Source: Mycolicibacterium chubuense (GTDB taxonomy: Bacteria; Actinomycetota; Actinomycetes; Mycobacteriales; Mycobacteriaceae). Taken from it: DNA of 63,608 nt. Location of the stretch: contig NZ_JYNX01000032.1 of the NCBI RefSeq assembly GCF_001044255.1, forward strand, positions 47,985-111,592, read 5' to 3'. The position numbers and the translations under genes are program-made. Below the pieces are notes generated by a model, which did not search any database, was not told the DNA's origin, and saw nothing but the letters and a program-made list of their open reading frames with translations. Shown in pieces: positions 1 through 63,608 of this stretch; the stretch's first letter is position 1; the number at the start of each line of letters is the position of its first letter.

Positions 1-123
1 GGCGGACTCACAGGCGCCCCACCCCGGCACGTTCTGCAGGACGTCACTCGAACATCGTCTGCACAACGTGCAGACCTGTTGCTCCTGGGGCGTGCCGCGC
101 TCGGCCGTCGCGCCGATGCTGGC
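1..123. other. Left window edge, no gene assigned
   Basis: The plus strand is open from base 2 to a TAG at 125-127 (41 codons, mostly G or C at third positions), so it could be the end of a gene that starts outside the window. The opposite strand is also open, directly after the lipoprotein stop. I recognise no protein in either. The only clear structure is a perfect 8-base inverted repeat at 57-75. Confidence 0.3.
57..75. repeat. Inverted repeat, GTCTGCAC-aac-GTGCAGAC
   Basis: The two 8-base arms (57-64 and 68-75) are perfectly complementary around a 3-base centre. There is no T-run, so it is not a typical terminator. It could be an operator or a transcript-end hairpin for the lipoprotein gene that ends at 124. 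Confidence 0.4.
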
Positions 124-1401
124 CTAGGCCGGCGCGAAGCCGTACACCCGGCCGTCGCTGGTCGCGGTGACGACCCTGCGGTCGTGGCCGACCGACACCC
201 CGACCGGCCAGCCGGTGGCGCCCGGCAGCCGGTAGGTGTTCACGGTGTGCCCGTCACCGAGGGCGAACACCGTCAGCGCCATCCCGTCGCCGTCGGCGAC
301 CACCGTGTACCCGACGCCGGCCAGGCTCGCGGTGGACAGCGGCGCCGTGTCGTCGCGGCTCCACACCTTCTCGGGTCCGTCGCCGGTGTCGCGGATCGCG
401 GTCAGCCGGGCACCTGGACCGCCGCCGGCCACGATCAGCCCGTCGGGGGTCACCGACGGCGGCGTCTGGGCCAGATAGTTCAGCGGCATCGACCACTTCG
501 CGGAGCCGTCGTCGGTGTTGATGGCCCAGAGCCGTTGGTCGCGGCCGTTGACGTAGGCCGTGGCGCCGTCCGCGGAGAGCACGGGGCTGGCCAGCGGACC
601 GCGCCCCACGGCGTCGCTGGTCCATTCGCGGGTGATCAGCGGCGTCTGACCGGGCCGGTAGCGCAGTCCGACGAGCTGCGGGGCCTCGGCGCCCGGTTCC
701 CACAGGGTCAGCACGATGACCTTCGAGGCGTCGGAGTACGCCGGAGCGGCGGCGACGGGGCAGGCCGGCCCGGCCAGCCGGCAGTCCTGCAGGCCGCGTT
801 CGGAGTCTCGCGGATTCACCCCGGCCACCAGATCCATTGCGCTGCCCGCCACGGTGCCGCGTTGCGCGTCGAACACCAGCAGCTGGCCCAGGTGCGTGAC
901 GACCAGCAGCATGCCCGGATCCAGGAAGCGCATCGTCATCGGCATGCCGATCACCGGTTGCCGCCAGCGGATCCACTGGGTCACCGGGTAGGACATCACC
1001 AAGCCCGGCTGCCCGATGTACAGGTTGTCGAACCCGTCGAACAGCGGACTGGCGATGCCGCCGCCCTGGTAGAGCCGCGTGCACCAGCGTTGCCGCGCGC
1101 GGTTGTTGGTCTCCCACACCATCAGCGAACATCCGCCGGCGGTCTGCCCGTTGACCGCGAGGTAGTTGCCCGAACCGAGCGCGGCCTGCGCGGCGAGGTC
1201 CCCCTTGACCGACCGCACCCAGTCCAGGCGCAGCGTGTCGGCGCCCGAGACAGGGGAGGAACTGCTGTTGGCGGCATCGGCGTACTGGGCGGCCCAACCC
1301 GACGCGGCGCGGGACTGCACCCAGGAGTCGGTGCTCCCGCAGCCGGCCAGTGCGCCCGCGATCAGCACGGTGGTGGCCAGCACGATGATTCGCCGGAGCA
1401 C
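124..1401 (-). CDS. PQQ-like beta-propeller lipoprotein (Rv3035-like)
   Basis: Predicted 425-residue exported lipoprotein. The GTG start at 1401 follows a good ribosome site (agaaggga, about 5 bases upstream). It is followed by a short basic N-terminus, a hydrophobic stretch, and a lipobox ending at Cys21 (ALAGC). The rest reads as repeated outer-membrane-assembly/PQQ-type blades, for example the segment around YVNGRDQRLWAINTDDGSAKW. By position it matches M. tuberculosis Rv3035, next to the MGLP genes. The function is unknown; a cell-surface scaffold or binding role is an inference. A TACCCT -10 at 1441-1446 would give a leader of roughly 30 bases. Confidence 0.85.
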   Translation of the reverse strand: MLRRIIVLATTVLIAGALAGCGSTDSWVQSRAASGWAAQYADAANSSSSPVSGADTLRLDWVRSVKGDLAAQAALGSGNYLAVNGQTAGGCSLMVWETNNRARQRWCTRLYQGGGIASPLFDGFDNLYIGQPGLVMSYPVTQWIRWRQPVIGMPMTMRFLDPGMLLVVTHLGQLLVFDAQRGTVAGSAMDLVAGVNPRDSERGLQDCRLAGPACPVAAAPAYSDASKVIVLTLWEPGAEAPQLVGLRYRPGQTPLITREWTSDAVGRGPLASPVLSADGATAYVNGRDQRLWAINTDDGSAKWSMPLNYLAQTPPSVTPDGLIVAGGGPGARLTAIRDTGDGPEKVWSRDDTAPLSTASLAGVGYTVVADGDGMALTVFALGDGHTVNTYRLPGATGWPVGVSVGHDRRVVTATSDGRVYGFAPA

Positions 1402-1440
1402 GGGGTCCCTTCTGGTCGCGGTGTACGTCGAGCCCACGTG

Positions 1441-1446
1441 AGGGTA
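1441..1446 (-). promoter_or_regulatory. Candidate -10 element of the PQQ lipoprotein gene
   Basis: TACCCT on the minus strand, 39 bases before the GTG. Transcription would start near 1433, leaving room for the ribosome site seen before 1401. I see no good -35. Confidence 0.35.
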
Positions 1447-1458
1447 ACTGCTCGGCAC

Positions 1459-1529
1459 CGGCGGGCAGGAGCGCAGCGACCCGGGGATGTCGCAGCGGCG
1501 GGCAGGAGCGCAGCGACCCGGGGATGTCG
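1459..1529. repeat. Two tandem copies of a 34-bp GC-rich intergenic element
   Basis: Two identical 34-base copies lie at 1459-1492 and 1496-1529. The core reads gggcaggagcgcagcgaccc. They fill the spacer between divergent genes just upstream of the acetyltransferase promoter. A near-identical core, inverted and with one base change, lies at 35997-36019, so this is probably a dispersed element. Confidence 0.75.
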
Positions 1530-1543
1530 TTGTGGCGCTCGCG

Positions 1544-1549
1544 TAGGCT
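1544..1549 (+). promoter_or_regulatory. -10 element of the acetyltransferase gene
   Basis: TAGGCT, 8 bases before the ATG at 1558, so the message is probably leaderless. This favours 1558 over the next in-frame ATG at 1567. Confidence 0.55.
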
Positions 1550-1557
1550 TTCCGGCC

Positions 1558-2295
1558 ATGACGACGATGTGGGGCGCGCCGCTGCACAAGCGCTGGCGCG
1601 GGTCGCGACTGCGTGATCCGCGGCAGGCGAACTTCCTCACGCTGGCATCGCTGCGATGGGTGCTGGCCAACCGGGCGTACACCCCGTGGTACCTGGTGCG
1701 CTACTGGCGGCTGCTGAAGTTCAAGCTGGCCAATCCGCACATCATCACGCGCGGCATGGTGTTCCTGGGCAAGGGCGTCGAGATCCAGGCCACCCCCGAG
1801 CTGAGCCAGATGGAGATCGGGCGCTGGGTACACATCGGGGACAAGAACACCATCCGCTGTCACGAGGGGTCGCTGCGGATCGGCGACAAGGTGGTCCTCG
1901 GCCGCGACAACGTCATCAACACCTACCTCGACATCGAGCTCGGCGATTCGGTGCTGATGGCCGACTGGTGCTACATCTGCGATTTCGACCACCGGATGGA
2001 CAACATCGAGCTGCCGATCAAAGACCAGGGCATCATCAAGGGCCCGGTGCGGATCGGTCCCGACACGTGGGTGGGAGTGAAGGTCAGCGTGCTGCGCAAC
2101 ACCACGATCGGGCGCGGCTGTGTGCTCGGCTCGCACGCGGTGGTGCGCGGGGACATCCCGGACTTCTCGATTGCGGTCGGTGCGCCGGCCAAGGTGGTCA
2201 AGAACCGCAAGGTGTCGTGGGAGACCTCGGCGGCCAAGCGCGCGGAACTGGCCGCCGCGCTGGCCGATATCGAACGCAAGAAGGCTTCCCGCTAG
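1558..2295 (+). CDS. Left-handed beta-helix acyltransferase (Rv3034c-like)
   Basis: 245 residues. The centre carries hexapeptide-repeat sequence typical of LbH acetyltransferases (IGRWVHIGDKNTI, LRIGDKVVLGRDNVI, IELGDSVLMADW), followed by DFDHRMDN, whose His is the likely catalytic base. A late GSHAVVRGDIPDFSIAVGAPAKVV segment is the classic end of the coil. The C-terminus is a short Ala/Arg/Lys helix. It sits beside the MGLP genes, and the M. tuberculosis counterpart has been proposed to acylate methylglucose lipopolysaccharide, so a polysaccharide O-acyltransferase is likely. The donor and acceptor cannot be read from sequence. Confidence 0.85.
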   Translation: MTTMWGAPLHKRWRGSRLRDPRQANFLTLASLRWVLANRAYTPWYLVRYWRLLKFKLANPHIITRGMVFLGKGVEIQATPELSQMEIGRWVHIGDKNTIRCHEGSLRIGDKVVLGRDNVINTYLDIELGDSVLMADWCYICDFDHRMDNIELPIKDQGIIKGPVRIGPDTWVGVKVSVLRNTTIGRGCVLGSHAVVRGDIPDFSIAVGAPAKVVKNRKVSWETSAAKRAELAAALADIERKKASR

Positions 2296-2298
2296 AGG

Positions 2299-3525
2299 TC
2301 AGACGTCGGGCAGCGCCCGCTCCGCGATCGGCCTGCGGGGCTGCGGTCGGCGCTCGCCCCGTTTCGCGCCGAGGTACACCTGCGCGGTCTCGCCGGCGAC
2401 AGTGCGCCAGGCGAAGTCGGAGGTGAGCCGCTCACGCGCGGCGGTTGCGGCACGCTGTGCGGCTGCGGGCGCGTCGAGCACGGCGCGCACGGCGGCCGCG
2501 AGGGCGGCCACATCGCCGGGCGGGAACGAGCGGCCGGTCGCGCCGTCGATCACGGCTTCGCCGAGACCTCCCGCGGTGGACACGACCAGCGGCACACCGG
2601 CGGCAGCGGCCTCGAGCGCGACGATGCCGAACGGCTCGTAGCGAGACGGCAGCACGGCGACGTCGGCCCGGTGCAGCAGCGCGAGCAGCTGCGCGTGATC
2701 GACGAGGCCGACGAAGTCGATCGCCTTGAGCACCTTGTGCTTGCGGGCCTGCGCGGTGAGGAACGCCAGTTGCGTGCCGTCGCCGGCGATGGTCAGCGTC
2801 GTTCCCGGGTGGGTGCGCCGGATGCGCGGCAGCGCCGCGATGGCGTCGTGCACGCCCTTCTCGTATTCCAGCCGGCCGAAGTAGAGCAGCTCGGCGGGAC
2901 CGGGATGTTCCCGGCGGGGCGCGAACGGCCAACCGGCGAGATCGATTCCGTTGCGGATCACGCAGATCTCGGAGAGCCCCGGGCCGAACAGCGCGGTGAT
3001 CTCGTCGCGCATCGACGCCGAACAGGTGATCAGCGAATCGGATTCGTGCACCAGCCAGGACTCCAGCGCGTGCACCTGGCGGCTGACCGTGCCCGACACC
3101 CATCCCGAGTGCCTGCCCGCTTCGGTCGCATGGATGGTGGAAACCAGTGGCACGTCGAAGAACTGGGCCAGCGCCACGGCGGGGTGGGCGACCAGCCAGT
3201 CGTGCGCGTGCACCACGTCGGGCCGCCAGTCGCCGAGCATCAGGCCGGCCCGGACCATCGCGTGGCCCATGGCCAGTGTCCACGCCATCATGTCGGTGCC
3301 GAAGGCGAACTCGTGCGGGTCCTCGGCGGCCGCGATCACCCGCACCCCGTCGCTGACCTCGTCGGTGGTGGGGTGCGTCGCCGGGTCGGTGCCCGTCGGC
3401 CTGCGGCTGAGCACCACGACGTCGTGGCCCGCCGCGGCCAGTTCGGTCGCCAGGTGGTGCACGTGGCGGCCCAGCCCACCGATGACCACCGGCGGGTATT
3501 CCCAGGACACCAGAAGGACTTTCAT
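2299..3525 (-). CDS. GT4 alpha-glucosyltransferase for MGLP/glucan (Rv3032-like)
   Basis: 408 residues with a GT-B fold of family GT4. The N-terminal signature WEYPPVVIGGLGRHV binds the nucleotide sugar loop as in glycogen synthases. The C-terminal EPFGIVALEAAAAG carries the E-x7-E motif. The M. tuberculosis orthologue elongates the alpha-1,4-glucan of methylglucose lipopolysaccharide and also contributes to glycogen. The ATG at 3525 lies 2 bases after the end of the GH57 gene, so the two are cotranscribed. It converges with the acetyltransferase gene with a 3-base gap. Confidence 0.92.
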   Translation of the reverse strand: MKVLLVSWEYPPVVIGGLGRHVHHLATELAAAGHDVVVLSRRPTGTDPATHPTTDEVSDGVRVIAAAEDPHEFAFGTDMMAWTLAMGHAMVRAGLMLGDWRPDVVHAHDWLVAHPAVALAQFFDVPLVSTIHATEAGRHSGWVSGTVSRQVHALESWLVHESDSLITCSASMRDEITALFGPGLSEICVIRNGIDLAGWPFAPRREHPGPAELLYFGRLEYEKGVHDAIAALPRIRRTHPGTTLTIAGDGTQLAFLTAQARKHKVLKAIDFVGLVDHAQLLALLHRADVAVLPSRYEPFGIVALEAAAAGVPLVVSTAGGLGEAVIDGATGRSFPPGDVAALAAAVRAVLDAPAAAQRAATAARERLTSDFAWRTVAGETAQVYLGAKRGERRPQPRRPIAERALPDV

Positions 3526-3527
3526 CG

Positions 3528-5102
3528 TCACGCGCTCGGCAGTCTCCGCGCGTCCAGCGCGCCGAACAGGCCGTCGGCGCGGTTCCAGCCTTGTGCGAGG
3601 CGCTGCGCCTGCTCTACCCGGCCGGACGCCAACGCGTCGGCGATCTCGCGGGTGGCGTGCGCGTGCAGGTGCGCCCGGTAGCGCGCGTAGTCGGCCGCCG
3701 AGTCCTTGCTGACCATGAACGGCCAGTCGCTGGACACGGTCAGCAGCGTCTCGCGCAGGATCTGGTCGGCGACGAACATCCGCGGTCCCGGCGCACCCAG
3801 TGCAGCCGCGTGGGCGAGTGCCTTGTCCACCGTGCTCAGCGCCGTATCGACGACCTCGGTGTTCAGCCGGACCAGATCGGCCACCTGATCGCCCGCCCAC
3901 ACCTGCCAGTCCTTACCGGAACCCCATGAGCTGGGCGGCAATTCGACCGGGGCGCCGACGTAGCCGTCGGTGATCGCGTCGGTGAGTGTGCCGATCCGCA
4001 CACCCGCCTCGGGCAGCGCCCGCAGCACCTTCTCCAGCCAGAGTGGGCCCTCGTACCACCAGTGGCCGAACAGCTCGGTGTCGAAGGCGGCGATGACGTG
4101 CGCGGGCCGGCCGATCCGGGCGCTCTCGCTGATCAGCCGTTCCCGCACGGTGGCGACGAAGTCGTCGACGTGGCCGTCGACGGCGGCCGCGGCGCGCGCG
4201 GGATCGTAGGGGGCCTTGGCGTCCGAGGGCACGTTACGACCGGTCACCCGAGCCGGTTTGAGGCCCGTCGCATGGTCGTAGGTGTGGAAGTCGCGGTAGG
4301 CGGCGTGGCCGGGATAGCCGGATTTCGGGGACCACACGCGGTAGCTGACGGCCAGATCGCGGCCGAACGCGACGACGTCGGAGTCGCCGACCGGGCGGCC
4401 GAGCGCGGTATCGCCGTGCAGCGACGGGCCGTCGACCATGAAGTGGCCCACCCCGGCGGCGGCATACTCGGTCTCCATTCCCGGCGCGTAGGCACACTCC
4501 GGCGCCCAGATCCCGGCGGGGCGGTGCGCGAAGCGCTGCTGGGCGTCGGCCAGACCCTCGCGCAGCGCGAACTCGCGCAGCCGAGGGTTGAGCAACGGCT
4601 GGAAGGGGTGCGCGAGCGGACCGCCGAGCAGCTCGATCACGCGGCCGTCGATGAGCTCCCGTAGCACCGGGCTGCCACCGTGCCGCCACAGCGTCTCGAA
4701 CTCGGCGAGCTCGCGATCGACCTCGGCCAGCTCACGGGAACCGAAGCGGCGCAACGCTTCTGGCTCCGATGCGGGGGAAGGGCCGGACGCCGTTCGGGTG
4801 GTCGCGGCTTCACGAGCGCGCAGCCGCCAGTTGGCCAGCCAGTGGTGCATGCCCTGCAGGCAGTAGGGATCGTCGAGCTGGGCGGCCACCACCGGGGTGA
4901 CACCGAGGGTGACCAGGTGCTGCCGATCCTCGTCGGCCAGGGTCCGCAGCACCCGCACCAGCGGCAGATACGACGCGGACCAGGACTGGTAGAGCCATTC
5001 CTCGCCGACCGGCCAGCGGCCGTGGTGGGCCAGCCACGGCAGATGGGTGTGCAGGACGAAGGTGAACAGCCCGGGTACCGGGTCGGATGCGGGAACCGTC
5101 AC
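3528..5102 (-). CDS. GH57 1,4-alpha-glucan branching enzyme (Rv3031-like)
   Basis: 524 residues, close to the 526 of the M. tuberculosis protein. It shows GH57 conserved regions: HTHLPWLAHHG near the N-terminus, GIWAPECAYAPG (its Glu is the likely nucleophile), and AFDTELFGHWWYEG (its Asp is the likely acid/base). A C-terminal helical domain follows. It should introduce alpha-1,6 branches in the MGLP glucan. The GTG start at 5102 overlaps the methyltransferase stop in a GTGA, so translation is coupled. Assignment is by motifs and neighbours; amylase activity in the same family is the main alternative. Confidence 0.92.
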   Translation of the reverse strand: MTVPASDPVPGLFTFVLHTHLPWLAHHGRWPVGEEWLYQSWSASYLPLVRVLRTLADEDRQHLVTLGVTPVVAAQLDDPYCLQGMHHWLANWRLRAREAATTRTASGPSPASEPEALRRFGSRELAEVDRELAEFETLWRHGGSPVLRELIDGRVIELLGGPLAHPFQPLLNPRLREFALREGLADAQQRFAHRPAGIWAPECAYAPGMETEYAAAGVGHFMVDGPSLHGDTALGRPVGDSDVVAFGRDLAVSYRVWSPKSGYPGHAAYRDFHTYDHATGLKPARVTGRNVPSDAKAPYDPARAAAAVDGHVDDFVATVRERLISESARIGRPAHVIAAFDTELFGHWWYEGPLWLEKVLRALPEAGVRIGTLTDAITDGYVGAPVELPPSSWGSGKDWQVWAGDQVADLVRLNTEVVDTALSTVDKALAHAAALGAPGPRMFVADQILRETLLTVSSDWPFMVSKDSAADYARYRAHLHAHATREIADALASGRVEQAQRLAQGWNRADGLFGALDARRLPSA

Positions 5103-5887
5103 GGCCGCACCGCGATCGCAACCAGGTCGAGACTGTCGTCGATGTCGCGGCCGTCGGTGAGCTCGAAGTCGTCGACGGTGACCGATTCCACGTCGGCGAG
5201 CAGCTCGGCCGGCCACGGCGCATCGGCGAGGGCGCGGGCGATCTGCGCATCGATGATCGAACCACCATGCCGCGCGTCCAGCTCGGCGAGCCGGGTTCCG
5301 TGGTACACCCCGAGCATCGAGTCCATCCGCAGCCCGGCGTCGACGAGCAGCTCGGTCAGCTCCGCGGCGTTGAGTTCCCGGGTGTGGAACGGGTTGACCG
5401 GGGTGTCGAGACCGGGGGAGAAGGTGATCCGGTTGGGGGTCGACATCAGCAGCAGCCCGCCCGGGCGCAGCACCCGGCGGCACTCGGCGACGAACTGGCC
5501 CTGGTCCCAGAGATGCTCGATCACCTGGAAATTGACCACCACATCCACCGACTCGTCGGCCAGCGGCAAGGCGGCGAGGTTGCCGTGACGCATGTCCACG
5601 CGCGGATAGCGGGCTCGAACGTGCGTCACTGCCGACTCGTCGTAGTCCAGGCCGATCACCCTGCGCGCGACGTCGGCGATCAGATCGGCACCGTAGCCCT
5701 CGCCGCAGCCCGCCTCGAGCACGTCCCGGTCGCGGCACCGGTCCAGCAGGCGGCGGTAGACCACCTCGTGCCTGCGGAACCAGTAGTTCTCCTCGGCGAC
5801 ACCGGGGACGGTCCGCTCACCCGTCAGCGCCATGGGGGCGTCAGCCGGCTGCGTCTCAACCGCTGAATGGGTCACGTGTGCGCTCAT
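5099..5887 (-). CDS. SAM-dependent methyltransferase of the MGLP cluster (Rv3030-like)
   Basis: 262 residues, class I methyltransferase. Motif I (DVLEAGCGEGYG) is at about residues 55-66, followed by VIGLDYDESAV and the motif IV-like VDVVVNFQVIEHL. It is the first gene of a three-gene minus-strand operon with the branching enzyme and the glucosyltransferase, so a role in O-methylating the MGLP glucan is likely; the methylated position is not readable from sequence. There is no ribosome site before the ATG at 5887, but a TAGCCT lies 7 bases upstream, so leaderless translation is expected. Confidence 0.85.
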   Translation of the reverse strand: MSAHVTHSAVETQPADAPMALTGERTVPGVAEENYWFRRHEVVYRRLLDRCRDRDVLEAGCGEGYGADLIADVARRVIGLDYDESAVTHVRARYPRVDMRHGNLAALPLADESVDVVVNFQVIEHLWDQGQFVAECRRVLRPGGLLLMSTPNRITFSPGLDTPVNPFHTRELNAAELTELLVDAGLRMDSMLGVYHGTRLAELDARHGGSIIDAQIARALADAPWPAELLADVESVTVDDFELTDGRDIDDSLDLVAIAVRP

Positions 5888-5894
5888 CGGAGGC

Positions 5895-5900
5895 AGGCTA
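5895..5900 (-). promoter_or_regulatory. -10 element of the methyltransferase-GH57-GT4 operon
   Basis: TAGCCT on the minus strand, 7 bases before the ATG at 5887. It replaces the missing ribosome site as the start-deciding signal. Confidence 0.55.
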
Positions 5901-5994
5901 ACCCGTAACCGACCGATGACGAACTGTTCATAGGACCCCGGCGGGCGAGAACGCAAACTTCGACCAGCTATGGTGTTTTTGCGAACCGCCTTAA

Positions 5995-6010
5995 GTTACC
6001 CGCTGGTAAC
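5995..6010. promoter_or_regulatory. Palindromic operator candidate upstream of etfBA
   Basis: GTTACC-CGCT-GGTAAC, a perfect 6-base dyad with a 4-base centre. Its right arm overlaps a likely -10 (TAACCT, 6007-6012), the arrangement of a repressor site. The form resembles TetR-family operators; which regulator binds is unknown. Confidence 0.6.
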
Positions 6011-6041
6011 CTGGGGGTGAGAGCTCCAAACGTGATAAGGC

Positions 6042-6058
6042 GGGCCGGTCACCGGCCC
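6042..6058 (+). other. Hairpin in the etfB 5' leader
   Basis: GGGCCGGT and ACCGGCCC are perfectly complementary around a single base. In RNA, some terminal pairs must open to form a loop. It lies 24 bases before the etfB ATG. A role in stability or translation control is only a guess. Confidence 0.35.
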
Positions 6059-6082
6059 CTTCGAGAAGGACGAACTGCAGTC

Positions 6083-6874
6083 ATGACGAACATCGTGGTT
6101 CTGATCAAACAGGTTCCCGACACATGGTCCGAGCGCAAGCTGTCCGAGGGTGACTGGACCCTCGACCGCGAGGCCGCCGACGCCGTGCTCGACGAGATCA
6201 ACGAGCGCGCCGTCGAGGAGGCGCTGCTGATCAAGGAGCGTGAGGGCGGCGACAGCACCGTCACCGTGCTGACGGCCGGCCCGGAGCGCGCCACCGAGGC
6301 CATCCGCAAGGCGCTGTCGATGGGTGCCGACAAGGCGGTGCACCTGGTCGACGAGGGTCTGCACGGTTCGGACATGGTGCAGACGGGCTGGGCGCTGGCC
6401 CGTGCCCTGGGCACCATCGAGGGCACGGAGCTGGTCATCGCCGGCAACGAGGCCACCGACGGCACCGGTGGCGCCGTGCCGGCGATCATCGCCGAGTACC
6501 TCGGCCTGCCGCAGCTGACGCACGTGCGCAAGCTCACGGTGGAGAACGGCAAGGTCACCGGCGAGCGCGAGACCGACGACGGCGTGTTCACCCTCGAGGC
6601 GACGCTGCCCGCCGTGGTCAGCGTCAACGAGAAGATCAACGAGCCCCGCTTCCCGTCCTTCAAGGGCATCATGGCCGCGAAGAAGAAGGAAGTGACCAAG
6701 CTGACGCTCGCCGAGATCGGTGTGGAGGCCGACGAGGTCGGTGTCGCCAACGCCGGTTCCAAGGTGCTGTCGTCCACGCCGAAGCCGCCCAAGACCGCGG
6801 GCGAGAAGGTCACCGACGAAGGCGAGGGCGGCACCAAGATCGCCGAGTACCTGGTCGCCCAAAAGATCGTCTAG
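6083..6874 (+). CDS. etfB: Electron transfer flavoprotein, beta subunit
   Basis: 263 residues, the usual ETF-beta length (FixA family). The N-terminus (TNIVVLIKQVPDTW) and the segment VIAGNEATDGTGGAVPAIIAEYLGL match ETF-beta, which binds AMP. With EtfA it carries electrons from acyl-CoA dehydrogenases to the membrane quinone pool through ETF:QO. The ATG at 6083 is preceded by agaagga at 6064-6070, a rather long spacing of 12. The leader is about 60 bases with a hairpin and an upstream palindrome. It forms an operon with etfA, 49 bases downstream. Confidence 0.96.
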   Translation: MTNIVVLIKQVPDTWSERKLSEGDWTLDREAADAVLDEINERAVEEALLIKEREGGDSTVTVLTAGPERATEAIRKALSMGADKAVHLVDEGLHGSDMVQTGWALARALGTIEGTELVIAGNEATDGTGGAVPAIIAEYLGLPQLTHVRKLTVENGKVTGERETDDGVFTLEATLPAVVSVNEKINEPRFPSFKGIMAAKKKEVTKLTLAEIGVEADEVGVANAGSKVLSSTPKPPKTAGEKVTDEGEGGTKIAEYLVAQKIV

Positions 6875-6923
6875 TCCCCGTTCTCATCAATCCACCCCTA
6901 GAACTCAAGAGGCAACGAAACCC

Positions 6924-7880
6924 ATGGCTGAAGTACTCGTGCTCGTGGAGCACGCAGAAGGTGCGCTGAAGAAGGTCACCGCCGAACTGATCACCGCCGC
7001 CCGTGCGCTCGGTGAGCCCTCCGCGGTCGTGGTGGGCAAGCCCGGCACCGCCGAGCCCCTCGTCGAGGGGCTCAAGACAGCCGGCGCCGCGAAGATCTAC
7101 GTCGCCGAGTCCGACGACGCCGAGAACTACCTGATCACGCCGTTCGTCGATGTGCTGGCCTCGCTGGCCGAGTCCGCGTCGCCCGCGGCGGTCATCCTGG
7201 CCTCCAGCGCCGACGGCAAGGAGATCGCCGGCCGGCTGGCCGCGCGCATCGGCGCGGGCATCCTCAGCGACGTCGTCGAGGTCCGCGAGGGCGGCAAGGC
7301 GATCCACTCGATCTTCGGCGGCGCCTACACCGTCGAGGCCGAGGCCGTCGGTGACACCCCGGTGATCACCGTGCGTCCCGGCGCGATCGAGGCCGAGTCG
7401 TCCGAGGGCGCCGGCGAGGTCGTCACCGTCGAGGTGCCGGCTCCGGCCGAGAACGCCACCAAGATCACCAAGCGCGAGCCCGCGGTCGCCGGTGACCGCC
7501 CCGAGCTCACCGAGGCGACCGTCGTCGTCTCCGGTGGCCGTGGTGTGGGCAGCGCGGAGAACTTCGGTGTCGTCGAGCAGTTGGCCGACTCGCTCGGGGG
7601 CGCGGTCGGCGCCTCCCGCGCGGCGGTGGACTCGGGCTACTACCCGGGCCAGTTCCAGGTGGGCCAGACCGGCAAGACCGTCTCGCCGCAGCTCTACATC
7701 GCGCTGGGCATCTCCGGGGCGATCCAGCACCGCGCCGGTATGCAGACGTCCAAGACGATCATCGCGGTCAACAAGGACGAAGAGGCGCCGATCTTCGAGA
7801 TCGCCGACCTCGGCGTCGTCGGTGACCTGTTCAAGGTCACCCCGCAGCTGACCGACGCGATCAAGGCCCGCAAGGGCTGA
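6924..7880 (+). CDS. etfA: Electron transfer flavoprotein, alpha subunit
   Basis: 318 residues (FixB family). The N-terminal half ([17 protein letters not shown]) is the ETF alpha/beta domain. The C-terminal FAD domain shows [44 protein letters not shown] and [13 protein letters not shown], the standard FAD-contacting segments. It is the partner of etfB. The start at 6924 follows a weak purine-rich site. A strong terminator follows 22 bases after the stop, closing the operon. Confidence 0.97.
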
Positions 7881-7902
7881 TCGCCGCAAGGCACCCGCGT
7901 CA

Positions 7903-7933
7903 GGCCCTCGTCCCCACCGGGACGGGGGCCTTT
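7903..7933 (+). terminator. Intrinsic terminator of etfBA
   Basis: Arms of 12 bases (7903-7914 and 7919-7930) pair with one G-T wobble around a cacc loop and are followed by TTT. It is placed correctly after etfA. Confidence 0.8.
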
Positions 7934-8039
7934 CGCCTTCCCCGGGCCGGACACCCGCCCCCGAACCGTCACCCACCGCTCACGAACACGTCACGCACCG
8001 ATTGCCGTCGCGCTGATCGCCTGCGCGACCGTGCTGGCT

Positions 8040-8873
8040 ATGAGCACTGCTTCTGTACTCATCGCCAGCGATCCCGACAGCTCCGCAGCCACCCACCCCC
8101 GCTACTCGCTCCTGCTGTGCACCGACGCCGACTCCATCGAGGCCGCGCAACGGCTGCGCCACGACGTGTTCACCGCCGAACCCGGGTTCACGCTGGCCGA
8201 CACCGGCCACCCCGGCCTGGACGCCGACCGGTTCGACGAGTACTGCGACCATCTGCTGGTCCGTGACGATCACACCGGCCAGCTCGTCGGGTGCTACCGG
8301 ATGCTGCCCCCGCCCGGGGCGATCGCCGCCGGAGGCCTCTACACGGCCACCGAGTTCGATGTCTCGGCGCTCGACCCGCTGCGCCCCTCGCTGGTCGAAA
8401 TGGGCCGCGCGGTGGTCCGTGCCGGGCACCGCAACGGCGCGGTCGTGCTGATGATGTGGGCGGGGATCCTGGCCTACCTGGACCGCTGCGGCTACGACTA
8501 CGTGACCGGCTGCGTGTCGGTTCCGGTCGCCGACCCCTACGGCGTCGAACCGGCGGGAAGCCACCTGCGGGGCGTGCGGGACTTCGTCATGCGCCGCCAC
8601 CGGGCGCCGCATGAGTTCACCGTGCGGCCCTACCGGCCCGTCGTGGTCGACGGCCGCTCGCTGGACGACATCGACCCGCCGGCCCGGGTGTCGGTGCCGC
8701 CGCTGATGCGCGGATACCTGAGGCTGGGCGCCCAGGTCTGCGGAGAACCCGCCCACGATCCCGACTTCGGGGTCGGTGACTTCCCCGCGCTGCTGGACAA
8801 GCGCCGCGCCGACATCCGCTACCTGACGAGGCTGCGCTCGGCCGGCGCCGCAGCCACCGCGGTGGACGCGTGA
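8040..8873 (+). CDS. GNAT-fold N-acyltransferase, OlsB-like (Rv3027c-like)
   Basis: 277 residues. The layout is that of the PF13444-type acyltransferases related to ornithine lipid synthase OlsB and acyl-homoserine lactone synthases: AQRLRHDVFTAE near the N-terminus, DEYCDHLLVRDD, LVGCYRMLPP, LVEMGRAVV, and a glycine-rich region. It overlaps by one base (TGATGA) the downstream PlsC-type gene, the usual olsB-olsA arrangement. The likely reaction is transfer of a 3-hydroxyacyl chain to an amino group. I chose the ATG at 8040; a GTG at 8031 is possible. No clear promoter is visible. Confidence 0.75.
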   Translation: MSTASVLIASDPDSSAATHPRYSLLLCTDADSIEAAQRLRHDVFTAEPGFTLADTGHPGLDADRFDEYCDHLLVRDDHTGQLVGCYRMLPPPGAIAAGGLYTATEFDVSALDPLRPSLVEMGRAVVRAGHRNGAVVLMMWAGILAYLDRCGYDYVTGCVSVPVADPYGVEPAGSHLRGVRDFVMRRHRAPHEFTVRPYRPVVVDGRSLDDIDPPARVSVPPLMRGYLRLGAQVCGEPAHDPDFGVGDFPALLDKRRADIRYLTRLRSAGAAATAVDA

Positions 8874-9730
8874 TGAGCACGCGCAGCCACGCCTGGCTGC
8901 CGGCAGCCTCCTGCGGCCCGGGCTGCATCGCGGCGGGCGCGGCAGCCGCAGGCCGGCGTCCTGTGGTGATGCTGCGGGTGGCGCTGCGGGCCACCCTGAC
9001 GATGCTGCTGCTGCCGACGCTGCCGCTGCTGGCGGTGCCGCTGCCGGGGCGCTCGCATCTGCAGCGGCGGTACTGCCGCGTGGTGCTGCGCTGCCTGGGC
9101 ATCAGGATCACCGTCTCCGGCGGCCCGGTCCGCAACCTTCCCGGTGTCCTGGTGGTCAGCGGGCATGTGTCCTGGGTGGACATCTTCGCCATCGGCGCCG
9201 TCATGCCGGGCGCCTTCGTCGCCAAGGCGGAGATGGTCGGCTGGCCCGGGCTGGGCACGCTGGCCCGGATGATGAAGGTCATCCCGATCGACCGGGACGA
9301 TCTGCGCCGGCTGCCCGAGGTGGTGCGCGCCGTCGCCGACCGGTTGCGCGCCGGGCGCACCGTGGTGGCGTTCCCCGAGGGCACGACGTGGTGCGGGCTG
9401 GCGTACGGGCCCTTCCGGCCGGCCATGTTCCAGGCCGCGATCGACGCCGGCCGCCCGGTGCAGCCGCTGCGGCTGAGCTACCACCACCGCGACGGCAGCA
9501 GGTCGACGGTGGCGTCCTACATCGGCGACGACAGCCTGCTCACGTCGATCCGTCGGCTCGTCACCGCGCGGCGCACCGTCGTCCACGTCCGGGTCGAATC
9601 GCTGCAGCTGCCCGGCGAGGATCGCCGGGACCTGGCCGCGCGCTGCGAGGCGGCGGTGCGCGGCACCCCGTCACCCACCGCCGCGTCGGCGGCGCCGGCG
9701 TGCGGTGACGGTCACGCGCTGGTCGCCTGA
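8873..9730 (+). CDS. PlsC-type 1-acyl-glycerol-3-phosphate / lyso-lipid acyltransferase (Rv3026c-like)
   Basis: 285 residues. A membrane-associated N-terminus (hydrophobic about 34-58) is followed by the HX4D motif at about residues 99-104 (HVSWVD) and by FPEGTT, the glycerolipid acyltransferase blocks I and III. It either makes phosphatidic acid or, paired with the upstream N-acyltransferase, O-acylates a lyso-ornithine-type lipid. It is coupled by the TGATGA overlap. The leading Cys/Ala-rich 30 residues are unusual and may reflect an N-terminal extension. Confidence 0.85.
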
Positions 9731-9754
9731 GCAGGCCTGCCCGCAGGTGGCGGC

Positions 9755-9760
9755 TATTGT
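9755..9760 (+). promoter_or_regulatory. -10 element of iscS
   Basis: TATTGT, 8 bases before the GTG at 9769. It predicts a leaderless iscS-mnmA message and selects the GTG over the upstream GTG at 9757. Confidence 0.55.
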
Positions 9761-9768
9761 GGAGCGTT

Positions 9769-10962
9769 GTGACTGCGCCCGCGGTGTACCTCGACCACGC
9801 TGCCACCACCCCGATGCGCCCGACCGCCATCGAGGCGATGACAGCGGCGTTGTCGACGGTCGGGAACGCCTCCTCGCTGCACGGATCCGGTCGGCTGGCC
9901 CGCCGCCGGCTCGAGGAGTCCCGGGAGACGCTGGCTCAGCTGCTCGGCGCGCGGCCGTCGGAGGTGATCTTCACCGCCGGGGGCACCGAGAGCGACAACC
10001 TCGCCGTCAAGGGGATCTTCTGGGCACGGCGTGACGCCGAGCACGGCCGCCGCCGCATCGTCACGACGCCGGTCGAGCATCACGCGGTGCTCGACGCCGT
10101 CGAGTGGCTGGTCGAGCACGAGGGTGCCGAGGTCACCTGGATCCCGGTCGACCGCGACGGGGTGGTGACGCCGGCCGCGCTGCGGACCGCGATCGGCGAT
10201 CCCGCCGACGTCGCCCTGATCTCGGTGATGTGGGCCAACAACGAGGTCGGCACCATCATGCCCATCGCGGAACTCGCGCAGGTCGCCGCCGGCTTCGACA
10301 TCCCGATGCACAGCGACGCGGTGCAGGCCGTCGGGCAGGTGCCCGTCGACTTCGCCGCCAGCGGCCTGTCGGCAATGAGCGTCACCGCGCACAAGTTCGG
10401 CGGACCCGCCGGCGTGGGGGCCCTGCTGCTGCGCCGCGACACCGCCTGCGTGCCTCAGTTGCACGGCGGCGGGCAGGAACGCGATGTGCGCTCCGGCACC
10501 CAGGATGTCGCGGGCGTCGTGGCCATGGCCGCGGCGGCGCGCGACGCGGTCGAGACCATGGACGCCACCGCGGCGCGGGTGCGCGCATTACGTAACCGGT
10601 TGATCGACGGCGTGCTCGGCACCATCGACGACGTGTATCTCAACGGCGCGGCCGGAGTCGGCCGGCTGCCCGGCAACACGCACTTCACCTTTCGCGGCTG
10701 TGAAGGTGACTCTCTGCTGATGTTGTTGGACGCCAAGGGAATCGAGTGCTCGACCGGATCGGCGTGCACCGCCGGTGTGGCCCAGCCCTCGCACGTGCTC
10801 ACCGCCATGGGCGCCGACCCGGCCAGTGCGCGCGGATCGTTGCGCTTCTCGTTGGGTCACACCAGCACCGACGCCGACGTCGACGCCGCGCTGGCGGTGC
10901 TGCCCGCGGCGGTGGAGCGCGCGCGTCAGGCGGCGCTGGCGAGCTCGGGAGGACGGCCGTAG
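9769..10962 (+). CDS. iscS: Cysteine desulfurase (IscS-type)
   Basis: 397 residues, PLP enzyme of class V aminotransferase fold. It starts [10 protein letters not shown], has [12 protein letters not shown], the PLP lysine in TAHKFGGP (about Lys209), and the mobile catalytic cysteine in STGSACTAG (about Cys332). It takes sulfur from cysteine for Fe-S clusters and tRNA thiolation. mnmA follows 2 bases later, so one clear destination of the sulfur is tRNA 2-thiouridine. The length and the long Cys loop fit the IscS/NifS class rather than SufS. Confidence 0.96.
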
Positions 10963-10964
10963 TC

Positions 10965-12038
10965 ATGCGGGTGCTGGTCGCGATGAGCGGTGGCGTCGAT
11001 TCGTCGGTGGCCGCCGCGCGGATGGTCGACGCCGGACACGACGTCACCGGCGTGCACCTGGCGTTGTCGTCCGCGCCGGGCACCCTGCGCACCGGATCGC
11101 GGGGATGCTGCTCGAAGGAGGACGCCGGCGACGCCCGCCGGGTCGCTGACGTGCTCGACATCCCGTTCTACGTCTGGGATTTCGCGGACCGCTTCAAAGA
11201 GGACGTGATCGACGACTTCGTCGCCTCCTACGCGCGGGGGGAGACCCCGAATCCGTGCGTGCGCTGCAACGAGCGGATCAAGTTCTCCGCGTTGGCATCC
11301 CGGGCGCTGGCGCTGGGCTTCGACGCGTTGGCCACCGGTCACTATGCGCGGTTGTCGGACGGTCGGCTGCGCCGCGCGGTCGATCACGACAAGGACCAGT
11401 CCTACGTGCTGGCGGTGCTGACCGCCGAGCAACTGCGGCATGCGGTGTTCCCGATCGGGGACACCCCCAAGGCGCAGATCCGCGAGGAGGCCGCCCGCCG
11501 CGGACTGTCGGTCGCCGCCAAGGCCGACAGCCACGACATCTGCTTCATCCCCTCCGGGGACACCCGGGCGTTCCTGGGCGCCCGCATCGGCGTGCGCCCC
11601 GGGGCGGTCGTCGACGCCGCGGGCACCGTGCTCGCCGAGCACGACGGCGTGCATGGTTTCACGATCGGCCAGCGCAAGGGACTCGGCATCCCGGGACCGG
11701 GCCCGGACGGCCGGCCCCGGTACGTGACCGGGATCGACGCCGACACCGGCACCGTGCACGTCGGCGACCTCGCCGACCTGGAGGTCACCACGCTGGTGGG
11801 TGACGAGCCGGTGTTCACCTGCGGGACGGCGCCCGACGGTCCGGTGGAATGCGTCGTGCAGGTCCGCGCCCACGGCGGCACCGCCGACGCCGTTGCCAGG
11901 GTGCGTGACGGGTCGGTCGCCGTCGACCTGCGCGTCCCGCTGCGCGGCGTCGCGCGCGGGCAGACGCTCGTGCTCTACCGTCCCGATCCCGAGGGCGACG
12001 AGGTGCTCGGGAGCGCCACCATCACCGGGGCGCACTGA
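10965..12038 (+). CDS. mnmA: tRNA-specific 2-thiouridylase
   Basis: 357 residues. The PP-loop SGGVDSS is at 8-14. The catalytic cysteine pair is Cys98 (NPCVRCN) and Cys193 (SHDICFIP). HDKDQSYVL, typical of the family, contacts tRNA, and a C-terminal beta-barrel domain follows ([11 protein letters not shown] onward). It 2-thiolates the wobble uridine of tRNA-Lys, -Glu and -Gln using sulfur from IscS. The ATG at 10965 follows gggagga at 10947-10953. It is often called trmU in mycobacteria. It converges with the SDR gene, leaving 13 bases. Confidence 0.96.
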
Positions 12039-12051
12039 CGCCACGCGGTCA

Positions 12052-12768
12052 TCAGTTGAGTTCGAAGGCGCGGGGTGGCCCTGACAGCGCCGACTTCGCC
12101 TCCGCGCCGATCGGGTCGAGCACCTCGATCTCGCCCGCCTCCAGCCCGTCGAGTGCGAGCCGCACGAGATCGGCCGGGTCGATCACCCGGCCGTCGGGGA
12201 ATTCGATGCCCTGGCGGCGCGCGAAGTCGTAGAGCGTCGGCGTGCCCACGAGTCCCGGCACCAGAGCGCTCACGAGCGTGCCCTGCTCGGCCAGTTCGAC
12301 GCGAACGCCGTTGGTCAAGCCCCACTGCGCGGACTTCGCGGCTGCATACGCGGTGTTGCCCGGCACGGTCGACCACGCGGCCGCCGACAGCACGTTGAGG
12401 ATGGCACCGCCGCCGTTGCGCGCCAACACCGGCGCGAACGCCCGAATCATCGCCAGAGTGCCGAAGTAGTTCGACTCCATGGTCGACCGGATCGCGTCGA
12501 GATCACCGTCGACCAGACTGCCGCCCGCGGTGTCGGCGGCGTTGTTGATCAGCAGGTCGACGTCCGATGCGCGCGCCGCTGCTGCCGCCACGGATGCCCG
12601 GTCGGTGATGTCCAGACGCATGACCTCCGCGCCGGGGATGTCGATCAGCTCAGGTGTGCGCGCGGTCGCGTAAACCGTCGCTCCGCGAGCGAGCAGCTCG
12701 ATCGCGAAGGAGCGTCCGATTCCGCGGTTCGCCCCGGTGACCAGAGCGGTGGCACCGTGCACGTTCAT
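12052..12768 (-). CDS. Short-chain dehydrogenase/reductase
   Basis: 238 residues, classical SDR. The NAD(P) motif TGANRGIG is at 11-18 and LLINNAADT at about 73-81. The catalytic Ser is about 128, Tyr141, and Lys145 (YAAAK). The substrate cannot be deduced. The ATG at 12768 has a strong ribosome site (ggagg, 5-base spacing). It is divergent from a TetR gene, and two palindromes between them make it the likely regulatory target. Confidence 0.93.
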   Translation of the reverse strand: MNVHGATALVTGANRGIGRSFAIELLARGATVYATARTPELIDIPGAEVMRLDITDRASVAAAAARASDVDLLINNAADTAGGSLVDGDLDAIRSTMESNYFGTLAMIRAFAPVLARNGGGAILNVLSAAAWSTVPGNTAYAAAKSAQWGLTNGVRVELAEQGTLVSALVPGLVGTPTLYDFARRQGIEFPDGRVIDPADLVRLALDGLEAGEIEVLDPIGAEAKSALSGPPRAFELN

Positions 12769-12789
12769 CTGTCCTCCATAAGGATGTAC

Positions 12790-12813
12790 GAACATGACCA
12801 CTCGGTCATGTTC
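12790..12813. promoter_or_regulatory. TetR operator O1, 10-base perfect dyad
   Basis: GAACATGACC-ACTC-GGTCATGTTC. Both arms are perfect. It contains the core TGACC-N4-GGTCA (12795-12808) shared with O2. It lies 22 bases from the SDR start, over its expected promoter. Confidence 0.8.
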
Positions 12814-12832
12814 ATCCCACGCTGGCACAAGG

Positions 12833-12846
12833 TGACCGGTCGGTCA
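12833..12846. promoter_or_regulatory. TetR operator O2
   Basis: TGACCG-GT-CGGTCA, a perfect dyad and the second copy of the TGACC-N4-GGTCA core, centred 38 bases from O1. It lies just upstream of the tetR -10 (TAGTCT, 12853-12858), which fits autorepression. Confidence 0.8.
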
Positions 12847-12852
12847 AGTTGG

Positions 12853-12858
12853 TAGTCT
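12853..12858 (+). promoter_or_regulatory. -10 element of the tetR gene
   Basis: TAGTCT, 6 bases before the ATG at 12865 and 6 bases after operator O2. Confidence 0.55.
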
Positions 12859-12864
12859 CGTCGC

Positions 12865-13467
12865 ATGCCCTCGAGTCCTCGTCCCCTTCGCGCGGACGCG
12901 GCTCGCAACCGTCGACAACTTCTCGACGCCGCAGAGACGGTCTTCGCCGAGCGCGGGCTCGCCGCCTCCGTCGCCGACATCGCTGCGCGAGCCGGGGTGG
13001 CGAAAGGAACGGTGTTTCGTCATTTCGCCACGAAGGAAGACCTCATCGCCTCCATCGTGTGCGAGCACATCACCGCATTGACCGATGCCGCGAAGGGTCT
13101 CGCCGGTGCGCCGGATCCGGGTGCGGCACTGAGGGATTTCCTCGTGATCGCCGCCGACCAACGACGGCAACACGATCTGACGTTCCTGCAGACGGCCAGT
13201 GACGGTGATCCCGCAGTGGGGCGGGCGCGAGAAGATCTGCACTGCGCCCTCGGGGTACTCGTCGACCGGGCCCGCGGCGCCGGCGTGCTCCGGCCCGACA
13301 TCACCGAGACGGACGTCTTCCTGCTGATGTGCGCGCCCGTGCACGTCACGGACAATCTCGCCGATCCACCGCCGATGCTGTGGCGGCGCTACCTCGCCAT
13401 CATCTTCGATGGGTTGCGCCCCGAGGGTGCGCATCCGCTGCCCGAGCCGCCACCGACACTGCCGTGA
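12865..13467 (+). CDS. TetR/AcrR family repressor
   Basis: 200 residues. The N-terminal helix-turn-helix domain is at about 14-60 (RRQLLDAAETVFAERG, DIAARAGVAKGTVFRHF, KEDL). A divergent helical ligand domain follows and ends in a Pro-rich tail. Two operator palindromes in the spacer toward the SDR gene indicate that it represses the SDR gene and itself. The inducer is unknown and presumably relates to the SDR substrate. The start at 12865 is supported by a -10 six bases upstream. Confidence 0.93.
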   Translation: MPSSPRPLRADAARNRRQLLDAAETVFAERGLAASVADIAARAGVAKGTVFRHFATKEDLIASIVCEHITALTDAAKGLAGAPDPGAALRDFLVIAADQRRQHDLTFLQTASDGDPAVGRAREDLHCALGVLVDRARGAGVLRPDITETDVFLLMCAPVHVTDNLADPPPMLWRRYLAIIFDGLRPEGAHPLPEPPPTLP

Positions 13468-13538
13468 CCGCTGTCGCACGGTCGCGCTACCGGGCGAATC
13501 GCATTGACAGCTGACCACATCGGCACGAGGGTGTCGGC

Positions 13539-15119
13539 GTGAACCATGCCGAGGTGCTGATCACCGCATTGCTGATGGCTGTGGCCGCGTTGGGGGCACT
13601 CGCATGCCGCCTGTCGGTGCCCTATCCGATTCCGCTGGTGATCGGTGGGGCGCTGGCGGGTTTCCTCCCCGGCTTGCCGGAGATCCGCCTCGAACCCGAC
13701 CTCGTTCTGGCGCTCTTCCTGCCCCCGCTGCTGTACAAGTCGGCGATCTACGCGAACTTCGGCGACTTCCGCACCGGCCTGCGCAGCCTCACCCTCAGCG
13801 CGGTCGCCCTGGTCGTCGTCACGATGGGGGCGGTGGCGTGCGCCGCGCACGCCGTCGTTCCCGAGATGCCCTGGGAAGCGGCCTTCGTGCTCGGCGCGAT
13901 CGTGTCGCCCACCGATCCGGTGGCCGCGGCCACCATCATGCGTCGCCTGGGCGCCCCGCGCAGGCTCATCAGCAGCATCGAGGGCGAAGGGCTGTTCAAC
14001 GATGCGACCGCGCTGGTCGCCTTCCGGGTCGCGGTGGCCGCCACCGTCGCGGGCAGTTTCTCGCTGGCCGACGCCGGGTTGAGCTTCGTCTTCGGAGCGC
14101 TCGGCGGCATCGCGATCGGCCTGGTGGTGGGCTGGTTGTCGGGATGGTTCCGCGCCCGCATCTATGACGCCCAGATCAGCGTCACGATCTCGTTGCTCAC
14201 CTGCTACGCCGCGTTCCTGCCCGCCGAGGCGGCGGGCGCCTCGGCCGTCCTGGCGGTCGTCACCGCCGGGATCGTCATGGCGATCCGCAGCCCCGATGTC
14301 CTCGACGCCCGCCCCCGGCTGCAGGGCTACTTCGTCTGGGACATCATCGACTTCCTGATCAACGCAACGCTTTTCGCGCTCATCGGCCTGCAACTGCACA
14401 CCATCGTGTCAGGCCTGCACGAATACCGCTTCACCGCCCTGGTGGCCTACGCCGCCACGGTGACCGCCACCCTGGTCGCCGTCCGCATCGCCTGGTTCTT
14501 CTCGGTGCCCTATCTGATCAGGCTGCTGGACCGCAGGCCCCGACAGCGTCGCCGACGCGCCCCGGCGTCGTGGCGGCTCGTCATGGGGTGGAGCGGGATG
14601 CGGGGCGCGGTCTCGCTCGCCGTGGCGTTGGCACTGCCGCTGCAGACCGCCGACGGCGCACCGTTTCCGCATCGCGAACTGATCCTCTTCCTCACCTTCG
14701 TGGTCATCTTCTTCACGCTCGTGGTGCAGGGGCTGACGCTGCCTGCGCTGATCAACCGATTGGACCGCACCACGGACCCGGAGGCCGCCGAAGAAGATCG
14801 GGCGCGGCTGACCGCGGCGCGGGCGGCCCTGGACCGGATCGACGAGCTCGCCGACGAACAGTGGACGCGCACCGACACCGCGCAGCGCATGCGTGGTCTC
14901 TACGAGTACCGGGCACAGCGGTTCGAGGCCCGGGTGGCCGGCGACGAGGTCGGCGACTACGAGGAACGGTCGCGGGCCTATCAGGACATGGTGCGCGCCG
15001 TGTTGGAGGCGCAGCGGCGTGCGCTGACGACGCTGCGGCGCGAAGGGTCGCTGTCGAACGAGGCCTTCAACCGCATCCTGCGCGACATCGATCTCGAGGA
15101 GTCCCGCCTCGAAACGTGA
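13539..15119 (+). CDS. Na+/H+ antiporter, CPA1 family
   Basis: 526 residues with about 12 membrane helices over residues 1-400 and a long soluble Arg/Glu-rich C-terminal tail. Family motifs are LFLPPLLYKSAI, GAIVSPTDPVAA, the EGEGLFNDATALV segment with the ion-binding Asn-Asp, and the GWSGMRGAVSLAVALALP stretch. It exchanges Na+ (or K+) for protons across the plasma membrane, and the tail probably senses pH. The start is the GTG at 13539, with a gaggg site upstream. It stands alone after the TetR gene, 71 bases away, and converges with the lipoprotein gene. Confidence 0.93.
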   Translation: MNHAEVLITALLMAVAALGALACRLSVPYPIPLVIGGALAGFLPGLPEIRLEPDLVLALFLPPLLYKSAIYANFGDFRTGLRSLTLSAVALVVVTMGAVACAAHAVVPEMPWEAAFVLGAIVSPTDPVAAATIMRRLGAPRRLISSIEGEGLFNDATALVAFRVAVAATVAGSFSLADAGLSFVFGALGGIAIGLVVGWLSGWFRARIYDAQISVTISLLTCYAAFLPAEAAGASAVLAVVTAGIVMAIRSPDVLDARPRLQGYFVWDIIDFLINATLFALIGLQLHTIVSGLHEYRFTALVAYAATVTATLVAVRIAWFFSVPYLIRLLDRRPRQRRRRAPASWRLVMGWSGMRGAVSLAVALALPLQTADGAPFPHRELILFLTFVVIFFTLVVQGLTLPALINRLDRTTDPEAAEEDRARLTAARAALDRIDELADEQWTRTDTAQRMRGLYEYRAQRFEARVAGDEVGDYEERSRAYQDMVRAVLEAQRRALTTLRREGSLSNEAFNRILRDIDLEESRLET

Positions 15120-15138
15120 CCGCCGTCCGCCGACGAAC

Positions 15139-15792
15139 CTAGCCGGGCACGTTGTCGGCGATGTTGGTCATCACCAAGCCGGGAACCGAGTCGGGGAACG
15201 AGCAGAACGTCACCTCGATCATGACCGCGGACTTCACCCGATAGTCGCGTCCGCACGCGCCGGGGCGGATGGACACCGCATCGTCGGTCGCGCTCACCTC
15301 GCCGACCAGCACGGGCCCCTGATCGGTGTCGCCGCACTCGTCGATCCGGCGGGTCAGACCGGTCAGGGCGCCCACCGCCGTGGCCGGGTCGACGTAGCCC
15401 GCGGCAGCCTGGGAGATCAGCGCCCCGCGCGCCGGATTCTGGTAGATGGTCTTGTGGAACTCCTCGACCGCGGAGCCGAACACCTGGGTCTCGGCGAACA
15501 GCCACTCGCACTGTGCGGGCACGTCACGCACCACCTGCTCGGGCAGGAACCCGGTGTTCATCGGAATGTCCACCGGCACTTTGCTTTCCGTGCCAGGAAC
15601 GGCGGTGAGATCTGGGCCGGAACCGGTGATCGCCTGCATCCGGGAACGGTCGAGCAGGACCGCGTCGACGTCGACGGGCGAGCGGGAATCCTCGTCGAGG
15701 CCGGGCACCGGCCGGGTCGCGGTCCCGGCCACGGTCTGCGCACACCCCGACAGCAGGATCGCCACGGCGCACAGGAGCACGCGGCCCGTCAT
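15139..15792 (-). CDS. lpqA: Lipoprotein with PknH-like sensor domain (LpqA-like)
   Basis: 217 residues. A signal peptide ends in the lipobox LLSGC (Cys17), and the mature part has an even spread of cysteines, as in the extracellular PknH sensor-type domain (PF14032-like). By position it matches Rv3016 (lpqA) of M. tuberculosis, beside the Rv3015c and ligA orthologues; the symbol rests on synteny as well as sequence style. The function is unknown. TACCCT lies 6 bases before the ATG, so the message is likely leaderless. Confidence 0.8.
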   Translation of the reverse strand: MTGRVLLCAVAILLSGCAQTVAGTATRPVPGLDEDSRSPVDVDAVLLDRSRMQAITGSGPDLTAVPGTESKVPVDIPMNTGFLPEQVVRDVPAQCEWLFAETQVFGSAVEEFHKTIYQNPARGALISQAAAGYVDPATAVGALTGLTRRIDECGDTDQGPVLVGEVSATDDAVSIRPGACGRDYRVKSAVMIEVTFCSFPDSVPGLVMTNIADNVPG

Positions 15793-15798
15793 GCTTCG

Positions 15799-15804
15799 AG
15801 GGTA
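15799..15804 (-). promoter_or_regulatory. -10 element of the LpqA-like gene
   Basis: TACCCT on the minus strand, 6 bases before the ATG at 15792. It is only 10 bases from the divergent -10 at 15815. Confidence 0.5.
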
Positions 15805-15814
15805 GTGCGTCGCC

Positions 15815-15820
15815 TATCGT
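15815..15820 (+). promoter_or_regulatory. -10 element of the MetE-like gene
   Basis: TATCGT, 7 bases before the GTG at 15828. It is face to face with the divergent lipoprotein promoter, so the two compete for polymerase in a 35-base spacer. Confidence 0.5.
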
Positions 15821-15827
15821 CGGGCGA

Positions 15828-16841
15828 GTGACTGCATTCGCGACCGCCACGGGGGTCGGATCATGGCCGGGGACCTCGGCCCATGACGCGGCCGAGGTGG
15901 TGGTGGGGGAGTTGCACCGGCTGCCCCATCTCGTCGAGCTTCCCGGCCGCGGCGTGGGCGCCGACCTGATCGGGCGTGCGGGCGCGCTGCTGGTCGACAT
16001 CGCGATCGACACGATCCCGCGCGGCTACCGCGTCGCGGCGGGGCGCAGCGGGGTCACCCGACGGGCGGCCAGCCTGCTCGACGAGGACATCGACGCGCTG
16101 GAGGAGGCCTGGGAGAAGGCCGGTCTGCGCGGCGGCGAACGCGTGGTCAAGGTGCAGGCGCCCGGGCCGATCACGCTGGCGGCGCATCTCGAACTCGGCG
16201 GCGGGCACCGCGCGATCACCGACGCCGGCGCCGTCCGGGACCTGACCATGTCCCTGGCCGAGGGGGTGGCCGCGCACCGCGCGCAGGTGCAGCGGCGGCT
16301 GCAGACACCGGTGGTCGTCCAGTTCGACGAGCCCTCCCTGCCGGCAGCGCTGGCGGGACGGTTGTCGGGAGTGACGAGTCTGAGCCCGGTGCACCCGGTG
16401 GACGAGTCGGTGGTCATCGGGCTGCTCGACGACTGCGTGGCCGCGGTGGGCGGTGAGGTGGCCCTGCACAGCTGCGCCGCCAGCCTGCCCTGGAAACTGT
16501 TGCAGCGCAGCATGATCGGTGCGGTGTCGGTCGACGCTCAGACGCTCACCGCGGCCGACCTCGACGCGGTCGGCGAGTTCCTGGAATCCGGGCGGACCGT
16601 TCTGCTCGGTGCCGTCCCGGCCGCGACGCCGGTGACCCGGCCGTCGGTCGAGGAGGTCGCGACGACGGTGGCCGCTGTGACCGACCGCCTCGGGTTCTCC
16701 CGGGCGGTGTTGCGCGACCGCGTCGGTGTGACCCCGACCTGCGGGCTGGCCGGCGCCACCGCGGCCTGGGCGCGCCGGGCCGTCGAAACGGCGCAGAAGG
16801 TCGCCGACGCCTTCGCCGAGGATCCCGACGCGGTCGGGTGA
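15828..16841 (+). CDS. MetE C-terminal-domain-like protein (Rv3015c-like)
   Basis: 337 residues, only the size of the catalytic half of cobalamin-independent methionine synthase. It starts ATGVGSWPGT and has VVVQFDEPSLPA as well as putative zinc ligands His214 and Cys216 (LHSC) and Cys305 (TCGLAG). The fold is UROD/MetE-like. The N-terminal half that binds folate in full MetE is absent, so the methyl donor and acceptor are unknown; archaeal core MetE proteins are the nearest concept. It is divergent from the LpqA-like gene and converges with fadD. Confidence 0.8.
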   Translation: MTAFATATGVGSWPGTSAHDAAEVVVGELHRLPHLVELPGRGVGADLIGRAGALLVDIAIDTIPRGYRVAAGRSGVTRRAASLLDEDIDALEEAWEKAGLRGGERVVKVQAPGPITLAAHLELGGGHRAITDAGAVRDLTMSLAEGVAAHRAQVQRRLQTPVVVQFDEPSLPAALAGRLSGVTSLSPVHPVDESVVIGLLDDCVAAVGGEVALHSCAASLPWKLLQRSMIGAVSVDAQTLTAADLDAVGEFLESGRTVLLGAVPAATPVTRPSVEEVATTVAAVTDRLGFSRAVLRDRVGVTPTCGLAGATAAWARRAVETAQKVADAFAEDPDAVG

Positions 16842-16845
16842 CCGG

Positions 16846-18462
16846 TCAGGCGTTCTTGAGGTCCTTGCGCAGGATCTTGCCCGATGCGGATTTCGGTACG
16901 GCGTCGATGAATTGGACCTGGCGCACCTTCTTGTAGGGCGCCACCTGGCCGGCGACGAACTCGATGACCTCGGCCTCGGTGAGCTCGGCGCCGGACTGCT
17001 TGACCACGTAGGCCTTGGGCACCTCCTCGCCGTCGGCGTTGGGGACACCGATCACCGCGGCGTCGGCGATCCCGGGATGGCTGAGGAGCACGGCCTCGAG
17101 CTCGGCGGGGGGCACCTGGTAGCCCTTGTACTTGATCAGTTCCTTGAGCCGATCGACGATGTAGACACAGCCGTGCGCATCGACCTGCGCGAGATCGCCG
17201 GTGTGCAACCAGCCGTCGTCGTCGATGGTGGACCGGGTGGCCTCGTCGTTGTTCAGATAGCCGGCCATCACGTTGGGTCCCTTGAACCACAGCTCGCCGG
17301 TCCTGCTCAGCCCCTCCTCCGGCGGCGTGATGTCCTCGCCGGTGTCCGGGTCGACGATCTTGGACACGGCGTTGGACACCGTCCAGCCGACCGAGCTCAG
17401 CGGCGCGTCGATTTTCATGTCGTGCTTGCCGGCGTCGAACGGGGTGATGTGGCTGACCGGGCTCAGCTCACTCATGCCGTACCCCTGCACCACCCGGCAG
17501 TCGAGCCGTTCGGCGACCGCACGGCCCAGATCCGCGTCGAGGGGGGCGGCGCCGGACATCACGACCTTGAGCGAGGACAGGTCGTGTTCGTCGACGAGGG
17601 GATGCTTGGCGAGCGCGACGGCGACCGGCGGCGCGATGAACGCGATCGTGCAGCGGTGCTCGGCGATGTTGCCGAGGAACTGGCCGAGGTCGAAGCTCGG
17701 CATGATCACCAGCCGCGCCCGGGCGTGCAGCGCGGCGTTGAGCAGCACCGTCATCCCGTAGATGTGGAAGAAGGGCAGCACCGCCAGCACCACGTCGTCG
17801 GGCACCATGCCGTGCAGCGGACGGATCTGCGCGACGTTGGCGACCAGGTTGCGGTGCGTGAGCATCACGCCCTTGGGGTTGCCGGTCGTCCCGGAGCTGT
17901 AGGGCAGTGCGGCCAGATGCGACGACGGCGCGAACGTCACCTCCGGCGCAGGCGCTTTCGCCTCGAGAAGCTCCGCCGCGTTGGGGTGCCCGTCGGCGGC
18001 GCGGCCCGGGCCGTCGAGCACGACGAGGTTGTCGTCGGGCAGCCCGACCAGCTTCGCGGCTTCGGCGGCCTGGGGCGCCAGGGCGGCGACGGTGATCAGC
18101 ATGACCGCGCCCGAATCGGTCAGCTGCTTGGCGATGTCCTTGGCGGTGAACAGGGCGTTGATCGTCGTCGCGGTCGCGCCGGCGCGCAGGATGCCGTGGA
18201 AGGCCACCGCGAACGCGGAGCTGTTGGGGGCGAGCAACCCGACCACGTCGCCGACACCGAGCCCGCGGGCCGCCAGCGCACCGGCGAATGTGTCGATGCG
18301 GGCGATCATCTCGCGGTAGGTGGTCTGCCGGCCACTGGTGGAGTCGACCAGCGCGACCCGGTCGAGGTCGGCGTCCTCGGCACCGGAGAAGCCGGAGAAC
18401 AGGTAGTCGTAGACGCTGGCGGTGGGGATGTCGACTTCGGGGAAGGGGCTCGAGAAGCTCAT
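16846..18462 (-). CDS. Acyl-CoA synthetase, 4-coumarate:CoA ligase-like (FadD family)
   Basis: 538 residues, ANL superfamily. Motifs in order: the ATP loop YSSGTTGNPKG, FFHIYGM, the adenine motif QGYGMSELSPVSH, HTGDLA, the hinge IVDRLKELIKYKGYQV, and the C-terminal lysine motif PKSASGKILRKDL. The acid substrate (aromatic or fatty) is not readable. The ATG at 18462 overlaps the upstream YjbR gene in an ATGA. A ggaga ribosome site is present. No fadD sits at this place in M. tuberculosis as I recall, so it may be a lineage-specific insertion. Confidence 0.92.
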   Translation of the reverse strand: MSFSSPFPEVDIPTASVYDYLFSGFSGAEDADLDRVALVDSTSGRQTTYREMIARIDTFAGALAARGLGVGDVVGLLAPNSSAFAVAFHGILRAGATATTINALFTAKDIAKQLTDSGAVMLITVAALAPQAAEAAKLVGLPDDNLVVLDGPGRAADGHPNAAELLEAKAPAPEVTFAPSSHLAALPYSSGTTGNPKGVMLTHRNLVANVAQIRPLHGMVPDDVVLAVLPFFHIYGMTVLLNAALHARARLVIMPSFDLGQFLGNIAEHRCTIAFIAPPVAVALAKHPLVDEHDLSSLKVVMSGAAPLDADLGRAVAERLDCRVVQGYGMSELSPVSHITPFDAGKHDMKIDAPLSSVGWTVSNAVSKIVDPDTGEDITPPEEGLSRTGELWFKGPNVMAGYLNNDEATRSTIDDDGWLHTGDLAQVDAHGCVYIVDRLKELIKYKGYQVPPAELEAVLLSHPGIADAAVIGVPNADGEEVPKAYVVKQSGAELTEAEVIEFVAGQVAPYKKVRQVQFIDAVPKSASGKILRKDLKNA

Positions 18463-18902
18463 GGTGTCTCCGATCGAATCATGTCCGGGCCGGACCCGGA
18501 CTGCCGTTGGTCGAGCTGGCGGAGCAGTTTCTTGGGCGCCACCATCCGGTAGGAGGCGTCCAACAGTTCGCGGACCTCGGTCCAGTCCACGACGGTGGCG
18601 GTGAGGTCCAGCCCGAGCCACCCGAACGGGCCGAGGTAGGCCGGGAAGAAGAAGCGGCGATCCTGCACGAGTGCCTGGCGATCGCTGTCGTCGACCTTGA
18701 TCAGCAGTGCGTGCGGGTAGGGCACGTGCTCGCCCTTTGCCTCGCCCTTCTCTGAGCCGCCGTAGACGGCGAACATCTTCGGCGCGCAGAACACGGGTCG
18801 GCCCCAGGAGATCTTCTCGACGGCGCCGGGGAAGGCCAGCGCGATCGCGCGCACGTCCGCCAGACCGGGATCGTGTTCGGAGAACATGTCCGGATGCGGC
18901 AT
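18459..18902 (-). CDS. MmcQ/YjbR family protein
   Basis: 147 residues, matching the small YjbR/CyaY-like fold family (PF04237 style): LAFPGAVEKISWGRPVF near the N-terminus, KVDDSDRQALVQD, and FGWLGLDLTA late. The function is unknown; such proteins are thought to bind DNA or metals. It is the first gene of a two-gene operon with fadD (ATGA overlap). TACGCT lies 6 bases upstream of the ATG at 18902, so it is probably leaderless. Confidence 0.85.
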   Translation of the reverse strand: MPHPDMFSEHDPGLADVRAIALAFPGAVEKISWGRPVFCAPKMFAVYGGSEKGEAKGEHVPYPHALLIKVDDSDRQALVQDRRFFFPAYLGPFGWLGLDLTATVVDWTEVRELLDASYRMVAPKKLLRQLDQRQSGSGPDMIRSETP

Positions 18903-18908
18903 GCCCGC

Positions 18909-18914
18909 AGCGTA
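18909..18914 (-). promoter_or_regulatory. -10 element of the yjbR-fadD pair
   Basis: TACGCT on the minus strand, 6 bases before the ATG at 18902. Confidence 0.45.
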
Positions 18915-18963
18915 GCCAGTCGGTCGGACCGGTCTTCCGGATCGTCGTGTCGGTGCGCTTCGA

Positions 18964-21749
<2,786 letters not shown>

Positions 21750-21820
21750 TGTGTCACGGGGGACGGGGAGGCGGCGACTCGGGCGGAATCGGCGGCTCGG
21801 GGGAACTCGATGGCTTGAAC

Positions 21821-21826
21821 TAGGCT
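21821..21826 (+). promoter_or_regulatory. -10 element of the gatCA operon
   Basis: TAGGCT, 8 bases before the GTG at 21835. Confidence 0.55.
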
Positions 21827-21834
21827 TCGTGGTC

Positions 21835-22134
21835 GTGTCCCAGATCTCCCGAGACGAGGTTGCGCACCTCGCGCGGCTGTCCCGCCTCGCCCTGACCGAC
21901 GGCGAACTCGACAGTTTCGCCGGCCAGCTCGACGCCATCCTCGGCCACGTCAGCCAGATCCAGGCCGTCGACGTCACCGGCGTCGCGGCCACCGACAACC
22001 CGCTGAAGAGTGTCAACGTGTTCCGTCCCGACGAGCCGCAGCCGTGCCTCACCCAGGACGAGGCGCTGGCGCAGGCGCCCAACGCCGTCGACGGCCGCTT
22101 CGCGGTCCCGCGGATCCTGGGGGAGCCCGAATGA
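21835..22134 (+). CDS. gatC: Glu-tRNA(Gln)/Asp-tRNA(Asn) amidotransferase subunit C
   Basis: 99 residues, the normal size. It starts [23 protein letters not shown] and has [12 protein letters not shown] and LRPD-like FRPDEP near the C-terminus. It is the belt subunit that links GatA and GatB. Its stop overlaps the gatA ATG (ATGA), so the two are made together. Confidence 0.97.
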
Positions 22135-23633
22135 GCGAGACGGAACTGATCAGGCTCGACGCCGCGACGCTGGGCGAGAAGATCGCCGCCGGCGAGGTGT
22201 CCTCGACCGAGGTGACCCAGGCCTGCCTGGATCAGATCGCCGCCACCGACGGCGACTACCACGCATTCCTGCACGTCGCGGGGGAGCAGGCGCTGGCGGC
22301 CGCGGCCGACGTCGACAAGGCCGTCCGCGAGGCCAGAGCCGATGGTGAACCCCTGGCTTCGCCACTGGCCGGCGTCCCGCTGGCGCTCAAGGACGTATTC
22401 ACCGCGACCGACATGCCGACCACCTGCGGGTCGAAGATCCTCGAGGGCTGGACGTCGCCGTACGACGCCACGGTGACGGCACGGCTGCGCGCGGCCGGCA
22501 TCCCGATTCTGGGCAAGACCAACATGGACGAGTTCGCGATGGGCTCGTCGACGGAGAACTCCGCCTACGGGCCCACCCGCAACCCGTGGGACACCGAGCG
22601 GGTGCCCGGCGGGTCCGGCGGTGGCAGCGCGGCCGCGCTGGCGGCGTTCCAGGCGCCGCTGGCGATCGGCTCGGACACCGGCGGCTCGATCCGTCAGCCG
22701 GCCGCGCTGACGGCCACCGTCGGCGTCAAGCCCACCTACGGCACGGTGTCGCGGTACGGGCTGATCGCGTGCGCGTCCTCACTCGACCAGGGTGGCCCCT
22801 GCGCCCGCACGGTCCTGGACACCGCGCTGCTGCACGAGGTCATCGCGGGCCACGATCCGCGCGATTCGACGTCGGTCGACGCCCCGGTCCCCGACGTCGT
22901 CGCCGCGGCCCGGGCCGGTGCGGCCGGTGACCTCACCGGGGTGCGCATCGGCGTGGTCAAGCAGCTGCGCAGCGGCGAGGGCTATCAGCCCGGCGTACTG
23001 GCGTCGTTCACCGCCGCCGTCGAGCAGCTGAGCGCGCTGGGCGCCGAGATCAGCGAGGTGGACTGCCCGCACTTCGACTACGCGCTGCCCGCCTACTACC
23101 TGATCCTGCCGTCGGAGGTGTCGTCCAACCTGGCGAAGTTCGACGGCATGCGCTACGGCGTGCGCGTCGGCGACGACGGCAGCCACAGCGCCGAGGAGGT
23201 GATGGCGATGACGCGGTCCGCGGGGTTCGGCCCAGAGGTCAAGCGCCGGATCATGATCGGTGCGTATGCGCTGTCGGCCGGCTACTACGACGCGTATTAC
23301 AACCAGGCGCAGAAGGTGCGCACGCTGATCGCCCGCGACCTCGAGGAGGCCTACCGCAGCGTCGACGTGCTCGTCTCGCCGGCCACCCCGTCGACCGCGT
23401 TCCGGCTCGGCGAGAAGGTCGACGATCCGCTGGCGATGTACCTGTTCGACCTGTGCACGCTGCCGTTGAATCTGGCCGGGCACTGCGGGATGTCGGTGCC
23501 GTCGGGTCTGTCGGCCGACGACAATCTGCCGGTGGGACTGCAGATCATGGCGCCGGCGCTGGCCGATGACCGGCTCTACCGGGTGGGGGCCGCCTATGAA
23601 GTTGCCCGGGGTCCTCTGCCAACTGCGCTGTGA
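22131..23633 (+). CDS. gatA: Glu-tRNA(Gln)/Asp-tRNA(Asn) amidotransferase subunit A
   Basis: 500 residues, amidase-signature enzyme. The Ser-cisSer-Lys triad is about Lys87 (LALKDVF), Ser162 (PGGSGGGS) and Ser186 ([11 protein letters not shown]). It frees ammonia from glutamine and passes it to GatB to convert Glu-tRNA(Gln) into Gln-tRNA(Gln). The start is fixed by the overlap with gatC. pfkA follows 18 bases later and is probably cotranscribed. Confidence 0.98.
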
Positions 23634-23651
23634 AAGGGGAGGATGGTCACC

Positions 23652-24683
23652 ATGCGCATCGGAGTACTGACCGGCGGTGGTGACTGCCCTGGCCTGAACG
23701 CGGTGATCAGAGCGGTGGTGCGCACGTGCGACGTGCGATACGGCTCGTCGGTGGTCGGCTTCCAGGACGGCTGGCGGGGCCTGCTCGAAGATCGGCGCAT
23801 CCAGCTCAAGAACGACGACCGCAACGACCGCCTGCTCGCCAAGGGCGGCACCATGCTCGGCACCGCGCGGGTGAACCCCGACAAGCTGCGGGCCGGGTTG
23901 GACCAGATCAAGCAGACGCTCGAGGACAACGGCATCGACGTGCTGATCCCGATCGGGGGAGAGGGCACGCTCACCGCGGCGCACTGGCTGTCGGAGGAGA
24001 ATGTGCCGGTGGTCGGGGTGCCGAAGACCATCGACAACGACATCGACTGCACCGACGTCACTTTCGGGCATGACACCGCGTTGCATGTCGCCACCGACGC
24101 GATCGACCGGCTGCACAGCACGGCCGAGTCGCATCAGCGGGTGATGCTCGTCGAGGTGATGGGCCGGCACGCGGGCTGGATCGCGCTGAACGCCGGGCTC
24201 GCCTCCGGTGCGCACATGACCTTGATCCCCGAGCAGCCCTTCGACGTCGAAGAGGTGTGCCGGCTCGTCAAACAGCGCTTCGTGCGCGGCGACTCGCACT
24301 TCATCTGCGTGGTGGCCGAGGGCGCGAAACCGGCCGAGGGCTCGATGAAGTTGAAAAAGGGCGGTACCGACGAGTTCGGCCACGAGCGGTTCACCGGCGT
24401 CGCCCAGCAACTCGCGGTCGAGGTCGAGAAGCGGATCAACAAAGAAGTCCGGGTCACGGTGCTCGGACACGTGCAGCGCGGCGGCACCCCGACGCCCTAC
24501 GACCGGGTGCTGGCCACCCGCTTCGGCGTCAACGCCGCCGACGCGGCCCACGCAGGCGAATACGGGATGATGGTGTCGCTGCGCGGCCAGGACATCGGCC
24601 GGGTGCCGTTGGCCGACGCGGTCCGCCAGCTCAAGCTGGTGCCGCAGAGCCGCTACGACGACGCCGCGGAGTTCTTCGGCTGA
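23652..24683 (+). CDS. pfkA: 6-phosphofructokinase
   Basis: 343 residues. It starts [21 protein letters not shown] and has [12 protein letters not shown] (phosphate loop), [16 protein letters not shown], the catalytic-loop region, [11 protein letters not shown] and the fructose-phosphate site [12 protein letters not shown]. It phosphorylates fructose 6-phosphate in glycolysis. Actinobacterial enzymes of this length may use ATP or pyrophosphate, and the donor cannot be settled here. Of the ATGs at 23643 and 23652, the second has the right spacing from the agggg-agg ribosome site. It sits inside the gat cluster. Confidence 0.95.
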
Positions 24684-24770
24684 CCCGTCCCGCGGGCCAC
24701 CGAGCCTGCGGTGAGATCGCCCACCGGGCCCCGAACGCGATCTGGCGGCAGTCTCGGCGCATCCGCTCAC

Positions 24771-24776
24771 TAGGAT
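24771..24776 (+). promoter_or_regulatory. -10 element of gatB
   Basis: TAGGAT, 7 bases before the ATG at 24784. It rules out the ATG at 24778, only one base from the element. Confidence 0.55.
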
Positions 24777-24783
24777 CATGGGC

Positions 24784-26286
24784 ATGTCTGTCGACACCGC
24801 CGAGCTGCTGGACTACGACCAGGTGATCGCCGCCTACGAGCCGGTCCTGGGCCTCGAGGTGCACGTCGAGCTGTCGACGCAGACCAAGATGTTCTGCGGG
24901 TGCGCCAACCGGTTCGGCGGCGAACCCAACACGCAGGTGTGCCCGGTCTGCCTGGGGTTGCCCGGCTCGCTGCCGGTGCTCAATCAGACCGCGGTCGAGT
25001 CCGCGATCCGCATCGGGCTCGCGCTGAACTGCGATATCGCACCGTGGGGCCGGTTCGCCCGGAAGAACTACTTCTACCCGGACCAGCCGAAGAACTACCA
25101 GATCTCCCAGTACGACGAGCCGATCGCGATCAACGGCCACCTCGACGTCCCCCTCGACGACGGCACCACGTGGCGGATCGAGATCGAGCGCGCGCACATG
25201 GAGGAGGACACCGGCAAGCTGACCCACCTGGGAAGTGACACCGGTCGGATCGCGGGGGCGACGACGTCGCTCGCCGACTACAACCGCTCCGGCGTCCCGC
25301 TGATCGAGATCGTCACGAAACCGATCGAGGGCGCCGGGTCGCGCGCCCCCGAGATCGCCCGGGCGTACGTGACCGCGCTGCGAGACCTGTTGCGCGCGTT
25401 GGACGTCTCGGACGTTCGGATGGACCAGGGTTCGATGCGGTGCGATTCGAACGTCTCCCTCAAGCCCGTCGGGCAGGCCGAGTTCGGCACCCGCACCGAG
25501 ACCAAGAACGTCAACTCGCTCAAGAGCGTGGAAGTCGCGGTCCGCTACGAGATGCGCAGACAGGCAGCGGTTCTCGAGTCCGGCGGCGTCGTGCACCAGG
25601 AGACCCGGCACTTCCACGAGGACGGTTACACCTCACCGGGACGCAGCAAGGAGACCGCGCAGGACTATCGCTACTTCCCCGAGCCGGACCTCGAACCCGT
25701 CGCGCCCAGTGCCGACCTCGTGGAGCGGCTGCGCGCCACCATCCCGGAACTTCCGTGGTTGTCCCGCAACCGGATTCAGCAGGAGTGGGGTATCTCCGAC
25801 GAGGTGATGCGCGACCTGGTCAACATCGGCGCGCTCGATCTGATCGCGGCCACCGTCGACCACGGCGCATCCAGTGACGCGGCGCGCGCCTGGTGGGGCA
25901 ACTTCCTGGTGCAGAAGGCGAACGAAGCGGGCGTCGAGCTGGCCGACCTGTCCATCACACCGGCCCAGGTGGCCGCGGTGGTCAAGCTCGTCGACGACGG
26001 CAAGCTGTCGAACAAGCTGGCCCGTCAGGTCGTCGAGGGGGTGCTCGCCGGGGAGGGTGAGCCCGACGAGGTGATGACGGCCCGCGGGCTCGTGGTGGTG
26101 CGCGACGACTCGCTGATCCAGGCCGCGGTCGACGAAGCGCTGGCCGCCAACCCCGACATCGCCGAGAAGATCCGGGGCGGCAAGGTCCAGGCCGCCGGCG
26201 CGATCGTCGGTGCGGTGATGAAGGCGACCAAGGGTCAGGCGGACGCTGCGCGCGTGCGTGAACTGGTCATGGCCGCCTGCAGTTGA
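24784..26286 (+). CDS. gatB: Glu-tRNA(Gln)/Asp-tRNA(Asn) amidotransferase subunit B
   Basis: 500 residues. The N-terminal kinase-like domain starts [23 protein letters not shown], with further cysteines (CPVCLGLPG) forming the zinc site, then [31 protein letters not shown]-like [12 protein letters not shown], and [12 protein letters not shown]. The C-terminal YqeY-like helical domain binds the tRNA elbow. It activates the glutamyl group with ATP and completes GatCAB. It has its own promoter although it follows pfkA by 100 bases. Confidence 0.98.
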
Positions 26287-26293
26287 CGCGTTC

Positions 26294-27658
26294 ATGAAGC
26301 GCGCCCAGGACCTGGTTCTGCGCCTGCTGTCGCACCCGCTGCGGCTGTTGTCGCTGCGCTCGATCGTGATCCTGGCCCAGGTCGGCGTCATCATCCTGGT
26401 GCTGACGCTCGGGGTCTGGGTGTGGGTCGGCGTCACCAACGACCAGTACGACCAGCTGGACCGCCGCCTGGACTCGCTGTCCAGCCTGGGCGATGTGAAC
26501 ACCCTGCTGCGCAGCGCTCAGGAGGGGATCGGCCCGGAACCCGCCGAGGGCGGACTGGTGCGCACGGCGCGCATCGGCACCATCGCGGTGTCCATCCCCG
26601 CCGACATCGTGCTGCCCGAACTGCCCAGCGGCTACGCCGACGCGACCATTGGCGGCGTCGAGTACCGCGTCCGGACGATCACGACCGGCAGCGCGTCGAT
26701 CGCGCTCGGCGCGCCGCTGGCCGACACCCAGGCCCGCATCGACTCCCTGCACTGGCGGGTGTTCTGGATCTGCGCCGGGGTGATCGTCACGACGCTGCTC
26801 GTCGGCTGGGTGATCGCGCTGATCATGGTCAACCCGTTCCGGCTGCTGGCCCAGCAGGCGCGTGCGATCAACGCCCAGTCCAACCCCGACGAGGTGCAGG
26901 TGCGCGGCGTGTGGGAGGCCGTGGAGATCTCGGAGGCGGTCGAGGGCATGCTCGCCCGCATCGGCGACGAGCAGCAGCGCACCCGGGCGGCGCTCGAATC
27001 GGCACGGGACTTCGCCGCCGTCGCCTCCCATGAACTGCGGACGCCGCTGACCGCGATGCGCACCAACCTCGAGGTGCTGATGACGCTGGATCTGGGTCCC
27101 GAACAGCGCGCCGAGGTCATCGGTGACGTGATGCGCACCCAGTCCCGGATCGAGGCGACGCTGGCCGCTCTCGAGCGGCTGGCGCAGGGCGAACTGACCA
27201 CGGTGGCCGATTTCGTGCCGCTCGACGTGGCCGAGATGCTCGACCGCGCCGCCCACGACGCCATGCACAACTACCCCGGCCTGGAGGTGTCGCTGGCCTC
27301 GTCGACGACTGTGCTGATGCTCGGGATGCCGGCGGGCCTGCGCTTGGTCATCGACAACGCGATCGCCAACGCCGTCAAACACGGCGGCGCGACGCGGGTG
27401 CAGCTCAGCGTGATCAGCTCGGCCGACGGGGTGGAGATCGCCGTCGACGACAACGGCACCGGGGTGCCGGCCGAGGAACGTGAGGCGGTGTTCCAGCGCT
27501 TCCACCGCGGCTCCACCGCATCGCGATCGGGCTCAGGCCTGGGCCTGGCGCTGGTCGCCCAGCAGGCCGAGATCCACGGTGGCACAGCGGCTCTGGAGGT
27601 CAGCCCGCTCGGCGGCACGCGGCTGATCCTGCGCCTACCCGGCTCCGGGCCGCGCTAG
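26294..27658 (+). CDS. Membrane sensor histidine kinase (no adjacent response regulator)
   Basis: 454 residues. One membrane helix is at about 23-47 and a second at about 155-178, with an extracytoplasmic loop of about 105 residues between them. A HAMP region follows, then HisKA with the phospho-acceptor His about 246 (SHELRTPL), then HATPase: N box IDNAIANAVKHGG, G1 DDNGTGVPAEER, and G2 GSGLGLAL. It autophosphorylates in response to an unknown envelope signal. Unusually, no response regulator is next to it: gatB ends 7 bases upstream and lppZ converges 13 bases downstream. The regulator must be encoded elsewhere. Confidence 0.93.
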   Translation: MKRAQDLVLRLLSHPLRLLSLRSIVILAQVGVIILVLTLGVWVWVGVTNDQYDQLDRRLDSLSSLGDVNTLLRSAQEGIGPEPAEGGLVRTARIGTIAVSIPADIVLPELPSGYADATIGGVEYRVRTITTGSASIALGAPLADTQARIDSLHWRVFWICAGVIVTTLLVGWVIALIMVNPFRLLAQQARAINAQSNPDEVQVRGVWEAVEISEAVEGMLARIGDEQQRTRAALESARDFAAVASHELRTPLTAMRTNLEVLMTLDLGPEQRAEVIGDVMRTQSRIEATLAALERLAQGELTTVADFVPLDVAEMLDRAAHDAMHNYPGLEVSLASSTTVLMLGMPAGLRLVIDNAIANAVKHGGATRVQLSVISSADGVEIAVDDNGTGVPAEEREAVFQRFHRGSTASRSGSGLGLALVAQQAEIHGGTAALEVSPLGGTRLILRLPGSGPR

Positions 27659-27671
27659 ATCCTGGGCTGGA

Positions 27672-28793
27672 TCAGGTCTTCTCGTCGTTGGCCCGCGGGA
27701 AGCCGCCGCCCTGCGGGAACAGCGGGAACACCACGTCGTCGAGTTTCTCGGCGTCCCCGGAGGTCTTGTTCACCGTCGCACCCCAGATGTTGCCGTCGGG
27801 GGCGACCTGCAGCGCCCAGGCGTGGCCGTGCTGGTCCTGACGGACCACCTCCGGCTCCCCGGTGACCGCGCCGGTGTCGGGTGCCATCCGCACCGCCACG
27901 GTCTGCTTGGTGTTTACGAGGTTGACCAGCACGGTGCCGTCGAGCGCCGCACAGCCGGCCACCCCGGGACGGTCCGGCCACGTCCACACCGTCGACACCT
28001 TCGAGTCCTTGGTGATGCGCTGCAACCGGTCGGCGGTCGGCGTCCGGTCGGTGACGTAGAGCGACTCGTCGGACGGATCGATGCACATGCCGCCACCGGG
28101 GCCCAGTCCCGACAGCGCCGTCGTCGTCGGTGCCTGGTTGACCGTCGTCGGCTGCTCGATGCGCAGCAGCTTGCCCGCCATCGACCCCGGATCGGCCGCC
28201 AGTGCCGGATCGCCCGCGTCACCGGTCTGCACCATCAGCGTGGTCGGACTGGTGAACACCAGCGCGCCGGTGTTGCCGGTGGCGCCCTTGGGGATACCGG
28301 TCAGGATCGGCTTGGGGACGTCGCCGTCGGCGATCCGGATCACCCGGTTGTCGCTCGGGGTGCTGACGTAGGCGTACATCAGCCGGTCTTGCGCGTAGGT
28401 CGGGGACAGCACGATGTCCATCAGGCCGCCGTCACCGCTGCCGTCGACCGGGAGCGTCAACTTGACGAACGGTTCGGCCTTGGTGGCGACCTGCTTGACC
28501 GTGCCGGTCACCCGCTCGGCCACCAGCGCGGACTGGCTGTCGGGCAGCATGATCAGCCCGCTGGTGCTGTCCAGGCAGCCCTGCATCACGCCGGGTGCCG
28601 GGCACTGCTTGGGGAACGGCTGGGCCGGCAACGGAGGTGGTGGCGGCGGCGTGGACGTCGGCCCCGGCGCCATCTGCGGTTCGGTGGTGAACGGCTGCGA
28701 CTGCGCCGAATCGAACCGCGCACAGCCGGCGCTGCCGAGCGTCGCCGCGCACAGCAGTACCGCGGCTGCCCGCAACGACCGGCGCTGACTCAT
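27672..28793 (-). CDS. lppZ: Lipoprotein LppZ, beta-propeller (sorbosone dehydrogenase-like)
   Basis: 373 residues, equal to my recollection of M. tuberculosis LppZ (Rv3006). A signal peptide leads to the lipobox GSAGC (Cys24). A Pro-rich linker (TSTPPPPPPLPAQPFP) and a propeller related to glucose/sorbosone dehydrogenases follow (GDGGLMDIVLSPTYAQD, VQTGDAGDPAL, SLYVTDRTP). Enzyme activity is unproven. TAATCT is 7 bases before the ATG. It converges with the histidine kinase gene. Confidence 0.9.
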   Translation of the reverse strand: MSQRRSLRAAAVLLCAATLGSAGCARFDSAQSQPFTTEPQMAPGPTSTPPPPPPLPAQPFPKQCPAPGVMQGCLDSTSGLIMLPDSQSALVAERVTGTVKQVATKAEPFVKLTLPVDGSGDGGLMDIVLSPTYAQDRLMYAYVSTPSDNRVIRIADGDVPKPILTGIPKGATGNTGALVFTSPTTLMVQTGDAGDPALAADPGSMAGKLLRIEQPTTVNQAPTTTALSGLGPGGGMCIDPSDESLYVTDRTPTADRLQRITKDSKVSTVWTWPDRPGVAGCAALDGTVLVNLVNTKQTVAVRMAPDTGAVTGEPEVVRQDQHGHAWALQVAPDGNIWGATVNKTSGDAEKLDDVVFPLFPQGGGFPRANDEKT

Positions 28794-28800
28794 GCGAGCC

Positions 28801-28806
28801 AGATTA
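28801..28806 (-). promoter_or_regulatory. -10 element of lppZ
   Basis: TAATCT on the minus strand, 7 bases before the ATG at 28793. Confidence 0.5.
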
Positions 28807-28916
28807 CGGATCGTTTCGGAGTGCTCGCCACGCGTCCCGGCCCGACCTGCCCCGAAGCGGCAAAACACATGGTCGGGCGCGCCGCGCCAATTCCCGGCGA
28901 CGGCCGCAGCTGCACT

Positions 28917-28922
28917 TACCCT
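28917..28922 (+). promoter_or_regulatory. -10 element of the doxX-family gene
   Basis: TACCCT, 7 bases before the GTG at 28930. Confidence 0.5.
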
Positions 28923-28929
28923 GGCAGTC

Positions 28930-29760
28930 GTGACGAGTCCCCATGACCCACGACCCTGGCAGCGGCCCGACGAATCGGCCGGCCGGCCCGCGTCGGCGCG
29001 GCTGGTGGACCCCGAGGACGACCTGCCGTCGGCGCAGTACGGCGGCGACTTCGAGACGACGGCGATCCCGCGCTACGACTCGGCCAAGCCCGCCGACCAG
29101 CAGCCGTTCGCCCTGTTGAACGACGCGGAGCCGCTGCCGTACGTGCAGCCCGGCACCGGCCTGGCGCCCGGCTCGTACGGGTCGACCGCGGTGCCCACCG
29201 AGGTCGGCGTGCTCGACGAGCACCGGGAGCGGGACCGCAGAGGCACCCAGGACCTGGGCCTGCTGGTGCTGCGGGTCGCGTTGGGGCTGCTGCTGGTGGC
29301 GCACGGCCTGCAGAAGATGTTCGGCATCTGGGGCGGATCGGGGCTCGGCGGGTTCCGGGACTACCTGGCCGGCGTCGGGTTCCAGTACGCCGACATCCTG
29401 AGCTACGTGGCCGCCGGCGGACAGATCGTGGCGGGGGTGCTGCTGGTGCTGGGGCTGTTCACCCCGGTGGCGGCGGCCGGCGCGCTGGCCTATCTGATCA
29501 ACGCGGTGCTGGCCGAGGCCATCGACGCGCACAACGAGGCGCGACTGTCGGCCTTCCTGACCGACGGCCACGAGTACGAGGTCATCCTGGTGGCCGTCGT
29601 GGCCGCGATCATCCTGATCGGCCCCGGACGCTACGGCCTGGACGCCGGCCGTGGCTGGGCCCGGCGGCCGTTCCTCGGCTCCTTCGCCGCGCTGATCCTC
29701 GGCGTCGGGGCGGGCGTCGCGATCTGGGTGCTGCTCAACGGTGCCAACCCGCTGGCCTGA
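28930..29760 (+). CDS. DoxX-family membrane protein (Rv3005c-like)
   Basis: 276 residues. About 105 N-terminal residues are soluble and Pro/Asp-rich. Four or more membrane helices follow with DoxX features (LLVLRVALGLLLVAHGLQKMFG, GFRDYLAGVGFQYADILSYVAAGGQIVAGVLL). The M. tuberculosis orthologue forms a membrane oxidoreductase complex with SodA and the thiosulfate sulfurtransferase SseA and is linked to oxidative-stress resistance. Here it sits alone, convergent with the cfp6-like gene. Confidence 0.9.
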   Translation: MTSPHDPRPWQRPDESAGRPASARLVDPEDDLPSAQYGGDFETTAIPRYDSAKPADQQPFALLNDAEPLPYVQPGTGLAPGSYGSTAVPTEVGVLDEHRERDRRGTQDLGLLVLRVALGLLLVAHGLQKMFGIWGGSGLGGFRDYLAGVGFQYADILSYVAAGGQIVAGVLLVLGLFTPVAAAGALAYLINAVLAEAIDAHNEARLSAFLTDGHEYEVILVAVVAAIILIGPGRYGLDAGRGWARRPFLGSFAALILGVGAGVAIWVLLNGANPLA

Positions 29761-29763
29761 GCG

Positions 29764-30159
29764 TCACTCGTACGGATTGGGCACCCGGCCGCCGCTGGCG
29801 GCCGTCAGCACCGGAAGCGTCGCGAACGTGACGGCCGGCAGCGACACCTCGGTGCCGTCGCCGCGCCGGGCCTGAGCCCACGCCTTGCGGCCGAACCGCA
29901 GCCCGGCGATGTCCTCCCAGCGCAGCGTCTGACTGCCCAGCAGCGTGCGCGCGGTGACGGTGTCGCGGTCGGCGACGGTGCGGTACCGCGCGATCGCCAC
30001 CGACAGCAGCACCGGGATCGCCAGCAGCGCGGCGAACCACACCGGCCCGGCGAACACCACCGACAGCAGCGCGAGCGTCAGTAGGACCACGGCGAGATGC
30101 GCCATGGGGGAGATCCGGATCACGACCGGGGCGGGAGACGACGCGGCGGAGGAACCCAT
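29764..30159 (-). CDS. cfp6: PH-like domain membrane protein, Cfp6-like
   Basis: 131 residues. Two closely spaced membrane helices near the N-terminus (about 20-55) precede a small PH-like (bPH) domain: RTVADRDTVTARTLLGSQTLRWEDIAGLRFGRKAW. This is the pattern of the low-molecular-weight antigen Cfp6 of M. tuberculosis, whose gene also lies between doxX and ilvB. The ATG at 30159 is chosen; the upstream in-frame extension to 30243 would overlap the ilvB promoter. The function is unknown. Confidence 0.78.
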   Translation of the reverse strand: MGSSAASSPAPVVIRISPMAHLAVVLLTLALLSVVFAGPVWFAALLAIPVLLSVAIARYRTVADRDTVTARTLLGSQTLRWEDIAGLRFGRKAWAQARRGDGTEVSLPAVTFATLPVLTAASGGRVPNPYE

Positions 30160-30210
30160 GGCTCCATCATCCCACCGCTGTGACCGGGGACTTGGGCGCC
30201 GAGGGCGAAT

Positions 30211-30240
30211 TTGACCACAGTCCGGTTCGGGGGCTACCGT
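30211..30240 (+). promoter_or_regulatory. SigA-type promoter of the ilvBNC leader
   Basis: -35 TTGACC (30211-30216), 18-base spacer, -10 TACCGT (30235-30240). The start would fall at or just before the leader-peptide ATG at 30249, so the leader is translated leaderless. Confidence 0.75.
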
Positions 30241-30248
30241 CATCTGCT

Positions 30249-30320
30249 ATGCAGACCCCGGGCTCGCTCGTAGTAATTGGGTTGCGCGTTGATGCCGCGC
30301 TATCCCTGGTCCGGGCATAG
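30249..30320 (+). CDS. ilvB leader peptide (attenuator)
   Basis: 23 codons encoding MQTPGSLVVIGLRVDAALSLVRA and a TAG stop. Eleven of the 23 residues are not special, but Leu, Val and Ile make up nine, with the run Leu-Val-Val-Ile at codons 7-10. That run uses GTA, GTA and ATT, which are rare in this GC-rich genome and would stall the ribosome when charged Val or Ile tRNA is scarce. The ORF sits between a promoter and a terminator hairpin upstream of ilvB, so it is a regulatory leader and not a functional protein. Confidence 0.85.
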   Translation: MQTPGSLVVIGLRVDAALSLVRA

Positions 30321-30344
30321 CACCACCGCATCGACGCGCAACCC
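30279..30344 (+). promoter_or_regulatory. Antiterminator-type pairing in the ilvB leader
   Basis: 17 bases at 30279-30295 pair with 30328-30344 with a single G-U. The 3' arm shares bases 30340-30344 with the 5' foot of the terminator, so the two folds exclude each other. The 5' arm starts right after the Leu-Val-Val-Ile codons. Confidence 0.7.
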
Positions 30345-30376
30345 TCGTACAGCCGCCCGGCTGACGGGGGTTTTTT
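30340..30376 (+). terminator. Attenuator terminator of ilvBNC
   Basis: The stem aaccc-tcgt-a-cagcc pairs with ggctg-acg-g-gggtt (a bulged A and one wobble) around a gccc loop, followed by a T-run (30371-30376). It lies 57 bases before ilvB and ends the leader transcript when amino acids are plentiful. Confidence 0.85.
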
Positions 30377-30433
30377 GTTGCCCCAGCACCGATTTGAGAA
30401 GATCTACCAGAGTCGACAGGACAAGAGGACACC

Positions 30434-32284
30434 GTGAGCGCACCCACCAAGCGGCCACCTGAGCAGCCGGCGACCCCGGCGAACGGGAATCAGGCCGCCA
30501 CCCCGGCCGCCCCGCAGCCGAAAACGGTTGCCCCGCACCAGCTCACCGGCGCAGAAGCCGTCATCCGCTCGCTCGAGGAACTCGACGTCGACGTGATCTT
30601 CGGCATCCCCGGCGGCGCCGTGCTGCCGGTCTACGACCCGCTGTTCGACTCGGTGAAGCTGCGCCACGTCCTGGTCCGGCACGAGCAGGGCGGTGGCCAC
30701 GCCGCCAGCGGCTACGCGCACTCCACCGGACGGGTCGGTGTCTGCATGGCGACCTCGGGTCCGGGCGCGACCAATCTGGTGACCCCGCTGGCCGACGCTT
30801 ACATGGACTCGATCCCGGTGGTCGCGATCACCGGGCAGGTGGGGCGCGGGCTGATCGGCACCGACGCGTTCCAGGAAGCCGACATCTCCGGCATCACGAT
30901 GCCGATCACCAAGCACAATTTCCTGGTCCGCAACGGCGACGACATCGCCCGCGTCATCGCCGAGGCGTTCCACATCGCCTCCAGCGGACGCCCCGGGCCG
31001 GTGCTGGTCGACATCCCCAAGGACGTGCTGCAGGGCCAGTGCACCTTCAGCTGGCCGCCGAAATTCGAACTGCCCGGCTACAAGCCGAACACCAAGCCGC
31101 ACAACCGCCAGATCCGCGAGGCGGCGAAGCTGATCACGGCCGCCCGCAAGCCGGTGCTCTACGTCGGTGGCGGCGTCATCCGCGGCGAGGCCTCCGAGCA
31201 GCTGCTGGATCTGGCCGAGCTGACCGGCATCCCGGTGGTCACCACGCTGATGGCGCGGGGTGCTTTCCCCGACAGCCACCCGCAGAACCTCGGCATGCCC
31301 GGCATGCACGGCACCGTGGCCGCGGTGGCCGCACTGCAGCGCAGCGATCTGCTGATCGCACTCGGGACCCGGTTCGACGACCGGGTGACCGGCAAGCTGG
31401 ATTCCTTCGCTCCCGATGCCAAGGTGATCCACGCCGACATCGACCCCGCCGAGATCGGCAAGAACCGCCACGCCGACGTCCCGATCGTGGGCGACGTCAA
31501 GGCGGTCATCACCGATCTGATCGAGGCCCTGCGCCGCGACGGCGGGCTCGGCACGACCACCCTCGACACGTGGTGGGAGTACCTGCGCGGCCTGCAGTCG
31601 ACGTACCCGCTGAGCTACGGCCCGCAGAGCGACGGCAGCCTCTCACCCGAGTACGTCATCGAGACGCTGGGCAAGATCGCCGGCTCCGACGCGATCTACG
31701 TCGCCGGCGTGGGTCAGCACCAGATGTGGGCGGCGCAGTTCATCAAATATGAGAAGCCCAAGACCTGGCTCAACTCCGGGGGCCTGGGCACGATGGGCTA
31801 CGCCGTGCCCGCGGCGATGGGCGCGAAGATGGGGTGCCCCGACACCGAGGTGTGGGCCATCGACGGCGACGGCTGCTTCCAGATGACCAATCAGGAACTC
31901 GCCACCTGTGCGATCGAGGGCGTGCCGATCAAGGTCGCGCTGATCAACAACGGCAACCTGGGCATGGTCCGGCAGTGGCAGACGCTGTTCTACGAAGAGC
32001 GGTACAGCCAAACGGATCTGGCCACCCACACCCGACGCATCCCGGACTTCGTCAAGCTGTCCGAGGCGCTGGGGTGCGTCGGACTGAGGTGTGAGCGTGC
32101 CGAAGACGTGGCAGACGTCATCGCTCAGGCGCGCGCGATCAACGACCGGCCCGTCGTCATCGAGTTCGTGGTCGGCGCCGACGCCCAGGTGTGGCCGATG
32201 GTGGCCGCGGGCACCAGCAACGACGAGATCCAGCACGCCCGCGGCATCCGTCCGCTGTTCGACAACGAAGAGGGGCACGCGTGA
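30434..32284 (+). CDS. ilvB: Acetolactate synthase, large (catalytic) subunit
   Basis: 616 residues. A Pro/Ala-rich N-terminal 38 residues precede the ThDP enzyme. [15 protein letters not shown], the ThDP-activating glutamate in [18 protein letters not shown]-domain segments, and the ThDP motif [15 protein letters not shown] through [12 protein letters not shown] are all present. It condenses pyruvate to acetolactate (or with 2-ketobutyrate) as the first common step to Val, Leu and Ile. The GTG at 30434 has an aagagga site. It is controlled by the upstream attenuator and followed by ilvN. Confidence 0.98.
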
Positions 32285-32319
32285 TGAGCGCTTGCGCGAA
32301 GAACGGAGCACACCGATGA
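32284..32319 (+). CDS. 11-codon ORF bridging ilvB and ilvN
   Basis: ATG at 32284 overlaps the ilvB stop (TGATGA), and its TGA overlaps the ilvN ATG (ATGA at 32316). It encodes only [11 protein letters not shown]. Such a bridge would pass ribosomes from ilvB to ilvN and keep the subunits in ratio. Alternatively the 31 bases are an untranslated spacer carrying a palindromic GCGC-TT-GCGC motif. Confidence 0.35.
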   Translation: MSACAKNGAHR

Positions 32320-32816
32320 GCACCATCCACACCCTGTCGGTGCTCGTCGAGGACAAGCCCGGCGTCCTGGCCCGCGTGGCCTCGCTGTTCTCGCGGCGCG
32401 GCTACAACATCTGCTCGCTGGCCGTCGGCGCCACCGAGCAGAAGGACCTGTCCCGGATGACCATCGTGGTCGACGTCGAGGACTCGCCGCTCGAGCAGAT
32501 CACCAAGCAGCTCAACAAGCTCGTGAACGTGATCAAGATCGTGGAGCAGGACGAGGACAACGCCGTGTCGCGTGAGATCGCCCTGATCAAGGTGCGCGCT
32601 GACGCGACGACCCGCGGCCAGGTCATCGAGGCCGTGAACCTGTTCCGCGCCAAGGTAGTCGACGTGTCGAACGAGTCGCTGACCGTCGAGGCCACCGGGA
32701 CCCCGGGCAAGCTCGAGGCGCTGCTGCGCGTGCTGGAGCCCTACGGGATCCGTGAGATCGTCCAGTCCGGTGTGGTGTCGCTGTCGCGTGGCCCCCGCGG
32801 AATCGGCACCAAGTAA
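32316..32816 (+). CDS. ilvN: Acetolactate synthase, small (regulatory) subunit
   Basis: 166 residues. The N-terminal ACT domain (HTLSVLVEDKPGVLARVASLFSRRGYNI) binds valine for feedback inhibition. The second half (EIALIKVRADATTRGQVIEAVNLFRAKVVDVS) is the ALS_ss C domain. It stimulates and regulates IlvB. It is the second gene of ilvBNC; ilvC follows 38 bases later. Confidence 0.98.
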   Translation: MSTIHTLSVLVEDKPGVLARVASLFSRRGYNICSLAVGATEQKDLSRMTIVVDVEDSPLEQITKQLNKLVNVIKIVEQDEDNAVSREIALIKVRADATTRGQVIEAVNLFRAKVVDVSNESLTVEATGTPGKLEALLRVLEPYGIREIVQSGVVSLSRGPRGIGTK

Positions 32817-32833
32817 GACCGTCAAAGCACTGA

Positions 32834-33868
<1,035 letters not shown>

Positions 33869-33876
33869 TCCCTTGT

Positions 33877-33925
33877 GATTTCGGTGTAGTTCGTCACGCT
33901 CAGCGTGACGAACTACACCGAAATC
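33877..33925. terminator. 24-bp perfect inverted repeat between convergent ilvC and wrbA
   Basis: Arms 33877-33900 and 33902-33925 are perfectly complementary across 24 bases with a single central C. It ends the ilv operon and can end the opposite wrbA-type transcript. There is no T-run, so it acts as an I-shaped or Rho-independent barrier hairpin at most. I think this sequence is a dispersed mycobacterial palindrome, but that needs a genome count. Confidence 0.8.
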
Positions 33926-33928
33926 GCT

Positions 33929-34525
33929 TCAGGACAGTCGGTCGGCGACGCTGACGACGCGGCGGGCCAGGTGGTCGAGCGCGTCCAGCGTTGCCTCCTC
34001 GAGCTCGTTGCGATTCTCCGGGCCGGTGACGTGCCCGACGCCGTAGGGGTTCCCGTCGGCGAACTTCACCCCGTCGGTGTAGCCGGGCGGCACGATGATC
34101 CCGCCGAAATGCATGAGCGTGATGTACAGCGTGATCAGCGTCGTCTCCTGCCCGCCGTGGGCGGTCTGCGACGACGTGAACCCCGCGTACACCTTGTCGG
34201 CGAGCTTGCCCTGGGCCCACAGCCCGCCGAGCGAATCGATGAACGCGCGGAACTGCGAGGCGGTGTTGCCGAACCGGGTGGGCGAGCCGAAGATCACCGC
34301 GTCGGCCCACACGATGTCGTCCCCGGTGGCGGCCGGAAGATCCTTGGTGGCTTCGTGATTGGCCGACCACGCGGGGTTGTTCGCGAACGACTCGGGATCG
34401 CGGGTCTCGGCGATGTGGCGCAACCGGACGTCGGCGCCCGCCGACTCCGCAGTCGCGGCGACGCGGTTCGCCATCGCGGTGCCGTGTCCGGTGGCTGAGT
34501 AGTAGATCACTGCGAGCTTGGTCAT
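33929..34525 (-). CDS. WrbA-type NAD(P)H:quinone oxidoreductase
   Basis: 198 residues, flavodoxin-like. The FMN phosphate loop is at about 9-15 (YYSATGHG), followed by IVWADAVIFGSPTRFGNTASQFRAFIDSLGGLW and PPGYTD, hallmarks of WrbA. It performs two-electron quinone reduction to limit redox cycling. TAGGCT lies 7 bases before the ATG at 34525. It is not an M. tuberculosis gene at this place as far as I recall. Confidence 0.92.
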   Translation of the reverse strand: MTKLAVIYYSATGHGTAMANRVAATAESAGADVRLRHIAETRDPESFANNPAWSANHEATKDLPAATGDDIVWADAVIFGSPTRFGNTASQFRAFIDSLGGLWAQGKLADKVYAGFTSSQTAHGGQETTLITLYITLMHFGGIIVPPGYTDGVKFADGNPYGVGHVTGPENRNELEEATLDALDHLARRVVSVADRLS

Positions 34526-34532
34526 ACCGGGC

Positions 34533-34538
34533 AGCCTA
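34533..34538 (-). promoter_or_regulatory. -10 element of the wrbA-type gene
   Basis: TAGGCT on the minus strand, 7 bases before the ATG at 34525. Confidence 0.5.
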
Positions 34539-34557
34539 CGGACCCACGCGGTGGTAG

Positions 34558-35988
34558 CTACGGCGAAAGCGGCGGCATGGTGGTGATGCCGAACTCGCGC
34601 CGCAGCACCGTGCGGGCCGCGTAGTATCCCGCCATGCCGTGCACGCCGGTGCCCGGCGGCGTGGCCGACGAGCACAGGTACGCCTGCGGAATCGGCGTCG
34701 TCCACGGGTTCAGCCGCAGTGTCGGGCCGATCATGGCGGCGAACAGCGTCGCCCCGCCGACGATGATGTCGCCGCCGACGTAGTTCGCGTTGTGGTCGGC
34801 CATCCGGGCCGCGGGGACGCAGCGGGCGGCCAGCACCAGATCCCGGAACCCCGGCGCGGCACGTTCGAACTGGGCGGTCACGGTCTCGGTGAGGTCGGCC
34901 GGTGAATTCGCCGGCACGTGGGAGTACGTCCACAGCGGTCGACGGCCCTGCTCGTCGATGCGCGAGGGGTCGGCCAGGTGCGGAAGGGCGGCCAGTGTCA
35001 TCGGCCACGCGGCGTGCCGGCCCGCGGCGATCTCCCGCTCGGCGAGCGCCATCTGCGCGCGCGTCCCGCCCATGTGCACGGTCGGCGCCTGCGCCACCCG
35101 CGGGTCGCGCCACGGGATGTCACCGGAGAGGACGAAGTCGACCTTGCACACCCCGGGACCGAATCTGTAGCGCTGCAACGCCTTCGCGTATCGGGACGGC
35201 ACCCGGTCGCCGTAGATGTCCAGCAGCGCGGTCGGCGCGGTGTCCCAGATGACCACGCCGCCGGGCGGGGTCGTGACGGTTTCGCCGAGCACCAGTTCGC
35301 CGCCGTGGGCCCGCACGTCGGCGAGCAGCGCGTCCGCGATGGTCTGGGTGCCACCCACCGGCACCGGCCAGCCGGCGGTGTGGGCCACGGTGCCGAGCAT
35401 CAAGCCGGCGCCGCTGTTGACGGGGGAGGGCATGCGCGAAATGGCATGCACGCCAACGCCGGTGAACAGGGCCTGGGCATCGTCGCCGCGCAGCAGACCC
35501 CACGCCGGGCTGCCCATCGCGAGGACCCGCAGACCGGTGCGGACGGTGGTGACGAGATCGGGGGGAAGCGAGCGCTTGTCGCCGAGGAAGAAGCCGAGCA
35601 CCCCGTCGACGTGATCGGTGAGCGGACCGAACAGCCGCCGCCACGACGAGCCGTCGTCCAGTTCGTCGCACGTGCGGTCCAGCGAGCGGTAGGCGACCGC
35701 CGCGGTTCCGTCGGGCAGCGGATTGGCGTAGGACACCTCCGGGGCGACCAGCTCGACACCGCGGGCGGCGAGGTCGAACTCGGCGAAGAACGGCGAGGCC
35801 ACTCCCAGCGGGTGCACCGCAGAGCAGACATCGTGCAGCACGCCGGGATAGTCGGGGTCGGCCTGGGTGCGCGCGCCGCCACCGAACGTCGGCTGGGCTT
35901 CGATGACCCGCACCGACAGCCCGGCGCGCGCACAGATCACGGCGGCCGCCAAGCCGTTGGGGCCGCTTCCGACGACGGTGACGTCCAC
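34558..35988 (-). CDS. FAD-dependent oxidoreductase, phytoene desaturase-like (Rv2997-like)
   Basis: 476 residues. The N-terminal dinucleotide motif VVGSGPNGLAAAVICARAG and VRVIEAQPTFGGGART, plus a C-terminal GGDIIVGGATLFAAM region, place it in the carotenoid/amine oxidoreductase group (CrtI-like NAD(P)/FAD proteins). The substrate is unknown. The GTG at 35988 gives nearly the length of Rv2997. A longer start at 36042 would run through a dispersed intergenic repeat and is less likely. The wrbA-type gene follows on the same strand with 32 bases between. Confidence 0.85.
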   Translation of the reverse strand: MDVTVVGSGPNGLAAAVICARAGLSVRVIEAQPTFGGGARTQADPDYPGVLHDVCSAVHPLGVASPFFAEFDLAARGVELVAPEVSYANPLPDGTAAVAYRSLDRTCDELDDGSSWRRLFGPLTDHVDGVLGFFLGDKRSLPPDLVTTVRTGLRVLAMGSPAWGLLRGDDAQALFTGVGVHAISRMPSPVNSGAGLMLGTVAHTAGWPVPVGGTQTIADALLADVRAHGGELVLGETVTTPPGGVVIWDTAPTALLDIYGDRVPSRYAKALQRYRFGPGVCKVDFVLSGDIPWRDPRVAQAPTVHMGGTRAQMALAEREIAAGRHAAWPMTLAALPHLADPSRIDEQGRRPLWTYSHVPANSPADLTETVTAQFERAAPGFRDLVLAARCVPAARMADHNANYVGGDIIVGGATLFAAMIGPTLRLNPWTTPIPQAYLCSSATPPGTGVHGMAGYYAARTVLRREFGITTMPPLSP

Positions 35989-35996
35989 CCCGGTTT

Positions 35997-36021
35997 CCCG
36001 GGTCGCTCCGCTCCTGCCCTC
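35997..36021. repeat. Third copy of the gggcaggagcg-gagcgacccggg element (inverted)
   Basis: Reads cccgggtcgctccgctcctgccc on plus; its complement matches the core of the tandem copies at 1459-1529 with one change (c to g). It lies in the divergent spacer between the FAD oxidoreductase and serA. Confidence 0.65.
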
Positions 36022-36042
36022 CACCCCGCCATTACAGCCCAT

Positions 36043-36048
36043 TAGGCT
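36043..36048 (+). promoter_or_regulatory. -10 element of the serA-leuB operon
   Basis: TAGGCT, 8 bases before the GTG at 36057. Confidence 0.55.
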
Positions 36049-36056
36049 GAGCCCTC

Positions 36057-37643
36057 GTGAGTCTGCCCGTGGTACTGATCGCCGACAAGCTGGCCCCATC
36101 GACCGTCGAGGCCCTGGGGGACCAGGTCGAGGTTCGCTGGGTCGATGGCCCCGACCGGGAGAAGCTCCTGGCCGCGGTCGCCGACGCCGACGCTCTTCTG
36201 GTGCGGTCGGCCACCACCGTCGACGCCGAGGTGTTCGCCGCGGCGCCGAAGCTCAAGATCGTCGCCCGCGCCGGTGTGGGTCTGGACAACGTCGACGTCG
36301 ACGCCGCCACCGCCCGCGGTGTGCTGGTCGTCAACGCGCCGACGTCGAACATCCACAGCGCCGCCGAGCACGCGCTGGCGTTGCTGCTGTCCGCCGCGCG
36401 GCAGATCCCCGCCGCCGACGCGACCCTGCGCGAACACACCTGGAAGCGGTCGTCGTTCTCCGGCACCGAGATCTTCGGCAAGACCGTCGGCGTGGTCGGC
36501 CTCGGGCGCATCGGCCAGCTGGTGGCCCAGCGGCTGGCCGCGTTCGGCGCGCACATCACCGCCTACGACCCGTACGTCTCGCACGCCCGCGCCGCGCAGC
36601 TGGGCATCGAGTTGCTACCCCTGGACGAGCTGCTCGCCCGGGCGGACTTCATCTCGGTGCACCTGCCGAAGACCAAGGAGACCGCCGGACTGATCGGCAA
36701 GGACGCGCTGGCCAAGACCAAGCCCGGCGTGATCATCGTCAACGCCGCCCGCGGCGGGCTGATCGACGAGCAGGCCCTCGCCGACGCGATCAACGCCGGC
36801 CACGTCCGCGCCGCCGGCCTCGACGTCTTCGCCACCGAGCCGTGCACCGACAGCCCGCTGTTCGAACTTCCCCAGGTCGTGGTGACCCCGCACCTCGGCG
36901 CGTCGACCGCGGAGGCGCAGGACCGGGCGGGCACCGACGTGGCCGCCAGCGTGCGGCTCGCGCTCGCCGGTGAGTTCGTGCCCGACGCGGTCAACGTCGG
37001 CGGCGGTGCGGTCGGCGAAGAGGTCGCCCCCTGGCTCGACCTGGTGCGCAAACTCGGCTTGCTCGCCGGGGCCCTGTCGCCCGAACTGCCGACCAACCTG
37101 TGCGTGCAGGTGCGCGGGGAACTGGCCTCCGAGGAGGTCGAGGTGCTGCGGCTCTCGGCGCTGCGCGGCCTGTTCTCGGCGGTGATCGAGGACCCCGTCA
37201 CGTTCGTCAACGCGCCGGCGCTGGCCGCAGAGCGCGGCGTCGAGGCCTCGATCGACACCGAGACCGAAAGCCCGAACCACCGCAGTGTCGTCGACGTGCG
37301 CGCCGTCTCGGCCGATGGGTCGACGGTGAACGTGGCCGGCGCGCTGTCGGGCCCGCAGATGGTCGAGAAGATCGTCCAGATCAACGGCCGCAACCTCGAC
37401 CTGCGCGCCGAGGGCGTCAACCTGATCATCAACTACGACGACCGGCCCGGCGCGCTGGGCAAGATCGGCACACTGCTCGGCGGCGCGGCGGTCAACATCC
37501 TGGCCGCGCAGCTCAGCCAGGACGCCGAAGGGGGCGGGGCGACGATCATGCTCCGCCTGGATCGGCAGGTGCCCGAGGACGTGCTGGCCGCCATCGGCAG
37601 CGACGTCGACGCGACGACGCTGAAAGTGGTGGATCTGTCATGA
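36057..37643 (+). CDS. serA: D-3-phosphoglycerate dehydrogenase
   Basis: 528 residues, the long mycobacterial type. The substrate domain has [16 protein letters not shown]. The NAD domain has [17 protein letters not shown] and the catalytic His in [11 protein letters not shown]. An ASB intervening domain (about 320-450) and a C-terminal ACT domain follow ([24 protein letters not shown]), which binds serine for feedback inhibition. First step of serine synthesis. The stop overlaps the leuB ATG (ATGA). Confidence 0.97.
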
Positions 37644-38662
37644 CGTCCCCGGTGAAGCTCGCGGTGATCGGTGGCGACGGGATCGGCCCAGAGGTCATCG
37701 GCCAGGCGCTGACGGTCCTCGACGCCGTGTTCCCCGGTGTCGAGAAGACCGAATACGAGCTCGGCGCGCGGCAGTACCACAAGACCGGCGAGGTCCTGCC
37801 CGACTCGGTGCTCGAGGAGCTCAAGGGGCACGACGCGATCCTGCTCGGCGCGATCGGCGATCCGTCGGTCCCCAGCGGCGTGCTCGAGCGCGGTCTGCTG
37901 CTGCGGATCCGCTTCGAGCTCGACCACCACATCAACCTGCGCCCGGGGCGGCTCTACCCGGGGGTGCGCAGCCCGCTGGCCGGTGACCCCGAGATCGACT
38001 TCGTCGTCGTGCGGGAGGGCACCGAGGGGCCCTACACCGGCAACGGCGGCGCGATCCGCGTCGACACCCCCCACGAGATCGCCACCGAGGTCAGCGTCAA
38101 CACCGCCTACGGCGTGCGCCGCGTGGTCCACGACGCGTTCCACCGCGCCCAGGCTCGCCGCAAGCACCTGACGCTGGTGCACAAGAACAACGTGCTGACC
38201 TACGCAGGTTCGCTGTGGTGGCGCACGGTGCAGAGCGTGGCCGCGGAGTACCCCGACGTCGAGGTGGCCTATCAGCACGTCGACGCGGCGACGATCCACC
38301 TGGTCACCGACCCGGGCCGGTTCGACGTCATCGTCACCGACAACCTGTTCGGCGACATCATCACCGATCTGGCTGCCGCGGTGTGCGGGGGCATCGGGCT
38401 GGCGGCCAGCGGCAACATCGACGCCACGCTGACCAATCCGTCGATGTTCGAACCCGTGCACGGCAGTGCCCCCGACATCGCGGGGCAGGGCATCGCCGAT
38501 CCGACGGCGGCCATCATGAGCGTGTCGTTGCTGCTCGCCCACCTCGGTGAGCTCGACGCGGCCGCCCGCGTCGACGCGGCGGTGGCCGAACACCTCGCCA
38601 CGCGCGGTGACGAGCGGCTCACGACCGCCCAGGTCGCCGAGCGCATCATCGGGAAGCTGTAG
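37640..38662 (+). CDS. leuB: 3-isopropylmalate dehydrogenase
   Basis: 340 residues. It starts [14 protein letters not shown] and has the substrate arginines in [31 protein letters not shown], the metal aspartates in [13 protein letters not shown], and HGSAPDIAG near the end. It oxidises and decarboxylates 3-isopropylmalate in leucine synthesis. It is translationally coupled to serA, which links serine and leucine synthesis in one operon here. Confidence 0.97.
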
Positions 38663-38739
38663 CCATAGCCGGATTCGCGACGCTGACGCGCCAGTGTTGG
38701 CTGTTCGCGATCGGCTCGTCGTTCTTCGCGCTCGCCACC

Positions 38740-39252
38740 GTGCCCGGCTTTCCTTCGTGGGCGGGTGCCGGTGCGGCCGATGTGCTCTGCTTCGCCGGGT
38801 CGTGGTTCTTCACCACCGCGGCCTGGATGCAGCTGCGGCTGGCCGACCCGGATGCGCGCGCCGAATGGTCCTCGGCGGCACTGCAATTCGTGGGGACGCT
38901 GCTGTTCAACCTCAGCACCGGGGCCGCGGTGTGGGCGCACGCCGTCACCGCCGAGCGCCGTTACGTGTGGGTTCCCGACGCCACCGGGTCGACGGCGTTC
39001 CTGCTCAGCGGGATTCTGGGCATGATCGCCGTCAGCGCGGGCCTGATCGACCTGCGTTCGCGCGAATGGCTGGCAGGCGCGGTGAACCTGCTGGGATGCA
39101 TCGCGTTCGCGGTGTCCGCGGTGGCCGCGTTCGTCCGCAAGACCGGGGTCACCGAAGACGAGTGGCTGGCCAACGTCGGCACGTTCATCGGCGCGCTGTG
39201 CTTCCTGGTGGCCGCGCTTGCGCTGCTGCCGCGCGCCGCTCAGTCGCGGTGA
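38740..39252 (+). CDS. YrhK-like four-helix membrane protein, N-terminus uncertain
   Basis: 170 residues from the first usual start (GTG 38740), with helices around WAGAGAADVLCFAGSWFFTTAAW, LQFVGTLLFNLSTGAAVWA, TAFLLSGILGMIAVSAG, and VNLLGCIAFAVSAVAAF. The same frame is open back to 38665 and encodes another helix (CWLFAIGSSFFALATV) with no ATG, GTG or TTG. The real start may therefore be an unusual codon such as ATA at 38665, or the gene has lost it. The function is unknown. It overlaps the convergent MFS gene by 13 bases. Confidence 0.65.
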   Translation: MPGFPSWAGAGAADVLCFAGSWFFTTAAWMQLRLADPDARAEWSSAALQFVGTLLFNLSTGAAVWAHAVTAERRYVWVPDATGSTAFLLSGILGMIAVSAGLIDLRSREWLAGAVNLLGCIAFAVSAVAAFVRKTGVTEDEWLANVGTFIGALCFLVAALALLPRAAQSR

Positions 39253-40472
39253 GCGCGAGCGGTCCCCGGCACCGCCGGGATGGCCAGCAGCGGGAACAGC
39301 GCGCACACCGCGAAGGCCGCCGGGTAACCCGCGACCCCGATCAGAGCGCCGAACAGCGGGGGAGTGACCCCGGCGGTGAGGAGCTGGGTGGTGTTCTGAG
39401 TGCCCAGGGCCCGTCCGCTCCAGAACGGTCCGGCGATCTCGGCGATCGCCGTGAAGGCCAGCCCGTTGTCCGACACCGTCACCACCGAGGCCACCATCAT
39501 CAGCGCGATGCTCACCGGTGAGTCCAGCCAATCGGTCAGCGCCAGCAGCGCCATCGCGGCGGCGGCAGCGACGGCGATGGTGCGGACGGGGCGCATCCGC
39601 GAGCTCAGCACGTCACCGGAGCGCTTGAGCACGGCATCCGACCACCTGCCCGCGCCGATCCGCCCGCCGGCGCCGAGGATCTGGGCGACGGTCACCAGCG
39701 CCCCCGCCGAGCCGGCGGACCACCCGCGGTCGGTGATCAGCCACGCGAGGGTGAACGTCCACACCATCGCCTGGGGTGCCACGAGCAGCAGGGACGTCAG
39801 GTGGATGCGCACCAGAAGTGACGAGGCGCGGTAGGGGTTGGCCAACTCGGCGTCGTCGGCCTCGGCCCGGGCCGGCCGCGGCGGGTCGAGCACTGCCACG
39901 GCGCACACCACCGCCGAGACCGCGCAGACGATGGCCGGGAAGGCCAGGGCGCTCGACACTCCACCCGTCTCGGCCAGCCGCGGGATCACCAGCGCGCCCA
40001 GGCCGACCCCCAGCGGCTGGGCGGTCTGCCGGATCCCCATCACCAGGCCGCGCTTCTCGGCGTCGAACCACCCCACCACGAGGCGGCCACTCGCGGTGTT
40101 GCTACTCGCCGCCGCCATGCCGCCGAGGAACAGGAAGATCCCCACAGCCACCAGGGAGTCCGCCGCTGCGGCGCCGAATGCCGCGGCCGCGGTCAACGTC
40201 GACCCGAGCGTCAGCACCACCCGCTCGCCGACCCGGTCGACGACGTACCCCCACGCGATCAGCGTCACCACCATGCCGAGGCTGGGCAGCGCCGACATCA
40301 GGCCGGCCTGCGCGAGGTCCAGCCCGCGCTCGCGGTGCAGCGTGGGTATGAGGAAGGCCACACCGTTGATGAACACGTTGGCGCACAACGTCGCGCCGAG
40401 GGCGACGACCAGCATCGACCATCGTCGCCCGGTGCCGATCGCCGAAGTGCTCACGGGGCCATGGTTCCACAT
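39240..40472 (-). CDS. Major facilitator superfamily transporter (Rv2994-like)
   Basis: 410 residues with about 12 membrane helices. The loop 2-3 motif is WGYVVDRVGERVVL. A central Glu/Asp-rich loop (DPPRPARAEADDAEL) and a second-half loop (GAGRWSDAVLKRSGD) are also typical. Substrate unknown. The ATG at 40472 is taken with CATTCT 7 bases upstream; GTG 40454 is an alternative. A pair of motifs with the LtbR consensus and the same 24-base spacing as upstream of leuC overlaps its promoter, hinting at export of a branched-chain or related amino acid. Confidence 0.88.
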   Translation of the reverse strand: MWNHGPVSTSAIGTGRRWSMLVVALGATLCANVFINGVAFLIPTLHRERGLDLAQAGLMSALPSLGMVVTLIAWGYVVDRVGERVVLTLGSTLTAAAAFGAAAADSLVAVGIFLFLGGMAAASSNTASGRLVVGWFDAEKRGLVMGIRQTAQPLGVGLGALVIPRLAETGGVSSALAFPAIVCAVSAVVCAVAVLDPPRPARAEADDAELANPYRASSLLVRIHLTSLLLVAPQAMVWTFTLAWLITDRGWSAGSAGALVTVAQILGAGGRIGAGRWSDAVLKRSGDVLSSRMRPVRTIAVAAAAAMALLALTDWLDSPVSIALMMVASVVTVSDNGLAFTAIAEIAGPFWSGRALGTQNTTQLLTAGVTPPLFGALIGVAGYPAAFAVCALFPLLAIPAVPGTARAHRD

Positions 40473-40475
40473 GCG

Positions 40476-40511
40476 TCTCAGAATGCTGAACTATCATCCC
40501 ATATAGTGAGA
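40476..40511. promoter_or_regulatory. Candidate LtbR/IclR operator upstream of the MFS gene
   Basis: TCTCAG (40476-40481) and GTGAGA (40506-40511) are separated by 24 bases. The right part, CATATAGTGAGA (40500-40511), agrees at all 12 positions with the corynebacterial LtbR consensus CA(T/C)ATAGTGAGA as I remember it. It spans the expected MFS promoter and lies 62-97 bases upstream of the FAH-family gene. Confidence 0.6.
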
Positions 40512-40559
40512 TACCCTTCCGGAGTCCCACGTCGTCGCGGCGGAGCCCAGCCCGGGCAC

Positions 40560-40565
40560 TAGGCT
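40560..40565 (+). promoter_or_regulatory. -10 element of the FAH-gltX operon
   Basis: TAGGCT, 7 bases before the ATG at 40573. Confidence 0.55.
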
Positions 40566-40572
40566 GAGGCCC

Positions 40573-41361
40573 ATGCGCCTTGGTCGAATCGCCAGCCCCG
40601 ACGGGGTCGCCTTCGTCGTCATCGAGGGACCGTCCGAGAATCCTGCCGAGGCGGTCGCGCGTGAGATCGCCGAACATCCGTTCGGCTCACCGACCTTCAC
40701 CGGGCGGCAGTGGCCTCTGGCCGACGTTCGACTGCTGGCCCCGATCCTGGCGAGCAAGGTCGTCTGCATGGGCAAGAACTACGCCGCACACATCGAGGAG
40801 ATGGGCGGCGGCACGTTCGAGGATCCGATCATCTTCCTCAAGCCGAACACCGCGATCATCGGGCCCAACACCGCGATCCAACTGCCCGCCGACGCCCACC
40901 CGGTGCACTTCGAGGGTGAGCTCGCTGCGGTGATCGGCAGGCCCTGCAAGGACGTGCCTGCCGCTCGTGCCGCCGAGAACATCCTCGGGTACACCATCGC
41001 CAACGACGTCTCCGCCCGCGATCAGCAGGCCAAGGACGGCCAGTGGATGCGCGCCAAGGGCCACGACACGTTCTGTCCGGTCGGTCCGTGGATCGTCACC
41101 GACGTCGACCCCGCCGATCTGGAGATCCGCACCGAGGTCAACGGAGAGGTCAAGCAGCGCAGCCGAACGTCGTTGATGATCCACGACATCGGCGCGATCA
41201 TCGAATGGATCTCCGCGGTGATGACCTTGCTGCCCGGGGACCTCATCCTGACCGGGACCCCGGAGGGCGTCGGGCCCCTCGAGCACGGCGACACGGTCAG
41301 CGTCAGCATCGAAGGCATCGGAACTCTCACCAATCCCGTTGTGCGCAAAGGAAAGTCGTGA
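40573..41361 (+). CDS. Fumarylacetoacetate hydrolase-family protein (Rv2993c-like)
   Basis: 262 residues, two-domain FAH/HpaG family. Motifs are [14 protein letters not shown], the metal site around [11 protein letters not shown] (E-x-E type), [11 protein letters not shown], and [16 protein letters not shown]. Candidates are hydrolysis of an acylpyruvate or decarboxylation of oxaloacetate. Its stop overlaps the gltX GTG (GTGA), so it is coupled to a tRNA synthetase, an arrangement shared with M. tuberculosis but unexplained. Confidence 0.93.
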
Positions 41362-42848
41362 CAAGCCCCACTCAGGCCGTTCGAGTCAGATTCTGCCCCT
41401 CCCCGACCGGCACGCCGCATGTCGGGTTGATCCGTACCGCGCTGTTCAACTGGGCGTACGCCCGGCACACCGGCGGCACCTTCGTGTTCCGGATCGAGGA
41501 CACCGACTCCGCGCGCGACAGCGAGCAGAGTTACCAGGCGCTGCTCGACGCGCTGCGATGGCTCGGACTCGACTGGGACGAGGGGCCGGAGGTCGGCGGA
41601 CCCTATGAGCCCTACCGGCAGTCGGGTCGACGCGAGCTCTACACCGACGTGCTGAACCGGCTGATCGACGCCGGCGACGCCTACGAGGCCTTCTCCACCG
41701 CCGAGGAGGTGGAAGCTCGCCATCTGGCCGCCGGTCGCAACCCCAAGCTCGGCTACGACAACCACGACCGCGACCTCACCGACGAGCAGCGGGCGGCTTT
41801 CCGCGCCGAGGGCCGCCGGCCGGTGGTGCGGCTGCGCATGCCCGACACGGACATGACGTGGGACGACCTGGTCCGCGGGCCGACGACGTTCCCGGCCGGC
41901 TCGATCCCGGACTTCGCGCTGACCCGCGGCAACGGAGAACCCTTGTACACGTTGGTCAATCCGGTCGACGACGCGCTGATGAAGATCACGCATGTGCTGC
42001 GGGGCGAAGACCTGTTGCCGTCCACGCCGCGCCAGCTCGCGCTCTATGCCGCCCTGGAGCGGCTCGGCATCGCCGACGGCACACCCCGGTTCGCGCACCT
42101 GCCGCCGGTGCTCGGCGACGGGAACAAGAAGCTGTCAAAGCGTGATCCGCAGTCCAACCTGTTCCTGCACCGCGATCGCGGCTTCATCCCCGAGGGCCTG
42201 CTCAACTACCTTGCGCTGCTCGGCTGGTCGATCGCCGACGACCGAGACGTGTTCAGCCTCGAGGAGATGGTCGCGGCGTTCGACGTGGTCGACGTCAACT
42301 CCAACCCCGCACGGTTCGACCAGAAGAAGGCCGACGCGCTCAACGCCGAGCACATCCGGTTGCTCGAGCCGGCGGAGTTCACCCGCCGTCTCGCGCGGTT
42401 CTTCGCCGAGCACGGCCACGACACCGGTCTGGGCGAGGCGCAGTTCGCCGAAGCCGCGGGGCTGGTGCAGACGCGCATCGTCGTGCTGGGCGACGCCTGG
42501 GATCTGCTCAAGTTCCTCGACGACGGCGCGTTCGGTCTCGACGAGAAGTCCGCCGGCAAGGAACTGCGGCCCGAGGCCGTACCGGTGCTCGACGCGGCGA
42601 TCGCCGCGCTGGAGGCTGCCGGCGAGTGGAATCACACCACGCTGGAGGACGCGCTGAAAGGGGCGCTGATCGACGGTCTCGAACTCAAGCCCCGCAAGGC
42701 CTTCGGTCCGGTGCGGGTGGCCGTCACCGGGTCCTCGGTGAGCCCGCCGCTGTACGAGTCGCTGGAGCTGCTGGGCCGCGAGCGCACGCTGGCCCGGCTG
42801 CGGGCGGGCCGGGACCACGCCGCGGCGGGGGTGGACCCAGGGGTGTGA
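41358..42848 (+). CDS. gltX: Glutamyl-tRNA synthetase (non-discriminating type expected)
   Basis: 496 residues, class I synthetase. The HIGH-like motif is in [18 protein letters not shown] and the KMSKS-like motif is KLSKRD. The C-terminal alpha-helical anticodon-binding cage follows. In organisms without GlnRS, as in mycobacteria, it charges both tRNA-Glu and tRNA-Gln with glutamate; GatCAB in this same window then repairs Glu-tRNA(Gln). Two tRNA genes for exactly these acceptors lie downstream. It overlaps the FAH-family gene in GTGA. Confidence 0.97.
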
Positions 42849-42874
42849 AAGCACCCCGAGATCTTTGGTAGTCT
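42846..42874 (+). promoter_or_regulatory. Candidate promoter of the tRNA-Gln/tRNA-Glu pair
   Basis: -35-like TGAAAG (42846-42851), 17-base spacer, -10 TAGTCT (42869-42874). It begins at the very end of gltX and would allow tRNA expression independent of gltX. Confidence 0.45.
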
Positions 42875-42934
42875 GCTCGTCGGCCCGCCAGAAGCCCGCC
42901 GTAGCGCCACTGCGGTGAGCTGGGTCAGGAAAAG

Positions 42935-42959
42935 TGCCTATGACCTGCAGTGATAGGCA
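42935..42959 (+). other. Inverted repeat 5 bases upstream of tRNA-Gln
   Basis: TGCCTAT and ATAGGCA, perfect 7-base arms around 11 bases. In the precursor RNA it would form a hairpin next to the RNase P cut site. Confidence 0.4.
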
Positions 42960-42964
42960 GCCAA

Positions 42965-43036
42965 TGGGGTATGGTGTAATTGGCAACACAGCTGATTCTG
43001 GTTCAGCCATTCTAGGTTCGAGTCCTGGTACCCCAG
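42965..43036 (+). tRNA. tRNA-Gln (anticodon CUG)
   Basis: 72 bases. Acceptor arms TGGGGTA and TACCCCA pair over 7 bases. The anticodon stem GCTGA/TCAGC has loop TTCTGGT, so the anticodon is CUG and it reads CAG. The T loop has TTCGAGT. CCA is encoded directly after the discriminator (43037-43039). It is the substrate of misacylation by GltX and amidation by GatCAB. Confidence 0.95.
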
Positions 43037-43099
43037 CCAACGATCGGATTAGGCCAGCTTTGTTCCCTGAGCTATGCTGTCCCTCCGAAACATGTTCTA

Positions 43100-43172
43100 G
43101 CCCCCGTCGTCTAGCGGCCTAGGACGCCGCCCTCTCACGGCGGTAGCGTGGGTTCGAATCCCATCGGGGGTA
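43100..43172 (+). tRNA. tRNA-Glu (anticodon CUC)
   Basis: 73 bases. Acceptor arms GCCCCCG and CGGGGGT pair with a terminal G-U. The anticodon stem CCGCC/GGCGG has loop CTCTCAC, so the anticodon is CUC, reading GAG. The T loop has TTCGAAT. CCA follows at 43173-43175. It has 63 bases between it and tRNA-Gln, so it is one transcript. Confidence 0.95.
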
Positions 43173-43177
43173 CCACC

Positions 43178-43205
43178 GCTCCGGATCCCGGCGATCCGGA
43201 GCTTT
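43178..43205 (+). terminator. Terminator of the tRNA pair
   Basis: A perfect 10-base stem, GCTCCGGATC (43178-43187) with GATCCGGAGC (43193-43202), 5-base loop, then TTT. It lies 2 bases after the encoded CCA of tRNA-Glu and can also serve the convergent iclR gene. Confidence 0.8.
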
Positions 43206-43212
43206 GTGGTTT

Positions 43213-43914
43213 CTAGAGTCTGCGTGTCAGCGCGTCGGCCGCCGCCACCAGGTCGGCGGCCCAGCGCGCGCCCGGCCGCCGGCCCATCCGGTCGATCGGC
43301 CCCGAGACCGACACCGCGGCGATGACGGCTCCGCGCCCGTCGCGCACCGGCGCCGACACGCTGGCGACGCCCGGTTCGCGTTCGGCCACGCTCTGCGCCC
43401 AGCCCCGCCGGCGCACCTCCGCCAGAGTGCGGTCGGTGAACGCCGCGGCGGGAAGCACGCTCTGCTGGGTGGCTGCGTCGGCGTAGGCGAGCAGCACCTT
43501 GGCCCCCGATCCCGCGGTCATCGGCAGGCGCGTTCCGATCGGGACCGTATCGCGAAGACCGGCAGGCGGTTCCAGCGCCGCGACGCAGATCCGCGCGGTG
43601 CCGTCGCGGCGGTAGAGCTGCACGCTCTCCCCGGTCAGTTCCCGCAGGCGCGGCAGTACCGCGGCCCCGGCCGCCAGCAGCGGATCGCGGACGTGGCTGG
43701 CCAGCTCGGCGAGCGCGGGGCCGAGGCACCACTGCCCGTCGCCGTCGCGCGCGAGCATCCGGTGCGTCTCCAGTCCGACGGCCAGCCGGTGCGCGGTGGC
43801 GCGGGGCAGCGCCGTGCGGTCGCACAGATCGGCCAGCCCGCACGGTGACTCGGCCACCGCGTGCAGCACCGCCACCGCTTTGTCCAGCACGCCGATGCCG
43901 CTATCCTGTCTCAC
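43213..43914 (-). CDS. IclR-family regulator of leucine genes (LtbR/NdgR-like)
   Basis: 233 residues. The N-terminal winged helix is at about 8-60 ([40 protein letters not shown]). The C-terminal effector domain starts near 75 ([24 protein letters not shown] near the end). It is divergent from leuCD, as are corynebacterial ltbR and streptomycete ndgR. The GTG at 43914 has TAGTAT 6 bases upstream. A paired TCTCAC/GTGAGA motif covers both start regions, which fits repression of leuCD and self-control. Confidence 0.9.
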
Positions 43915-43944
43915 AAGGAGATACTAGCTTCCCAGAATGTGAGA
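43909..43944. promoter_or_regulatory. Candidate IclR operator in the iclR-leuC spacer
   Basis: TCTCAC (43909-43914) and GTGAGA (43939-43944) form an inverted repeat with 24 bases between. The right extension CAGAATGTGAGA matches 9 of 12 positions of the LtbR consensus. It covers the iclR start codon and ends on the first base of the leuC ATG. Confidence 0.55.
43921..43926 (-). promoter_or_regulatory. -10 element of the iclR gene
   Basis: TAGTAT on the minus strand, 6 bases before the GTG at 43914, inside the operator candidate. Confidence 0.5.
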
Positions 43945-45404
43945 TGGTCAAGATGGACAACGCGCACAGCCCGCGCACCATGGCCGAGAAGGTGTGGAGC
44001 GATCACGTCGTCGTCGAGGGCGCCGGCACCGGCGACGCCCGAGAGCCCGACCTGATCTACATCGACCTGCACCTCGTGCACGAGGTCACCAGCCCGCAGG
44101 CGTTCGACGGTCTGCGGCTGGCGCAGCGTCCGGTACGGCGCCCCGATCTGACCATCGCCACCGAGGATCACAACGTGCCCACGGTCGACATCGACAAGCC
44201 GATCGCCGACCCGGTGTCGCGCACCCAGGTGGAGACGTTGCGCCGCAACTGCGAAGAATTCGGCATCCGGCTGCATCCGATGGGTGATGCCGAGCAGGGC
44301 ATCGTGCACATCATCGGGCCGCAGTTGGGTCTGACGCAGCCCGGCATGACCGTCGTCTGCGGCGACAGCCACACGTCCACGCACGGCGCGTTCGGGGCGC
44401 TGGCGATGGGCATCGGCACGTCGGAGGTCGAACACGTCCTCGCCACCCAGACGCTTCCGCTGCGGCCGTTCAGGACGATGGCGGTCAACGTCGACGGCGA
44501 ACTGCCGCCCGGCGTCAGCGCCAAGGACATCATCCTGGCCGTGATCGCCCAGATCGGCACCGGAGGTGGACAGGGTCACGTCATCGAGTACCGGGGCAGC
44601 GCCATCGAATCGCTGTCGATGGAGGGCCGAATGACGATCTGCAACATGAGCATCGAGGCGGGCGCCCGCGCCGGCATGGTGGCTCCCGACGACACCACCT
44701 TCGAGTTCCTCAAGGGCCGCCCGCACGCCCCGACCGGTGCCGCGTGGGACGAAGCCGTCGCCGCGTGGCGTCAGCTGCGCACCGACGAGGGAGCGCACTT
44801 CGACACCGAGGTGCACATCGACGCCTCGACGCTCAGCCCGTTCGTGACCTGGGGGACCAACCCCGGTCAGGGCGTGCCGCTGGGCGGGTCCGTACCCGAT
44901 CCCGAGGAGATGTTCGACGAGGCGCAGCGCCAGACCGCCGAAAAGGCTTTGGCGTACATGGGCCTTCAGGCGGGCACCCCGATGCGCGACATCGCGGTCG
45001 ACGCGGTGTTCGTCGGATCGTGCACCAACGGCAGGATCGAGGATCTGCGGGTGGTCGCCGACGTGCTGCGCGGCCGCACCGTCGCCGACGGGGTCCGGAT
45101 GCTGATCGTGCCCGGATCCATGCGGGTGCGCGCACAGGCCGAATCCGAAGGCCTGGGCGAGATCTTCACCGCAGCGGGCGCGGAGTGGCGGCAGGCCGGG
45201 TGCTCGATGTGCCTGGGCATGAATCCCGACCAGCTCGCCCCGGGGGAGCGGTGCGCCTCGACGTCCAACCGCAATTTCGAGGGACGGCAGGGCAAGGGCG
45301 GCCGCACCCATCTGGTGTCGCCCGCGGTCGCCGCGGCGACCGCGGTGCGCGGCACCCTGTCCTCCCCGGCCGACCTCATTCCCGCGACGAGCCACGGAAA
45401 GTAG
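43944..45404 (+). CDS. leuC: 3-isopropylmalate dehydratase, large subunit
   Basis: 486 residues, aconitase family. [16 protein letters not shown] [42 protein letters not shown], and the 4Fe-4S cysteines in VGSCTNGR and [10 protein letters not shown] are all visible. It isomerises 2- to 3-isopropylmalate in leucine synthesis with LeuD. ATG 43944 or ATG 43953 could be the start, as both are in frame. A likely -10 is TAGCTT (43925-43930). leuD follows 7 bases later. Confidence 0.97.
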
Positions 45405-45411
45405 AACTGCG

Positions 45412-46005
45412 ATGGAAGCCTTCACGACCCATACCGGAATCGGCGTGCCGCTGCGCCGCACCAACGTCGACACCGACCAGATCATCCCGGCGGTCTATCT
45501 GAAGCGGGTGACGCGCACAGGATTCGAGGACGGATTGTTCGCGGCCTGGCGCAACGATCCGGCTTTCGTGCTCAATCAACCGCCCTTCGACCGGGGTTCG
45601 GTTCTGGTGGCGGGGCCCGATTTCGGCACCGGATCGTCACGCGAACATGCGGTGTGGGCACTCATGGACTTCGGTTTCCGGGTGGTCATCTCGTCCCGAT
45701 TCGCCGATATTTTCCGGGGAAACGCGGGTAAGGCCGGTCTTCTGGCGGCCGAAGTGGCACAGGACGACGTGGAATTGTTGTGGAAAATCATCGAGCAGCA
45801 TCCCGGGACGGAAATCACTGTCAATCTTCAAGATCGGACCGTCACCGCGGGAACGACTGTGGTGCCGTTCAACATTGACGACTACACCGCGTGGCGGCTG
45901 CTCGAAGGACTCGACGATATAGGCCTTACGCTGCGGAAAGTCGCCGAAATCGAGGAATTCGAAACGCGTCGGCCCGAGTGGAAACCACGTACTCTGCCGG
46001 CCTGA
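45412..46005 (+). CDS. leuD: 3-isopropylmalate dehydratase, small subunit
   Basis: 197 residues, the swivelling domain. [22 protein letters not shown] and [34 protein letters not shown] match LeuD. It completes the active site of LeuC. The last third (about 45640 onward) uses more A/T-ending codons (aaa, gaa, ttg) than its neighbours, a compositional dip that continues into the hupB upstream region. Confidence 0.97.
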
Positions 46006-46130
46006 TTCGGCGCTGAAATAGGCGAAATCGCCCCGCTGCAATCCGCTTTTGGACCCGTCCGGCAGGACCCGAAGGGGGCCAACCGGATTGAAAAAAGTTC
46101 GCTGGCGCGCCCTGAAATTGCGCGTGGCTC

Positions 46131-46160
46131 TTGGAAATCAGCAGGGATTGGGTTTACCGT
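46131..46160 (+). promoter_or_regulatory. SigA-type promoter of hupB
   Basis: -35 TTGGAA (46131-46136), 18-base spacer, -10 TACCGT (46155-46160). It gives a leader of about 40 bases with two purine-rich sites (aaggagga at 46178 and ggagg at 46197). Confidence 0.65.
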
Positions 46161-46207
46161 GTCCTCTAGTCGGTCCAAGGAGGACCACTGGTTCCCGGAG
46201 GTTTTGC

Positions 46208-46879
46208 ATGAACAAAGCAGAGCTCATCGACGTACTCACGGAGAAATTGGGCTCGGATCGTCGGCAGGCGACCGCAGCGGTGGAGAACGTCGTCGACACC
46301 ATCGTGCGCGCGGTGCACAAGGGTGACAGCGTCACCATCACCGGCTTCGGTGTCTTCGAGCAGCGGCGCCGCGCCGCTCGCGTCGCCCGCAATCCGCGCA
46401 CCGGCGAGACGGTCAAGGTCAAGCCGACGTCTGTGCCTGCCTTCCGTCCCGGCGCTCAGTTCAAAGCCGTTGTCTCCGGCGCGCAGAAGCTTCCGGCCGA
46501 AGGCCCGGCAGTGAAGCGCGGTGTCACCGCGGGCAGCACTGCGCGCAAGGCGGCCAAGAAGGCTCCGGCGAAGAAGGCTGCTCCGGCGAAGAAGGCCGCG
46601 CCCGCCAAGAAGGCTCCGGCCAAGAAGGCTGCTCCGGCGAAGAAGGCCGCGCCCGCCAAGAAGGCTCCGGCCAAGAAGGCTGCTCCGGCGAAGAAGGCTG
46701 CGCCGGCGAAGAAGGCTCCGGCCAAGAAGGCCGCGACCAAGGCTCCGGCCAAGAAGGCTGCGCCGGCCAAGAAGGCCGCGCCCGCCAAGAAGGCCGCGAC
46801 CAAGGCTCCGGCCAAGAAGGCCGCGCCCGCCAAGAAGGCGCCCGCCAAGAAGGCTCCGGCCAAGCGCGGTCGCAAGTAG
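46208..46879 (+). CDS. hupB: Histone-like DNA-binding protein HupB (HU with histone H1-like tail)
   Basis: 223 residues. Residues 1-90 form an HU domain ([51 protein letters not shown] with the DNA-intercalating proline arm). Residues about 103-223 are a Lys/Ala/Pro tail of PAKKA-type repeats ending KRGRK. It compacts the nucleoid and also acts in iron regulation and on the surface in mycobacteria. A ggagg site is 6 bases before the ATG. The tail length varies among species by repeat number. Confidence 0.98.
46556..46867 (+). repeat. PAKKA-type tandem repeats in the hupB tail
   Basis: Three 51-bp units encoding [17 protein letters not shown] lie head to tail at 46556-46708 (residues 117-167). 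Shorter variants with KKAATKAP follow. Near-identical DNA invites slippage, so copy number should vary between strains. Confidence 0.85.
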
Positions 46880-46895
46880 TCCGTTTCACCGAACA

Positions 46896-46924
46896 CGCCG
46901 CGGGTCTGGTACCCGCGGCGTTTT
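46896..46924 (+). terminator. Intrinsic terminator of hupB
   Basis: Perfect 10-base stem CGCCGCGGGT / ACCCGCGGCG, loop ctggt, then TTTT. Confidence 0.9.
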
Positions 46925-46974
46925 CGTGTGTCCGGACATGCGGTGAGGCCGCCCCGAATTCTGGTGCGGCGGTA

Positions 46975-47874
46975 CTACTTCGCGGATAGCGGTGAGCTGA
47001 TGTGATCGGCGCACGCGAGCCGTCCGCCCACCAGCGTCAGCACCCAGGTGCTGCCCTTGCGATTGCGTGACTTGTCCGGCCGCACGCCGTCCCGCTCGCA
47101 CCACCAGGCGATGAGGTCGGGAATGACCTCCCCCTGCGTGCAGATCACGGGGTGCGCGGCGGTCGCGGCGATCTCGAGCACACGCTGCCGCGCCTTCTTG
47201 CGGTTGTCGGCGTACGCCTCTGCGGTCAACGCGGGCTCGGTCCGGATCGGCACGCCGAGCTCCTCGGCCAGCGGGTCCAGCGTCTGGTGGCAGCGCACGC
47301 GGTCGGCGGCGAACAGGTCACCGGCGCCGAACGCGAGGAGTTGGCTCACCAGCGCCTCGGCCTGAGCGCGGCCGTGCTTGTCCAGCGGGCGCTTTCGGTC
47401 GTCACCGGTGTACCGGGACTTACTGCCCGCGGTGGCGTGCCGCACGATCAGGACCGTCGTGGTGTCGGCGGGCAGCTCGGTGAAGCGGCGCAGCACCTTG
47501 CGGTCGAGCGCGTACTCCAGCTGCGTCATCGCCTGCTCGACCGGCAACCACTTCAGTTCGTCCACTTCCTCGTTGGGAATGAACTCGCCGCCGACACAGC
47601 GGGCCACCCAGTAGCGCACCTTCTTGGGGATGCCGTCGACCGAATAGCTCACCGAGGGCAGGCGGCGACCGAGGTGGGCGCGGAATCCGGTCTCCTCGGC
47701 GATCTCGCGCGCCGCGGCGACCGGCGCCGTCTCACCCGGGTCGAGCTTGCCCTTGGGCAGCGACCAATCGTCGTAGCGGGGACGGTGCACGACGGCGATC
47801 TCCGGTGTGCCCGTTCCCTCCTGCGGGCGACACAGCACAGCGCCCGCGGCGAGGATCGGTTCGGTTTTCACCAC
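46975..47874 (-). CDS. mutT1: MutT1: Nudix hydrolase fused to histidine phosphatase
   Basis: 299 residues in two domains. The Nudix box is at about 41-63 ([23 protein letters not shown], read as G-x5-E-x7-REUxEExGU). A histidine phosphatase domain follows with the RHA motif [15 protein letters not shown] at about 142. It hydrolyses oxidised nucleotides such as 8-oxo-dGTP and also diadenosine polyphosphates. It starts with tandem GTGs (47874 or 47871) and is 33 bases behind ppk on the same strand. Confidence 0.95.
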
Positions 47875-47907
47875 CGCCGCACCCGCCTGCCCTGAGAGGA
47901 GAAGGAG

Positions 47908-50070
47908 CTACGGATGGCGGTGGCTTTCCATCATCGACACCTGATGGTCGCGCACGGTCTGTCCCTCCTGAGGCAATGCCGTCCAGTGCCCGTCGGCGCC
48001 GAGCTCCCAGCAGCGCGTGCCGGGATCGAGCGCCGATTCGAAGATGTCATTGAGTTGTGCGGTCAGCCGTGGATCCTTGACCTGAGCCATGACCTCCACG
48101 CGCCGATCGAGATTACGATGCATCATGTCGGCACTGCCGATCCAGTATTCGTCGATGGCGCGGAAGTGAATGATCCGTGAATGTTCGAGGAATCGACCGA
48201 GGATCGAGCGCACGGTGATGTTCTCGGAGAACCCCTCACCGCCCGGGCGCAGAGCGCAGATCCCGCGCACCACCACCTCGACGCGGACGCCGGCCTGCGA
48301 CGCCCGGTACAGCGCGTCGATGACCTGCTCGTCGACCAACGCGTTGGCCTTCAGGCGGATCCGGCCCTCCGCGCCGTCGCGGGTGGCGGCGATCTCCCGG
48401 TCGATCCGTTCCACGATGCCCCGGCGCACGCCGTAGGGGGCGACGAGAAGATTGCGGTAGGACTCCTTGCGGGAGTAGCCCGTCAGCGAGTTGAACAGAT
48501 CGGTGAGGTCGGCACCGATGTCGGGCGCGGCGGTGAGCAGGCCGACGTCCTCGTACAGCCGCGCGGTTTTCGGGTTGTAGTTGCCGGTGCCGATGTGGCA
48601 GTAACGCCGGATCGTCGACCCCTCCCGGCGCACCACCAGGCACGTCTTGCAGTGCGTCTTCAAGCCGATGAGGCCGTAGACCACATGCACGCCCGCCTGT
48701 TCCAGTGCACGGGCCCACTTGATGTTGGCCTGCTCGTCGAACCTGGCCTTGATCTCCACGAGCGCGACGACCTGCTTGCCGGCCTCGGCCGCGTCGATCA
48801 ACGCGTTGACGATCGGTGAGTCGCCCGAGGTGCGGTACAGCGTCTGCTTGATGGCCAGCACGTTGGGGTCGGCCGCTGCCTGCTCGATGAAGCGCTGCAC
48901 CGTGGTGGAGAACGAGTCGTAGGGATGGTGGACGAGGACGTCGCCGTCGCGCAACGTCGAGAAGATGCTCTTCGGGGTCTCGCGCTCACCGAAGGCGGGC
49001 GGTGTGGCCGGCACGAACGGCGGATCCTTCAGCGCGGGCCGGTCGACGCCGTAGACCTGCCACAGCGACGAGAGATCCAGCAGCCCGGGAACTTCCACGA
49101 CGTCGCCGGGCGCGACGTCGAGTTCACGCAGCAGCAGTTCCAGCATGCCCTCGGTCATGTCGTCGGAGACTTCCAAACGCACCGGGGACCCGAACCGGCG
49201 CCGGGCCAGCTCGCGTTCGAGTGCCTTGAGCAGATCCTCGTCGCGGTCCTCCTCGACTTCGAAGTCGGCGTTGCGGGTGATCCGGAAGGCGTGGTGCTCG
49301 ACGATCTCCAGGCCCGGGAACAGCACCGGGAGGAACGCGGCGATGAAATCCTCCATCGGCAGGAAGCGCGCGACGTCGTTGCTGCCCTCCCGCGGGGGCA
49401 GCTCGACGAAGCGGTCCACGTTGTCGGGCACCTTGATTCGGGCGAAGTGCTGACCGCCGTCGGGATGCTTGACGGTGATGGCCAGGTTGAGGCTCAGGCC
49501 GCTGACGAACGGGAACGGGTGGGCCGGGTCGACGGCCAGGGGGGTCAGGACGGGGAACACCTGCTCGTGGAAGTACGTGGAGAGCCGGCCGCGTTCGGCG
49601 TCGTCGAGTTCGGCCCACGTGACCAGGACGATGCCCTCGTCGGCCAGCGCCGGGCGCACCGCGTCGAGGAACACGTGCGCGTGCCGGCTCGCGAGTTGTT
49701 GCGTGCGCTCGCTGATCCGCCGGAGTTGTTCGCGCGGCGACAGGCCGTCGGCCGAGCGGACCGACAGGCCCATCTCGTCGCGCCGTTTGAGGCCCGCGAC
49801 GCGCACCATGTAGAACTCGTCGAGATTGGAGGCGAAGATCGCCAGGAACTTCGCGCGTTCCAGCAGCGGCAGTGACGGGTCGGCCGCGAGGGCGAGCACC
49901 CGGGCGTTGAAGTCCAGCCAACTCAGCTCACGATTGAGGTAGCGGTCCTCGGGCAGCGGGTTGTCGACCGTCGGCGAGGTCGCGGCCGGGGGAGCCTCGG
50001 GCGCCGCGTCGGACGCGTCCACGGTCGTCGTGGTGTCGGCGTCGTCCGGTCGAGTCTGCGCTTCGGTCAT
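47908..50070 (-). CDS. ppk: Polyphosphate kinase 1
   Basis: 720 residues, full-length PPK1. It starts with an acidic Thr/Asp/Ala linker of about 38 residues, then [65 protein letters not shown], and the phospho-histidine region [23 protein letters not shown]. It makes polyphosphate from ATP, and in mycobacteria this feeds the stringent response. mutT1 follows, so the two phosphate and nucleotide enzymes are likely cotranscribed. Confidence 0.97.
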
Positions 50071-50122
50071 GCCCCGATGATTCCCTATCGACGGGTGCTG
50101 CGGCTAGCAGTCCGGCGGCCAC

Positions 50123-50818
<696 letters not shown>

Positions 50819-50829
50819 TTATTCCCGAC

Positions 50830-50835
50830 TAGTGT
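50830..50835 (+). promoter_or_regulatory. -10 element of gpsA
   Basis: TAGTGT, 6 bases before the GTG at 50842. Confidence 0.5.
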
Positions 50836-50841
50836 GAAGCC

Positions 50842-51837
50842 GTGGTCGAGGCGGCGGTGATGGGTGCAGGGGCGTGGGGCACAGCGCTGGCCAAGGTGCT
50901 GGCCGACGCCGGTAACGACGTCACCCTGTGGGCACGCCGACCGGAGCTGGCCGACGAGATCAACCGGACCCACCGTAATCCCGGCTACCTCGACGTCGCG
51001 CTGCCCGACTCCATCCGCGCCACCAGCGACGGCGCCGAGGCGCTGGACGGCGCCTGCACGGTGCTGCTGGCCGTGCCGTCGCAGACCCTGCGGGCCAACC
51101 TGACCGAATGGAAGGCCGCTCTGGGGCCCGACACCACGCTGGTCAGCCTCGCCAAGGGCATCGAACTCGACACGCTGATGCGGATGAGCCAGGTCATCGT
51201 GCAGGTGACCGGCGCCGACCCGTCCCGCGTGGCGGTCGTCTCGGGGCCGAACCTCGCCAGCGAGATCGCCGCGGAGCAGCCCGCCGCCACCGTGATCGCC
51301 TGCAGCGACTCCGGGCGCGCCGTGGCCCTGCAGCGGGCACTGGCCACCGGCTACTTCCGGCCGTACACGAATGCCGACGTGATCGGCGCGGAGATCGGCG
51401 GTGCATGCAAGAACGTCATCGCGCTCGCTTCCGGGATGGCGGCGGGCGTGGGCCTCGGTGAGAACACCGCCGCCGCGATCATCACGCGCGGACTCGCCGA
51501 GATCATGCGACTGGGAATCGCGTTGGGCGCCAAGCCGGCAACGCTGGCCGGCCTGGCGGGTATCGGCGACCTCGTGGCGACCTGCATGTCACCGCACTCC
51601 CGCAACCGGTCCTTCGGGGAGCGTCTCGGGCAGGGCGGCACGATGGCCGCCGCGCTGGCAGCCACCGGCGGACACGTTGTCGAGGGCGTCACCTCGTGCA
51701 CCTCGGTGCTGGCGCTGTCGACGAGTTACGACGTCGAGATGCCGTTGACCGAGGCGGTTCACGGGGTGTGTCACACGGGTCTGTCCGTCGACGATGCGGT
51801 GGCGCTGCTGCTGGGCCGCACCACCAAGCCGGAGTGA
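50842..51837 (+). CDS. gpsA: Glycerol-3-phosphate dehydrogenase [NAD(P)+]
   Basis: 331 residues. The N-terminal Rossmann motif is [17 protein letters not shown], then [11 protein letters not shown], the catalytic lysine region [13 protein letters not shown], and the C-terminal helical domain ([18 protein letters not shown]). It makes glycerol 3-phosphate for phospholipids. It is followed 4 bases later by a PLP enzyme gene in the same operon. Confidence 0.97.
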
Positions 51838-51841
51838 GCAG

Positions 51842-52957
51842 ATGAGCGGCTCGTACGGGGATTCCACCCGCAGCCTCAAAGCTGTTGCCTCCGAAGCGGT
51901 TCCCGGAGCGCCGTTGGGGCCGGTGCCGGTTCCCGCTGCGGCGTATCATCTTCCGGCCGACGAGGACGACGCGCTGGACAGCTACGGGCGCAGGCACAAT
52001 CCGACCTGGCGACATCTGGAGTCGGCCCTGGCCCAGCTCGAAGGAGCGACGGCCGCAACGGTGTTCGGATCCGGGATGGCCGCGATCACGTCGCTGCTGA
52101 GGGTGGTCGCCGAACCGGGGACGACGCTCGTCATACCGGCCGACGGGTACTACCAGGTCCGTGCCTACGCCACCGAGTATCTGGCGCCGCGCGGGGTGAC
52201 CGTGGTGCAGGCGCGTTGCGCCGACATGTGCGAGGCCGCCCGCGACGCCGATGTGGTGCTGGCGGAGACGCCGTCGAACCCGGGCCTGGACGTGGTCGAC
52301 CTGCACCGGCTGTCGATGCTGTGCCGGCCGCGCGGCGCCGTGCTGATCGTCGACAACACCACCGCCACACCGCTGGGGCAGCAGCCCCTGTCGCTGGGCG
52401 CGGACTTCGTCGTCGGCAGCGCCACCAAGGCGCTGGCGGGCCACCACGACCTGCTCGCCGGCTACGTCGCCGGGAATGTCGCGGGCAACCGCGCCGACGT
52501 CCTGGACCGCCTCGAGCGGGAGCGACTGCTGTCCGGACCCATCCTCGGGGCGTTCGAGGCGTGGCTGGTGCTGCGGGGCCTCGCGACGTTCGGGTTGCGG
52601 TTCGAGCGGCAGTGCCAGAACGCCGCCGCGGTCGCGCTGATGCTGCGCTCGCACCCGGCCGTCACCGCGGTGCGCTATCCGGGGCTGCCCGACGACCCGT
52701 CCCACACCGTCGCGGCGCAGCAGATGCGCCGCTTCGGCGGCATCGTGGCCGTCGAGCTGGCCGACGCCGACGCCGTCCACGCGCTCGTCAGCCGCAGCGC
52801 GCTGCTGGTCGGCGCCACCAGCTTCGGGGGCGTGCACAGCTCCGTCGACCGCAGGGCGCGGTGGGGCGACGCCGTACCGGCAGGCTTCGCCCGCATCTCG
52901 TGCGGCATCGAGGACACCGAAGACCTGATTCGCGACATCGAGGCGGCTCTGCGTTAG
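51842..52957 (+). CDS. Cys/Met-metabolism PLP enzyme (cystathionine gamma-lyase-like)
   Basis: 371 residues, slightly short for the family. YGRRHNPTWRHLE matches the substrate-binding YGRxxNPT loop. VFGSGMAAITSLL, VIVDNTTATPLGQQPLSLGADFVVGSATKALAGHHDLLAG includes the PLP lysine (TKALAGHHD). It most likely cleaves or makes cystathionine or releases a volatile thiol; the exact reaction is open. It lies in an operon with gpsA and overlaps the convergent lipoprotein gene by 4 bases. M. tuberculosis has no such gene here as I recall. Confidence 0.88.
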   Translation: MSGSYGDSTRSLKAVASEAVPGAPLGPVPVPAAAYHLPADEDDALDSYGRRHNPTWRHLESALAQLEGATAATVFGSGMAAITSLLRVVAEPGTTLVIPADGYYQVRAYATEYLAPRGVTVVQARCADMCEAARDADVVLAETPSNPGLDVVDLHRLSMLCRPRGAVLIVDNTTATPLGQQPLSLGADFVVGSATKALAGHHDLLAGYVAGNVAGNRADVLDRLERERLLSGPILGAFEAWLVLRGLATFGLRFERQCQNAAAVALMLRSHPAVTAVRYPGLPDDPSHTVAAQQMRRFGGIVAVELADADAVHALVSRSALLVGATSFGGVHSSVDRRARWGDAVPAGFARISCGIEDTEDLIRDIEAALR

Positions 52958-53523
52958 ACGCGGTCGGAGCCGGTATTGCTGCGCAGCGACCCGAGGAAAC
53001 GATCGGTCGAGGCGTCCGCGTCGACACCGACGGTGGTGACGATGGCCTGGACGAGCGAATCGCGGCGATAGAACAGCACAAGCGTGACCGAGGTGACGAT
53101 CTCGCCGACGAGGCGGCACGCGACACGCCGCGACTCGGCGCCCTCGAATTGCGCTGTCGTCGTCGTGAGATGGGTGACCTTCTGACCGTGGCCGGAGGCT
53201 TCCTCCAGCTGAGACCGGATATCTGCGATCGCGGCGTCGACCATGTCGTCCAGCGACCGGTAGTCCGCGAGGTCTCGCAGATCAGTTTCGGTGATCGTGA
53301 ACGTCGCGTCGCCCGACTGGGCGGTTGTGATCAGGGTGAGCAGCAGTGTGCTCGTGGCGGGAAGGCTCACGATGGTCGGCTCGGCAGGGAATTCCGCGAC
53401 ATAACGGCCCGTGGCGGTCTCGGCGAAGCGCCACGGCGTGGAGGATACGGGCGCGCACGCGGTCGCCGCGACCGCGAGCGTCATCGCGGCGCACCATGTC
53501 GCGGCGCGGAAATGCTTCCTCAC
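52954..53523 (-). CDS. Putative lipoprotein of unknown function
   Basis: 189 residues. Basic start, hydrophobic stretch, then VAATAC with Cys24 as a lipobox. The mature part, SSTPWRFAETATGRYVAEFPAEPTIV onward, is soluble and threonine-rich and matches no family I can name. The GTG at 53523 has a gggggaacc site just upstream. The gene stands alone and overlaps the cystathionine lyase-like gene at its end. Confidence 0.78.
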   Translation of the reverse strand: MRKHFRAATWCAAMTLAVAATACAPVSSTPWRFAETATGRYVAEFPAEPTIVSLPATSTLLLTLITTAQSGDATFTITETDLRDLADYRSLDDMVDAAIADIRSQLEEASGHGQKVTHLTTTTAQFEGAESRRVACRLVGEIVTSVTLVLFYRRDSLVQAIVTTVGVDADASTDRFLGSLRSNTGSDRV

Positions 53524-53668
53524 GGTTCCCCCAGGACGGTGGACCACACCTCGCGGATGTGCGCTCACCTGGGGCGTAGTGTAGCGCGATCAAGATCGGC
53601 CCGCGGCCGATCGGCCCGCACGGAAGTCCCACAAACTGCTCCGCGAGGGCGTGTTGGGGCCGAGCCGG

Positions 53669-53674
53669 TAGCCT
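53669..53674 (+). promoter_or_regulatory. Candidate -10 element of ddl
   Basis: TAGCCT, 9 bases before the GTG at 53684. A second TAGGTT directly abuts the start codon and is too close to be the -10. Confidence 0.4.
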
Positions 53675-53683
53675 CTCTAGGTT

Positions 53684-54787
53684 GTGACTGCCCGCACCCG
53701 CGTTGCCGTCGTCTACGGCGGACGGAGTTCCGAACACGCGATCTCGTGTGTTTCCGCAGGCAGCATCCTGCGCAACCTCGATCCGCAGCGGTTCGAGGTG
53801 GTCGCGGTCGGCATCACCCCGCAGGGGGCGTGGGTGCTCACCGACGGCCGGCCGGAGACGCTGGCCATCACCGACGGCACGCTGCCCAGCGTCACCGGGT
53901 CCTCCGGCACCGAGCTCGCGCTGTCCGCCGACCCGGCCCGGCGCGGCCAGCTGCTCTCGCTGGGCGACGCGGCCGGCGATGTCCTGGCCTCGGTCGATGT
54001 CGTCTTCCCGGTGCTGCACGGGCCCTACGGCGAGGACGGCACCATCCAAGGTCTGCTGGAGCTCGCCGGGGTGCCGTACGTGGGCGCCGGCGTGCTGGCC
54101 AGCGCGGTCGGGATGGACAAGGAGTTCACCAAGAAGCTGCTCGCGGTCGCGGGGTTGCCGATCGGCGATCAGGTGGTGCTGCGGCCCGGCACCGCGACGG
54201 TGTCGCTGGAGGACCGGGAGCGGCTGGGCCTGCCCGTCTTCGTCAAACCCGCGCGCGGCGGCTCGTCGATCGGTGTCAGCCGGGTCACCGGCTGGGACCT
54301 GCTGCCCATGGCGATCGACGCTGCCCGCCGGCACGACCCCAAGGTCATCGTGGAGGCGGCCGTCCCCGGCCGTGAGCTCGAGTGCGGCGTCCTGGAGTTT
54401 CCCGACGGCCGCCTCGAGGCCAGCACGGTCGGCGAGATCCGGGTGGCCGGTGTGCGGGGCCGCGAGGACGGCTTCTACGACTTCGAGACCAAGTACCTCG
54501 ACGACGCCGCTGAGCTCGACGTGCCCGCCAAGATCGACGACGCCGTCGCCGAGGAGATCCGCGGACTGTCGATCCGGGCCTTCCAGGCCATCGACTGCCA
54601 GGGGCTGGCCCGTGTCGACTTCTTCCTGACCGACGACGGCCCCGTCATCAACGAGATCAACACGATGCCCGGGTTCACGACGATCTCGATGTACCCGCGG
54701 ATGTGGGCGGCCAGCGGCGTCGACTACCCGACGCTGCTCGCGACGATGGTCGACACGGCCATCGCCCGGGGCGCCGGCCTGCGTTAG
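53684..54787 (+). CDS. ddl: D-alanine--D-alanine ligase
   Basis: 367 residues, ATP-grasp fold. It starts [21 protein letters not shown], and [59 protein letters not shown] and [11 protein letters not shown] are the D-Ala and Mg/ATP sites. It makes the D-Ala-D-Ala dipeptide of peptidoglycan and is the target of D-cycloserine. It overlaps the convergent DUF3515-like gene by 4 bases. Confidence 0.97.
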
Positions 54788-55332
54788 CCCAGCGGGGCCG
54801 GGTCCGGCGCCGTGGCCGGGAGCTTCGCGGCAAGCGTCGTCGAGATCGTCTGGATGGCGTCGGGCCCGGAGCCCGACGGCAACGTCAGCGCCACATAGAC
54901 CGGCCGGTCCACCGCGAACCAGGTGGCCCGGTCACCACCGGCACTGTCCTGCACCCGGAACCACGACACCGCGTCGACGACCTGAAGCGGTGCCCCGACG
55001 ACGAAGTCGGCCGGTCGCTGCACCCCGCAGCGCAGGATGAGCGGCTCGCCGCCGCCCTCGGGCTGCCATGCCGCGGCCCCCGCCGGCGCGGGGTCGACGA
55101 GCGGGGCGCGCCGGAAGTCACCGAGCCGGTCGGGGAGTGCGGCGACGAGGGTGGCGCACTCGGTGCTGTCGGCCCGGGGCGCCGGCACCGCCGACACCGC
55201 CACGGGGGTGGGCCCGGGTGTGCGTTGCAGGACCGCCGCGACCACGAGGACCGCCACCACGGCGCCGACGGCGAGCACGATCGCCGCGACGAGGACGGCC
55301 CGCGGCGGGCCGTCGCCGGTGTCGCTGTTCAC
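54784..55332 (-). CDS. DUF3515-like membrane-anchored protein
   Basis: 182 residues. One N-terminal membrane helix (about 12-36, [25 protein letters not shown]) precedes an extracytoplasmic domain with two cysteines (STECATLV and [10 protein letters not shown]) that may pair. This fits the actinobacterial DUF3515 type found next to ddl (Rv2980-like). The function is unknown. TAGAGT lies 7 bases before the GTG, on the minus strand. Confidence 0.8.
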
Positions 55333-55339
55333 CCGGGCA

Positions 55340-55345
55340 ACTCTA
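55340..55345 (-). promoter_or_regulatory. -10 element of the DUF3515-like gene
   Basis: TAGAGT on the minus strand, 7 bases before the GTG at 55332; it overlaps the stop codon of the Lrp-like gene upstream. Confidence 0.4.
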
Positions 55346-55585
55346 GGGCTGCGCCGCCTCGGCGATGGGGCAGGTCAGTGTGCGGGTGATGCCCGAGACC
55401 TGCTGCACGCTGGGGACCACGGTGGCGCGCAGCTCGGCCAGGCTCTCGGCGCCGGCCCGCACCACGACGTCGTAGGGGCCGGTCACGTACTCCGAGGACA
55501 GCACGCCGGGAAGCCCGGCGAGCTGCTTGGCGACGACTTCGGCGCGACCGACCTCGGTCTGGATGAGCACGAAAGCCTCGACCAC
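55343..55585 (-). CDS. Stand-alone Lrp/AsnC ligand-binding domain protein
   Basis: 80 residues holding only the RAM/AsnC effector fold (AFVLIQTEVGRAEVVAKQLAGLPGVLSSEYVTGPYDVVVRAG). There is no helix-turn-helix. Such proteins form oligomers that bind amino acids and may act as sensors or modify full Lrp proteins. The GTG at 55585 follows a good gagggatt site. It lies upstream of the DUF3515-like gene on the same strand. Confidence 0.85.
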   Translation of the reverse strand: MVEAFVLIQTEVGRAEVVAKQLAGLPGVLSSEYVTGPYDVVVRAGAESLAELRATVVPSVQQVSGITRTLTCPIAEAAQP

Positions 55586-55692
55586 GCCGCAATCCCTCCG
55601 TCTGGCTGCATAGACTCCACGCCGCAGGGACCAAACGTACCGCAGGTGAGCCGAGCGTTCAGGCCACGGACGTGATGCGAGGAGTGACACCG

Positions 55693-56640
55693 ATGGCGGA
55701 CGGCACGCTGGCGCAGGCGGGCGAGTTCGCCGTCATCGACCGTCTGGTGGCCGGGCGGCGACAGCCCCCGTTCGTCGTCGTCGGGCCGGGCGACGACGCC
55801 GCCGTCGTCACGTCCGGGGACGGCCGGGTCGCGGTGAGCACCGACATGCTGGTCGAGGGGCGGCACTTCCGGCTGGACTGGTCGACGCCACACGACGTGG
55901 GCCGAAAGGCCATCGCGCAGAACGCCGCCGACATCGAGGCGATGGGCGGCAGCGCGACCGCGTTCGTGGTCGCGTTCGGCGCCCCGGCAGACACCGAGAC
56001 CACGCGGGCCGTGGAACTGGCCGACGGGATGTGGGAGGAGGCGTCGCGGCTGGGCGCCGGCATCGTCGGCGGCGACATGGTGGCGGCACCGCAGTGGGTG
56101 ATCTCGGTGACCGTGCTCGGGGACCTCGGCGGCCGCCCGCCGGTGCTGCGCAGCGGAGCCCGGCCCGGCGACGTGGTCGCGGTGGCCGGTGAGCTCGGCC
56201 GGTCTGCTGCGGGATATATGCTGTGGCGCAACGGAATTCAAGATTTCGAGGCGTTGCGGCGGCGTCATCTGGTGCCGGAGCCGCCCTATGGGCAGGGCGC
56301 GATCGCCGCACGGGCCGGCGCGACCGCGATGACCGACGTCTCCGACGGACTGCTCGCCGACCTCGGACACATCGCCGAGGCGTCGGCCGTGCACATCGAC
56401 CTGGCCCTTGACGAGCTGTCGGCCGATCTGGACGCTGTCGCCCCCGCCGCGGCCGTCGCCGGCGTCGACGCCCGGCAGTGGGTGCTCGGCGGTGGCGAAG
56501 ATCACGCGCTGGTGGCGACGTTCGCCGCGGAGCCGCCGCCGGGCTGGCGGATCATCGGCCGGGTCCACGAGGCGGGTGCGGCCCGGGTCACCGTCGACGG
56601 CGTCGCCTGGACCGGCAGCACGGGCTGGCAGTCCTACTGA
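55693..56640 (+). CDS. thiL: Thiamine-monophosphate kinase
   Basis: 315 residues, PurM/ATP-grasp-like fold. The segments GEFAVIDRLV, VVGPGDDAAVV, VSTDMLVEGRHFRLDWSTP, NAADIEAMGG, GIVGGDMV and MTDVSDGLLADL match ThiL closely, and the C-terminal WVLGGGEDHALV is diagnostic. It phosphorylates TMP to thiamine diphosphate. I chose the ATG at 55693, which has a gaggag site; ATG 55675 would add six residues. Confidence 0.95.
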   Translation: MADGTLAQAGEFAVIDRLVAGRRQPPFVVVGPGDDAAVVTSGDGRVAVSTDMLVEGRHFRLDWSTPHDVGRKAIAQNAADIEAMGGSATAFVVAFGAPADTETTRAVELADGMWEEASRLGAGIVGGDMVAAPQWVISVTVLGDLGGRPPVLRSGARPGDVVAVAGELGRSAAGYMLWRNGIQDFEALRRRHLVPEPPYGQGAIAARAGATAMTDVSDGLLADLGHIAEASAVHIDLALDELSADLDAVAPAAAVAGVDARQWVLGGGEDHALVATFAAEPPPGWRIIGRVHEAGAARVTVDGVAWTGSTGWQSY

Positions 56641-56653
56641 GCCGGCGGGCCGC

Positions 56654-56659
56654 TAAGTT
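56654..56659 (+). promoter_or_regulatory. -10 element of ung
   Basis: TAAGTT, 8 bases before the GTG at 56668. Confidence 0.45.
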
Positions 56660-56667
56660 GGCCTGTC

Positions 56668-57345
56668 GTGACGGCACGCGCTCTCAAGGAACTGGTCGAC
56701 GAATCGTGGGCGGTCGCGCTCGCCCCCGTGGAGGAGCAGGTCGCGAAGATGGGGGAGTTCCTGCGCGCCGAACTGGCCGCGGGACACCGATACCTGCCGA
56801 CCGGTGCGCACGTGTTGCGCGCGTTCACGTTTCCCCTCGATGCCGTACGCGTGCTGATCGTCGGCCAGGACCCGTACCCGACGCCCGGGCATGCGGTGGG
56901 TCTGAGCTTCTCGGTGGGCGCCGACGTCAGGCCGCTGCCGCGCAGCCTGGCCAACATCTACACCGAGTATCAGCAGGATCTCGGGTATCCGGCCCCCGCC
57001 AACGGCGACCTCACCCCGTGGTCGGAACAGGGCGTGATGCTATTGAACAGAGTGCTGACCGTGCGCCCGGGGACACCGGCGTCGCATCGGGGCAAGGGCT
57101 GGGAGGCGGTCACCGAGTGCGCCATCCGGGCCCTGGTGGAGCGGCGCCAACCCCTGGTGGCCGTGCTGTGGGGACGCGACGCCGCGACACTGAAGCCGAT
57201 GCTCGGCGACACGGCGATCATCGAATCGGCGCACCCGTCACCGCTGTCCGCGTCGCGGGGGTTCTTCGGATCACGGCCGTTCAGCCGCGCCAACGAGCTG
57301 CTCGTGCAGAGGGGGGCAGAGCCGGTGGACTGGCGGCTGCCCTAG
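56668..57345 (+). CDS. ung: Uracil-DNA glycosylase, family 1
   Basis: 225 residues. The water-activating motif [17 protein letters not shown] and the minor-groove loop [19 protein letters not shown] are complete. It removes uracil from DNA, important in a GC-rich genome prone to cytosine deamination. It is followed by rpmB on the opposite strand, leaving 16 bases. Confidence 0.97.
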
Positions 57346-57361
57346 CGTCGCGGAACGGCGA

Positions 57362-57556
57362 TCAGCCGCGGGAGACCTTGCCTGCCTTGAGGCAGGAGGT
57401 GCACACGTTCACGCGCTGCTTGTTGCCGCCCGGGCGGGCGACCGCACGCACGGACTGGATGTTCGGGTTCCACCGGCGGCTGGTCCGGCGATGGGAGTGC
57501 GACACCGACTTGCCGAAGCCGGGGCCCTTCCCGCAGATATCGCACACGGCAGCCAT
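57362..57556 (-). CDS. rpmB: Ribosomal protein L28, zinc-binding (C+) form
   Basis: 64 residues. Two CxxC-type pairs (CDICG at 5-9 and CTSC near 52-55) make the zinc-binding form of L28. The core [22 protein letters not shown] is typical. A gaggag site lies 8 bases before the ATG. The zinc-free paralogue, if any, would be elsewhere and zinc-controlled. Confidence 0.96.
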
Positions 57557-57623
57557 AGTGAGAACTCCTCGTAAGTCAGTGCTTGGGGGCCAACGACCGG
57601 ACGGGTGACCCGACAACCCGACC

Positions 57624-57652
57624 AGAATACCGGGCGGCCCCGGGAACGCCAA
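57624..57652 (-). promoter_or_regulatory. SigA-type promoter of rpmB
   Basis: On the minus strand: TTGGCG (57647-57652), 17-base spacer, TATTCT (57624-57629). It gives a leader of about 60 bases. Confidence 0.7.
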
Positions 57653-57718
57653 AACGGTGACTCCAGGTTATCAACAGCCCTGACCACGTCGTCTTTCGGT
57701 GGTGTCCGGCCCAGTGGC

Positions 57719-57724
57719 TAGGCT
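57719..57724 (+). promoter_or_regulatory. -10 element of the Dak-domain/recG operon
   Basis: TAGGCT, 45 bases before the ATG at 57770, which has its own gaggtgagg ribosome site. This is a leadered start, unlike most in the window. Confidence 0.45.
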
Positions 57725-57769
57725 GACGCCGACGGCGAAGCGGCGCGGTGAGGGCATGCGGAGGTGAGG

Positions 57770-59404
57770 ATGTCAGCTCGGCGGCTCGATGCGTCGGCGC
57801 TGCGGCGGTGGGCCCATGCGGCGGTATCGGAGCTGATCAGGCACACCGACGAGATCAACGCGCTGAACGTCTTCCCCGTCGCCGACGCCGACACGGGCAC
57901 CAACATGCTCTTCACGATGCGGGCGGCCTGGGCGCAGGCGGATTCCCGCGCCGACCTCGACGACGTCACCGCGGTGGCGGCTGCGCTGGCCGACGGCGCG
58001 CTGCGTGGGGCGCGTGGCAACTCCGGGGTGATCCTGTCGCAGATCTTGCGCGCGCTCGCCGATGTGACGGCGGCCGCCGCCGAGGACCGGGTGATCGCCG
58101 ACATCGACGGGGCGCTGCTGGCCGCGGCGCTGCGCCACGCGGTCACGTTGGTGGTCACATCGATGGGCGAGGTCGTCCCCGGAACCATCACCTCGGTCCT
58201 GCAGGCCGCCGCCGCGGCGGCCGAGGACGCGGCCGCCGACCAGGCCGACCTCACCGAGGTGGTCGCGCTCAGCGCGCAGGGCGCGCTGGCGGCGCTGGAC
58301 CGCACCCCCAGCCAACTCGAGGTGCTCGCCGACGCCGGAGTGGTCGACGCCGGTGGCCGCGGTCTGCTGGTGCTGCTCGACGCGCTGACCACCACGCTGG
58401 CGGGGCACGCCCCGATCCGGCCGCGCTACCGGCCTGAACCCGCCGACTCCGTGACGCCGGCGGCGCCACCGCCGGATGCCCCGCAGTTCGAGGTGATGTA
58501 CCTGCTCAGCGGCTGTGACGTCGACGGCGTGGACAGGCTCCGCACCCGCCTCGACGACCTCGGCGAATCCGTCGCGATCGCGGCATCCGGCGCCGGGGAG
58601 TCAGACCGGTACTCGGTGCACGTCCATGTCGACGACGCCGGCGCCGCGGTCGAGGCCGCGCTGGAAGTCGGCACCCCCAGCCGCATCCAGATCACGTCGC
58701 TGAGCAGCGGGGCCGACCGGCATCCGGCCGGTGGGTGGGTGCGGGAGCGTGCGGTGCTGGCCGTCGTGGACGGCGACGGCGCCGAGAACCTGTTCACCGG
58801 CGAGGGGGCGCAGGTCCTGCGGGCCGGGCCCGGTCTGCCGGTCAGTGCCCACCAGCTGCTGCATGCGCTGGTCAACACCGGCGCCGAGCAGGTGATGGTG
58901 CTGCCGAACGGCTACGTCGCCGCCGAGGAGTTGCTCGCCGGCTGGGCGGTCGCCTCGGACTGGGGCATCAACATGGTGCCGGTGCCGGCCGGGTCGATGG
59001 TGCAGGGACTCGCGGCGCTCGCGGTGCACGACCCCGCGCACCGGGTGGTCGACGACGGCTACACGATGGCCCGCGCGGCCGCGGCCGCGCGATACGGGTC
59101 GGTGCGGGTGGCCGCCGAGGAAGCGCTGACGTGGGCGGGCACCTGCAAGCCCGGCGACGGACTCGGCATCGCCGGGGACGAGGTCGTCATCGTCGCCGAC
59201 GACGTGGTCACCGCCGGCGCCGGACTGATCGACCTGCTCCTGGCGGCCGGCGGTGAACTGGTGACGGTGCTGACCGGCCGGGGGGTGGACGCGGCGGTCG
59301 CCGAGGCCCTCCTCGACCATGTGCGGCGGACGCATCCGGGCACCGAGATGGTGACCTTCGACACCGGCCACCACGGCGACGCCCTGCTGATCGGGGTGGA
59401 GTGA
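57770..59404 (+). CDS. Dak/DhaL-domain protein, FakA-like kinase (Rv2974c-like)
   Basis: 544 residues. The N-terminal DhaL-like domain (about 1-200) carries NVFPVADADTGTNMLFTM, whose aspartates bind Mg-ATP, and LRGARGNSGVILSQIL. A middle and a C-terminal domain (VMVLPNGYVAAEE) follow. This domain order is that of FakA, the ATP-binding subunit of fatty acid kinase, which needs a DegV-type FakB to bring the fatty acid. recG follows 1 base after the stop. A fatty acid kinase role is inferred. Confidence 0.85.
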   Translation: MSARRLDASALRRWAHAAVSELIRHTDEINALNVFPVADADTGTNMLFTMRAAWAQADSRADLDDVTAVAAALADGALRGARGNSGVILSQILRALADVTAAAAEDRVIADIDGALLAAALRHAVTLVVTSMGEVVPGTITSVLQAAAAAAEDAAADQADLTEVVALSAQGALAALDRTPSQLEVLADAGVVDAGGRGLLVLLDALTTTLAGHAPIRPRYRPEPADSVTPAAPPPDAPQFEVMYLLSGCDVDGVDRLRTRLDDLGESVAIAASGAGESDRYSVHVHVDDAGAAVEAALEVGTPSRIQITSLSSGADRHPAGGWVRERAVLAVVDGDGAENLFTGEGAQVLRAGPGLPVSAHQLLHALVNTGAEQVMVLPNGYVAAEELLAGWAVASDWGINMVPVPAGSMVQGLAALAVHDPAHRVVDDGYTMARAAAAARYGSVRVAAEEALTWAGTCKPGDGLGIAGDEVVIVADDVVTAGAGLIDLLLAAGGELVTVLTGRGVDAAVAEALLDHVRRTHPGTEMVTFDTGHHGDALLIGVE

Positions 59405-59405
59405 C

Positions 59406-61634
59406 GTGGCGTCCCTGAACGACCGCCTGGATTTCGTGATCGGCAGCAAGTCCGCCGTGAAGCTCGAGGAGAACCTCGGCATCACCACGGTCGGGGAGCT
59501 GCTGCGGTACTACCCCCGCAAGTACAGCGACTCGATGAGCGTGCGGGGGGAGGGGGAGGACCTCGACCTCGAGGAAGGCGAACACGTCACGTTCGTCGAC
59601 GTCATCACCAAGGCCGAGGCGAGATGGACCAACCGCCAACCGCGGCGTGAGTACCTGGTGGTCACGCTGGGGCACCGGCGGCCCAAGGTGACCGCCACGT
59701 TCTTCAACGCCAAGTACCTGAAGAAGACGCTCGTCGAAGGCGCGAAGGTGATGCTGTCGGGCGAGGTCGGCTACTTCCGGGACGTCATGCAGTTGACGCA
59801 CCCGGCATTCATGGTGCTCACCTCCGACGGCAAGAGCGTCGGGACGAAATCGCTGACGGCGATCGCCGATTCGACCGGCGCCACCGGTGACGAGCTGCTG
59901 GCCGAGTTCGAGAAGGACTACTTCCCGATCTATCCCGCCACCTCGAAGCTGCAGACCTGGGAGATCTACGCGTGCATCCGGCAGATGCTGGCGGTGCTCG
60001 ACCCCGTCGCCGAGCCGCTGCCGACATCGTTTGTGCGCGAACAGGACCTGCTGTCGGAGGACGCGGCGCTGCGCTCGGTCCACGTGTCCGAACACGAGCG
60101 CGACCGGGCCCGGGCCATCGAACGGCTCACCTACGACGAGGCGATCGGCCTGCAGTGGGGGTTGGTGGTCCGCAGGCACACCCAGCTCAGCGGTACCGGT
60201 CCGGTTGCCGAGCGGCGCGATGACGGACTGAGGGCGGCGATGACGGCCCAGCTGCCCTTCGCGCTGACCCAGGGCCAGCACGAGGTGCTCGAGGTGATCT
60301 CGGGCGAAATCGCCGCCACCCGGCCGATGAACCGCATGCTGCAGGGCGAGGTGGGGTCCGGGAAAACAGTGGTGTCGCTGCTGGCGATGCTGCAGATGAT
60401 CGACGCCGGATACCAGTGCGCGTTGCTCGCGCCCACCGAAGTCCTTGCCGCCCAACACGCCCAGTCGATCCGCGCCATGATGGGTCCGTTGGCGATGGCG
60501 GGTCAGCTCGGCGGCGGGGAGCACGCCACCAGGGTGGCGCTGTTGACCGGCTCGATGTCGGCGCAGCAGAAGCGCGACGTGCGCCGCGAGGTGGCCTCGG
60601 GCGAGGCGGGGATCGTGATCGGCACGCACGCGCTGCTGCAGGACGCCGTGGAGTTCGACCGGCTCGGCATGGTGGTCGTCGACGAGCAGCACCGGTTCGG
60701 CGTCGAGCAGCGGGATCGCTTGCGCGGCAAGGCTCCTGAGGGCATCACGCCCCATCTTCTGGTGATGACCGCGACGCCGATTCCGCGAACGGTGGCCCTG
60801 GCCGTCTACGGCGACCTCGAGATCTCCACGCTGCGGGAACTGCCCCGCGGCCGCCAGCCCATCACCACGAACACGATTTTCGTCACCGACAAGCCGGCCT
60901 GGCTCGACCGGGCGTGGGCGCGGATCGCCGAGGAGGTGCGGACCGGGCGGCAGGCCTACGTCGTCGCCTCCCGCATCGACGAGGACGACAAGCCCGCCAA
61001 GGGGAAGAAGGACAAACAGCAGGCCGGGCCACCGCCGGTCACGGTCGTCGAGATGTACCAGCGGCTGCAGCACGGTCCGCTGGCGGGCGTGCGGCTGGGG
61101 CTCATGCACGGCCGGCTCTCGGGCGACGAGAAGGACGCCGTGATGGCGGCGTTCCGGGCCGGGGAGATCGACGTTCTGGTGTGCACGACGGTGATCGAGG
61201 TCGGCGTCGACGTGCCCAATGCCACTGTGATGGTGGTGATGGACGCCGACCGCTTCGGCATCAGTCAGCTCCATCAGCTGCGCGGCCGGATCGGCCGTGG
61301 GCAGCACCCGAGCCTGTGCCTGCTGGCGACGCGGCTGCCGGAGAACTCCAAGGCCGGACAGCGGCTCACGGCGGTGGCAGGCACGCTGGACGGTTTCGCG
61401 CTCGCCGACCTCGATCTGCGTGAACGCAGCGAGGGAGATGTGTTGGGGCAGAACCAATCCGGTCGACCCATCACCCTGAGGTTCCTGTCGCTGGCCGAAC
61501 ACGCCGACATCATCTACGCGGCCAGGGAGCTCTGCGAAGCGGTCTACGCGTCGGACCCCTCGGATCCGGGCATGCTGGCGCTCTCGGCGCCGTTCACCGC
61601 TGATGACCGCGTGCAGTATCTGGACAAGTCGTGA
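59406..61634 (+). CDS. recG: ATP-dependent DNA helicase RecG
   Basis: 742 residues. An N-terminal wedge (OB) domain is at about 20-160. Helicase motif I is GEVGSGKTVVSLLAM, then the DEQH box (VVVDEQHRFGVEQRDRL), MTATPIPRTVALAVYG, and the C-terminal VIEVGVDVPNATVMVV, QLHQLRGRIGRG, and the TRG region. It remodels stalled replication forks and branch-migrates Holliday junctions. The GTG start is coupled to the FakA-like gene, and its stop overlaps the next GTG (GTGA). Confidence 0.97.
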   Translation: MASLNDRLDFVIGSKSAVKLEENLGITTVGELLRYYPRKYSDSMSVRGEGEDLDLEEGEHVTFVDVITKAEARWTNRQPRREYLVVTLGHRRPKVTATFFNAKYLKKTLVEGAKVMLSGEVGYFRDVMQLTHPAFMVLTSDGKSVGTKSLTAIADSTGATGDELLAEFEKDYFPIYPATSKLQTWEIYACIRQMLAVLDPVAEPLPTSFVREQDLLSEDAALRSVHVSEHERDRARAIERLTYDEAIGLQWGLVVRRHTQLSGTGPVAERRDDGLRAAMTAQLPFALTQGQHEVLEVISGEIAATRPMNRMLQGEVGSGKTVVSLLAMLQMIDAGYQCALLAPTEVLAAQHAQSIRAMMGPLAMAGQLGGGEHATRVALLTGSMSAQQKRDVRREVASGEAGIVIGTHALLQDAVEFDRLGMVVVDEQHRFGVEQRDRLRGKAPEGITPHLLVMTATPIPRTVALAVYGDLEISTLRELPRGRQPITTNTIFVTDKPAWLDRAWARIAEEVRTGRQAYVVASRIDEDDKPAKGKKDKQQAGPPPVTVVEMYQRLQHGPLAGVRLGLMHGRLSGDEKDAVMAAFRAGEIDVLVCTTVIEVGVDVPNATVMVVMDADRFGISQLHQLRGRIGRGQHPSLCLLATRLPENSKAGQRLTAVAGTLDGFALADLDLRERSEGDVLGQNQSGRPITLRFLSLAEHADIIYAARELCEAVYASDPSDPGMLALSAPFTADDRVQYLDKS

Positions 61635-62338
61635 CCCGCAGGCAGCAGCTGTGGCTGATGATCGCCGCGGTGCTGGCGATCGTGGTGGCCGTCCAGGTCA
61701 CGTCGTCGGAGCAGGGCCCGTCGCGTTTCATCGCCCAGGCCGACATCCCCACGGTCGCACCCGGAGTCGACGTGCTCGCCGGCGTCGCCGAGATTCCGGC
61801 GCGCGTCCGCAGCTACGACTATCGCCGCGACGCGTTCGGCGAGTCCTGGACCGACGACACCACCGCGCCCGGCGGCCACAACGGGTGCGACACCCGCAAC
61901 GACATCCTCAATCGCGACCTCGCGGACAAGACCTACGTGGCGATCAAGCGGTGCCCCGTCGCCGTGGCCACCGGCACCCTGCTCGACCCGTACACCAGCG
62001 AGGTGGTGCCGTTCACGCGCGGCAACCAGATCGGCGCGGCGGTGCAGATCGACCACCTCGTGCCGCTGGCGCTGGCGTGGGATCTGGGCGCGCGCACCTG
62101 GAGCGACGAGATGCGCACCCGGTTCGCCAACGATCCGGCCAATCTGCTCGCCGTCGACGGACAGGCCAACCAGGACAAAGGCGACAAGGAGCCTGCGCTG
62201 TGGATGCCGCCCAACGCGGCGTTCCACTGTCAGTACGCGATCCAGTACATCGCTGTCCTGCGGGGTTACGGCCTCCCGGTCGACGCGCCGTCGGTGCCGG
62301 TGCTGCGCGCGGCAACCGACACCTGCCCGCGGGGCTGA
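61631..62338 (+). CDS. Exported protein with HNH/DUF1524-type nuclease domain (Rv2972c-like)
   Basis: 235 residues. An N-terminal membrane helix or signal (about 6-24, QLWLMIAAVLAIVVAVQ) precedes a domain with the HNH-type core QIDHLVPLALAWDLGA and NLLAVDGQANQDKGDKEPALWMP, where His of IDH and the Asn/His residues are the likely metal site. Cysteines (GCDTRN, KRCPVA, FHCQYA, DTCP) could pair outside the cell. It is coupled to recG by a GTGA overlap, but it appears to act outside the cytoplasm. Confidence 0.85.
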   Translation: MTRRQQLWLMIAAVLAIVVAVQVTSSEQGPSRFIAQADIPTVAPGVDVLAGVAEIPARVRSYDYRRDAFGESWTDDTTAPGGHNGCDTRNDILNRDLADKTYVAIKRCPVAVATGTLLDPYTSEVVPFTRGNQIGAAVQIDHLVPLALAWDLGARTWSDEMRTRFANDPANLLAVDGQANQDKGDKEPALWMPPNAAFHCQYAIQYIAVLRGYGLPVDAPSVPVLRAATDTCPRG

Positions 62339-62340
62339 CG

Positions 62341-62613
62341 CTACGACTCGGGGCCCATCATGCCGGGTCCCATTCCGCCGCGGTTGAACTGGCCGGGTCC
62401 GGTCACCGACGGATCCCACGGGCCGTTGGTGGTCGAGCCGCTCATACCCGGGGACCAGTCGCACTCGCCCGAATTCCACGAGAACGGTCCCCAGCAGCCG
62501 GGATCCCACGGCTGCTGGGCGGTGAAGGTCTGCGGCGCCGAGACGGGAAGCAGTGCTGCGCCGACCGCCGTAACCGCGACCGCCCACGCGGTGATGAGTG
62601 CGCGCTTGGACAT
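62341..62613 (-). CDS. Small secreted Trp/Pro/Gly-rich protein
   Basis: 90 residues. A signal peptide (about 1-27, ALITAWAVAVTAVGAALLPVSA) precedes a mature part rich in Trp, Pro, Gly and Met: two WDP motifs (QPWDPGCWGPF and NGPWDPSVTG), two cysteines, and a GPGMMGP tail. No family is recognised. The ATG at 62613 has a gagaggtg site. It ends 2 bases from the convergent nuclease-like gene. Confidence 0.7.
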   Translation of the reverse strand: MSKRALITAWAVAVTAVGAALLPVSAPQTFTAQQPWDPGCWGPFSWNSGECDWSPGMSGSTTNGPWDPSVTGPGQFNRGGMGPGMMGPES

Positions 62614-62672
62614 GGTCGGCACCTCTCGACGAGACAGCGTGCACCCATTGCACCGCGTCGGCGGGCTGTGCG

Positions 62673-63608
62673 CTAGGGGCTTTCGCCCTCTTCCGGCACG
62701 GACCGGCCCGCCACCGCGGCAACGATGACGTCGACGACGACGAAGATCGCCAGCGTCCATCCGAGCAGCGGCAGGAACCAGCCCACGGCGACCGCGGTGA
62801 CGCCGACGGCGGCGATCGCCACCGGAGGGAGCGCTCTGATGCCTCCTCGCGCCGGTGGTCGGCCGACCGCCCAGTTCGATCCCCGTGTCGGCCTGCGCTG
62901 CCACCACATCCGGTACCCGCGCACGATGACCGTCACCAGTCCGACCGCGACTGCGAGCAGCACGAGCTGGTTGAGCAGACCGAACAGGAATCCCATGTGC
63001 GCGCGGATGCCCCAGTCGGCGAGCTTCGCGATCACCGAGTAGTCGCGCCAGTAGTCGACGGCGCTCGTCACCGTCAGATCCGTCGGGTTGACCGCGGCGG
63101 CGTTCGTGGTCCAACGGAACGGCTCGTCGATCTCGGTGACGCTCACCGTCGCACCGGGTTCGGCGGGTGCGGTGATCTCGACGGGCATCCGCACGCCGCG
63201 TCGTGCCGCGGCGTCGAGCACACCCTCGTAGTCGAGAGCTGCCGGGTCGGTCACCGTCCCCTCGACTCCGTGATGCCCGGCGTGGGATTGCGCCGGTGCG
63301 GTGACCAGTTGCGGCCGTTGCCAATTCAACGCCGACCGGATCTCGGTGACGTGCGCACCGGCGTACGTCGACCACGTGATGCCCGTCGCCGAGAGGAACA
63401 GCAGCCCGGCGAGCAGCCAGATGCCGGTGGCGCCATGCCAATTCATCGTGCGCGACCGTCCCGACCCGCTGCGGTCTACGGTGAGGATCCGGGCCGTGCG
63501 GCCGCGGCGCCGGTCTCCGGCCGCCTTGCCCAGCCACAGGCCCACTCCGCCGAGGGCGACCACCCACAGCCAGGACGCCGACTGTGGGGGCTGTGCACGT
63601 GTTTCGGC
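62673..63608 (-). CDS. PepSY-associated membrane protein, 5' end beyond the window
   Basis: At least 311 residues; the reading frame is open to the last base and the start lies outside. Visible segments are a helix near VVALGGVGLWLG, MNWHGATGIWLLAGLLFLSATGITW, an extracytoplasmic PepSY-like part (VTEIDEPFRWTTN), a helix around FGLLNQLVLLAVAVGLVTVIV, and two at the C-terminal end (PPVAIAAVGVTAVAVGWFLPLLGW). It resembles PepSY/PiuB-type iron or redox membrane proteins. The exact role is open. Confidence 0.8.
   Translation of the reverse strand, partial: AETRAQPPQSASWLWVVALGGVGLWLGKAAGDRRRGRTARILTVDRSGSGRSRTMNWHGATGIWLLAGLLFLSATGITWSTYAGAHVTEIRSALNWQRPQLVTAPAQSHAGHHGVEGTVTDPAALDYEGVLDAAARRGVRMPVEITAPAEPGATVSVTEIDEPFRWTTNAAAVNPTDLTVTSAVDYWRDYSVIAKLADWGIRAHMGFLFGLLNQLVLLAVAVGLVTVIVRGYRMWWQRRPTRGSNWAVGRPPARGGIRALPPVAIAAVGVTAVAVGWFLPLLGWTLAIFVVVDVIVAAVAGRSVPEEGESP

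Follow-up and report, generated by a model that had tools for sequence, protein, structure and literature searches.

A candidate LtbR-type tandem operator shared by leuC and an MFS transporter gene in Mycolicibacterium chubuense

The window, by which we mean the whole stretch of 63,608 nucleotides of Mycolicibacterium chubuense DNA analysed here, carries a transporter gene of the major facilitator superfamily (MFS), a FAH-family gene divergent from it, and an IclR-family regulator gene that is divergent from and adjoins leuCD (by the order of the open reading frames; the leuCD names were given without a family search). The elements considered below are, by position in the window:

39240 to 40472, minus strand: open reading frame of the MFS transporter, 410 aa as listed, from the list of reading frames and a family search; the conserved start is codon 7
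40476 to 40490, minus strand: box B of the MFS operator, 15 bp, TTCAGCATTCTGAGA, 21 bp from box A
40497 to 40511, minus strand: box A of the MFS operator, 15 bp, TCTCACTATATGGGA, from pattern, matrix and box-pair scans
40573 to 41361, plus strand: FAH-family gene, named as in the first-pass annotation, divergent from the MFS gene and judged not to be a target of the operator
43213 to 43914, minus strand: IclR-family regulator, LtbR/NdgR-like, 233 aa, divergent from leuC
43909 to 43923, minus strand: box B of the leuC/iclR operator, TATCTCCTTGTGAGA, which holds the GTG start of iclR
43921 to 43926, minus strand: putative -10 element of iclR, TAGTAT, placed by eye and nearly invariant among leuC operators
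43925 to 43930, plus strand: putative -10 element of leuC, TAGCTT, placed by eye, in a linker whose conservation is limited to leuC
43930 to 43944, minus strand: box A of the leuC/iclR operator, TCTCACATTCTGGGA, from pattern and matrix scans
43953 to 45404, plus strand: leuC, named from gene order and the first-pass annotation

The regulator contains the IclR helix-turn-helix (PF09339, 44.8 bits; cut-off 22) and the IclR_C domain (PF01614, 93 bits; cut-off 24), and the transporter belongs to the MFS with 144 bits for PF07690 (cut-off 33.4). The listed start of the MFS gene, ATG 40472, is placed too far upstream by six codons; conservation points to GTG 40454-40452, codon 7 of the listed frame, where ATG or GTG stands in 69 of the 72 operator-bearing loci of the genus, the other three having ATG one codon earlier. 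Two tRNA-like sequences, recognized by eye, lie between gltX and iclR (window 42960-43175).

The first-pass annotation had pointed to the pattern TCTCA(G/C)-N24-GTGAGA in two places, and it occurs exactly there, at 40476-40511 and 43909-43944, and at no third place in the window; shuffled sequences lead one to expect 0.01. As had also been proposed, the right half of the first site, CATATAGTGAGA at 40500-40511, agrees at 12 of 12 positions with CAYATAGTGAGA, which is said to be the consensus of the regulator LtbR; it is the sole exact match to that consensus in the window. A search for the 12-bp consensus as text returned nothing on the LtbR regulator among the literature matches listed. A better unit at both places is a pair of 15-bp imperfect palindromes, their starts 21 bp apart with a linker of 6 nt, so that the earlier N24 gap spans from one outer half of a tandem site to the other. 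On the minus strand, the MFS operator reads TCTCACTATATGGGA-TGATAG-TTCAGCATTCTGAGA and the leuC/iclR operator TCTCACATTCTGGGA-AGCTAG-TATCTCCTTGTGAGA. The available text of PMC8222616 gives the NdgR/LtbR motif as KTYCRSMWYSYGRRM, 15 bp; compared by hand, box A of leuC agrees with it at 14 and box A of the MFS gene at 12 of 15 positions, and position 2 is C, not T, in both. The left halves of box B differ between the two promoters (TTCAGC vs TATCTC). The left half had been described as touching the start of the minus-strand gene at both places: this is true of iclR, whose GTG lies inside the box, but not of the MFS gene, which starts 21 nt past it. Motif and layout are shared by the two operators and thereby tie the MFS gene to the leucine regulator, so that the central proposal of an LtbR-type operator with leuC geometry before this gene stands, as judged from sequence.

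Loss of the motif in related species had been named as the outcome that would speak against this proposal. We found it kept in 72 or 73 of 101 loci of the genus, which is widespread but not universal. These loci are the window and 100 fetched stretches, taken from 148 genomes, in which iclR and the MFS gene lie on one contig within about 16 kb among the matches listed. A first matrix was made solely from the 101 leuC/iclR operators and scanned over the 110 bp before the MFS gene, which makes this test free of circularity: the best 36-mer lay 38-43 bp upstream of aligned MFS residue 1 in 72 loci, at exactly -39 in 52 of them, and the scores split cleanly into -44.9 and above for these 72 and -57.5 and below for the rest. 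With a score for pairs of 15-bp boxes, whose matrix includes MFS boxes of the genus and whose count is thus partly circular, 73 of 101 loci carry the MFS operator, with a spacing of 21 bp in 72 and of 20 bp in one; L072, which falls below the gap of the leuC-only matrix, has two boxes 20 bp apart. The leuC/iclR spacer reaches a box-pair score of 8.8 or more in all 101 loci, and the maximum in 2893 control windows was 3.0. Since the control windows are mostly coding and underrate A+T-rich spacers, spacers were compared as well: the 28 MFS upstream regions of the genus that lack the operator score -21.1 and below, the FAH spacer in two genomes -27.0, and ten MFS upstream regions from another genus, g3, -18.9 and below. 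In the MFS set the information is concentrated in the boxes (1.17 and 1.26 bits per base) and falls to 0.32 bits in the linker, to about 0.17 bits over the 20 bp beyond box A and to about 0.55 bits over the 10 bp after box B; the linker at leuC is conserved, at 1.53 bits vs the 0.32 bits at the MFS gene.

Genomes with species names gave a similar picture: the leuC-only matrix detects the operator in 75 of 80, including M. vanbaalenii, M. vaccae, M. aurum, M. neoaurum and M. peregrinum. The nearest named genome is Mycolicibacterium chlorophenolicum DSM 43826, with 98% MFS identity. As 25 of the 80 share their MFS upstream region with one of the 101 loci (24 of these pass), the count outside those loci is 51 of 55. 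The failures are L142, L198, L199, L206 and L209, the last of which passes by the box-pair score. In the matrix scans the MFS operator was absent from two named Mycolicibacter as well as from the 28 genus loci, which cautions against extending the link to all mycobacteria. L214, L215 and L216 are non-syntenic extra MFS copies of about 64-65% identity and have no operator.

Outside the genus the arrangement recurs. Of 201 family genomes, 175 have a match to the MFS protein and 196 one to the regulator at E 1e-60, both counts including 15 genomes of the own genus. Scored with a matrix from the own genus alone, and hence without circularity, 35 of 35 genomes from 21 other genera have the two boxes before the MFS gene: 26 of 26 loci score between 11.3 and 41.0, where the highest of 671 control windows reached -4.4, and nine of nine further loci score 13.9 to 31.7, these having been scanned over 400 bp or over a whole locus of 400-500 bp while the control windows measured 175 bp. 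The 35 genomes were picked from those of the 201 that had listed coordinates, following a preliminary inspection of 15 loci of this kind; all 15 have boxes, and six of the 15 genomes are among the 35. Window shuffles, genus scans and other-genus scans, each set against its controls, led us to reject a chance origin of the sites.

The same comparison bears on the idea that the boxes belong to the core promoter and the ribosome-binding region and are conserved for the needs of transcription and translation, not as a regulator site. Their centres are A+T-rich, and within the genus the distance from the end of the operator to the start codon is nearly fixed, with 69 of 72 loci at 20-22 nt and the other three at 25 nt. 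Between genera, however, the extrapolated start lies at distances ranging from -15 to -92, whereas both the 21-bp spacing and the palindromic halves persist; moreover, the same boxes recur at leuC, and there are MFS genes without them. We regard this explanation as very improbable.

In genus g3, which has small genomes and which we guess may be Corynebacterium, a relative of the MFS protein at E 1e-30 occurs in just 10 of 151 genomes and, unlike here, none of the ten loci has boxes before it (three of them match from residue 20, 27 or 37 on, so that their upstream regions are less sure). The C. glutamicum gene cg1658, reported in the available part of PMC4353348 as 35.6-fold up in a strain whose parent lacks ltbR, was considered as support for the link and rejected, given the scarcity of such relatives in g3.

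In the own genome (5.9 Mb) the two operators are nearly unique. The core TCYCA-N5-TGRGA, itself drawn from the two window sites, occurs in three places: at the MFS site, at the leuC site and once on contig C59. A 36-position profile built from 47 operators (26 MFS and 21 leuC) finds the leuC site at E 2.1e-6 and the MFS site at E 3.8e-6 and no others below E 1, the only further match listed having E 1.08; both window sites belong to the training set, so what is informative in this search is that no others turned up. When a 15-bp pattern was allowed two mismatches, a looser search, it matched this genome 50 times and its reversed control 45 times, which is no excess.

The MFS operator falls within the MFS-FAH spacer, with 62 bp separating its near end from the FAH start, and it had been suggested that the FAH-gltX operon could also respond to it. 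Taken further, the site might mainly control this divergent operon, with the MFS gene merely adjoining. Two genomes speak against this: in G227 and G293 the MFS gene lies away from FAH and the FAH start can be read, and there FAH is bare (score -27.0) but the relocated MFS gene has an operator (20.8 in each). In G150 and G288 the MFS gene is likewise elsewhere, with its operator. The operator thus travels with the MFS gene; we rejected the site as a FAH-gltX operator, and control mainly of that operon seems to us a most improbable reading. The operator is also present at a distance from the regulator gene: the MFS gene is unlinked from iclR yet boxed in G227 and G293 (over 400 kb), in G150 and G288 (over 1.6 Mb) and in G153 (46 kb).

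Which protein reads the MFS operator was approached by counting IclR_C matches, as the count of HTH_IclR is too unspecific. The own genome has 12 such matches, the left halves of box B differ between the two promoters, and similar operators precede an unrelated methyltransferase gene in other mycobacteria, all of which would suit a different IclR-family regulator with overlapping DNA specificity. Nine genomes were searched, and in five of them (G002, G032, G044, G148, G224) IclR_C is matched once, by the LtbR-like gene, which in G148 was identified by a leuC-type operator directly before it; G327 (79% complete) gave many matches. The MFS operator is absent in G032 but kept in G002, G044, G148 and G224, where the LtbR-like protein is the sole IclR_C protein found and hence the likely reader, as far as gene content can tell. 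In the family the LtbR-like protein is found in 196 and the MFS protein in 175 of 201 genomes at E 1e-60. We therefore consider a different IclR-family reader unlikely; reading by a non-IclR protein is possible.

Our preferred reading, which we consider highly probable, is that the LtbR/NdgR-type IclR protein encoded at 43213-43914 binds both tandem operators and most likely represses, the MFS gene being co-regulated with leuCD and its product most likely being an organic-anion carrier. Two dimers, sitting side by side on one face of the DNA, would occupy the 15-bp boxes with their 21-bp spacing, in the iclR-leuC spacer as well as before the MFS gene. The iclR start codon and both putative -10 elements lie under the boxes at leuC/iclR, and LtbR bound there would block both promoters and the start of its own gene. 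The MFS boxes span 36 bp, with 21 nt between them and the start codon; a scan with the consensus sigma-70 promoter found none near this site, and a -10 element could not be placed for the MFS gene. Binding would most likely repress, by blocking RNA polymerase, as suggested by the position of the boxes over the -10 elements and the start, and the MFS gene would thus respond together with leuCD. Repression is likely from position and by analogy with Corynebacterium, where LtbR is said to repress genes of leucine biosynthesis (PMC4353348, available part); for NdgR, its orthologue in Streptomyces, the available part of PMC10331944 describes activation of leuCD, which leaves the sign less sure. The literature surveyed, including what is available of PMC10331944, offered no lead to the effector of the regulator.

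The predicted structure of the MFS protein (pLDDT 87.2, pTM 0.87; residues 1-10 have low pLDDT and are poorly ordered) was compared with known structures, and the 50 PDB matches listed are MFS proteins. SLC37A4, DgoT and OxlT hold ranks 1, 2 and 4 (OxlT with TM 0.82/0.86), and sialin and MCT1 are also found, beside NorA and FLVCR; identity in the named matches is 13-20%. Among sequence matches of known structure SLC37A4 is best, followed by SV2A, with GlpT and DgoT further down. The NCBIfam models show weak similarity to galactonate, lactate and oxalate/formate carriers, the last two over most of the length, but scores stay far below the curated cut-offs: 75.3 vs 395 bits for galactonate (TIGR00893), 33.7 vs 374.85 for oxalate/formate (TIGR00890) and 45.3 vs 320 for lactate (NF049980). 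The protein thus resembles organic-anion carriers such as OxlT, DgoT, SLC37A4, sialin and MCT1 in its top structural matches and its weak family similarity, and differs from them in these low scores and in that NorA and FLVCR, which do not carry organic anions, also rank high. An organic-anion carrier is our best guess from model and sequence, and its cargo would most likely be an acid of the leucine pathway or a related metabolite. The protein had been suggested to be an exporter of an amino acid or keto acid; direction would depend on the signal, and this label did not derive from evidence. If the regulator represses with leucine as signal, the transporter would be made when leucine is short, favouring uptake, and if a pathway acid is the inducer, export would be as likely.

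On a tree of 58 MFS proteins, which has long branches of unsure placement, presence of the operator requires three changes, against a mean of 18.3 after shuffling (0 of 500 shuffles as low). The simplest account is an operator that is old in the family, with losses in the extra copies L214-L216, in the two named Mycolicibacter and in a group of genomes of the genus that we label slow-grower-like (our own label, not one assigned by species name).

LtbR of Corynebacterium glutamicum acts on leucine and tryptophan genes, with leuB and trp among its targets. The regulator described here resembles it in lying, as an IclR-family gene, beside leuCD, and differs from it in that the MFS gene carries a tandem site and leuB does not: searching at the level of tandem sites, we found none before leuB or serA in the window, and no third site below E 1 in the own genome. 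LtbR orthologues adjoin and regulate leuCD, and NdgR of Streptomyces coelicolor and AreB of S. clavuligerus recognize a 15-bp imperfect palindrome and have ndgR-leuC as a target (available text of PMC4340878); palindrome and regulator-leuC target are alike here. In that source the ChIP regulon of NdgR comprises 34 genes, including ilv, leu, met and cys genes, and ABC transporter subunits are tabled; the words MFS, permease and efflux appear nowhere in its main text, so that an MFS gene among the targets sets the present case apart from the NdgR regulon as described there. Tandem IclR-family palindromes with 18-22 nt between centres have been predicted in 94 orthologous groups (PMC8222616, available part). 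The spacing of 21 in the window, and of 21 in 72 and 20 in one of the 73 genus loci, falls within this range; the layout is that of tandem IclR-family operators generally, and only the target gene is new. Titles and abstract openings on Rv2994, on Rv2989/IclR and the M. smegmatis loci, and on LtbR in mycobacteria did not name the link among the matches listed; the supplementary regulon of PMC8222616 may list it.

As read from its operator, the MFS gene would be a new target, whereas the regulator is of a known kind. Most of the mycobacteria examined, and many related genera, retain the pairing, which indicates that the transporter very probably serves the leucine pathway. An MFS protein present in 175 of 201 family genomes, with no assigned substrate among the literature matches listed, would thereby gain a pathway and a regulator: what was an MFS protein of unspecified cargo comes with a short list of testable substrates and could provide a natural reporter for the effector of the regulator. 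More tentatively, and with rather more doubt than trust, one may imagine that in this lineage LtbR retains strong operators only at leuCD (isopropylmalate isomerase) and at the gene of one organic-anion carrier, its regulon having shrunk to these, that the regulator senses the substrate of leuCD or another acid of the pathway (2-isopropylmalate or a branched keto acid), and that the carrier is a valve of the leucine pathway which moves that acid and was later freed from this control in some mycobacterial lineages.

Two further observations concern sites at other genes. In nine of 60 genus genomes (L365-L373) no site at the MFS gene is detected by the profile; its second match there is a tandem operator that closely precedes a gene for a methyltransferase of about 270 aa, behind a D-Ala-D-Ala dipeptidase-like gene (domains from L367 only; the protein motif GHHES is present in 9 of 9). 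Such boxes are therefore not confined to leucine genes, and the same regulator may have acquired the methyltransferase gene as a new target. In other genera, weak profile matches away from iclR and the MFS gene (for example G173:C1:274374, G239:C15:315574, G210:C1:1245279, G206:C12:404645 and G153:C37:32089) mark possible further targets.
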